Assembly (NCBI GenBank): GCA_944389465.1
Contig: CALXML010000010.1
Location: forward strand, 1-36,971
Origin: an uncultured Alphaproteobacteria bacterium
GTDB lineage: Bacteria > Pseudomonadota > Alphaproteobacteria > Rs-D84
Direction: 5' to 3'
Length of the DNA: 36,971 nt
Made by a program: the position numbers and the translations under genes
Shown: positions 1 through 36,971 of the stretch, in pieces
Position numbering within the stretch: position 1 is the stretch's first letter
Layout: every line of letters starts with the position of its first letter
Notes under the pieces: model-generated
Told to the model about the DNA's origin: nothing
The model's input: only the letters and a program-made list of their open reading frames with translations
Databases searched by the model: none

Positions 1-280
1 CCGTCCGCCTAGTTTCGGCGGTTGAACCACATTATCTCTGTGGTTCAAATCCAACACAACACACGTAAAATAAAAAACATACCACAAGGCTATGTTTTTT
101 ATTTTAACTGGTTGCGGAGTGTGGATTTACTGCGTCACCTTGAAACTTTTGCGTACGCAAACCGGCGTACTGCCGTCCGCCTAGTTTCGGCGGTTGAACC
201 ACATTATCTCTGTGGTTCAAATCCAACACAACACACGTAAAATAAAAAACATACCACAAGGCTATGTTTTTTATTTTAAC

Positions 281-300
<20 letters not shown>
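1..300. repeat. 172-bp-period tandem repeat carrying a tRNA-fMet tail
   Basis: Bases 1-128 and 173-300 are identical, giving a period of 172 bp. Each copy holds three parts: a short hairpin around CCGCC/GGCGG; a 10-bp inverted repeat (TTGAACCACA/TGTGGTTCAA) whose right arm continues as a 17-nt inverted copy (37-53, 209-225) of the initiator tRNA T-arm; and a 16-bp A/T-rich palindrome. Each copy ends with the last 20 nt of the tRNA (109-128 and 281-300). The second copy merges into the intact tRNA. The window begins inside the repeat, so more copies may lie further left. No gene is supported here. Confidence 0.9.
238..278 (-). terminator. Terminator-like palindrome after tRNA-fMet
   Basis: A 16-bp perfect inverted repeat (238-253 with 263-278, 9-nt loop) has arms of A-runs and T-runs. 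It lies 2 nt beyond the CCA end of the minus-strand initiator tRNA, where a transcription terminator is expected. The same palindrome is present at 66-106 in the upstream repeat copy. Confidence 0.65.
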
Positions 301-357
<57 letters not shown>

Positions 358-371
358 ATGAACAGTTTGCA

Positions 372-400
372 ATTATATATCTTTTTTATTTGTTTGTCAA
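372..400 (-). promoter_or_regulatory. Consensus promoter for tRNA-fMet
   Basis: On the minus strand TTGACA (400-395) and TATAAT (377-372) are separated by 17 nt. This is a perfect sigma-70-type promoter about 15 nt before the tRNA. The rest of the 357-516 gap shows no gene. Confidence 0.85.
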
Positions 401-515
401 ATTTTTTCACAGGTTTTGTATTTTGGGTGGGAATGTGATGGGATTCCTATACCGCCTTGAAATATGATTTTTTTACTGCTAGAATCCTGTGTGATGTTAT
501 TTAAGAGTATTAATT

Positions 516-1316
516 ATGTATCAAAAATTTAGAAAGTTATGGAAAGCCTTTTGGGAACCTGTGTTAAGCATGTCTTTTATGCAGTGGGTTGTGGCTGGAT
601 TAATGGCATTGGCCATATGGTTTGTTTATTTTACGTGTCGTAAAAAGATTACTAATTGGGAAACTTTTAAAAAGTACCGTAAAAAGCCGGCAATCTTTAT
701 ATTCTGGCATGGGCGCAGTATGATGTTGTCCCCAATTGTTTGTTTAGGTGGAATGCGGGCGTATGCCGTGGCGTCGCGGCATAAAGATGGTCGTATGATG
801 GCCAAATTACAGCGATTGTTTGGTTTAAAATCTATTTACGGCAGCACGTCCGAGGGCGGAATTTCCGTTCTGCGTCAGGGGGTGCGTATATTACGGCGTG
901 GGGATTATTCCATGTGTTTGTCGCCGGATGGACCGGGGGGGCCGTCTTTACGTGTTCAGGACGGGGCGTTATATTTTGCAAAAATGACTGGCGCGCCAAT
1001 AATTCCGGTTTGCTATTCTGCATCGCATTCTTGGTTTCAAAATCGTTGGGACAGGTATTTAGTCGCATTACCTTTTTCGTTGATAACGTGTAAAATTGGT
1101 GAACCTGTATTCATAGATTCCAAGGTTTCAGCCAAGGAATTTGAAGAAATACGTAAAAAAATTGAAAATATTATGGTGCAACAGGTTCGTGAAATGGATG
1201 GGGAATTTAATTTATTCCGTGTGGAACAAGATTTAACTTCATCTGAATTTAAAAATAAATTGCGTGCAGAACGCGAGGCTAAAAAACAAGCGAAAAAGTC
1301 TAAAAAATCTAAATAG
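516..1316 (+). CDS. DUF374 lysophospholipid acyltransferase-like protein
   Basis: This 266-aa protein has an N-terminal membrane segment (about residues 19-40), then an acyltransferase-like core with IFWHGR near residue 61 and SPDGPGG near residue 137, the substrate-binding signature of DUF374 proteins. The C-terminus is lysine-rich. DUF374 proteins belong to the LpxL/PlsC-like acyltransferase superfamily and often sit beside lipid A or Kdo genes in alphaproteobacteria, as here before lpxK. The role is probably acyl transfer to a lipid A or phospholipid precursor at the inner membrane, but the substrate is not established. The next gene starts 11 nt downstream, so an operon with lpxK and lpxC is likely. 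The start ATG has only a weak ribosome binding site. Confidence 0.85.
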   Translation: MYQKFRKLWKAFWEPVLSMSFMQWVVAGLMALAIWFVYFTCRKKITNWETFKKYRKKPAIFIFWHGRSMMLSPIVCLGGMRAYAVASRHKDGRMMAKLQRLFGLKSIYGSTSEGGISVLRQGVRILRRGDYSMCLSPDGPGGPSLRVQDGALYFAKMTGAPIIPVCYSASHSWFQNRWDRYLVALPFSLITCKIGEPVFIDSKVSAKEFEEIRKKIENIMVQQVREMDGEFNLFRVEQDLTSSEFKNKLRAEREAKKQAKKSKKSK

Positions 1317-1327
1317 GGTATAATTAT

Positions 1328-2242
1328 ATGAAAACACCATGGTGGTTTTTACATAAAACTTTATTGGCTGTTTTATTATTGCCGGTCAGTTTGATTTATT
1401 TTTTTATCAGTCGGGTTGTATTTTGGGTTCGTAAAATTGGTGCGTATAAATCGCGCAGAAAAATTATTTGTATTGGTAATATCTTGGCCGGTGGGGTTGG
1501 CAAGACGCCGGTGGTGCGGGCGGTTGCTGAATTTTTAGATGCGCCTGTTGTAATGCGTGGATATAAAAAAAGTGCAAAAACTGGGAATGTTGGTGACGAA
1601 GCGGCCATGTTGGCGCGTGATGGTTTACAGGTGCATGTTGGTGACAGAAAAAGTAATATTATTTTATTAAATCGGCAATCTGATAATTCATCACCAATTG
1701 TTATGGATGACGGATTTCAAAATCCAAAAATCAAGAAAGATATTTCAATTTTAGTATTTGATGAACAATTGGGGTATGGAAACGGTTTTTTATTACCGGC
1801 TGGTCCGTTGCGCGAACCGCGTCGTGCAGTGCGTCGTGCTGATGCGGTAATTGTTATAAAAAGTGCGACACCACGTAAAAAATTTCGTTTGCCTGATGGA
1901 ATACCTGTATTTTATGCCACGAACAAGACAATATCACCATATGATGAAAATGAAAAGTTGTATGCTTTTGCAGGGATAGGATACCCAAGGAAATTTTTTA
2001 AATCATTAAAAAATGTTGTGGGGCGTAAATCTTTTGCTGACCATTATCAATATACTGATGAAGATTTAAAAAAACTGCGTGATGCGGCCCAAAAACGTGG
2101 GGCAAAATTAATAACAACTGAAAAAGATTGGATGCGTTTGTCGCCACAATTACGTGATGAAATAAAGTATGCTAAATTATGCACAACCATAGAAAATGAT
2201 TTTTGGAAATGGTTACAGGAGAAAATTAAATGTCAACATTAA
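1328..2242 (+). CDS. lpxK: Tetraacyldisaccharide 4'-kinase LpxK
   Basis: LpxK phosphorylates the 4' position of the tetraacyldisaccharide 1-phosphate precursor to give lipid IVA at the inner membrane. The 304-aa product has an N-terminal membrane anchor, the P-loop GNILAGGVGKTPVV (around residues 51-64), the VMDDGFQNP motif that follows it in LpxK, LPAGPLREP near residue 155, and a C-terminal TTEKDWMRL motif. The length is slightly short for the family but all core motifs are present. The gene overlaps the start of lpxC by 13 nt, so the two are probably translationally coupled. Confidence 0.95.
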   Translation: MKTPWWFLHKTLLAVLLLPVSLIYFFISRVVFWVRKIGAYKSRRKIICIGNILAGGVGKTPVVRAVAEFLDAPVVMRGYKKSAKTGNVGDEAAMLARDGLQVHVGDRKSNIILLNRQSDNSSPIVMDDGFQNPKIKKDISILVFDEQLGYGNGFLLPAGPLREPRRAVRRADAVIVIKSATPRKKFRLPDGIPVFYATNKTISPYDENEKLYAFAGIGYPRKFFKSLKNVVGRKSFADHYQYTDEDLKKLRDAAQKRGAKLITTEKDWMRLSPQLRDEIKYAKLCTTIENDFWKWLQEKIKCQH

Positions 2243-3165
2243 AAAAGTCTGTCAAAATATCTGGCAAGGGTATTCATTCCGGTAATCCGGTGGACATAGT
2301 TGTTTTACCCAGTAAAAAATATGGGATTTTCTTTCAACGTACTGATATTCCAAACAGTGATTTAATTTTGGCAACGTATGATAATGTTGGTGAAACCAAA
2401 ATGCGCAATACCACAATTGGTAATTTGCGTGGCGCGCACGTGCAAACAATTGAACATTTAATGGCGGCGTTATTTATCGCAGGAATTGATAGTGCAATAA
2501 TTCAAATAAATGGTGCAGAAACACCAATTATAGACGGCAGTGCGGAACATTTTTATCAGGAATTTATAAAGGCTGGTGTTACAGGTGGGGCGCGTAAAAA
2601 GATTATTGTAAAACGTACAGTTATTGCGCATGCCGCTGAATTACGTCGTGGAATGAATGTATTTGTACGTATGAAATGGTGGCTGATAAACACGCTGGCG
2701 GGGCGTAAAAGTAATGGATATGTAAAACTGGAACCCAATGATGGGAAGGCTTTGGAAATAACGGCAACGTTGATTTATCCTGAAAAAATAATAGGAAATC
2801 AATCTTATTCATATGTTTTTGACGGAACAAAAAAATCTGTTGCTGATTTTGTTAAAAATATTGCGCGTGCACGTACGTTTGGAAAGTTTTCTGAATGGAA
2901 ATATCTGAAAGCGCATGGTATGGGACGCGGGGCAGATGAAACGAATGTTATTGCGCTGAATAACCGTGGGGATGGGACGTTAAATAAAACAATATGGCCC
3001 GATGAATTTGTGCGTCATAAAATAATTGATGCAATTGGTGATATGTATACATCTGGTGGGTTTGTTATTGGACGATTGGAATCGTTCAAGGGCAGTCATG
3101 CGTTAAATAATTTGGTGCTGAAAAAGTTGTTCAGTGATGCATCAAATTATGATATAATTGAATAA
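2230..3165 (+). CDS. lpxC: UDP-3-O-acyl-N-acetylglucosamine deacetylase LpxC
   Basis: LpxC is the zinc-dependent deacetylase that catalyses the first committed step of lipid A synthesis. The 311-aa protein contains GKGIHSG near the N-terminus, TIEHLMAAL (first zinc histidine), IDGSA, ARARTFG, EFVRHKIIDAIGD (second zinc histidine and zinc aspartate) and GSHALNN (catalytic histidine). Both halves of the duplicated fold are complete. A stretch around residues 140-165 is unusual and may be lineage-specific. Overlap with lpxK places it in the same transcript. LpxC usually sits in the cell-division cluster, so its position beside lpxK is noteworthy. Confidence 0.96.
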   Translation: MSTLKKSVKISGKGIHSGNPVDIVVLPSKKYGIFFQRTDIPNSDLILATYDNVGETKMRNTTIGNLRGAHVQTIEHLMAALFIAGIDSAIIQINGAETPIIDGSAEHFYQEFIKAGVTGGARKKIIVKRTVIAHAAELRRGMNVFVRMKWWLINTLAGRKSNGYVKLEPNDGKALEITATLIYPEKIIGNQSYSYVFDGTKKSVADFVKNIARARTFGKFSEWKYLKAHGMGRGADETNVIALNNRGDGTLNKTIWPDEFVRHKIIDAIGDMYTSGGFVIGRLESFKGSHALNNLVLKKLFSDASNYDIIE

Positions 3166-3193
3166 AAATAATAACATATTCAGGATGGATAAA

Positions 3194-3634
3194 ATGAAAA
3201 AAACAATTTTATTTTGTATGGCTTTGTTTGGATTGGCGGCCTGTGGCGGAATGATAAAAAACGAAAATGGCAGTCAATATTTAACACAGTTAGAGGCTGA
3301 ACCAATTGGTTGTACTTTTTTATACAAAATTGAATCAGAAGTATCGGTTTATGATGCAGATGATGCGCGTGTTTATCTGGAAAACCGAATTGTTGACCAA
3401 GCGCGCGCCGGCAACGCATATTGGATAACCAGTCAACGTACACGTCCAAATGAATGGGTGATTTTTGGACCGGAACGTTCTTTTGTTTTGGTGGCAAATG
3501 TTTATGATTGTCCACATCCAAATAATGTTCGCACCGCCAAGGATGGCGGCAGCAGTGTAACCGCCACACCGGTATTGGTTGAACATCAGATAAACTGCAA
3601 CGGTTCAATGTATGGTGGTGTTGGTGGTTGTTAA
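3194..3634 (+). CDS. Small outer-membrane-type lipoprotein, unknown function
   Basis: The product is about 146 aa when started at the ATG at 3194, which has AGGA eight bases upstream. In-frame starts at 3158 and 3185 are less likely because the lipoprotein signal begins at MKKTILF. The lipobox is LAAC with Cys17, followed by Gly-Gly. The mature part has a cysteine in EPIGCTF and two more near the end, plus a Gly/Cys-rich C-terminus. It resembles short alphaproteobacterial lipoproteins of unknown role. It follows lpxC closely and is closed by a terminator. Confidence 0.8.
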   Translation: MKKTILFCMALFGLAACGGMIKNENGSQYLTQLEAEPIGCTFLYKIESEVSVYDADDARVYLENRIVDQARAGNAYWITSQRTRPNEWVIFGPERSFVLVANVYDCPHPNNVRTAKDGGSSVTATPVLVEHQINCNGSMYGGVGGC

Positions 3635-3659
3635 TTAACAGCGTTGAAATATTGTTTTA

Positions 3660-3690
3660 CCCGTCAATATTTTATGGCGGGTTTCTTTTT
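3660..3690 (+). terminator. Rho-independent terminator after the lipid A operon
   Basis: A 7-bp stem (CCCGTCA 3660-3666 with TGGCGGG 3675-3681, one G:U pair) is followed by a T-rich tract to 3690. Confidence 0.8.
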
Positions 3691-3701
3691 ATAATCTGTG
3701 T

Positions 3702-3731
3702 TTGCCAAAGCAATGTTTTTTATGTTATAAT
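3702..3731 (+). promoter_or_regulatory. Probable promoter of the pilus operon
   Basis: TTGCCA (3702-3707) and TATAAT (3726-3731) are separated by 18 nt, after the preceding terminator and about 25 nt before the pilO start. Confidence 0.6.
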
Positions 3732-3756
3732 TACTTAATAATAACAGAGAGAGAAA

Positions 3757-5019
3757 TTGCCGGCACAAATTATAACTGTTGACAGGAAAAAATATGCCGT
3801 TGGTTTGTTTTGGCAACCAACGGGTGCAGGGTATGTCGCGCGTACATATGCGCGTACGTTGGCACGCAGCATAGATAAAAAATTAAATCTGTATACTGAA
3901 TATCGTTCCATGGTTGGTTTGGGTGCAAAACGTTTTGGCCAACGGGTCGGTATGCCATCTGCTGCGGCCGCGGTGACGGATGCGCTGGGTGAATATTCTT
4001 CGTTTTTGGCGGTGTTCGCAGTTGATAAATATTTTTATCTGGTTGCGGTTCGTAATGCCGTGATACTGGAAGATAAAATTTTTGACAGCGAAGAGCAAGC
4101 ACGTGCAGAATATTTTAAATTATCCAAAATTCCAGATTGGGGTGCGTTATTTGCGCCCAGTGCATGGGGTATGCCACGTGCCGTTGAACGTAATATCGGT
4201 GATTTATTAACACGTGGTGCACGGGCGGTGATGCATCCAATCAGTCGTGTTGGTGCGGCGATTGCGTCAACAGTGTTATTGGTTTTGTTTGTTGGGATTG
4301 TTATGTGGTTTTTCCGTGAACCATTACAACAAATGTTTTCGCCAAAGCTTGAAATATCACAGGTCAGTCCAGAAATAGCCATTGAATATGAACGGCAAAT
4401 AGAAGAAAAAAACAAGGAATTAGATGCGGAATTTCAAATTCAGCGTCCGGCGCAGCCTGAACCAATTATGTTGCCGTATGATTATTTACCAGACCCAACC
4501 CAGCGTGCACAGGTGTGTTATCAGGCTATTGCATTTTTAATGCAGCCTGTTACCGGTTGGAATCAGGTTTCGGCTGAATGCGGTGAAACGCATGCCAGTG
4601 CCGTGTTTAATCGTGATTTTGGGACTTTGGATGGGTTTTATTCAATTGCAACGTCATTAATGCCGGGGTCGTTTGTCCAGCAGGAATCTGATAATTCATT
4701 GTATGTGCGTGCAACTTTGCCGGCCGTGCAAACACGCGCGTCATTGGATGAACGTGATGTTGAAACACTGATGCGGGCGGTATTAACCGCGTTCCAAGAT
4801 GCGAATATGTCGGTCAGTGCACAAATGGTAACTGATACATTAACAAATGGCGTGGATACGGTTTATTTGGATATAGTAGAGGTTGCAGCAGAATCAAAAT
4901 TAAACCCAATGCAATTTATGAAAATATTTGGGGAATTTGGCGGGGTGTATATGACGCGTTGCGCGTGGGATGCATCAACACGTAACTGGAACTATGAGGT
5001 GATAATATATGCTAAATAA
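3757..5019 (+). CDS. pilO: Type IVB pilus accessory protein PilO
   Basis: This 420-aa protein matches the plasmid-type IVB pilus PilO (PilO2) layout. It has a cytoplasmic N-terminal domain (VDRKKYAVGLFWQP near residues 8-21), one transmembrane helix at about 166-186, a short coiled segment and a periplasmic C-terminal domain with three cysteines. In type IVB pili PilO links the cytoplasmic ATPase platform to the periplasm. The start is TTG at 3757; no ATG retains the conserved N-terminus, and the next in-frame methionine is residue 52. It overlaps pilP by 11 nt and leads the pilO-P-Q-R unit. The call rests on motif pattern and gene order. Confidence 0.8.
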   Translation: MPAQIITVDRKKYAVGLFWQPTGAGYVARTYARTLARSIDKKLNLYTEYRSMVGLGAKRFGQRVGMPSAAAAVTDALGEYSSFLAVFAVDKYFYLVAVRNAVILEDKIFDSEEQARAEYFKLSKIPDWGALFAPSAWGMPRAVERNIGDLLTRGARAVMHPISRVGAAIASTVLLVLFVGIVMWFFREPLQQMFSPKLEISQVSPEIAIEYERQIEEKNKELDAEFQIQRPAQPEPIMLPYDYLPDPTQRAQVCYQAIAFLMQPVTGWNQVSAECGETHASAVFNRDFGTLDGFYSIATSLMPGSFVQQESDNSLYVRATLPAVQTRASLDERDVETLMRAVLTAFQDANMSVSAQMVTDTLTNGVDTVYLDIVEVAAESKLNPMQFMKIFGEFGGVYMTRCAWDASTRNWNYEVIIYAK

Positions 5020-5758
5020 AATATTTGGTTTGAAAATAGTTATGTTTTCTGTGCTGGTATTTATGCCGATGTATGCAAATGCCGTCAGTGTGGCTGATAA
5101 AGTGCAGGCACAGGCCGCGGCCGAGGCTGCAGAAGTTGCCATAACAGAAGATGATATCGCAGCAGAAATGGAGGCTGTATCCGCAGATGCGGTTGCTGCG
5201 TATAATCCAGATGGTTCTATATTTCAGCAGATTATTGATTTAGAACAGGAAAAGGTTTTAATGGAACTGGAAAAAGAACGTGCGCAACTGGATTTAGAAT
5301 TAGACAGATTGGCCGCTGAAAAAATAAAATTGCATATGGAAATAGATGAATTATCCGGTCGTGCAGAACAGCAACAGCAAGAATTAGAAAATGCACAGGC
5401 AAAGTTAGAAGCCGAAGCCGCCAAATTGGAACGTGAAAAAGAAGCGTTAGAGGCACAAACCGAGGAATTGGCCGCCCGTAAAACCACGACCACAACCACC
5501 AGTAAATCAAGTGGTGGTTCTGATGATGCGTCCACACCAACAATTGATTTTGATGAAATGTACAGATTGGTTAATGTTATTGGGGCAGGCGCACAATTAC
5601 AGGCAACCATTGAAAATCTGGATACTGGCCAAAACAGAACGGTCAGTGTTGGAAAAATAGTTGATGGTTATACCGTTCAATCCATATCTTTGGACGAGGG
5701 TGTGGTTTTCACAAATGGTGATGATACACAGACTTTGAATATTACAAAATCTAAATAG
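5009..5758 (+). CDS. pilP: Type IV pilus biogenesis protein PilP-like
   Basis: The 249-aa product has an N-terminal signal or anchor segment (about residues 8-26, ending in YANA). A long Glu/Ala/Leu/Lys-rich coiled coil follows (about 65-160), then a Thr/Ser/Gly linker and a compact C-terminal domain (about 178-245) with the small beta pattern of PilP-family periplasmic domains. PilP connects the inner-membrane platform with the secretin. The position between PilO and the ATPase supports the call, as in IncI-plasmid thin pilus operons. Confidence 0.75.
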   Translation: MLNKIFGLKIVMFSVLVFMPMYANAVSVADKVQAQAAAEAAEVAITEDDIAAEMEAVSADAVAAYNPDGSIFQQIIDLEQEKVLMELEKERAQLDLELDRLAAEKIKLHMEIDELSGRAEQQQQELENAQAKLEAEAAKLEREKEALEAQTEELAARKTTTTTTSKSSGGSDDASTPTIDFDEMYRLVNVIGAGAQLQATIENLDTGQNRTVSVGKIVDGYTVQSISLDEGVVFTNGDDTQTLNITKSK

Positions 5759-5769
5759 GGCGCGTAATT

Positions 5770-7407
5770 ATGAACGATGCTGAAAACAATATCCTGAATA
5801 ATGTGCCGGTTGCTGAAAAGCCGTCTGTGCCGGCGGGATTGGAAAATGCGGATAACAAGGATATTGTGGATTTTTTGTTTTCAAATGGTAATCGGTTGTT
5901 AACTGCAACTGGTGCAGAACAAGAATTACCCAAAGATACGCAAAGTTTAATTGCTTATTTTTCAGGTGGTGAAATTATAATATCGCGCACCCACCGTTAT
6001 GATGGACGTGTGTTGGCTTTTTTAGACTTGTTAAAAAAACGTGCGCGTCCTATGCGGATTCCGTTTTATTCTGATTTGGGATTGGTTTCCAGTATTTACA
6101 AGGCGTATGAAAATCGTTTGGGCAGAATTTCACGTTCACGTCAGGATTATGACAACCAAATGCAAAAGGACTTTGTTGATATTATCGCCAAGGCCGCTGC
6201 ACAAAAGGTGTCTGATATTCATATAGAGGTTGCTGACCAAACAACAATTTATTTCCGTATTGATGGCAGTATGCAACCGGTATTGGAATACAATTCTGGG
6301 TGGGGGGAATCTTTTGTGCGTGCTGCGTTTGCATCATCTGATATGTCAAATGCAAACTATGCCCAAAATGAATATCAATTTGCACAGAAAGATGGGCGTA
6401 CACCACTGCGCGGAACCAAGGATTTATATTTGCCACGTGGGGTGTTAAGTATTCGTATGCAATTTAATCCAATTGCGTTTGGCAGTCGTTATGTCGTTAT
6501 GCGATTGCTGTATGATAACCCATCCGAAGGAATTAAAACAGAACAGGAATTTGGCGAATATGAACAAAAATTGTTAATGCGTTTGCGTTCTTTCCCAACG
6601 GGGTTGGTTATTGTTGCAGGGCCAACCAGTTCTGGTAAATCAACCACATTGGTGCGCAATATGTCGCTGATGTTAAAAGAGCATCACTATGAAATCAATT
6701 TAATAACGGTGGAAGACCCAGTTGAACAAAAAATTTTTGGTGCGCATCAAATGCCTGTTGTAAACGCAACAGATGAAGAATTACGTAACGAAAAGTATAC
6801 CGAGGCCTTGGCCGCCGCATTGCGCAGTGACCCTGATACGTTAATGGTTGGTGAAATTCGTACTTTGACCGCCGCGCAATTAACTGTGCGTGGGGCGTTA
6901 TCTGGGCATAATGTGTGGACAACGCTGCATGCTAATTCTGCTATGTCCGCATTAACGCGTTTATTGGATTTGGGGATAGAGGCTTTTAAATTAAAAGAAG
7001 AAACATTAATGCGCGGGCTGATTTCAATGCGTTTGTTTAAAAAGTTATGTCCGCATTGTCGTGAACGTTTAATTGACCATCCAGAGGCCCCAGAATACGG
7101 CCGCGTTATGGATGCGTTTGGGGAATTAGGATTACGTCAGGTGTATATTCGTGGCGCAGGATGTGAAGAGTGCAAGGGCACTGGGACATTGGGACGTATC
7201 AAGGCGGGCGAGATAATTATTACAAACAGTGAATTTTTACGTATGGCCCTGTCTGGTAATACCGATGGTGCGTATAAGTATTGGTTAGAGGAAATGGACG
7301 GACGCACATTAAAAGAGGCCGCCACATCACTGATGTTACAGGGTATTATTGGTATTGACGAATTAGAACGTTGGGTCGGCTTGTTGGACAGACCGGGGGT
7401 ATACTGA
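5770..7407 (+). CDS. pilQ: Type IVB pilus assembly ATPase (GspE/PilQ family)
   Basis: This is a 545-aa secretion ATPase that powers pilus assembly at the cytoplasmic face. It has an N-terminal domain with SDIHIE near residue 148, Walker A GPTSSGKST (284-292), the Asp box with VEDPVEQ (about 314-320), Walker B DPDTLMVGE (354-362) and the His box TLHAN (385-389). A zinc-binding tetracysteine is also present, with CPHC (427-430) and a later CxxC. All catalytic motifs are intact. It starts 11 nt after pilP and ends 1 nt before pilR. The symbol follows IncI plasmid naming and is not the Pseudomonas secretin PilQ. Confidence 0.92.
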   Translation: MNDAENNILNNVPVAEKPSVPAGLENADNKDIVDFLFSNGNRLLTATGAEQELPKDTQSLIAYFSGGEIIISRTHRYDGRVLAFLDLLKKRARPMRIPFYSDLGLVSSIYKAYENRLGRISRSRQDYDNQMQKDFVDIIAKAAAQKVSDIHIEVADQTTIYFRIDGSMQPVLEYNSGWGESFVRAAFASSDMSNANYAQNEYQFAQKDGRTPLRGTKDLYLPRGVLSIRMQFNPIAFGSRYVVMRLLYDNPSEGIKTEQEFGEYEQKLLMRLRSFPTGLVIVAGPTSSGKSTTLVRNMSLMLKEHHYEINLITVEDPVEQKIFGAHQMPVVNATDEELRNEKYTEALAAALRSDPDTLMVGEIRTLTAAQLTVRGALSGHNVWTTLHANSAMSALTRLLDLGIEAFKLKEETLMRGLISMRLFKKLCPHCRERLIDHPEAPEYGRVMDAFGELGLRQVYIRGAGCEECKGTGTLGRIKAGEIIITNSEFLRMALSGNTDGAYKYWLEEMDGRTLKEAATSLMLQGIIGIDELERWVGLLDRPGVY

Positions 7408-7408
7408 T

Positions 7409-8482
7409 ATGACAACTAAAATGGATTTATGGTATGCGCGTTTGGTCTTTCGTTTGGACACGGACAAGCGTATGGCAACCGCACGAAAATTGGCGTCACT
7501 GTTGCGTAATGATTTTACGTTGATGGATGCGCTGGGGCGGTTGGAATCCATTGAATCACATGGCGGGAAAAAGCCAAATGAACCATTTGCCATTGTTATG
7601 CGTGAATGGCAGAAAAATCTGGAACGTGGGATGAGTTTTTCTGATGCCACGCGTGGTTGGGTTCCACCCGAAGAAACGCTGTTGGTTACATCTGGTAATT
7701 TGTCTGATTTGGTTATTGCGTTGGAAAATGTCAGTCGGGTTGTTGATGGAACAACACGTATTAAACGTGCAATGACCAGTGCAATTGCATATCCGCTGTT
7801 TTTGCTGTTGTTGACGTTTGGTATAATTATGATGGTGGGGATTTATTTGGTGCCACCATTGGCTGAAATTGCGGGAAATAATGTTGTGTGGCGGGGATTG
7901 GCCGCGTCATTAATATGGTTGTCTGAATTTTCCATAAAGTATTGGTATTGGATTTTGTTCGGGTTCGTCGCAATTGTTGGTGTTATATGGTTAAGTTTGC
8001 CAAATTGGACAGGGCGGATGCGAACTTTTTTTGATAAACTGCCACCGTGGAATGTTTATAAAATTCAAATGTCTGTTGGTTGGCTGATGAGTTTATCTGC
8101 CATGGTTGCGGCCGGTATTACCATACCTGATGCAATGCGTATGTTGGCCGACAGTTCTAATAAATATTTACGCAGTATACTGGAAGATACTTTGCATTAT
8201 ATCGCAAACGGTGCGAATTTGGGAAATGCATTAAATAATACTGGGCGTGATTTTCCAAATGCAGAAATTATTGGGGATTTGGCGATATATGCTGATATGA
8301 ACGGATTTGATGAAAATTTATCACGTGTTGCAAATGATTATTTATCAGAATCAGTGCGTAAAATGGAATCTGTATCAAATATGATGAACAGTTTGGGAAT
8401 TTTGTTGGTGTCCGCCATAATTGCATGGGTTGTATTGGGCACATTCCAAATGCAGGACCAAATTACAAGTGCCCTGACATAA
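7409..8482 (+). CDS. pilR: Pilus inner-membrane platform protein (GspF/PilR family)
   Basis: The 357-aa protein is a GspF-type polytopic platform component, the membrane partner of the assembly ATPase. It has two repeated cytoplasmic helical domains, each followed by hydrophobic segments. Membrane helices are seen at about 125-150 and 170-195, and a last one lies near the C-terminus (about 325-348). The second domain has SVGWLMSLSAMVAAGI, typical of the family. It immediately follows the ATPase and is the last gene of the pilus unit. The stop codon lies inside the terminator stem. No prepilin gene follows. Confidence 0.88.
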   Translation: MTTKMDLWYARLVFRLDTDKRMATARKLASLLRNDFTLMDALGRLESIESHGGKKPNEPFAIVMREWQKNLERGMSFSDATRGWVPPEETLLVTSGNLSDLVIALENVSRVVDGTTRIKRAMTSAIAYPLFLLLLTFGIIMMVGIYLVPPLAEIAGNNVVWRGLAASLIWLSEFSIKYWYWILFGFVAIVGVIWLSLPNWTGRMRTFFDKLPPWNVYKIQMSVGWLMSLSAMVAAGITIPDAMRMLADSSNKYLRSILEDTLHYIANGANLGNALNNTGRDFPNAEIIGDLAIYADMNGFDENLSRVANDYLSESVRKMESVSNMMNSLGILLVSAIIAWVVLGTFQMQDQITSALT

Positions 8483-8513
8483 AAACAGCCATTGCAAGGC
8501 TGTTTTTATGTCA
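8475..8513. terminator. Bidirectional terminator between convergent genes
   Basis: A perfect 16-bp stem (8475-8490 with 8498-8513, 7-nt loop) has an A-run in one arm and a T-run in the other, so it can act in both directions. It contains the stop codon of the pilR gene and faces the end of the convergent RusA-like gene. Confidence 0.88.
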
Positions 8514-8544
8514 AAGTGCACAGAATAAATATTGCCCAAGCGTT

Positions 8545-9114
8545 TTATACCATAAATGGCAGGTTTTCCAGTGTACCTTCGGCAATGCGGACGTTTATGT
8601 CCAGCATCATAAAGATTGTATCCGGTGTGTGGGATATTTCTGGATTAAACATTTGTGTGGACAGCAAGTGACTGGTGTTTACTGATAATCTGGTTATTAA
8701 ATGGTCGTCATCCAGCAGTGTATAAATTGGCCCAATATCACGTGGGGTATTTTCACCAATTTCATGTTCGTTTTGTGGGCAACGCAGGCCGTCCAGTATC
8801 GTTTTTACGCGATTGTCAATATCACTGTGTGGCAGGCCAACAATTTCAGGGTGCATCATCTGAATATCTATTTCTGCCAACAGTTTTAAATTTGGTGTAA
8901 TAATTGGATTCCAATCAATTCCGCCCACGTGACGTGTGGTAATAGGACTTTTGGTGGCCGTTGGAATCATATATTTTGTCATATTATCCCATGGCTGGTG
9001 TTCCAGTAATTTTTTTAACTGGGGATGAAATTGCATCCGTATATCAGATATATGTTGGGAACGTTTTTTTGGATTAATTAAAATTTCACCAAAATATAAT
9101 AATTTAAAGCGCAT
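8545..9114 (-). CDS. RusA-like Holliday junction resolvase family protein
   Basis: The 189-aa protein carries the RusA active-site pattern: D98-I-D100-N-x2-K104 followed by LDGL. This matches the family arrangement of Asp-x-Asp-Asn-x2-Lys then LDAL. A further Asp cluster lies at D135-D137. RusA enzymes are dimeric nucleases that resolve four-way DNA junctions and are often phage-derived. The spacing between the Asp pairs is longer than in E. coli RusA (about 39 against 21 residues), indicating an insertion. Its ribosome binding site (AGGA) overlaps the stop of the upstream gene, so translation is likely coupled. Confidence 0.7.
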   Translation of the reverse strand: MRFKLLYFGEILINPKKRSQHISDIRMQFHPQLKKLLEHQPWDNMTKYMIPTATKSPITTRHVGGIDWNPIITPNLKLLAEIDIQMMHPEIVGLPHSDIDNRVKTILDGLRCPQNEHEIGENTPRDIGPIYTLLDDDHLITRLSVNTSHLLSTQMFNPEISHTPDTIFMMLDINVRIAEGTLENLPFMV

Positions 9115-9116
9115 GG

Positions 9117-12065
<2,949 letters not shown>

Positions 12066-12084
12066 GTAAGTTATGGGGGAATTT

Positions 12085-12393
12085 ATGCCTGAAAACGAAA
12101 ATGATTTTTATGTTGATGAATATGGTGAAATACATCGTAATAATGCGCCACAGCGTCTGGAAAATGACGCGTTGTGGCGTGAATATCAACAATTGGAATA
12201 TGAAATCTTTTCACATAATGATAAAAGTCCGGAAAAACTGGCGCGGTTTCAGGAATTGGAAAAGCAATTGGGCTTAACACAACAGAAAAAGAATGCCTTT
12301 ATAAATGCAAAAAACAAACTGCGCGCAGAAATGGGACAGACTATGTCTGTGACCCAGATTTTGTCCATGGGAAAAGACAATCAAAATGATTAA
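12085..12393 (+). CDS. Small acidic hypothetical protein
   Basis: The product is 102 aa from ATG 12085, chosen because GGGGGA lies 4 nt upstream; an in-frame ATG at 12073 has no such site. The N-terminus is acidic (PENENDFYVDEYGEIHRN) and the middle is a predicted charged helix (about 25-75) with a Gln/Lys/Glu pattern. No known family was recognised. It lies 19 nt after gyrB and 3 nt before the HhH gene, so co-transcription with gyrB, the HhH gene and ung is likely. Confidence 0.65.
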   Translation: MPENENDFYVDEYGEIHRNNAPQRLENDALWREYQQLEYEIFSHNDKSPEKLARFQELEKQLGLTQQKKNAFINAKNKLRAEMGQTMSVTQILSMGKDNQND

Positions 12394-12396
12394 TTT

Positions 12397-13071
12397 ATGC
12401 GGATGTTTACGGCGGATTGGTTTTTTGATTTAGATAAACAATTGCGCGAAATGGGAATGGATTCTGATGCGCAGTCTTTTGATGAAATACGCGAAAATTT
12501 ATCCAATCGTAAGATATTGTCGCCAGATGCGTTTGCTGAAAATTGTATTTATGTAATACTGGCGGGTGGTTTTTCACAAAAAACGGCCAAAAAAATTCAT
12601 GCACAAATTATGGATTATATTCGTACAAATGGTGCGGATTTTGATGGGCTGTTCGCATTGTTTCATAACAAAAACAAAATAAATGCAGTTTGTAAAATTT
12701 GGAATGCGCGCGTGGAATATTGCAATAAATATTATGAATTAAATAATACCGACGCGCGAATTTTATATCTGTCAAAATTGCCACATATTGGAAAAATTAC
12801 CGCTAATCATTTGGCACGTAATTTGGGCGAAGATGTTGTGAAATACGATATTTGGATTCAGCGTTTGGGTGTGCTGTATGCAGGAAATCTGGCATTGGGC
12901 GCAAAAATAGATAATGGAAAATTATGCGCTGAAATTAAATGCGCATGCGATGATATGTTTGCTGATTTATGTAATCAGACCGGATTACCACGTGGGTATA
13001 TTGATGTGGTTTTATGGAAAAGTTCACAGGTTGGTTTGATAAAGGAATTAAAAAATGAATGTAAAAATTGA
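12397..13071 (+). CDS. HhH-GPD-like DNA glycosylase family protein
   Basis: This 224-aa, mostly helical protein contains a helix-hairpin-helix segment LSKLPHIGKITANHLA (125-140), followed by KYDIWIQRL with Asp151 at the catalytic Asp position of the HhH-GPD superfamily. The lysine used by bifunctional EndoIII glycosylase/lyases (LPGxGxKTA) is Ile here, so a monofunctional enzyme or a non-catalytic relative is possible. Cysteines at 177, 182, 184 and 192 do not match the EndoIII iron-sulfur spacing. It overlaps ung by 17 nt, which supports a base-excision-repair role. The detailed activity is inference. Confidence 0.65.
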   Translation: MRMFTADWFFDLDKQLREMGMDSDAQSFDEIRENLSNRKILSPDAFAENCIYVILAGGFSQKTAKKIHAQIMDYIRTNGADFDGLFALFHNKNKINAVCKIWNARVEYCNKYYELNNTDARILYLSKLPHIGKITANHLARNLGEDVVKYDIWIQRLGVLYAGNLALGAKIDNGKLCAEIKCACDDMFADLCNQTGLPRGYIDVVLWKSSQVGLIKELKNECKN

Positions 13072-13717
13072 ACAATCTTGGAAAGATGCTTTAAGTGCGG
13101 AATTTGACAAAGATTATTTTATTAAATTAACTGATTTTGTGCGGGGCGAATATTTGGCGGGGCATGCGGTGTATCCAGCACCTGCAAATATTTTTAATGC
13201 GTTTAATTTATGTCCGCTGGAAAATGTAAAGGTTGTGATTATTGGTCAGGACCCGTATCATGAACCAAATCAGGCGCATGGGTTGTGTTTTTCCGTTTTG
13301 CCACCAACGCCCATTCCACCATCATTGGTGAATATTTATAAAGAAATTCAAAATGATTTAGGGCGGCCATCTAAAACACATGGGGATTTAACATATTGGG
13401 CACAACAGGGCGTATTGTTATTAAATTCAACATTAACTGTTGCGGCGCACAGGGCGGCTTCGCATGTTGGGCGCGGTTGGGAACAATTTACAGATGCCGT
13501 AATACGTGTGGTTTCATCGCGGCAAAATGTTGTGTATATGTTATGGGGCAGTTATGCCCAACGCAAGGCTGAATTTGTTAACCCTGAAAATAATTTGATA
13601 TTAAAAAGTGTTCATCCATCGCCACTGTCGGCCAGTCGTGGGTTTTTTGGCAATCATCATTTTTCACGCGCAAATGAATATTTAACTGCACATGGCAAAG
13701 AGCCAATAGATTGGTAA
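13055..13717 (+). CDS. ung: Uracil-DNA glycosylase (family 1)
   Basis: Ung removes uracil from DNA as the first step of base excision repair. The 220-aa protein contains the water-activating motif GQDPYH followed by HGLCFSV. It also has the LLLNSTLTV segment that recognises uracil, and the DNA-intercalation loop HPSPLSASRGFFG near the C-terminus. Length and motif order fit family 1. The start overlaps the upstream HhH-GPD-like gene by 17 nt, suggesting a coupled repair pair. It converges with the PagL-like gene. Confidence 0.97.
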   Translation: MNVKIEQSWKDALSAEFDKDYFIKLTDFVRGEYLAGHAVYPAPANIFNAFNLCPLENVKVVIIGQDPYHEPNQAHGLCFSVLPPTPIPPSLVNIYKEIQNDLGRPSKTHGDLTYWAQQGVLLLNSTLTVAAHRAASHVGRGWEQFTDAVIRVVSSRQNVVYMLWGSYAQRKAEFVNPENNLILKSVHPSPLSASRGFFGNHHFSRANEYLTAHGKEPIDW

Positions 13718-13750
13718 TATGCGCGGGCCATTTGTTATTGGTAATGCCCC

Positions 13751-14311
13751 CTAGAAACTGTAGGTAAAGCCCGCGCCATAAAATGCGTATGAATAATTTT
13801 CTGTGGCGGTGTTGGCATTTGAAAAATGCTGAACAAATATTTCCGCGCCCCATTTATCGTTTATTCTGTATCCACCAATTAATTTGAATTGAAATAACAG
13901 TTTTGCACCCAAACGTTCGTTTTGCTGGGCCTGCAGACCAACACCAACGCCGGTTGCAAAATACCAATTGTCACCATGGGCAAGGGCGATATCTTCTGTC
14001 AGGAAAATCATAGGAATTGTATATTTATCCCAATCCCACCCATATTTTTGGCCGAACCCCAATGTTTGCCCGATGTTTATTGACTGACGCGCAGGAATTT
14101 TGAAAAAGGTTGTTGGCTGTGAATATTGTACGTGCAACAGGTAAAATGGTACAAATTGTGTTGGTGGCGGAATTAAAAATCCACTGTTTACACCCTGACC
14201 CAGATTAAAAGCAATTTGATTTTTATATTCACCCATAAACGGATTTGTGTCCGCAAATGCCGCGGATGTGGTGAAAATTAAGGTACATAAAGAAATAACG
14301 ATTTTTTTCAT
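13751..14311 (-). CDS. PagL-like lipid A 3-O-deacylase (acyloxyacyl hydrolase family)
   Basis: The 186-aa protein has a signal peptide ending SAAFA (residue 20) and alternating beta strands ending in an aromatic residue (FTYSF), as in outer-membrane barrels. H162-F-S164-N165 followed by E171-N-Y-S matches the PagL catalytic His, Ser and Glu region (HxSN then ExYS), although the loop between is about five residues shorter. PagL removes the 3-O-linked acyl chain from lipid A in the outer membrane. It stands alone, convergent with ung; GCGCGGGC (13721-13728) and its complement (13769-13776) flank its 3' end. Confidence 0.75.
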   Translation of the reverse strand: MKKIVISLCTLIFTTSAAFADTNPFMGEYKNQIAFNLGQGVNSGFLIPPPTQFVPFYLLHVQYSQPTTFFKIPARQSINIGQTLGFGQKYGWDWDKYTIPMIFLTEDIALAHGDNWYFATGVGVGLQAQQNERLGAKLLFQFKLIGGYRINDKWGAEIFVQHFSNANTATENYSYAFYGAGFTYSF

Positions 14312-14420
14312 ATGCGAAATATATACTATATAAAAAATATTTGCAACAAGAATTTATTAAAAAATATAATGATTTTATATGTGAATAAATTCATTGGTGT
14401 TTTTATTCGGATTGTTTTTC

Positions 14421-14448
14421 TTGCATTTAATAATTTCTTTGATATAAT
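14421..14448 (+). promoter_or_regulatory. Promoter of tRNA-Met
   Basis: TTGCAT (14421-14426) and TATAAT (14443-14448) are 16 nt apart and end 10 nt before the tRNA. Confidence 0.75.
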
Positions 14449-14458
14449 GCGGTGCATT

Positions 14459-14535
14459 GGCGGGATAGCTCAGCTGGTTAGAGCAGTGGAATCATAATCC
14501 ACGTGTCGGGGGTTCAAGTCCCTCTCCCGCTACCA
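14459..14535 (+). tRNA. Elongator tRNA-Met (CAT)
   Basis: A 77-nt tRNA with encoded CCA has a 7-bp acceptor stem with a G1:U72 wobble and anticodon loop ATCATAA (anticodon CAT). The paired first base rules out an initiator. CAT could also mark a tRNA-Ile modified to lysidine, but the anticodon-stem, variable-loop and T-arm sequence resembles elongator tRNA-Met of alphaproteobacteria as I remember it. Confidence 0.9.
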
Positions 14536-14536
14536 A

Positions 14537-14800
14537 AATTCAAACCGGCGCAGGCCGGTTTTAATTTTGGTATCTGTGGTGTATGGATTGCAGAAGCCCC
14601 GAGGTAAGGGGGTTCAATCAAACAAATAGGCACGTGGAAACGTGCCGGTTGTGGTACACAAATTTGCGCAGATACGGCGCACCAACGGTGCGGCGAATTC
14701 CCCGACCGCATAATTAATTCAAACCGGCGCAGGCCGGTTTTAATTTTGGTATTTATGGTGTTTGTAATTAATTCAAACTGGCATTTGCTGGTTTTATTTT
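14537..14800 (+). repeat. Three related terminator hairpins after tRNA-Met
   Basis: A segment holding AAACCGGC-gcag-GCCGGTTT plus a T-rich tail occurs at 14542-14561 and again at 14721-14740, 179 bp apart, with flanking sequence also shared. A third, diverged version (14775-14794, two G:U pairs) overlaps the end of the fucosyltransferase gene. The first should terminate tRNA-Met. The 150 bases between the first two hold small hairpins (for example around GCACGT/ACGTGC) but no gene that I can support. Confidence 0.8.
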
Positions 14801-15621
14801 GATAATTTTATATCAGATGCCGTTGGTGATATTACTATTTTATCGGGGTTTGTATTTAACCATGACGCCCACCATGAAAATGTTGAATTTGCGTTTATAT
14901 TGTGTTTGCAATTCTTCATTAATTCTAAATCAAAATAGCCATATGTGCCGTCGTTTATATCAACAACAGTAAAAGGGTGTTTTAATTTCAGGTTTTCTTT
15001 TACCCAATCTGGGTCGTCTGAAAACAAAAAGAAGTGTGGTTTTTGCGTATGTTTGGCGATATATTCAACCGCAGTTTGATAATATTTTAACGAACACAGG
15101 CCAACTGTGTCTGTTAATTTTAAATAATCACCACGTCGGATATGTAATGATACCGAATTTGTATTTTTTATTTTGTTTAACATTTCTTGGTTTTTTGAAT
15201 CCAATGGTATTTTCAATGTTAAATCGCGTAATATTTCATCACGATATTGCTTGAAATAATTTTCGTTTATAAAATACCCTGTGTAATATTTATTTCCGTG
15301 TAACGTCAAATAATTTGGAACGCATTCAGATTCATTGACTATGTTTGAAATACGCTGTTTGTGAAATAATGATAACACGGGATTTATAATATGTGACCAC
15401 AGTGGTCGCCGGCATAAAAACCGTTGAATTTTTGTTGCAGGTTTGATTGTTATGTTATACAGATTTAATTGATATTCCCTGTGTGTGGATGATTTGTGGG
15501 ATTGTTTAAACCAATTTGTATCCAGTAATACTGTGTCTGAATTTTGATTACGCAACGCAACAGCAAAAGCATATTGAAAAAATTGATTACCCAGACCGCC
15601 CTGTGTGTTGACCATTTTCAT
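14794..15621 (-). CDS. GT11-family alpha-1,2-fucosyltransferase-like protein
   Basis: GT11 enzymes transfer fucose from GDP-fucose to galactose on surface glycans, often LPS O-antigen. The 275-aa protein has GGLGNQFFQYAFA (8-20), the GDP-fucose-binding motif HIRRGDY (160-166), FLFSDDPDWV (about 198-207) and NSTFSWWASWL (245-255), all family hallmarks. AGGA lies 6 nt before the ATG at 15621. It starts about 14 nt after the tandem ArsR-type gene and is probably co-transcribed with it. Donor and acceptor specificity cannot be proven from sequence. Confidence 0.88.
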   Translation of the reverse strand: MKMVNTQGGLGNQFFQYAFAVALRNQNSDTVLLDTNWFKQSHKSSTHREYQLNLYNITIKPATKIQRFLCRRPLWSHIINPVLSLFHKQRISNIVNESECVPNYLTLHGNKYYTGYFINENYFKQYRDEILRDLTLKIPLDSKNQEMLNKIKNTNSVSLHIRRGDYLKLTDTVGLCSLKYYQTAVEYIAKHTQKPHFFLFSDDPDWVKENLKLKHPFTVVDINDGTYGYFDLELMKNCKHNINANSTFSWWASWLNTNPDKIVISPTASDIKLSK

Positions 15622-15635
15622 TTTTTATCCTGTTA

Positions 15636-16304
15636 TTAAAACCCGTCACCGACGTTATCATATCTTTTATGAATGCAGCCAATTGTTGTTTTATGTACGC
15701 CGGCGGTTATTTCGTAATATACATGCCGGCCATCGCGGCGGGATTTTACAAAATCATCATCGTATAATTTTTTTAAATATTGGGATACTTTGATTTGTGG
15801 GATGTTTGTGCCAGCAACTATTTCAGATACACATGATTCACCATTATATGTCAGATATTCTAATATTCGCATTTTGTCATAATTAGCAAACAATTTTATT
15901 CTGTTTGCCGCCATTGTTGTGTAATCTGTGGGCAGAATTTCTTTGTGATTGGCGCGTAAAAATTTTAGTTGGTCTGTCATATGGCCAAATAATTTACGCA
16001 GGCATACAAATATGCTGGCCGGATATTCGCGACAAATTTCGTAATAAATAAATATTCCACGCCGGTGTGTTTGAACCAGTTCTGTTTCACGCATTTTGCG
16101 CAGTGATTGTGATACTATCATTTGTTCCGCACCAACGCCGCGTGCAATGGCGGATACTGATGACATTCCATATACATCCAAAAATTCCAATATACGCAGG
16201 CGTAATGGATGTGCAATATATGTCAATCCACGTACGGCACGTGTCATAATTGCGTCCGGTAACAGACTTTTTATTTTTACATCGGGCAGAACAGGTGTAC
16301 TCAT
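15636..16304 (-). CDS. Tandem ArsR-type winged-helix regulator
   Basis: The 222-aa protein contains two complete ArsR-like winged helices in one chain. The first (about 28-92) has IAHPLRLRILEFL, VSQSLRKM and a wing RRGIFIYYEI. The second (about 136-200) has FANYDKMRILEYL, VSQYLKKL and a wing RRDGRHVYYEI. ArsR proteins normally dimerise to bind a palindrome, and a covalent tandem could act as a built-in dimer. No conserved CxC metal-binding motif is visible, although cysteines occur at 91, 101, 158 and 210. It lies upstream of the GT11 gene and is divergent from the 16426-17532 pair. A perfect palindrome is present in the shared promoter region. Confidence 0.88.
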   Translation of the reverse strand: MSTPVLPDVKIKSLLPDAIMTRAVRGLTYIAHPLRLRILEFLDVYGMSSVSAIARGVGAEQMIVSQSLRKMRETELVQTHRRGIFIYYEICREYPASIFVCLRKLFGHMTDQLKFLRANHKEILPTDYTTMAANRIKLFANYDKMRILEYLTYNGESCVSEIVAGTNIPQIKVSQYLKKLYDDDFVKSRRDGRHVYYEITAGVHKTTIGCIHKRYDNVGDGF

Positions 16305-16347
16305 ATTCTTAATATAGCATTATTTTTATGTAACGTAAATAAATTAT

Positions 16348-16378
16348 TTGACTTTTTGATATATATCAGAAATAATAT
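16348..16378 (+). promoter_or_regulatory. Promoter with embedded 12-bp palindrome, candidate operator
   Basis: TTGACT (16348-16353) is followed after 17 nt by AATAAT (16371-16376; the overlapping TAATAT is an alternative). The perfect palindrome TGATATATATCA (16357-16368) lies between the two boxes, where a bound repressor would block RNA polymerase. It sits between the tandem ArsR-type regulator and the divergent gene pair. That it is this regulator's operator is inference. Confidence 0.5.
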
Positions 16379-16425
16379 GTATGAATTTTTATATGTATTA
16401 AAATATATATAAAGGAAAGGATGTT

Positions 16426-16935
16426 ATGAAATCTGTATTACGTAATTTGTTTGTTGGTATGGCGACAATCTTGCCGGCGGGTGCGTTTGCAAATCCGGCA
16501 TGTCCGATATGCACAATTGCAATTGGTGCTGGTGTTGGGGTGGCAGAATCACTGGGTGTGCCAACGGCGATTGTCGGTTTGTGGGCGGGTGCTTTATTAA
16601 CATTATTAGGATATTGGATGATAAAGTTTTTTGACAACCGCGGGTGGAAATTTTGGGGACGCAATGCGTTATTAATTGGTTTGTCTGTTGCGATGATTGG
16701 TTTTGCATATGTGGGGGATATTGATTATACACCTGAATGGATTTGGGGATTTATATATTTGGACCCAATTTTGTTTGGTGCGCTGGTTGGAATAATTGTA
16801 TTTATATTGACCGAAAAGTTGTATGAATGGATGAAGCGCAAAAATGGTGGTCATGCACATTTTCCATTTGAACGCGTGGTGCTGCCGGTGGTGGCATTGG
16901 CATTATGCAGTTGGCTGTTTTGTTTGTGTGTGTAA
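16426..16935 (+). CDS. Conserved multi-pass membrane protein with CPICT motif
   Basis: The 169-aa protein begins with a signal-like segment ending AFA. CxxC (Cys26, Cys29 in ACPICT) follows immediately, then four or five hydrophobic helices (about 31-67, 78-98, 113-133, 149-167) and a Cys-rich end (CSWLFCLCV). The CxxC at the membrane edge suggests redox or metal chemistry, but no function is established. From memory, CP[IV]CT...GAGVG proteins paired with a soluble partner are common in Patescibacteria. It is followed 21 nt later by such a partner. The ribosome binding site is AAAGGA. Confidence 0.75.
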   Translation: MKSVLRNLFVGMATILPAGAFANPACPICTIAIGAGVGVAESLGVPTAIVGLWAGALLTLLGYWMIKFFDNRGWKFWGRNALLIGLSVAMIGFAYVGDIDYTPEWIWGFIYLDPILFGALVGIIVFILTEKLYEWMKRKNGGHAHFPFERVVLPVVALALCSWLFCLCV

Positions 16936-16956
16936 TTTTAATCAAGGGGGTAAATA

Positions 16957-17532
16957 ATGGAAAAAATTAAAAATGTACGTGAATTTGTGGAAAAGTTGGA
17001 TGCTGCGAAAAAAGTTAATCCAAAGGATTTATCATCTGACCAAGATTTAACCATTGGTATTATGAATTTAATTTCTATTGAAGAACATTTAATGTTTTCT
17101 GGGGCAAAGACTGGCAAACATGATTTTTATGATTTGATAGACGAAGTGCGCGAACAGCGCAAGCAAATGATGCAAAAAATTATCCCATCGTACGAGGGCG
17201 AGGTATGGTGTATATCTAAACATTTGTTGGCCGCTGCAATGCGTTTATTTGAAGTTGGTACAAAAGCACTGGCGGCCGGTGACAAAGACGGTGCATATGA
17301 TTTATTTGACCGTTCATATGGCCTGTATTGCATATTCTGGGGGTTGAATATGGGTGGATTGGTTGGTGGCGCAGATGTTAAATGGATAAAAACCAAACCA
17401 GCCAAGCAGGTGTCAAAGGTTGATACAAAGTCAACTGATATTGTGGAAATTAACGAATTGCCACAGGCTGGTGGTAAAATGTCAAAATTAAAAAACTGGG
17501 TTAAAAATGCGGTTAATTGCTGTATTGAATAA
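16957..17532 (+). CDS. Conserved helical protein paired with the CPICT membrane protein
   Basis: The 191-aa soluble, mostly alpha-helical protein has a central core with NLISIEEHLMFSGAKTGK (about 36-53), EVREQRKQMM, GEVWCISKHLLAAAMRLFEVG and the helix YDLFDRSYGLYCIFWGLN. A linker leads to a short C-terminal helix that ends NCCIE. I do not know a function. The core resembles uncharacterised proteins I remember from Patescibacteria genomes, where they neighbour CPxCT membrane proteins. The GGGG ribosome binding site and 21-nt gap argue for one transcript, which ends at the terminator at 17554. Confidence 0.75.
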   Translation: MEKIKNVREFVEKLDAAKKVNPKDLSSDQDLTIGIMNLISIEEHLMFSGAKTGKHDFYDLIDEVREQRKQMMQKIIPSYEGEVWCISKHLLAAAMRLFEVGTKALAAGDKDGAYDLFDRSYGLYCIFWGLNMGGLVGGADVKWIKTKPAKQVSKVDTKSTDIVEINELPQAGGKMSKLKNWVKNAVNCCIE

Positions 17533-17553
17533 TTATTGGTGTCTGTTGAACTG

Positions 17554-17578
17554 CCCCGCGTTATGCGGGGTGTTTTTT
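17554..17578 (+). terminator. Rho-independent terminator
   Basis: CCCCGC (17554-17559) pairs with GCGGGG (17565-17570) around a 5-nt loop and is followed by a T-run. It closes the 16426-17532 unit. Confidence 0.9.
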
Positions 17579-17582
17579 ATCC

Positions 17583-17610
17583 TTGATTTTTTGTGTATGG
17601 CATTTATAAT
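17583..17610 (+). promoter_or_regulatory. Promoter of tRNA-Thr
   Basis: TTGATT (17583-17588) and TATAAT (17605-17610) are 16 nt apart and end 15 nt before the tRNA. Confidence 0.75.
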
Positions 17611-17625
17611 TGGCGGGTAATAAAT

Positions 17626-17699
17626 GCCCTAATAGTCTAGTGGTAAAACACGTCCTTGGTAAGGACGAGTCGCAAGTCCGATTCTTGCTTAGGGCACCA
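17626..17699 (+). tRNA. tRNA-Thr (GGT)
   Basis: A 74-nt tRNA with encoded CCA has acceptor stem GCCCTAA/TTAGGGC, a 5-bp anticodon stem CGTCC/GGACG, loop TTGGTAA (anticodon GGT) and discriminator A73. It reads ACC and ACU codons. Confidence 0.93.
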
Positions 17700-17822
17700 G
17701 ATGATTATTTATCCCCATTTTTGTTATAAAATCATTTGATTTGTGCGGGTCACAGCCAGTTCCATATTTTGTATTTTTAATGTGTTTTTTATTGAAAAAA
17801 AGACAAAGACAAAATTTAAGTC

Positions 17823-17850
17823 TTGCTTTAAATTAATGCTGGGGTAAGAT
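17823..17850 (+). promoter_or_regulatory. Probable promoter of the structured RNA / lipoprotein transcript
   Basis: TTGCTT (17823-17828) and TAAGAT (17845-17850) are 16 nt apart. Transcription would start near 17857, just before the first arm of the closing helix of the RNA element. Bases 17700-17822 show nothing else I can name. Confidence 0.5.
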
Positions 17851-17856
17851 ATAAGC

Positions 17857-18090
17857 AGAATCTTATGGGGGACCGTAAGGTTTGGGGCTGTCACAAGCCC
17901 AATAAGTCCAGTGCGAATAAAGGACATCGTTAAATCCGTGTTTCCTGTATTCGTGTCGTTATTTATCCCTGACCTGTCGCAGGTCGGGGGGCTGTTGGTT
18001 ATACAATACGGTTTTTCCGAAAGACCAATGGAATCTTGACTTATTGATTTGTGAACTCCCCGACAGCCATAGATTTGGTGGTCTTTTTGT
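17857..18090 (+). ncRNA. Unassigned structured RNA, possible leader of the lipoprotein gene
   Basis: Long-range complementarity is dense. A closing helix joins AATCTTATGG (17859-17868) with CCATAGATT (18067-18075, one bulge). CAATAAGTC (17900-17908) pairs perfectly with GACTTATTG (18038-18046). Local hairpins are GGGCT/AGCCC (17885-17900), CGAATA...TATTCG (17914-17953), a 10-bp stem at 17967-17989, and TTGGT/ACCAA (17995-18028). AAAGACCA (18020-18027) could instead pair with TGGTCTTT (18079-18086), which ends in a T-rich run, so two exclusive folds are possible. I found no hallmarks of tmRNA, RNase P, SRP RNA or riboswitch classes I know. It may be a stand-alone RNA or a regulatory leader. 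Confidence 0.55.
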
Positions 18091-18125
18091 TTTATTGCAA
18101 TAACGAACAAAAAAAAGGGAACAAA

Positions 18126-19592
18126 ATGAAAAAATCAATATTATTAACCAGTTTGTTGGCATTGGCGGCCTGTGGCGGTGGTTCAGGTGGTGGTACATCT
18201 GGTGGTATTATTAATCCAGAACCAAATCCTGTTGTGCCCGATGCCAATGTTGTTTCACCAGAAGCAATTGAAAGTAATAAAGCCATTTTATCAATGGATT
18301 CCAAGATTTCTGATGAAACAAAAAGAACCGCGTATTTAAAAAGTCAATTTGGTGAAGAGGAATATAACAATTTAATTGCTGAATTACGTGGTGATAATAT
18401 TGAATCAGATGTTTCCGAACAATCATTAACCAATCGGGCGGGTTCCACACGTGGAAACGGAAACAGCGATAAAAATATTTGTAAATCTGAACGTGATTGC
18501 AATCAAATGATTTTTGATAATATGTTGGCCGTGCTGAATAATTTGGATAATTTGGATAAAATGAGTGAAAAAGATGTTAAAAATGCATTGATTGCCGCTG
18601 GGTTTAAATCTGAATTATCCGGAATGTGGGACGATGTCAAGGGTTGGATTCGTGAAAACAAAGATAATATTATAAGTAAAGGCGAAGAAGTTTTTGAAAC
18701 CCCCGGTCAGGGAAAGCCTGTGGAATTTAGACTGAATAATGCTGAATTTAAAACTATGCTGACCACGATTACAAATGGTGTGGCCGATAAAATGACCCTG
18801 AACATAGATGAAAAAACTGGCGAAGTAATTGGTATAAAGTTTGCAGATGTTGGGTCGGGTTCTTCTGAATACAATCCGGATGTTTTTTATCAAGATGGCG
18901 GATTAAAGCGTGCAGATGGTACAAATAAATTTGATTTTAATTCTGACAGAACATCTGGGGAATTAATAATGGAATCCTATGCCAAAGATTTGGGGTTAAG
19001 ATATGCTGACTTTGGTGTATTGGTTGCAGATAAGGGTGCAACATATACTGATGATAAGGGTAATAAAAGGGATATGTCAGGATATCAAATTCCATTTGCA
19101 GGCGGATATGAAGCAAAACGTATTGCCGCCGCAGATATACAGAATAATAATGAATTGGATTCAGAAATTCAATTTAAGGGTATTGCCAAGGGAACGGTTG
19201 AGGCCCCAAATGTGGCAAATGTGGCGGCATTGCCAATAGAAGATAAAAATGCTGTTTTGGTATTTAATCGTGAAAATGGCAGTGAAACATTAACTGCTGA
19301 TTTTGCAAATTGGTATCAGGTTGATATAACCAAAGATAATCAGGGTTTATCCAATATTACATTTAATGGCGATGGCAAAGATATAGATAAAAATTATCAG
19401 GTTGTTCATACGCCTTTGTCTGGTACTGTGCCAAATGAAAACGCTTATTTTGAAACAGGATATTATGGTGATAATAAATCACCAGACGAAGCCGTTGCGT
19501 TGTTCCAATATCAGCAACAGATTGATGCACAACACCAAGATGATGGTAATATAAACGTCTTTATTGGATTTGGTGGCAAGAAGGCGGAATAA
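18126..19592 (+). CDS. Large surface-type lipoprotein, possibly TbpB/Slam-like barrel
   Basis: The 488-aa product starts at ATG 18126 behind AAAAGGGA; the open frame upstream to 18051 lies in the structured RNA and is rejected. The lipobox LAAC places Cys16 before a Gly/Ser-rich linker, typical of a surface-tethered lipoprotein. The middle is polar, and the C-terminal half alternates short strands, ending NVFIGFGGKKAE. That end resembles the last strand of transferrin-binding-protein-B-like barrels (GxFGAKK/R type). The resemblance is weak, so ligand and export route are unknown. The gene is single, between the RNA element and a strong terminator. Confidence 0.8.
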   Translation: MKKSILLTSLLALAACGGGSGGGTSGGIINPEPNPVVPDANVVSPEAIESNKAILSMDSKISDETKRTAYLKSQFGEEEYNNLIAELRGDNIESDVSEQSLTNRAGSTRGNGNSDKNICKSERDCNQMIFDNMLAVLNNLDNLDKMSEKDVKNALIAAGFKSELSGMWDDVKGWIRENKDNIISKGEEVFETPGQGKPVEFRLNNAEFKTMLTTITNGVADKMTLNIDEKTGEVIGIKFADVGSGSSEYNPDVFYQDGGLKRADGTNKFDFNSDRTSGELIMESYAKDLGLRYADFGVLVADKGATYTDDKGNKRDMSGYQIPFAGGYEAKRIAAADIQNNNELDSEIQFKGIAKGTVEAPNVANVAALPIEDKNAVLVFNRENGSETLTADFANWYQVDITKDNQGLSNITFNGDGKDIDKNYQVVHTPLSGTVPNENAYFETGYYGDNKSPDEAVALFQYQQQIDAQHQDDGNINVFIGFGGKKAE

Positions 19593-19612
19593 TTGCCAAA
19601 TTATATCCGTAT

Positions 19613-19670
19613 TTGTGTCGGTATCTGTCCATAAATTTGTGGGCAGATGCCGGCACAATAAAGTTTAATT
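19613..19670 (+). terminator. Strong hairpin terminator after the lipoprotein gene
   Basis: An 18-bp stem (19613-19630 with 19641-19658, three G:U pairs, 10-nt loop) begins 20 nt after the stop codon and is followed by an A/T-rich tract with T-runs. Confidence 0.75.
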
Positions 19671-19684
19671 TTTATTAATAATAC

Positions 19685-19711
19685 TTGCAATTTGGATAAT
19701 CAGGTTATAAA
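19685..19711 (+). promoter_or_regulatory. Possible promoter of the aspS leader
   Basis: TTGCAA (19685-19690) and TATAAA (19706-19711) are 15 nt apart, upstream of the T-box leader. The spacing is short, so this is tentative. Confidence 0.4.
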
Positions 19712-19910
19712 ATTCTGGGCAGTTGTTTCAATTATTGATGTAATTTGATACAACAGGTGATTTTTTGGGTGCGTATGTGATGATGTGACTGACAACCACG
19801 GAATGTGCAAATCCCGTATAAAGTGATAAGTCAGGGTGGCACCGCGCAAATGAAATCTTTGCGCCCCTGAAATTAATCTGTTCGGGTGCCGAAATCTTCT
19901 TGGTTTTTTG
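19712..19910 (+). promoter_or_regulatory. T-box leader (tRNA-Asp-sensing) upstream of aspS
   Basis: AGGGTGGCACCGCG at 19833-19846 is the canonical T-box core. It forms the classic antiterminator: TCAGGG (19831-19836) pairs with CCCTGA (19865-19870). The TGGCACC bulge lies on the 5' side, and the upper helix is GCGCAAA (19844-19850) with TTTGCGC (19858-19864). The TGGC bulge would pair with GCCA, the 3' end expected of tRNA-Asp (G73), agreeing with the aspS gene 66 nt further on. A hairpin upstream (ACGG 19798-19801 with CCGT 19814-19817) fits stem III. The stem I specifier codon could not be assigned. TTCGG/CCGAA (19881-19893) and a T6 run (19904-19909) may form the off state, or control may be at translation. 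Confidence 0.85.
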
Positions 19911-19935
19911 CCCCGATTAAATAAAAGGGACCAAA

Positions 19936-21705
19936 ATGTTATCTTTGAAATCTAAATACAGAACCAACACGTGTGGTGAATTGAATAAATCAAATGTTGG
20001 TGAAACGGTGACGTTGTCCGGATGGGTGCATCGTAAACGTGACCATGGCGCGTTATTGTTTGTTGACCTGCGTGATAATTACGGCATTACACAATGTGTC
20101 TTTGATGGTGGCGATGCAGAAATGGAACGCGTTCGTCCGGAATCTGTGATTCAAGTAACCGGTACGGTTGTGGCACGTGATGCGGCGGCTGTTAATGATA
20201 AAATTCCAACGGGGGAAATTGAAATCAAGGTTACTGATTGGCATATCTTAACAAATGCTGATGTATTACCGTTTCAGGTTTTTGGTGATGATGACACTGT
20301 ATCCGAAGATTTGCGTTTGAAATATCGTTATATTGATTTACGTCGTGAATCACTGCATCACAATATTTTAATGCGTAATCGTATGATAAAGTTCATTCGT
20401 GATAAAATGTGGGAAATGGGCTTTTCAGAATTTCAAACGCCTATTTTAACCGCATCCAGCCCAGAAGGTGCACGTGACTTTATCGTGCCATCACGTTATC
20501 ATCATGGGATGTTTTATGCGTTGCCACAGGCACCACAGCAGTTTAAGCAATTGTTACAGATTTCTGGGTTTGACAGATATTTCCAAATTGCACCTTGTTT
20601 CCGTGACGAAGATTTGCGTGCAGACAGATTGCTGGAATTTTATCAGTTGGATTTGGAAATGTCCTTTGTTGATTTGCGCGATATTCAGGCAGTTGGTGAT
20701 ACTTTGTTGCCGCAAATTATTCGTGAATTTGTGCCAGATGCAAAAATCTGTCCGGATATTCCACATATTCCATTTGATGAAGCAATGTTAAAGTACGGCA
20801 GTGACAAGCCTGATTTAAGAAACCCGATTATAATTTCTGATGTAACAGAAATTTTCCGTGGGTCTGATTTTGGTATCTTTGCCAATGCAATTGAAAATGG
20901 CAGTGTTGTGCGTGCAATTCCGGCCCCAAACAGTGCCGATAAACCGCGTTCTTGGTTTGATAAACTGGGGGATTATGCGGTTAAGGAATTGGGACTGGGT
21001 GGATTGGGTTACATCGTTTTTGCAGATGAAGCCAAAGGTCCTGTTGCTAAAAAATTAGATGCAGACAGAATTGCAAAATTGCGCGAAATTGCAGGTGATA
21101 ATTCGTCATTATTCTTTGTCTGTGATACGGTTGAAAATGCAGCCAAGGCCGCCGGTAAATTGCGTACTAAATTGGGCGAAGATTTGGGGCTGATTGATGA
21201 AAAAGAATTTCGTCTGTGTTGGATAGAAGAATTTCCATTCTTTGAGGCTGATGAAGAATCCCCCACAGGATTGGCATTCACCCATAATCCATTTTCGTTT
21301 CCAATGGCAACATTGGAAGAATTAAAAACAAAAGACCCACTGTCTATCAAGGCGGCCCAGTTTGATATGGTGTTAAATGGTGCTGAAATTTGCAGCGGTG
21401 GTTTACGTAACTATAATCCAGATGTTATGTTACGTTGTTTTGAAATAACCGGTTATGACGAAGAAATCGTTAAACAAAAGTTTGGCGGTATGTATACTGC
21501 GTTCCAATATGGTGCACCACCGCACGGTGGATGTGCATTTGGTTTGGACAGATTGGTTCAAATTATGTTGGCCGAACCAAATCTGCGCGCGGTTGTGGCA
21601 TTCCCAACAAATCAACGTGGTCAGGATTTGATGATGGGCAGCCCCAGTACGGTTACAGAAAAACAACTGCGTGAAGTACATATCCAAATTCGCAAGAAAG
21701 GATAA
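19936..21705 (+). CDS. aspS: Aspartyl-tRNA synthetase
   Basis: AspRS charges tRNA-Asp with aspartate. The 589-aa protein has the bacterial-type layout. An N-terminal OB-fold anticodon-binding domain (about 1-105, with GWVHRKRDHG) leads to the class II catalytic core with motif 2 (CFRDEDLRADR), an inserted GAD-type domain, and motif 3 (GGCAFGLDRLV) near the C-terminus. Length is normal for the bacterial type. Discriminating versus Asx-charging behaviour is not decided here. AAAAGGGA precedes the ATG. The T-box leader indicates control by uncharged tRNA-Asp. Confidence 0.97.
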   Translation: MLSLKSKYRTNTCGELNKSNVGETVTLSGWVHRKRDHGALLFVDLRDNYGITQCVFDGGDAEMERVRPESVIQVTGTVVARDAAAVNDKIPTGEIEIKVTDWHILTNADVLPFQVFGDDDTVSEDLRLKYRYIDLRRESLHHNILMRNRMIKFIRDKMWEMGFSEFQTPILTASSPEGARDFIVPSRYHHGMFYALPQAPQQFKQLLQISGFDRYFQIAPCFRDEDLRADRLLEFYQLDLEMSFVDLRDIQAVGDTLLPQIIREFVPDAKICPDIPHIPFDEAMLKYGSDKPDLRNPIIISDVTEIFRGSDFGIFANAIENGSVVRAIPAPNSADKPRSWFDKLGDYAVKELGLGGLGYIVFADEAKGPVAKKLDADRIAKLREIAGDNSSLFFVCDTVENAAKAAGKLRTKLGEDLGLIDEKEFRLCWIEEFPFFEADEESPTGLAFTHNPFSFPMATLEELKTKDPLSIKAAQFDMVLNGAEICSGGLRNYNPDVMLRCFEITGYDEEIVKQKFGGMYTAFQYGAPPHGGCAFGLDRLVQIMLAEPNLRAVVAFPTNQRGQDLMMGSPSTVTEKQLREVHIQIRKKG

Positions 21706-21725
21706 TGTCCATCTGTTAAATGTTT

Positions 21726-21756
21726 CAGGTCTGCATATTTTGCAGGCCTGTTTTTT
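21726..21756 (+). terminator. Rho-independent terminator after aspS
   Basis: CAGGTCTGCA (21726-21735) pairs with TGCAGGCCTG (21741-21750) with one G:U pair, and is followed by TTTTTT. Confidence 0.92.
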
Positions 21757-21822
21757 ATGAAATCAAACCTATTAAACTGTGGCGCGTTTATAAATATAAT
21801 TATTGGATAAACGGGGATTTAA

Positions 21823-22182
21823 ATGAATGGTGATATTGATTTGTTGGCGGAAAAAATAGGATTAACATCTTATCAGGCCAATGTTTTAAAATCTAATCGT
21901 GGGGCGTATAAATTATCACGTGTGGTAAAGCGTGGATGTGCATTATATGCACCACGGGTATTGTCATCGTATAAATTGATTGATTTTATTATGGGGGCTG
22001 TTTTTGGGCGGCCTGTGGATTTAATTGGAAAAAATAAAATGTTGGTGCGACGCGGGCGTGGAATAATTTTTGGTGCACGCGGCTGTTACAGCGCGCCTGT
22101 TGGACGATACAGATATTATGCTGATGATAATGGTAACATAATTCACAGTGCTGATTTTATGCGCAAAGAAAAGCATAAATAA
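21823..22182 (+). CDS. Hypothetical basic protein
   Basis: The 119-aa basic protein has no family that I recognise. The N-terminal 25 residues (DLLAEKIGLTSYQANVLKSN) could form a helix-turn-helix-like unit. The C-terminal half is Gly/Arg/Tyr-rich (VRRGRGIIFGARGCYSAPVG) and ends in a charged tail. It converges with the asmA-like gene, with only 4 nt between the two stops. A GGGG ribosome binding site precedes the ATG. Confidence 0.6.
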   Translation: MNGDIDLLAEKIGLTSYQANVLKSNRGAYKLSRVVKRGCALYAPRVLSSYKLIDFIMGAVFGRPVDLIGKNKMLVRRGRGIIFGARGCYSAPVGRYRYYADDNGNIIHSADFMRKEKHK

Positions 22183-22186
22183 TTAT

Positions 22187-24661
22187 TTAAAACTTTTTAT
22201 GTGTGCGAACAAAATCACGCATATATGTTGCATCAAAATTCATCATAATTTCAGATAATGAATAATCACGCGAACCATCTGGATTTATTTGTAATTTTAT
22301 TGGTTGTGGCGTGGGTGATGTACCGCGCAAGGTTAAATCAAATGATGCGTTAACACTGCTGTTGGATATTTCCAGATTGCCGGTTGCGTCCGTGTGACGC
22401 AATCTTAATGTTATTGGTTGGGTTGTTTTAAAATCGCCGTTTTTATATTTGCCGATAATACGCATATTTTTTATTGCTGATTCGTCACCGTCCAACGCAT
22501 ATGACAATGCATATTCTGCATTAAATGTATTTATCTGGTTTGCTGATGCAAAGAAATCATCCATTCCCAAACCAATCAAATATCCGCCGGTAAAGTTTAA
22601 ATCCATATCGCCATACATATTATATTCTAAATCATGTGCAATATTGCCAAAAGTATGCATATGTATTTCAGCGGTGATTGTTGTATCGCGCACATTTAAT
22701 GGCATTTGGCGTGATAACAGCATACCATTAATAACGAATTTATTTAATTGGGCGAATATATCATATTTGTTGCCATCACGTGACAATGTTGCCAATAAAT
22801 TTCCACGATTTTGGTCGGTAATAGAAAATGTTTGAATGTTTGGCTTTAACGAATATACAAAATTTTTAAATGCGTTGCCGTTGTAAATTACTGCATCTGC
22901 TGATAAAGAAATATTAACAGGTAAAACAAATGGCAATGTTATTGGTGACGTTGTCAGAAAAGATAATTCTTCGTAATTATCCAGATATGATTGGCTGATA
23001 AAAGAATCCAGATTTAATATATCTGTGTGCAGGGTTATGTTTTTACCGCTGATTGTGCCAGTAAATATATGATTTGCGATTTTTATTTCCAGACCTGATA
23101 CAACATCGCCATTATATGCACCGGATACGGTGTATTCCAGATTATTAAAAGCCTGTAAATCAATGCCGGAAAACCAATCCTTGGCATTTTTGCCGGTTAT
23201 GCGAAAGTGTGTGTCTGTTAATAATAATTCCCAGCGATTTGAATCGGGTGTGAATCGCATTAAATTGCCATCCCATGTGAAATTACCAATGGCTGATTTC
23301 ATAAATTCGGGGATATGCTGGTTATTTGGATTAAGCCAATTTAATGTTCTGCCGCGGGCAAAGCGATATGTCGGTGTAATGTTATCGCCATCTATGTCAT
23401 ATATGCCGGCAATGTCTGAAAATTCAAAATCAATGCGGCCGCGTGGGGCAAATTTTTTCAGGTCTGTTAATAATGTTTTACGATTTGGCATTGGTTTTGT
23501 GGAATATACCAATAAATTAAATTTTTCCGGTGATGTGGAAAATGCGCCAACATAATCGCCATAAGAAAAGCGTTCGCATTGCCATGTGTCTGGGGTGCCA
23601 GAAAACAGGCATGTGGCAGGTGAATTTTTATACGGCATTGTTATCATTAAATTATGTGCACCAAATGCGTCAATTATGCCGCCGGTCACAGCAATATCAT
23701 CTGCGACAATAGATTCAATTTGTAATGCGTCACGTGTGCCGGTTGCTTTGACCATAATATGGTTAAAATTACGACGACCAAATTTCATATTGCCAGTAAA
23801 ATCCAGATTGAATTTAGTTTGGTAAAATATGCGTGATGGTTCTGTTAAAAATGATAAATCATAATTTATATCGTGGCCTGTTAACTCAACAGTTTTATTA
23901 CCATTTGGCATAATGGATATATTCCCAGTGATTTTATCCATTTTTATGTCTTTGAATATCCAACCACGGCCGCCATCCCAATCAAACAACATACTGATTG
24001 AAACAGTTTTATCTATTTTGGGTTCTGCAAAGCCAAACCAACGATTTATATTATCTGTTTCCATAGAAATTTGGCCACGCACAGAACCGTCTGCAAATAA
24101 TTGGCCAGATATTTCCAATTTATCATTTTGGTTATGAATGAAAAATTCGTCACCGGTAAAATCAATGTCATATTTATGTTGGGCCGTGCGCACGACACCA
24201 GTTAAATGACCATTATCCAACATAGCATCAATTATTTCAAATTCACGATTTTTAAAGTTTACGTTTGTGTTGTGAATTTCAACGGGGATATTAAATCCCT
24301 GTGGTTTCAGGTTATTGATTGAGAAATTGGCATCATATATTACAACGTCCCCCGTCAGGCGCGCGTTTTCCAAATTAAATATATCTGTCAGGGGAACAGA
24401 AAACATAATTGCGCCAATTGTGCCGTTTTTTACACTGACGTTGTGTGCAACAATTGTGGCGCGTCCCAATAAACTGAAATGAACATCACCGTTTATTGCC
24501 GCAGTAACCCCCGTCTGTTCGGCAATTGTTTGCTGAATTTTTGGTTTCAGGTTATTTAAGTTTATCATTGGTGGCACAATTACCAATGCCATAACAAACA
24601 GGCCGACAATTATAATAATTGACCAAAAAATACGACGCTTGTATCTGGGTTTCAGTGCCAT
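22187..24661 (-). CDS. AsmA-family envelope protein
   Basis: AsmA-like proteins are long periplasmic beta-rich proteins anchored in the inner membrane, implicated in lipid transport and outer-membrane assembly. The 824-aa protein has a basic N-terminus, one membrane helix (about 12-33) and the AsmA start signature IVPPMINLNNLKPKIQQTIAEQTG. A long repetitive beta-rich body follows, and the typical late helical region with NFTGGYLIGLGMDDFF lies near residues 678-693. Length is usual for the family. It is divergent from uvrB with 47 nt between and appears monocistronic. Confidence 0.85.
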   Translation of the reverse strand: MALKPRYKRRIFWSIIIIVGLFVMALVIVPPMINLNNLKPKIQQTIAEQTGVTAAINGDVHFSLLGRATIVAHNVSVKNGTIGAIMFSVPLTDIFNLENARLTGDVVIYDANFSINNLKPQGFNIPVEIHNTNVNFKNREFEIIDAMLDNGHLTGVVRTAQHKYDIDFTGDEFFIHNQNDKLEISGQLFADGSVRGQISMETDNINRWFGFAEPKIDKTVSISMLFDWDGGRGWIFKDIKMDKITGNISIMPNGNKTVELTGHDINYDLSFLTEPSRIFYQTKFNLDFTGNMKFGRRNFNHIMVKATGTRDALQIESIVADDIAVTGGIIDAFGAHNLMITMPYKNSPATCLFSGTPDTWQCERFSYGDYVGAFSTSPEKFNLLVYSTKPMPNRKTLLTDLKKFAPRGRIDFEFSDIAGIYDIDGDNITPTYRFARGRTLNWLNPNNQHIPEFMKSAIGNFTWDGNLMRFTPDSNRWELLLTDTHFRITGKNAKDWFSGIDLQAFNNLEYTVSGAYNGDVVSGLEIKIANHIFTGTISGKNITLHTDILNLDSFISQSYLDNYEELSFLTTSPITLPFVLPVNISLSADAVIYNGNAFKNFVYSLKPNIQTFSITDQNRGNLLATLSRDGNKYDIFAQLNKFVINGMLLSRQMPLNVRDTTITAEIHMHTFGNIAHDLEYNMYGDMDLNFTGGYLIGLGMDDFFASANQINTFNAEYALSYALDGDESAIKNMRIIGKYKNGDFKTTQPITLRLRHTDATGNLEISNSSVNASFDLTLRGTSPTPQPIKLQINPDGSRDYSLSEIMMNFDATYMRDFVRTHKKF

Positions 24662-24708
24662 TCCTCTATTCCCTTGTATTTTGATTATAATGAATTATAT
24701 TAGGTTTT

Positions 24709-26697
24709 GTGAATAAAAAAATATTTAATCTTCAAAGTGATTATAAACCCATGGGCGACCAGCCACAGGCCATATCTGAATTGGTTGATGGTGTTCGTGA
24801 TGGGCGGCGCAGCCAAGTATTGTTGGGTGTGACGGGGTCTGGTAAAACATTTACCATGGCGAATGTCATTGCTGAATTGGGCCGGCCGGCCATGATTATG
24901 GCACCAAACAAGATTTTGGCGGCACAGTTATATACTGAAATGAAATCGTTTTTTCCGAATAATCACGTTGAATATTTTGTGTCTTATTATGATTATTATC
25001 AGCCCGAGGCTTATTTGCCAACAACCGATACATATATTGATAAAGATGCGTCTATAAATGAACAATTGGACCGTATGCGTCACAGTGCCACCCGCGCCAT
25101 GCTGGAGGAACGCGATGTTGTCGTTGTATCATCTGTGTCGTCTATATATGGTATGGGGTCGCCGGAACAATATTCTGGGATGAAGGTGGTTTTACATACC
25201 GGTGATAAAATCGGTATAAATGACGTTATTCATTCATTGGTTGATATTCAGTATAAACGCAATGATGTGGCGTTTGAACGTGGCGATTTTCGTGTGCGTG
25301 GCGATATATTGGATTTGTTCCCATCACATTCACAGGACAGGGGATGGAAAATATCTTTCTGGGGTGATGAAATAGAAGAAATTTGGGAATTTGATACGCT
25401 GACCGGTGCAAAGTTGCGTAAACTGGACAGAATTGCAATATATCCAAATACGCACTATGCAACGCCAATGCCATCCATATTACAGGCGATTGGGCAAATA
25501 CGCGCTGATTTAGATGAACGATTAAAATATTTTCATGACAATATGAAATATATAGAAGAGCAACGTTTACGTGAACGTGTGAATTTTGATATTGAAATGA
25601 TGGAATCAACCGGTACGTGTCGTGGAATTGAAAATTATTCGCGTTATTTATCCGGACGTGCAGCGGGCCAGCCACCACCAACATTGTTTGAATATTTACC
25701 AAAAGATGCGATTTTATTTATTGATGAAAGTCATGTGACTGTTCCGCAAATTTCAGCAATGTCACGCGGTGACAGGGCGCGCAAGGAAAATTTATCACAG
25801 TATGGATTTCGTTTGCCGGCATGTATTGATAACAGACCGTTAACTTTTGAAGAATGGGATGCGTTGCGTCCGCAAACGATATTTGTTTCTGCAACACCGG
25901 CTGAATGGGAATTAAATCAATCTGGTGGTATCGTGTCAGAGCAGGTCATCAGACCAACTGGATTGTTGGACCCTGAATGTCAGGTTCGTCCAACTGCGCA
26001 TCAGGTTGATGATTTGTTGGATGAAGTTAAAAAGGTCAAGGGTCGCGTTCTGGTTACAACATTGACCAAGAAAATGGCGGAACAATTAACAGACTATTTC
26101 GTTGAAAATGGTGTTCGTGCAAAATATCTGCACAGTGATATTGAAACGTTGGAACGTATTGAATTGCTGCGTGATTTACGATTGGGTAAATTTGATGTTT
26201 TGGTTGGCATTAATTTATTACGCGAAGGTTTGGATGTTCCAGAATGTGAATTGGTTGCAATTATGGATGCCGATAAAGAGGGATTCCTGCGTTCAACACG
26301 TTCATTGATTCAAACAATTGGCCGTGCGGCACGTAATGCAAATGGGCGCGTTATATTGTATGCGGACACGATTACTGATTCTATGCGGGCGGCATTGGAT
26401 GAAACGGCGCGTCGTCGTGAAAAGCAAATGGCGTATAATCGCGAACATAATATTACACCAAAAACCGTGACCAAGGCTGTCTTTGCCGAGGTTGGCGACA
26501 AAGATGAAAAAACCGATAAAAAGCATCGCTTTGTTTATACACGCGATGGTGTTATGGACGCGGAAACATTACGCAAAGAAATTAAAAAGTTAACCAAACA
26601 AATGCGTGATGCGGCTGAAAATCTGGAATTTGAAAGGGCGGCCGAATTACGTGATGCCATTCATAAAATGGAAGATGATTTATTATTGTTGGAGTAA
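24709..26697 (+). CDS. uvrB: Excinuclease ABC subunit B
   Basis: UvrB verifies DNA damage handed over by UvrA and recruits UvrC in nucleotide excision repair. The 662-aa protein starts with GTG at 24709, with AGG four bases upstream; TATAAT at 24686-24691 suggests a short leader. Motifs: Walker A GVTGSGKT near the N-terminus, the damage-binding beta-hairpin region YFVSYYDYYQPEAYLP, LFIDESH, the helicase motif QTIGRAARN, and a C-terminal UVR domain (KKLTKQMRDAAENLEFERAA and onward) that binds UvrC. All expected parts are present. tsaE follows 5 nt downstream. Confidence 0.97.
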   Translation: MNKKIFNLQSDYKPMGDQPQAISELVDGVRDGRRSQVLLGVTGSGKTFTMANVIAELGRPAMIMAPNKILAAQLYTEMKSFFPNNHVEYFVSYYDYYQPEAYLPTTDTYIDKDASINEQLDRMRHSATRAMLEERDVVVVSSVSSIYGMGSPEQYSGMKVVLHTGDKIGINDVIHSLVDIQYKRNDVAFERGDFRVRGDILDLFPSHSQDRGWKISFWGDEIEEIWEFDTLTGAKLRKLDRIAIYPNTHYATPMPSILQAIGQIRADLDERLKYFHDNMKYIEEQRLRERVNFDIEMMESTGTCRGIENYSRYLSGRAAGQPPPTLFEYLPKDAILFIDESHVTVPQISAMSRGDRARKENLSQYGFRLPACIDNRPLTFEEWDALRPQTIFVSATPAEWELNQSGGIVSEQVIRPTGLLDPECQVRPTAHQVDDLLDEVKKVKGRVLVTTLTKKMAEQLTDYFVENGVRAKYLHSDIETLERIELLRDLRLGKFDVLVGINLLREGLDVPECELVAIMDADKEGFLRSTRSLIQTIGRAARNANGRVILYADTITDSMRAALDETARRREKQMAYNREHNITPKTVTKAVFAEVGDKDEKTDKKHRFVYTRDGVMDAETLRKEIKKLTKQMRDAAENLEFERAAELRDAIHKMEDDLLLLE

Positions 26698-26702
26698 TCA
26701 GT

Positions 26703-27113
26703 ATGCAAAAAACATATGAATTAAAAAATATTGATGAAACCCGCGCATGGGCACGTGATTTTGCAAAAACGTTGCATGCACCGGTATGTGTGGCATTGCA
26801 TGGCGATTTGGGCATGGGAAAATCAGAAATTGCGCGAACGGTAATTCAAACGTTGCGCGGGACAGATACTGTTGTGCCCAGTCCCACATTTACAATTGTT
26901 CAAAATTATGATGGGATTTCTCATTTTGATTTATACAGAATAGAAGATAAATCTGAATTAACTGAAATTGGTTTACCATATGCAATTCAGAATGATATTA
27001 CGTTAATTGAATGGCCGGATATTGCGTCTGATATTTTACCGGATGATACAATTCATATATATTTATCTGGTGATGGCGATGGGCGAACAGTAATAATAAA
27101 ATATGGTAAATAG
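26703..27113 (+). CDS. tsaE: tRNA threonylcarbamoyladenosine biosynthesis ATPase TsaE
   Basis: TsaE is the ATPase that works with TsaB and TsaD in making the t6A37 modification of ANN-reading tRNAs. The 136-aa protein has the P-loop GDLGMGKSEIAR (family norm GDLGAGKT), then SPTFTIVQNY, HFDLYRIED and LIEWPD, all typical. The Ser in place of Thr after the P-loop Lys is conservative. It starts 5 nt after uvrB and its ribosome binding site (GGAG) overlaps the uvrB end, so the two are co-transcribed. Confidence 0.95.
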   Translation: MQKTYELKNIDETRAWARDFAKTLHAPVCVALHGDLGMGKSEIARTVIQTLRGTDTVVPSPTFTIVQNYDGISHFDLYRIEDKSELTEIGLPYAIQNDITLIEWPDIASDILPDDTIHIYLSGDGDGRTVIIKYGK

Positions 27114-27126
27114 GAAAAACTTATTG

Positions 27127-27154
27127 TTGATAATTTCAATAAATTGTTTATAAT
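27127..27154 (+). promoter_or_regulatory. Promoter of the candidate sRNA
   Basis: TTGATA (27127-27132) and TATAAT (27149-27154) are 16 nt apart, just after tsaE and with no plus-strand gene downstream. Transcription should start near 27161. Confidence 0.75.
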
Positions 27155-27160
27155 ACAATT

Positions 27161-27303
27161 TGTAAATTGATTTTTTAATCAATTTAAACAAATGCAAACA
27201 ATGTTATTTAATGGCTGATTTAAGGCCCTTAAACCATATCCCTATGGATTTTTATCCATCACATTGTTTGCGGCCCCCGCGTTAATCGTGGGGGTTTTGT
27301 TTT
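27161..27303 (+). ncRNA. Candidate small RNA of about 140 nt, four hairpins
   Basis: The stretch has its own promoter and terminator, and no open reading frame. Predicted folds, all perfect: AAATTGATT/AATCAATTT (27164-27172, 27177-27185); GCAAACAATG/CATTGTTTGC (27194-27203, 27262-27271), which encloses TTTAAG/CTTAAA and CCATA/TATGG hairpins; and the terminator at 27274-27303. I recognise no known family. The 3' end runs antisense to the last codons of the convergent ftsA-rpe gene. Confidence 0.65.
27274..27303 (+). terminator. Terminator of the sRNA, overlapping the end of ftsA-rpe
   Basis: CCCCCGCG (27274-27281) pairs with CGTGGGGG (27287-27294), one G:U pair and a 5-nt loop, followed by TTTTGTTTT. 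The minus-strand stop codon of ftsA-rpe (27282-27284) lies in the loop. Confidence 0.9.
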
Positions 27304-29063
27304 AATAAACTGTGTACCGCCAATGGAAAATCATTGCTGTGTGCCAAATATGAGCCACTGACCAATAAATCAGCACCGGCCGCCCAGCACTTTTGTGCCG
27401 TTTGGGCGTTTATGCCACCATCAACTGAAATTAAATATTTTAATCCATACTTTTTGCGTGTGGCCGCCAATATTGATATTTTGTGCAGGCAACTGTCGTT
27501 AAATGTTTGGCCCGCCGCACCGGCAGGAACAGCCATTATCATAACTTCATCAATTTCACGCAGAATTGGTTTTAATATTTCAACTGATGAATCAGGGTTT
27601 AATGCAACGCCCGCCCGTCGGCCGGCCGCGCGTATCATACGCAGTGCCGCACGAACGCCGGATGTGTTTGTTGAAACAATAATTGTGTTTGCACCGGCTG
27701 CGATTGCGTCAGACGCCCATACATCAGGACTTTCTGTCATTAAATGCACATGCAGGTGTGCGGTTGTATGACCACGGATGTATTTTAATTCTGATATACT
27801 GCCACGGATGTTTTCAACATACAGACCATCCATTATATCAACGTGTATCATTGATATTCCGCCCGCACGAAACAGTGAATATGTTTCGGCACTTTTCATA
27901 TCAAAGCACAATGTACTGGGCATAATAGGAACAAAACGTATTTTTTGTTTCTTTTGTGGTTTGAATGCAGATGTGATTTTATTGTAAAAATTTTTAATTT
28001 TGTCGTGGCGGGCATTATATGCCGCACGGTGTGCGGATTCTGCACCCCAGATATATTCAGACAACGCGCTGATGGATGCACTGCGATGATTGTTTGTTAC
28101 GTATATTCCAAATAAATTTTCAATAAAATCAGATATGCCATCTATTTCCGCACCACCACCAGATATTATTATTCTGTTTGGCAGTTTATGTTTGAATGGG
28201 GCAGCACAGGCGTCCTTGATTTTTCCGCACAGTTCAACCATATTTGGCAATACAATTCCGTTAACATCAGAACGTGAAAAATCAAATGCAGTGTCGGCGG
28301 GGGTGAATCTGTCCATTTCCTTGGGCATTAAACTGGCGACGTTGCGTTTTATGCGTTCTGCATCATCAAAATTTATGTTTAATTTTTCAGATATATCACG
28401 TGTTATATCAGTTCCACCAAATGGAATTTTTTGAAAGAATATTGGTCCGTTATCCAACCATATTGAAACAGTTGTAAATTGTGCACCAAAATCAATGTAC
28501 ATATCTGCACTTTTTTTAACGTGCGATACAGAATTTTGCAAAAAATGTGGGTCATAGAAAGAATAGGGCTGGATATACGCAGCATGCAATTTTGATGTTA
28601 TTTCGCCCATTGCATCAGATGAATAAAATATTGCGCCAAAAATGGCAGTTAACCCAAAATCCGTGTATCCAATGGGCGAATATAATTTAGGGATATTTGG
28701 TGTTTCATAACGCAATGGAATTATGTGCATGGGATAATAACCATCGGGTGGGGTTATTTGTGATAACATCGCGCTGATGTCGGATTGCGTTATTTTATGT
28801 TCACCACGCCAATTTTTTGTTTTTGGGCTGATTTTAAATGTTGCAGGCCCTATATTACCCGTTATATATGCGTTATCAAAATGGTCGCCAATTTGACGTT
28901 CCAGTTCATTGATTACCTGTTTAAGTGCATATACAGTATCAAAACTGTCAATTTCATATGTTGCTGATTTTACCAATTTGCCACTGCGTACACGATGCGC
29001 CATACCGCGGACACCACTGGTGCCGATGTCCAGACACAGAAAAGATGAATCAGACAGGTTCAT
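27282..29063 (-). CDS. FtsA fused to ribulose-phosphate 3-epimerase (FtsA-Rpe)
   Basis: One 593-aa open frame joins two proteins. Residues 1 to about 345 are FtsA, the actin-like anchor of FtsZ: LDIGTSGVRG (11-20), a 1C/SHS2-type region (about 85-180), DFGAQFTTVSIW (191-202), GGTDITRDI and IIISGGGAEIDG (298-309). Residues 353-368 form a basic amphipathic helix like the FtsA membrane-targeting tip. Residues about 377-590 are a TIM-barrel like Rpe: MPSTL, IHVDIMD (H407, D409), HLM (H440) and VDGGI (D548) keep the metal and catalytic positions. The NPGFGGQ loop is changed to PAGAAGQ (513-519) and the Asp before HLM is His438, so activity may differ. No ftsZ follows. It starts 3 nt after ftsQ. 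Confidence 0.88.
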   Translation of the reverse strand: MNLSDSSFLCLDIGTSGVRGMAHRVRSGKLVKSATYEIDSFDTVYALKQVINELERQIGDHFDNAYITGNIGPATFKISPKTKNWRGEHKITQSDISAMLSQITPPDGYYPMHIIPLRYETPNIPKLYSPIGYTDFGLTAIFGAIFYSSDAMGEITSKLHAAYIQPYSFYDPHFLQNSVSHVKKSADMYIDFGAQFTTVSIWLDNGPIFFQKIPFGGTDITRDISEKLNINFDDAERIKRNVASLMPKEMDRFTPADTAFDFSRSDVNGIVLPNMVELCGKIKDACAAPFKHKLPNRIIISGGGAEIDGISDFIENLFGIYVTNNHRSASISALSEYIWGAESAHRAAYNARHDKIKNFYNKITSAFKPQKKQKIRFVPIMPSTLCFDMKSAETYSLFRAGGISMIHVDIMDGLYVENIRGSISELKYIRGHTTAHLHVHLMTESPDVWASDAIAAGANTIIVSTNTSGVRAALRMIRAAGRRAGVALNPDSSVEILKPILREIDEVMIMAVPAGAAGQTFNDSCLHKISILAATRKKYGLKYLISVDGGINAQTAQKCWAAGADLLVSGSYLAHSNDFPLAVHSLLKQNPHD

Positions 29064-29066
29064 TTT

Positions 29067-29747
29067 TTACTTAATCAATATTCGTGCACTGTCGCGCATA
29101 TCAATTATATCCACATCCTTGGCCAATAACTGATGGTTATTGTTCAGGACCATTAAACTGGCAATTGCAGCGGCGGGGTCATCTTCGGGTAACATAACGG
29201 TGATACCGCCCAATGTATGCAAATTCCAGCGTCTGTTTTCTATAAATTCCAAATAATCCAAATCTGCAATAATGCCCTGTGCGGCATTTATTATATCAGA
29301 TATATCATTTGGCACATCGCCACGGAATACAATTGTATTTGGATTTTTGGTATCTGTTGGTTTGTTTACAATTGTGCCATCCGCAGATAATGGGTAATAC
29401 TGCAGTCCATCTGTCCATTGGGCAACGGCCTGATATAATTGAACCTGAATGGACAGGTTGCCGTTTGGTAATCTGCGCGTGGCCGCATTGCGAACACCGG
29501 CAGTTGATGCAATGCGCGCGTTTATTTGTTCCAGTGTTTGACCATATGCACGGGTTTTTGGTGCAACGGCCGCCGCCGCCGCGATGGATGTTAAATCCTT
29601 GTTCGGGGTGTCGGCAGATATACTTAAACTGCGGACATAGGCCAATTTACTGTTACCTGTGCCAATCATAACAATGCGGGTCGCAAAATATACGGCCAAT
29701 AATATCGCCACAATGAAATAAAGCCAAAACCATATTGAACGTTTCAT
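29067..29747 (-). CDS. ftsQ: Cell division protein FtsQ
   Basis: FtsQ is a bitopic inner-membrane protein that links early and late divisome components. The 226-aa protein has a short basic N-terminus, one membrane helix (about 5-28), a POTRA-like segment (about 35-110) and the beta domain. FtsQ-type motifs are TRRLPNGNLSIQVQLYQAVAQW (about 94-115) and ENRRWNLHTLGGITVMLPEDD (about 169-189). Sequence identity is low but motif order and the ftsA partner 3 nt downstream support it. The usual upstream murB/ddl genes are absent. Confidence 0.85.
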   Translation of the reverse strand: MKRSIWFWLYFIVAILLAVYFATRIVMIGTGNSKLAYVRSLSISADTPNKDLTSIAAAAAVAPKTRAYGQTLEQINARIASTAGVRNAATRRLPNGNLSIQVQLYQAVAQWTDGLQYYPLSADGTIVNKPTDTKNPNTIVFRGDVPNDISDIINAAQGIIADLDYLEFIENRRWNLHTLGGITVMLPEDDPAAAIASLMVLNNNHQLLAKDVDIIDMRDSARILIK

Positions 29748-29796
29748 ACGTCAAATTATATCACAAAATAACCCTGATTAAAAGTGGGGTAATATT

Positions 29797-30177
29797 TTAA
29801 TTTGCACGCAGTAAATATCCGCGTCTGAACATACATTTACGGTACGCGCCAACAGATTTTGATGTTGTATTGCGCGGAACGGATAATAATGCACGTTGGC
29901 CAACATCCCTGTATTCATTTGATTGAAATGTTACCCATAATCCATCCCAGTCGGGCATAATACTGCTTTGGTTCGGGGCCAACAGTTTGGAAATTCGTGA
30001 ACGGGGCATATATGATGGTTTATTTATGCCAAGGCACGCCTTGTGGTCACGGACAAATTGTTCCATTGTAACGGATTCATTTTCCCAATTTAATATGGTT
30101 GCATCATCAATACTGCCACGGTTGGCCGATGCACATGCAGATAAAATCAGGGCAAATACAATGTATTTAATTCTCAT
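29797..30177 (-). CDS. Small lipoprotein, unknown function
   Basis: The 126-aa protein has a short signal with lipobox LSAC (Cys15). The mature part contains Cys48 in HKACLG and a C-terminal YRKCMFRRGY segment. This two-cysteine, GY-ending pattern recurs in small alphaproteobacterial lipoproteins, possibly with a disulfide. No family function is known to me. It lies upstream of ftsQ on the same strand with a 49-nt gap, and is divergent from the secretin unit. Confidence 0.7.
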   Translation of the reverse strand: MRIKYIVFALILSACASANRGSIDDATILNWENESVTMEQFVRDHKACLGINKPSYMPRSRISKLLAPNQSSIMPDWDGLWVTFQSNEYRDVGQRALLSVPRNTTSKSVGAYRKCMFRRGYLLRAN

Positions 30178-30254
30178 ATTTCATATTATAATTTAATTGC
30201 GTTAGGGGGGCAATAGTTTTTATAATGCAATAAAAGAGAATATAGGAAACACAT

Positions 30255-30581
30255 ATGGCATTAACAGTTCAAAACTTTATAAAACTGGCAAATTTGTATA
30301 ATCAGATGACAATGGTTATGTCTGCGATTTGTGTGCAAAAGGGCGGAATTGCAATGGAAAATTATGTTGGACGCTTCTTTTTGGCCGATGTGTTGGAATA
30401 TGTTTATGAATATGGACGCAGGTTGTTGGAAAAAAATAAAAATGCAGTTCCAGCAAATGTTGCTGCGGTAATTAAGCGGTTCGGTGAACAATATAATCGG
30501 GTGCGGGATTTAACCACACCAACACAAAAACCGTTTTATGAAATGACACTGGAAGAATTTGAACGGGTTATGAATATTTAA
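30255..30581 (+). CDS. Hypothetical small protein upstream of the pilus secretin
   Basis: The 108-aa protein is largely helical and unrecognised. Visible features are a Met/Val-rich first third, YVGRFFLADVLEYVYEYGRRLLEKN in the middle and a C-terminal acidic end (EMTLEEFERVMNI). AGGA precedes the ATG at a good distance. It is 29 nt before the secretin gene on the same strand, so a pilus-related accessory role is possible but unsupported by sequence. Confidence 0.6.
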   Translation: MALTVQNFIKLANLYNQMTMVMSAICVQKGGIAMENYVGRFFLADVLEYVYEYGRRLLEKNKNAVPANVAAVIKRFGEQYNRVRDLTTPTQKPFYEMTLEEFERVMNI

Positions 30582-30610
30582 ACCGGTTAATTAAAGGATA
30601 AGGGGACGAT

Positions 30611-31963
30611 ATGAAAATTATCAGACAATTATGCGGATTTATGTTTGTGGGTGTAGGGGTCGGATTGTTTGCAGGTTGTGCCCAACGCCAACAGGAAAAT
30701 ATTCCGCAATATGATACTGTAAATGTGGTTGAAAATTTTGTAATTGATGAAAATTCAGTTCCTATTTTCCCAAAAAAGGCGGCATTGACAACCGATACGG
30801 CACAACGCTTTTCCATAGAATTGCCAAAGCGTTGCACAGTTAACTGGGATAATCAAACACTGGTTTCTGTTGTTCCCGAAGAACCCATAGAAATCGTCAG
30901 ATTGGGTGTTGGTGACCCGTTGCCGGAATTACAGGTAACTGATTATGAATTTGCACAGTTAACGGTAAAAGAGGCATTAGATAAATTACTGGAAGGTACA
31001 GATATTTCCGTTATTGCGGACGGGGAATTAAATCAAACTATATCTGGGGCAATTTCTTCGGGTGATTTAACGGACAGTGTTGAATTGATGGCTAAAATGG
31101 GCCAAACGTATTATTCTTATGATGCGGTGAATGCTGAAATTCATTTGGATAATCGCGCCAAATGGATGATAAAAATGCCAAAGAATGAAAGTATAATTAT
31201 GGCGTTGTTGGATGCAATGCATGGTGCCGATGTGCGTAATTTGCTGGTTGATTGGCAGGATAAAACATTGGTGTTTGAAGGTAATTATCAAACCGAACGC
31301 GAGGTTACAAAAATTATATCTGATATAGCATCAAAAAAATATATGATTGCGTGGGATATTGATGTTTATCGTGTATATCCACGTACTGATAACCCAATAA
31401 TTTGGATGAATTTATTGCCTGCATTTGGGGATAAAAATATAAAAATGTCTATCCCCGGTGTTGTTGGGCGTGCGCTGGTGGTCAGTCCTGAAATAAACAC
31501 CAAAACTTTACAGGAATTTTTATCACAACAGGCGAATGTTGTTTTGATTTCACAGGGAACGTTTGTTATTCCAAATGGATGGCAGTCACGCTTTGATATC
31601 GGCCAATGCAGTAAAGAGGACCGTTTGGAAACAGATTTAGTAATTGGTGCAACTGGTACATATGGGGATTATGGCGGCAGTAATAAAATTGATGCTAAAA
31701 TTGTATTGCGTACCAGCAATGGGGAATTGTCTTCGTTTAATATTCCATCCAGTGTTGGTGATAACTATGTTATTATTGGTATTCCAACACATTCTTTTGT
31801 TACAACGCCAGAAACATTAATCAGTCCGTTTGCTGAATTGGTTGTGTTTATGTCGCCACGTCTGATTTCTGTTGTTGATGCGGCGCAATTACCATCGGGT
31901 GCGGATGTGCCGTTGGTTGGGGATGCGTTGCATGATTTTTTAAGTGCTGATTTACAGGGGTAA
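30611..31963 (+). CDS. pilN: Type IVB pilus secretin (PilN-like lipoprotein)
   Basis: The 450-aa protein has lipobox FAGC (Cys23), as in PilN secretins of type IVB pili. N-terminal secretin-type domains follow (N0-like and N1-like regions, about 100-260), then a C-terminal beta region ending AELVVFMSPRLIS (about 409-421), the closing strand motif of secretins. Secretins form the outer-membrane pore through which the pilus passes. Sequence between motifs is divergent, so the call depends on the lipobox, the end motif and the presence of pilO-P-Q-R about 22 kb upstream. A strong AAGGGGA site precedes the ATG. Confidence 0.75.
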   Translation: MKIIRQLCGFMFVGVGVGLFAGCAQRQQENIPQYDTVNVVENFVIDENSVPIFPKKAALTTDTAQRFSIELPKRCTVNWDNQTLVSVVPEEPIEIVRLGVGDPLPELQVTDYEFAQLTVKEALDKLLEGTDISVIADGELNQTISGAISSGDLTDSVELMAKMGQTYYSYDAVNAEIHLDNRAKWMIKMPKNESIIMALLDAMHGADVRNLLVDWQDKTLVFEGNYQTEREVTKIISDIASKKYMIAWDIDVYRVYPRTDNPIIWMNLLPAFGDKNIKMSIPGVVGRALVVSPEINTKTLQEFLSQQANVVLISQGTFVIPNGWQSRFDIGQCSKEDRLETDLVIGATGTYGDYGGSNKIDAKIVLRTSNGELSSFNIPSSVGDNYVIIGIPTHSFVTTPETLISPFAELVVFMSPRLISVVDAAQLPSGADVPLVGDALHDFLSADLQG

Positions 31964-31966
31964 TAT

Positions 31967-33220
31967 ATGTTTTCAAGATTGGAAAGAAAAATTGCTTTCA
32001 GATATTTGGCGGCTAAACGGCGTGGGTTTGGTTCTGTGGTGTCGTGGGTGTCGCTGATTGGAATTACGTTGGGGGTTGCAACGTTAATTGTTGTTATGTC
32101 TGTGATGGGCGGATTTCATGATACATTGTTGTCACGCATTGTTGGTATGAATGGTCATGTTGTTGTTTATCATCAGGATGGTGCAATAAAAGATTATGAT
32201 TTCTTGATTGATAAAATGAAACAGAACAAGGTTGTGGCGGCATCTGCCACGGGAATTGTACCAATTGCCGAAGGTCAGGTTATGGCAACCGCAAATGGAA
32301 ATAATACCGGTGCAATGGTGCGCGGAATACGTATGTCTGATTTGGCAGCCAAGGCCACAACCGGAACAAAAATTTATGGCAAGCCATTGGATAAAATTAA
32401 CGATGGCGAATTGGTGGCGGGTGCATCACTGACCCGTGCGTTAAGTGTTGGTATGGGTGACCAGATTTCATTGGTTTCTGCAAATAATGCAACACCAACA
32501 CCATTTGGTTCTATGCCGCGGATTATGTCTTATCCGGTGATGTCGTCGTTCTTTATGGGAATGTACGAATATGATTCTGGATATATTTTTATGCCGTTGG
32601 AAACCGCGCAAAAATATTTGAATATTCCGGATGCTGTGACACATATTGATTTATTCCTGCGTGACCCAGAACAAACGACAGAGGTTCGCGATGCTTTGGC
32701 ACGTTTGTTGCCGGATGGTTTTGTTGTTCGTGATTGGCGTGATTTAAATCGCGGATTTGTTGGCGCGTTACAGGTTGAATCCAATGTTATGTTTTTAATA
32801 CTGTTATTAATTGTAATTGTTGCGGCATTTAATATAGTGTCCAGTCTGGTTATGCTGGTCAAAGATAAGTCCAAGGATATCGCAGTTCTGCGTACGTTTG
32901 GTGTATCGCGCCGATCAATGATGAAAATATTTGTTTTGTCGGGTACCAGCATTGGTGTGTTGGGCGCGATATTTGGTACTGTTTTGGGTGTGATAATTGC
33001 AATATATATTGAACCAATACGGCAATTTTTTCAGTGGGCCACGGGACGCGATTTATTCCCAGCAGAATTATATTATTTATCTGAATTGCCGTCTAAATTG
33101 GTGGTATCGGATGTTGTTGGAATTGCGTTAATTGCGGTGTTGTTGGCGTTTTTGGCAACGTTGTATCCCGCATGGAAGGCGGCCAGTACCGACCCTGTTG
33201 ATGTATTACGCAATGAATAA
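31967..33220 (+). CDS. lolC: Lipoprotein-releasing ABC transporter permease LolC/LolE
   Basis: This is the permease that extracts outer-membrane lipoproteins from the inner membrane. The 417-aa protein has one N-terminal membrane helix (about 27-48) within RYLAAKRRGFGSVVSWVSLI, a large periplasmic domain with HVVVY and MVRGI segments, and three C-terminal helices (about 268-295, 318-342, 380-400), with KDIAVLRTFGVSRRSMMKIF between. Only one permease gene is present beside lolD, so a homodimer is likely, or a second permease lies elsewhere. It starts 3 nt after the secretin. Confidence 0.93.
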   Translation: MFSRLERKIAFRYLAAKRRGFGSVVSWVSLIGITLGVATLIVVMSVMGGFHDTLLSRIVGMNGHVVVYHQDGAIKDYDFLIDKMKQNKVVAASATGIVPIAEGQVMATANGNNTGAMVRGIRMSDLAAKATTGTKIYGKPLDKINDGELVAGASLTRALSVGMGDQISLVSANNATPTPFGSMPRIMSYPVMSSFFMGMYEYDSGYIFMPLETAQKYLNIPDAVTHIDLFLRDPEQTTEVRDALARLLPDGFVVRDWRDLNRGFVGALQVESNVMFLILLLIVIVAAFNIVSSLVMLVKDKSKDIAVLRTFGVSRRSMMKIFVLSGTSIGVLGAIFGTVLGVIIAIYIEPIRQFFQWATGRDLFPAELYYLSELPSKLVVSDVVGIALIAVLLAFLATLYPAWKAASTDPVDVLRNE

Positions 33221-33231
33221 AGGATTATACA

Positions 33232-33942
33232 ATGGCAAATATATTAAATTCTTTGTCCAAGGTTAAACGCGGTGATGTCGTTTTATCTGTGCGTGATATT
33301 AAAAAAACTTTCATAGAAGGTGGCCAGCCATTACATATTCTGCGTGGTGGTGGATTTGATTTACATCGTGGGGAAATTGTTGCGCTGGTTGGGCCATCGG
33401 GCAGTGGTAAATCCACATTATTGCAATGTGTGGGATTATTGGATAAACCAACATCCGGCAGTATTTTGGTGTCTGATGTGCCGGTGCAAAAAATGGATGA
33501 TGAAATGCGCACAATGATGCGCAGAAAAAAAATAGGTTTTGTATATCAGCGGCATAATTTGTTGTCTGATTTTACAGCGGTTGAAAATGTTGTGTTGCCG
33601 ATGTTGGCCAATGGTATGGATGAACGCAGTGCAAATGCGCGCGCGATGAAATTATTACGTGCGGCAAATGTTGCGCATCGTGCATCACATTTGCCGGGGG
33701 AAATGTCAGGTGGTGAACAACAGCGTACGGCTGTGGCGCGTGCGTTGGCTAATTCCCCTGAAATTTTATTGGCTGATGAACCAACCGGCAGTTTAGACCC
33801 AGAACACGCCACATCTGTGTTTGAATTATTGTTGGATTTGGTCAGAAAGCAAAAAATGGCAATGCTGTTTGTGACGCATGATATGAATTTGGCGTCACGT
33901 GCAGACAGAAAAATAACTATTCAAAACGGGATAGTGGAATAA
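33232..33942 (+). CDS. lolD: Lipoprotein-releasing ABC transporter ATPase LolD
   Basis: LolD is the cytoplasmic ATPase of the lipoprotein-sorting transporter. The 236-aa protein has Walker A GPSGSGKST, the family segment VYQRHNLLSDFTAVENV, the ABC signature MSGGEQQR, Walker B ILLADEPTGSLD and the switch histidine in FVTHD. Length is usual. It follows the permease by 11 nt and is probably co-transcribed with it. The four following envelope genes may be part of the same unit, separated by 42 nt. Confidence 0.95.
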   Translation: MANILNSLSKVKRGDVVLSVRDIKKTFIEGGQPLHILRGGGFDLHRGEIVALVGPSGSGKSTLLQCVGLLDKPTSGSILVSDVPVQKMDDEMRTMMRRKKIGFVYQRHNLLSDFTAVENVVLPMLANGMDERSANARAMKLLRAANVAHRASHLPGEMSGGEQQRTAVARALANSPEILLADEPTGSLDPEHATSVFELLLDLVRKQKMAMLFVTHDMNLASRADRKITIQNGIVE

Positions 33943-33984
33943 TTTCTAAAAAAATATTATAATATGTAAAAAGCAGGGGGGAAC

Positions 33985-34416
33985 ATGAAAACAAAATCTG
34001 TAACAGGACATAAAGTTATCAGCGTTATTGCGCTGGCGGGTTTGTTTGCATGTGGTTTTGCATTGGGCTATGCTTTGCGTGGTAATATGTTTGGTTCGGA
34101 TTCGGTGCACGTAAATACCGACAGTTTAGAAAATAGAAATGAAATGCTGACTGGGGCATTTAATAAAAGGTTATTTCCTGTGGATGACCCAAACCCTATT
34201 GCCCATATTTACAATGCAATTTTATATGAAAGCGCACCAGACAGTTATGATGAAAATATAAAGAAGTCGGAATCCGAAAGGTTTATTGCATCAATGTTAA
34301 AGCCCGGTGTAGATTTTTCAAGATTTTCTGATATAGATATGCAGGTTCGTGATTATATAAAAAATTCAGATTATGATATGCAAGAATTTAAAAACAGATT
34401 TAAAATACAAAAATAA
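33985..34416 (+). CDS. Single-pass envelope protein, short member of a paralog cluster
   Basis: The 143-aa product has a cytoplasmic start, one Gly/Cys-containing membrane helix (VIALAGLFACGFALGYAL, about 14-31) and a periplasmic tail. The membrane segment is nearly the same as in the next gene (ALAGLFACG). The tail part RLFPVDDPNPIAHIYNAILYES echoes the RLYPEDTTNYIHHLRNADTYSS stretch of the next protein, so they are paralogs. LFAC resembles a lipobox, but the hydrophobic stretch continues past the Cys and argues for a plain anchor. Function unknown. A GGGGGG ribosome binding site precedes the ATG. Confidence 0.75.
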   Translation: MKTKSVTGHKVISVIALAGLFACGFALGYALRGNMFGSDSVHVNTDSLENRNEMLTGAFNKRLFPVDDPNPIAHIYNAILYESAPDSYDENIKKSESERFIASMLKPGVDFSRFSDIDMQVRDYIKNSDYDMQEFKNRFKIQK

Positions 34417-34430
34417 GAAGTGGGGGGATT

Positions 34431-35162
34431 ATGAAAAAAACAACGGCAAAAACAAGTAAAGTAAATAATAAAAAGATATCCGGTAAAAATTCTGCATTGG
34501 CAAATTGTCCGGTTAATTGTTGCAGTATGGGACATAAAATATGGGGCGCGGTTGCGTTGGCGGGCCTGTTTGCGTGTGGGCTGATTTTGGGTTTGTCATA
34601 CAGGGGCGAAGAATATGTATCCAAAAAATTGTCTGCACAGGAATGCGACGCGATTGCAACTGAAATTGTAAATATTACACAAAGGGGCGCAACTGCTGAA
34701 AATGTTGAAACGTTAAATGAATTAAATATGGCGTATTCAAATGGTTGTGCGGGACGCTTGGTTATAATAGAAAAAGAACCTGTTATATCTGTTGATAACA
34801 GACCTGAAATAATGTCAACCTGTGCGCGTATTGAACAGTTGTTAAAAGACAGACTGTATCCAGAAGATACAACAAACTATATACATCATTTAAGAAATGC
34901 TGATACGTACAGTTCGTTGGCGGACAGGGGATGTGTGGAAAATGCTGATATGTATAAAACACTGGCATTGCGCGAATTGGAAATTGCAAATGCTTTACAG
35001 CCCACGGAAAATATGGGTACACAGGATGCGGAAATTGTAATTGATACTTTTAAAAAGTTGGATATGCAACAGGAAGCACGTGAATTTTTGAACAAGGTTG
35101 AACAGTTAATTGACCCTGCGACGGATTTTATCTTGAAAATGGAACAGATTATAAATGAATAA
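34431..35162 (+). CDS. Single-pass envelope protein with two repeat modules
   Basis: The 243-aa protein starts with a Lys-rich cytoplasmic segment containing a Cys cluster (NCPVNCC), then a membrane helix (about 36-56). The periplasmic part holds a module Cx2I...Lx3Yx3C (about 70-104) and a second module beginning CARIEQLL, with NADTYSSLADRGCVEN and REL-IA-AL. The first module also occurs twice in the next protein, and the second occurs twice in the protein at 35855. The tail DFILKMEQII matches DFLLEMEDII there. No function is known. It overlaps the next gene by 8 nt. Confidence 0.75.
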   Translation: MKKTTAKTSKVNNKKISGKNSALANCPVNCCSMGHKIWGAVALAGLFACGLILGLSYRGEEYVSKKLSAQECDAIATEIVNITQRGATAENVETLNELNMAYSNGCAGRLVIIEKEPVISVDNRPEIMSTCARIEQLLKDRLYPEDTTNYIHHLRNADTYSSLADRGCVENADMYKTLALRELEIANALQPTENMGTQDAEIVIDTFKKLDMQQEAREFLNKVEQLIDPATDFILKMEQIINE

Positions 35163-35820
35163 AATATTAAGAAATTTGTTTTGTTTATTTGCGGTTTTTG
35201 GACCGGTTGCTGTATCCGCGGCGGATGTCAGTGAACGGGCTGATTGTACAACAATTCAGGCACGAATAAATGAATTGACCGCAATAGAGGCACCAACAGA
35301 TGCGCAAAGTGCGGAACTGACGCAATTGCAAACGCAATATCGGGCAAACTGTGCACGCAGTGCCAGTGGACGACGCACCGCCAGTGCCGGACGTGCGTCT
35401 GTGGCAACTGTTGCCGCTACGCCGGTGGCCGCGGCCACAACATCGGTGGAAACTGTTATTGTAACGACCGCATCAACATTGAATGAATATTTAACCAGTC
35501 GGCAAAATTTATGCGATGAATTGAAATCAGATATTGATACTTTTGTTGCAAATGGTGCGTCTGATGCAGAAATTGAACCCCTGCAAAATCAATATGATGC
35601 CGATTGCACGGACATAGATAAATCTGAAACCGTGGAAATAGATGCAGAAACCGCCGCCAGAAATGTTGAATCTGGCCTGTGCGAAGATGGCAGCAAGCCT
35701 AATCAGTTTGGTTGCTGCGAGGGCGAAACATTTACCGATATGGGTAATTTAGTGTTTGCGTGCTGTCCTGATGATGGGGGAACGTGTTTCCCACCAATAA
35801 ACAGCGGAAATGCAATATAA
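35155..35820 (+). CDS. Secreted protein with two Cys-bounded helical-hairpin repeats
   Basis: The 221-aa protein has a signal peptide ending VSAA near residue 23. Two repeats follow, each Cys-bounded and 32-36 residues long (Cx2[IL]x3I ... Lx3Yx3C), probably disulfide-closed helical hairpins. They are separated by an Ala/Thr/Val-rich low-complexity linker. A C-terminal Cys-rich domain (GLCEDGSKPNQFGCCEGE, then CCPDDGGTC) is likely disulfide-bonded. The repeat is shared with the preceding protein. I do not recognise a family. The 8-nt overlap with the preceding gene implies coupling. Confidence 0.75.
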   Translation: MNKILRNLFCLFAVFGPVAVSAADVSERADCTTIQARINELTAIEAPTDAQSAELTQLQTQYRANCARSASGRRTASAGRASVATVAATPVAAATTSVETVIVTTASTLNEYLTSRQNLCDELKSDIDTFVANGASDAEIEPLQNQYDADCTDIDKSETVEIDAETAARNVESGLCEDGSKPNQFGCCEGETFTDMGNLVFACCPDDGGTCFPPINSGNAI

Positions 35821-35854
35821 TTAATTAAAAAATTAAAGAGAGGAGGGGGATAAT

Positions 35855-36694
35855 ATGAAATCAAAAACTGTTTCAAATGATAAACAACAGAAAACACATC
35901 GTCGCCGTGTTTGGTGGTGGTTGCTGTTCGTTGTGCTGGTTATTGGTGGTGCAACTGCATGGGTGCTGTATGATGGGGGGATTATTGGCAAACGCAGTGT
36001 TGGTGATGTTGCCAATACTGCTGTTGTTGATGATGCAGATGTTGTGCCGGCCGAACCCGTGGCTGTGTCAACAGATGAAACCCAGCCCACAGAAATAAAA
36101 CCGGCCTGTGCCGTAATAGAAGAAATGTTGTTGGCCGGTATTGTTGATGATTATGATACGAATTGGTCGCGGCAATCTGATGGTGCACGTATTTATAATG
36201 TTTTGGCGCAACGTGGATGTCCTGAAAATGCACAATTTTTTGCCGATATGGCAGTACGTAAACAGGCCATTGCCGACGGACTGCGTGCTATTTATGAACC
36301 AAACAGTAATGCGATGACTTCTTTGGAATATTTATATTCTGACCAGAAAATATGCAAAACCATAGAAGACAGGGTTATGCAGAATATAAATACAAACGCG
36401 TATCGTTATGATGAATTTTTGGATAATGCAAATACGTATGCGGTGTTATATGAATATGGGTGCAAGGCAAATCGTGCGGCATACATGCGTGCAGCGGTGC
36501 GCGAATTGGGGGTGGCGGTCGCATTAATGCCAACAGATAAAATGGACCGCGGTGAAATAATAACTGTTGTGGAAATTTGCAAAAGTTTAGGTGTGCCGAC
36601 GGCCGCGCATTTAATGCTGCAACGGTTAAAGGCCCGCGGATATGATATGGATTTCCTGTTGGAAATGGAAGATATTATACACGGAATCCGCTAA
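35855..36694 (+). CDS. Single-pass envelope protein with duplicated Cys-helix module
   Basis: The 279-aa protein has a basic cytoplasmic start (THRRRVWWW), a membrane helix (about 22-43), an Asp/Val/Ala-rich linker and two copies of one module. The copies begin CAVIEEML (about 86) and CKTIEDRV (about 167). Each continues to a [DN][GA]xxYxxL...GCxxN segment and an A[VL]RxxxxA helix. The module is also in the protein at 34431, and both end DF[IL]LxMExII. The layout suggests helical-hairpin solenoid-like repeats in the periplasm. Function unknown. An AGGAGGGGG site precedes the ATG. Confidence 0.75.
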   Translation: MKSKTVSNDKQQKTHRRRVWWWLLFVVLVIGGATAWVLYDGGIIGKRSVGDVANTAVVDDADVVPAEPVAVSTDETQPTEIKPACAVIEEMLLAGIVDDYDTNWSRQSDGARIYNVLAQRGCPENAQFFADMAVRKQAIADGLRAIYEPNSNAMTSLEYLYSDQKICKTIEDRVMQNINTNAYRYDEFLDNANTYAVLYEYGCKANRAAYMRAAVRELGVAVALMPTDKMDRGEIITVVEICKSLGVPTAAHLMLQRLKARGYDMDFLLEMEDIIHGIR

Positions 36695-36703
36695 TATAAT
36701 AAT

Positions 36704-36766
36704 GCCCTGTGCGGTTATGTAATTAAATGCTTGCGTTTATGTAAATTTATTATATAATCACAGGGC
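36704..36766 (+). other. Inverted repeat GCCCTGTG/CACAGGGC flanking the tRNA-Gly promoter
   Basis: GCCCTGTG (36704-36711) and CACAGGGC (36759-36766) are an 8-bp inverted repeat with a 47-nt loop that contains the tRNA-Gly promoter. A role as terminator for the preceding cluster is possible but the loop is long. Confidence 0.4.
36731..36758 (+). promoter_or_regulatory. Promoter of tRNA-Gly
   Basis: TTGCGT (36731-36736) and TATAAT (36753-36758) are 16 nt apart, 20 nt before the tRNA. Confidence 0.75.
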
Positions 36767-36778
36767 TTTGAATTTGTT

Positions 36779-36853
36779 GCGGGCATAGTACAAAGGCTAG
36801 TATGCAAGCCTTCCAAGCTTGAAATGCGGGTTCGATTCCCGCTGCCCGCACCA
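36779..36853 (+). tRNA. tRNA-Gly (TCC)
   Basis: A 75-nt tRNA with encoded CCA has acceptor stem GCGGGCA/TGCCCGC, anticodon stem CAAGC/GCTTG and loop CTTCCAA (anticodon TCC). It reads GGA and GGG codons. Its last 18 nt are repeated 114 bp downstream. Confidence 0.95.
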
Positions 36854-36967
36854 GAAACGAGATATGGTGCAGTGGAGTTGGGTAACCTTGCGATGCAAAC
36901 ATCAACTCGTTGCTAATAACGCAACTCGTTGTGTTTTTATACGCGCGGTTTCCCGCTGCCCGCACCA
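36836..36967 (+). repeat. Duplicated 3' tail of tRNA-Gly
   Basis: The last 18 nt of the tRNA (36836-36853) occur again exactly at 36950-36967, including CCA, with no tRNA body before the second copy. The 96 nt between include two copies of CAACTCGTTG. The window ends here, so further copies cannot be judged. Confidence 0.88.
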
Positions 36968-36971
36968 AGGA

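Follow-up and report, generated by a model that had tools for sequence, protein, structure and literature searches.

In an uncultured alphaproteobacterium of the order Rs-D84, the cell division gene ftsA and the epimerase gene rpe form one genuine fusion gene, and this fusion is an ancient, fixed trait of the host's family. More surprising than the fusion itself is that the family conserves FtsA while lacking FtsZ. The family consists of gut bacteria with tiny genomes. The stretch analysed (36,971 nt, hereafter the window) makes up one contig of a genome of 954 kb (G000), 99% complete, whose relatives are named Candidatus Enterousia, a group placed in Alphaproteobacteria, order Rs-D84 (PMC12306168). 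The fusion gene, its parts and the adjoining ftsQ were located as follows.

27282-29063, minus strand: gene for the FtsA-Rpe fusion (593 codons and a stop), both domains recognised by profile and homologues known
28029-29063, minus strand: FtsA actin-like domain (residues 1-345), with the nucleotide-site motifs D12/G14, D191/G193 and GGG302-304, matched by profile and fold
27933-28028, minus strand: linker (residues 346-377) with a basic, probably amphipathic helix (343-367 in the model), the former FtsA membrane tip
27285-27932, minus strand: Rpe TIM-barrel domain (residues 378-593), with S383, H407, D409, H440, D548 and a phosphate loop at 514-519
29067-29747, minus strand: ftsQ (PF03799, 41.7 bits), upstream of the fusion gene with 3 nt between

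The fusion gene was read as a single frame, open from ATG to stop. Pfam searches placed FtsA (PF14450) on residues 189-322 with 56.1 bits (cut-off 31.8) and Ribul_P_3_epim (PF00834) on residues 381-573 with 149 bits (cut-off 21.1), and the NCBIfam names for both halves, FtsA and Rpe, agreed with Pfam. These matches, together with the helix analysis, supported an initial sequence-only reading of this DNA, which had proposed one minus-strand frame leading from FtsA, via a basic amphipathic helix, into an Rpe barrel. The structure modelling suggested by that reading gave the same picture. An AlphaFold model of the fusion, built from 49 family members, had a mean pLDDT of 90 and a pTM of 0.61, the latter indicating that the FtsA and Rpe lobes are not rigidly placed relative to each other. 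When the PDB was searched with this model, FtsA crystal structures matched the N-terminal part best and Rpe structures, including 2fli, matched the C-terminal part. Beside ftsQ lay two genes, at 29797-30177 (minus strand) and 30255-30581 (plus strand), encoding proteins of 126 and 108 aa with no Pfam match, the former with a lipoprotein-like start.

We then considered how widely the fusion occurs. The fusion query matched 175 of the 183 genomes in the host's Rs-D84 family, spanning 13 genera, with identity to the window as low as 31%. Frames were full-length or nearly so in all unsplit family matches listed; the sole two-part case (G184) was split at a contig end, and seven of the eight family genomes with no match were less than 90% complete. 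Among the matches listed from a class-wide sample of 387 Alphaproteobacteria, full-length fusions were confined to the host's family. A PF00834 search of the genomes of the host's genus revealed a single Rpe in each, always fused, with the exceptions of G026 (two fusions) and G005 (70% complete; none). The host genome had no separate rpe, the fusion being its sole PF00834 match, and the fusion was also its sole FtsA. A candidate second FtsA (C4:34983-36032), the other PF14450 match, was identified as MreB (467 bits), and apparent fusions of 874 and 512 residues in G048 were overlapping frames in a GC-rich genome. A literature search of an open-access library returned no report of an FtsA-Rpe fusion. 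The sequence-only reading had also raised the prospect of close relatives with separate genes; every family member with a readable locus was fused, and separate genes were seen only in other families. In those unfused relatives the two genes stand side by side, an arrangement that would ease an assembly or frameshift artefact joining them. However, the unbroken frame recurred in well over 100 independent assemblies of the family, 31-86% identical to the window and including a single-contig genome of 1.0 Mb with a full-length fusion, so that an artefact is refuted and its probability negligible.

The unfused loci pointed to the origin of the fusion. Elsewhere in the order, families f2, f3 and f6 had separate ftsA and rpe genes with abutting or overlapping ends. 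The join was TAATG, a 1-nt overlap, in G036 and G039, and ATGA, a 4-nt overlap, in G042, while in G035 the genes stood about 14 nt apart with GGAGG, a Shine-Dalgarno (SD) sequence, between them; in family f4 an ABC-transporter-like gene intervened. The unfused ftsQ-ftsA-rpe loci resembled the fusion locus in gene order and Rpe active site, and differed from it in that ftsA and rpe were separated by a stop codon and an SD, and in having ftsZ elsewhere in the genome. Since the sister families keep the two genes separate and mostly abutting, the fusion probably arose through loss of the ftsA stop codon. Comparison of the arrangements suggests that this loss occurred in an ancestor of the family, between abutting or overlapping and translationally coupled genes. 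The unfused FtsA proteins of relatives terminate in an amphipathic helix, and this membrane tip would thereby have become the internal linker of the fusion. We rejected a different route, in which ftsZ once lay between ftsA and rpe and its deletion created the fusion: what separates the two genes in f4 encodes an ABC transporter, and ftsZ is located at another place, next to a phage connector gene. An SD-like motif preceded the internal junction starts in 0 of 110 fusions; in the host genome, 45% of ATG ORFs with 150 or more codons had such a motif, as did 4.8% of internal ATGs. This makes separate, SD-led translation of Rpe from the fusion gene unlikely.

The Rpe half retained the features of the enzyme. 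Its barrel superimposed on 2fli with a TM of 0.91 and 1.4 Å over 209 columns at 35% identity. In NCBIfam it scored 170.7 bits against the Rpe subfamily model NF004076, over the cut-off of 165, and 151.9 bits against the Rpe equivalog TIGR01163, under the cut-off of 212.6. Across 110 distinct family sequences, H407, H440 and D548 were present in all and D409 in 109, bearing out the retention of these metal and catalytic residues noted from the window alone, and S383, M411, M442, M510, G515, G518 and Q519 were kept at 98-100%. The His before HLM in the sequence-only reading (H438) proved to be a family trait (98/110). That reading had also described a change of the phosphate loop from NPGFGGQ to PAGAAGQ. 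The loop is indeed altered, but xPGAAGQ is the consensus for the family, with P in 108/110, and P514A is private to the window. The unfused Rpe of f3 and f6 already has A for F, so this change predates the fusion and is not its consequence. As in known Rpe (2fli, 1rpx and E. coli Rpe), the barrel was complete and had every metal and catalytic residue as well as three methionines of the active site; unlike known Rpe, the fused barrel has no free N-terminus and carries the xPGAAGQ loop. Transketolase (Tkt) and RpiB were present in the host genome and transaldolase was not found with E. coli queries, in agreement with a published Enterousia reconstruction (PMC12306168). E. coli queries also revealed no convincing PRPP synthase in G000, although Tkt, Rpe and RpiB are retained. 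Given the essentially invariant active site and this gene content, the fused Rpe is probably an active enzyme working with transketolase and RpiB.

The sequence-only reading had placed the epimerase at the membrane next to FtsZ, a placement contradicted by the genomes. FtsZ was absent from the host genome in PF12327 and PF00091 searches, and PF00091 FtsZ was found in 0 of 183 family genomes, as against 17 of 18 in the remaining families of the order. A lineage HMM, built on E. coli FtsZ together with FtsZ sequences from the order and the class and run in six frames with no filters, was negative in G000 and in the gap-free single-contig genome G060 (1.0 Mb); two contigs (5.8 kb) were masked in G000, and G060 was unaffected. 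A diverged FtsZ was rejected, with the Pfam domain, the six-frame lineage HMM and the T4-loop motif all negative. In f2, f3 and f4, ftsZ lay near a phage head-tail connector gene, and an Enterousia genome retained this gene and its neighbours without ftsZ at that ancestral position. The genomes read retained FtsK, FtsW, MreB, RodA, MraY, MurG and a transpeptidase of the FtsI/PBP2 class distinct from MrdA, and the ftsQ-ftsA order was kept. That the fusion and the loss of FtsZ coincide in this family counts as one evolutionary data point and does not prove cause. In another family (f5), G038, which is 93% complete, had no match to FtsZ, Rpe or the fusion and possessed both signal recognition particle (SRP) GTPases; its loss of FtsZ is possibly independent.

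Several further observations were made in these genomes. The phage head cluster (L205:2021-12290, equal to G000 contig C2:80021-90290), which comprises a connector (PF12236), a capsid protein (PF19821) and a terminase, was conserved across the order's families, near ftsZ in the three families named above, and is possibly a domesticated prophage or gene transfer agent. Mur ligases (PF08245) were missing in 168 of 183 family genomes, against four or five in the majority of FtsZ-bearing relatives; MraY, MurG, FtsW, RodA and transpeptidases were kept despite this absence (G000 and G060 read). For the SRP GTPases Ffh and FtsY (PF00448), none of the Enterousia genomes, the gap-free G060 among them, gave a strong match, while both were present in 18 genomes of the family's other genera and in 18 of 18 from other families. 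Loss of the signal recognition particle throughout the clade, if true, would be remarkable.

The identity of the FtsA half was assessed by profile, fold and position. It scored 76.6 bits against the FtsA equivalog TIGR01174 (NCBIfam), under the cut-off of 175.85, and MreB itself scores 67 there; the half therefore owes the name FtsA to its fold ranking, its ftsQ neighbour and its positional orthology. The best 19 PDB matches of the N-terminal part were all FtsA (TM by target 0.66-0.75), PilM first appeared at rank 43 (TM 0.55), and MreB was nowhere in the top 50. Within the 110 family sequences the nucleotide site was conserved (D12 in 106, G14 in 110, D191 in 106, G193 in 109 and GGG in 106-110). 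D12, the first nucleotide-site Asp, was lost in four sequences, all of genus g26, and D191 was altered in four, suggesting that ATP use by the FtsA half may not be universal in the family. The linker (346-377) had a mean identity of 30%, a length of 31-35 in most members and a net charge of about +10 per 32 residues. The hydrophobic moment of the helix was 0.68 in the window, 0.63 as a family mean and, similarly, 0.55-0.77 in unfused FtsA; taken one by one, 49% of members had a shuffle p below 0.05.

We compared FtsA identity at matched Rpe identity. At 35-45% Rpe identity, FtsA identity was 24.1 in the family and 23.5 in FtsZ-bearing relatives, and at 55-70% it was 41.2 and 43.5, respectively. 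The ratio thus equals that of FtsZ-bearing relatives, indicating that FtsA is not decaying and shows no sign of relaxed constraint. Two FtsA segments were shortened, the first to 15-16 residues in nearly all members where E. coli and every FtsZ-bearing relative have 24-30, and the second, which spans E. coli R286, to 11-17 residues compared with 15-24; polymer contacts may differ as a result of these two indels. E. coli FtsA R300 was uninformative as a marker of FtsZ binding, being also missing in the FtsZ-bearing f4.

The fusion shared with the FtsA of E. coli, T. maritima, S. aureus and Vibrio its actin-like fold, nucleotide motifs and ftsQ neighbour, and probably an amphipathic helix, C-terminal in those proteins. 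Unlike known FtsA, its helix is internal and followed by a 216-residue enzyme, its two segments are shortened, and it operates in a cell without FtsZ. In other bacteria, FtsA forms membrane-bound, curvature-sensing double filaments that the authors liken to MreB (PMC7613929). The absence of FtsZ, with MreB and septal peptidoglycan enzymes kept, is shared with Chlamydia, whose division depends on MreB, and with Wolbachia supergroup J. In contrast to these two, which also lack ftsA among the intracellular bacteria tabulated (PMC10591338, Table 2), the Rs-D84 family has retained and conserved FtsA, and in the open-access literature the combination of FtsA without FtsZ looks unusual.

Taken together, these data lead us to consider it probable that the fusion is a two-domain, single-chain housekeeping protein, combining a divergent FtsA for FtsZ-independent division with the cell's only, competent Rpe. 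The epimerase, judged by its active site and the gene content, would be catalytically competent and act with transketolase and RpiB, while the FtsA half would bind nucleotide and membrane and organise FtsQ, FtsW and FtsI, probably with assistance from MreB. The fusion itself may be neutral, its halves doing separate jobs in one polypeptide held at the membrane. Alternatively, the FtsA half may have abandoned division altogether and be kept solely to anchor an essential epimerase at the membrane or to assist its folding, with MreB dividing the cell as proposed for Chlamydia. The loss of FtsZ with retention of MreB, RodA and MrdA, the missing Asp in genus g26 and the two indels are in line with this, but the pace of FtsA evolution, measured against Rpe, equals that in FtsZ-bearing relatives, its nucleotide-site positions are 96-100% conserved overall and the ftsQ-ftsA order is retained, and we regard a purely anchoring role as unlikely. 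A continued role of the FtsA half in septal wall synthesis without FtsZ is favoured.

Other explanations assign the barrel a part in division. Rpe forms dimers or hexamers, and an FtsA-centred divisome without FtsZ could be imagined in which the Rpe domain multimerises membrane FtsA, partly replaces the FtsZ scaffold and ties a sugar-phosphate enzyme to cytokinesis; we think this distinctly unlikely. Slightly less probable again is that the fusion was selected because cross-linking of membrane FtsA by Rpe multimers made FtsZ dispensable. This would fit the shared family-level distribution of fusion and FtsZ loss, and 2fli, the barrel's best structural match, was deposited with 12 chains; however, both changes may come from one ancestor as a single coincidence, and G038 lacks FtsZ without having the fusion. 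The sequence-only reading had also entertained a repurposed sensor or structural cap, which the conservation of all catalytic positions disfavours. A non-catalytic barrel reporting the pentose-phosphate level to division would suit the deviating phosphate loop and the physical link to a division protein, yet the metal and catalytic residues are invariant or nearly so, the loop change is already found in unfused relatives, and this is the only Rpe in a genome that keeps Tkt and RpiB, making such a sensor very improbable.

The accepted role of FtsA is to tether FtsZ to the membrane. Because this family has no FtsZ, its FtsA probably works in an FtsZ-free division process, and from the sequences the half is better termed an FtsA homologue than an FtsZ tether. 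The fusion is a rare fixed union of a cytoskeletal protein with an enzyme of central metabolism, and it may couple metabolism to division. A family that keeps a conserved FtsA without FtsZ offers a natural test of FtsA's own role, and of the ability of FtsA filaments to organise the synthesis of septal wall where no Z-ring exists.
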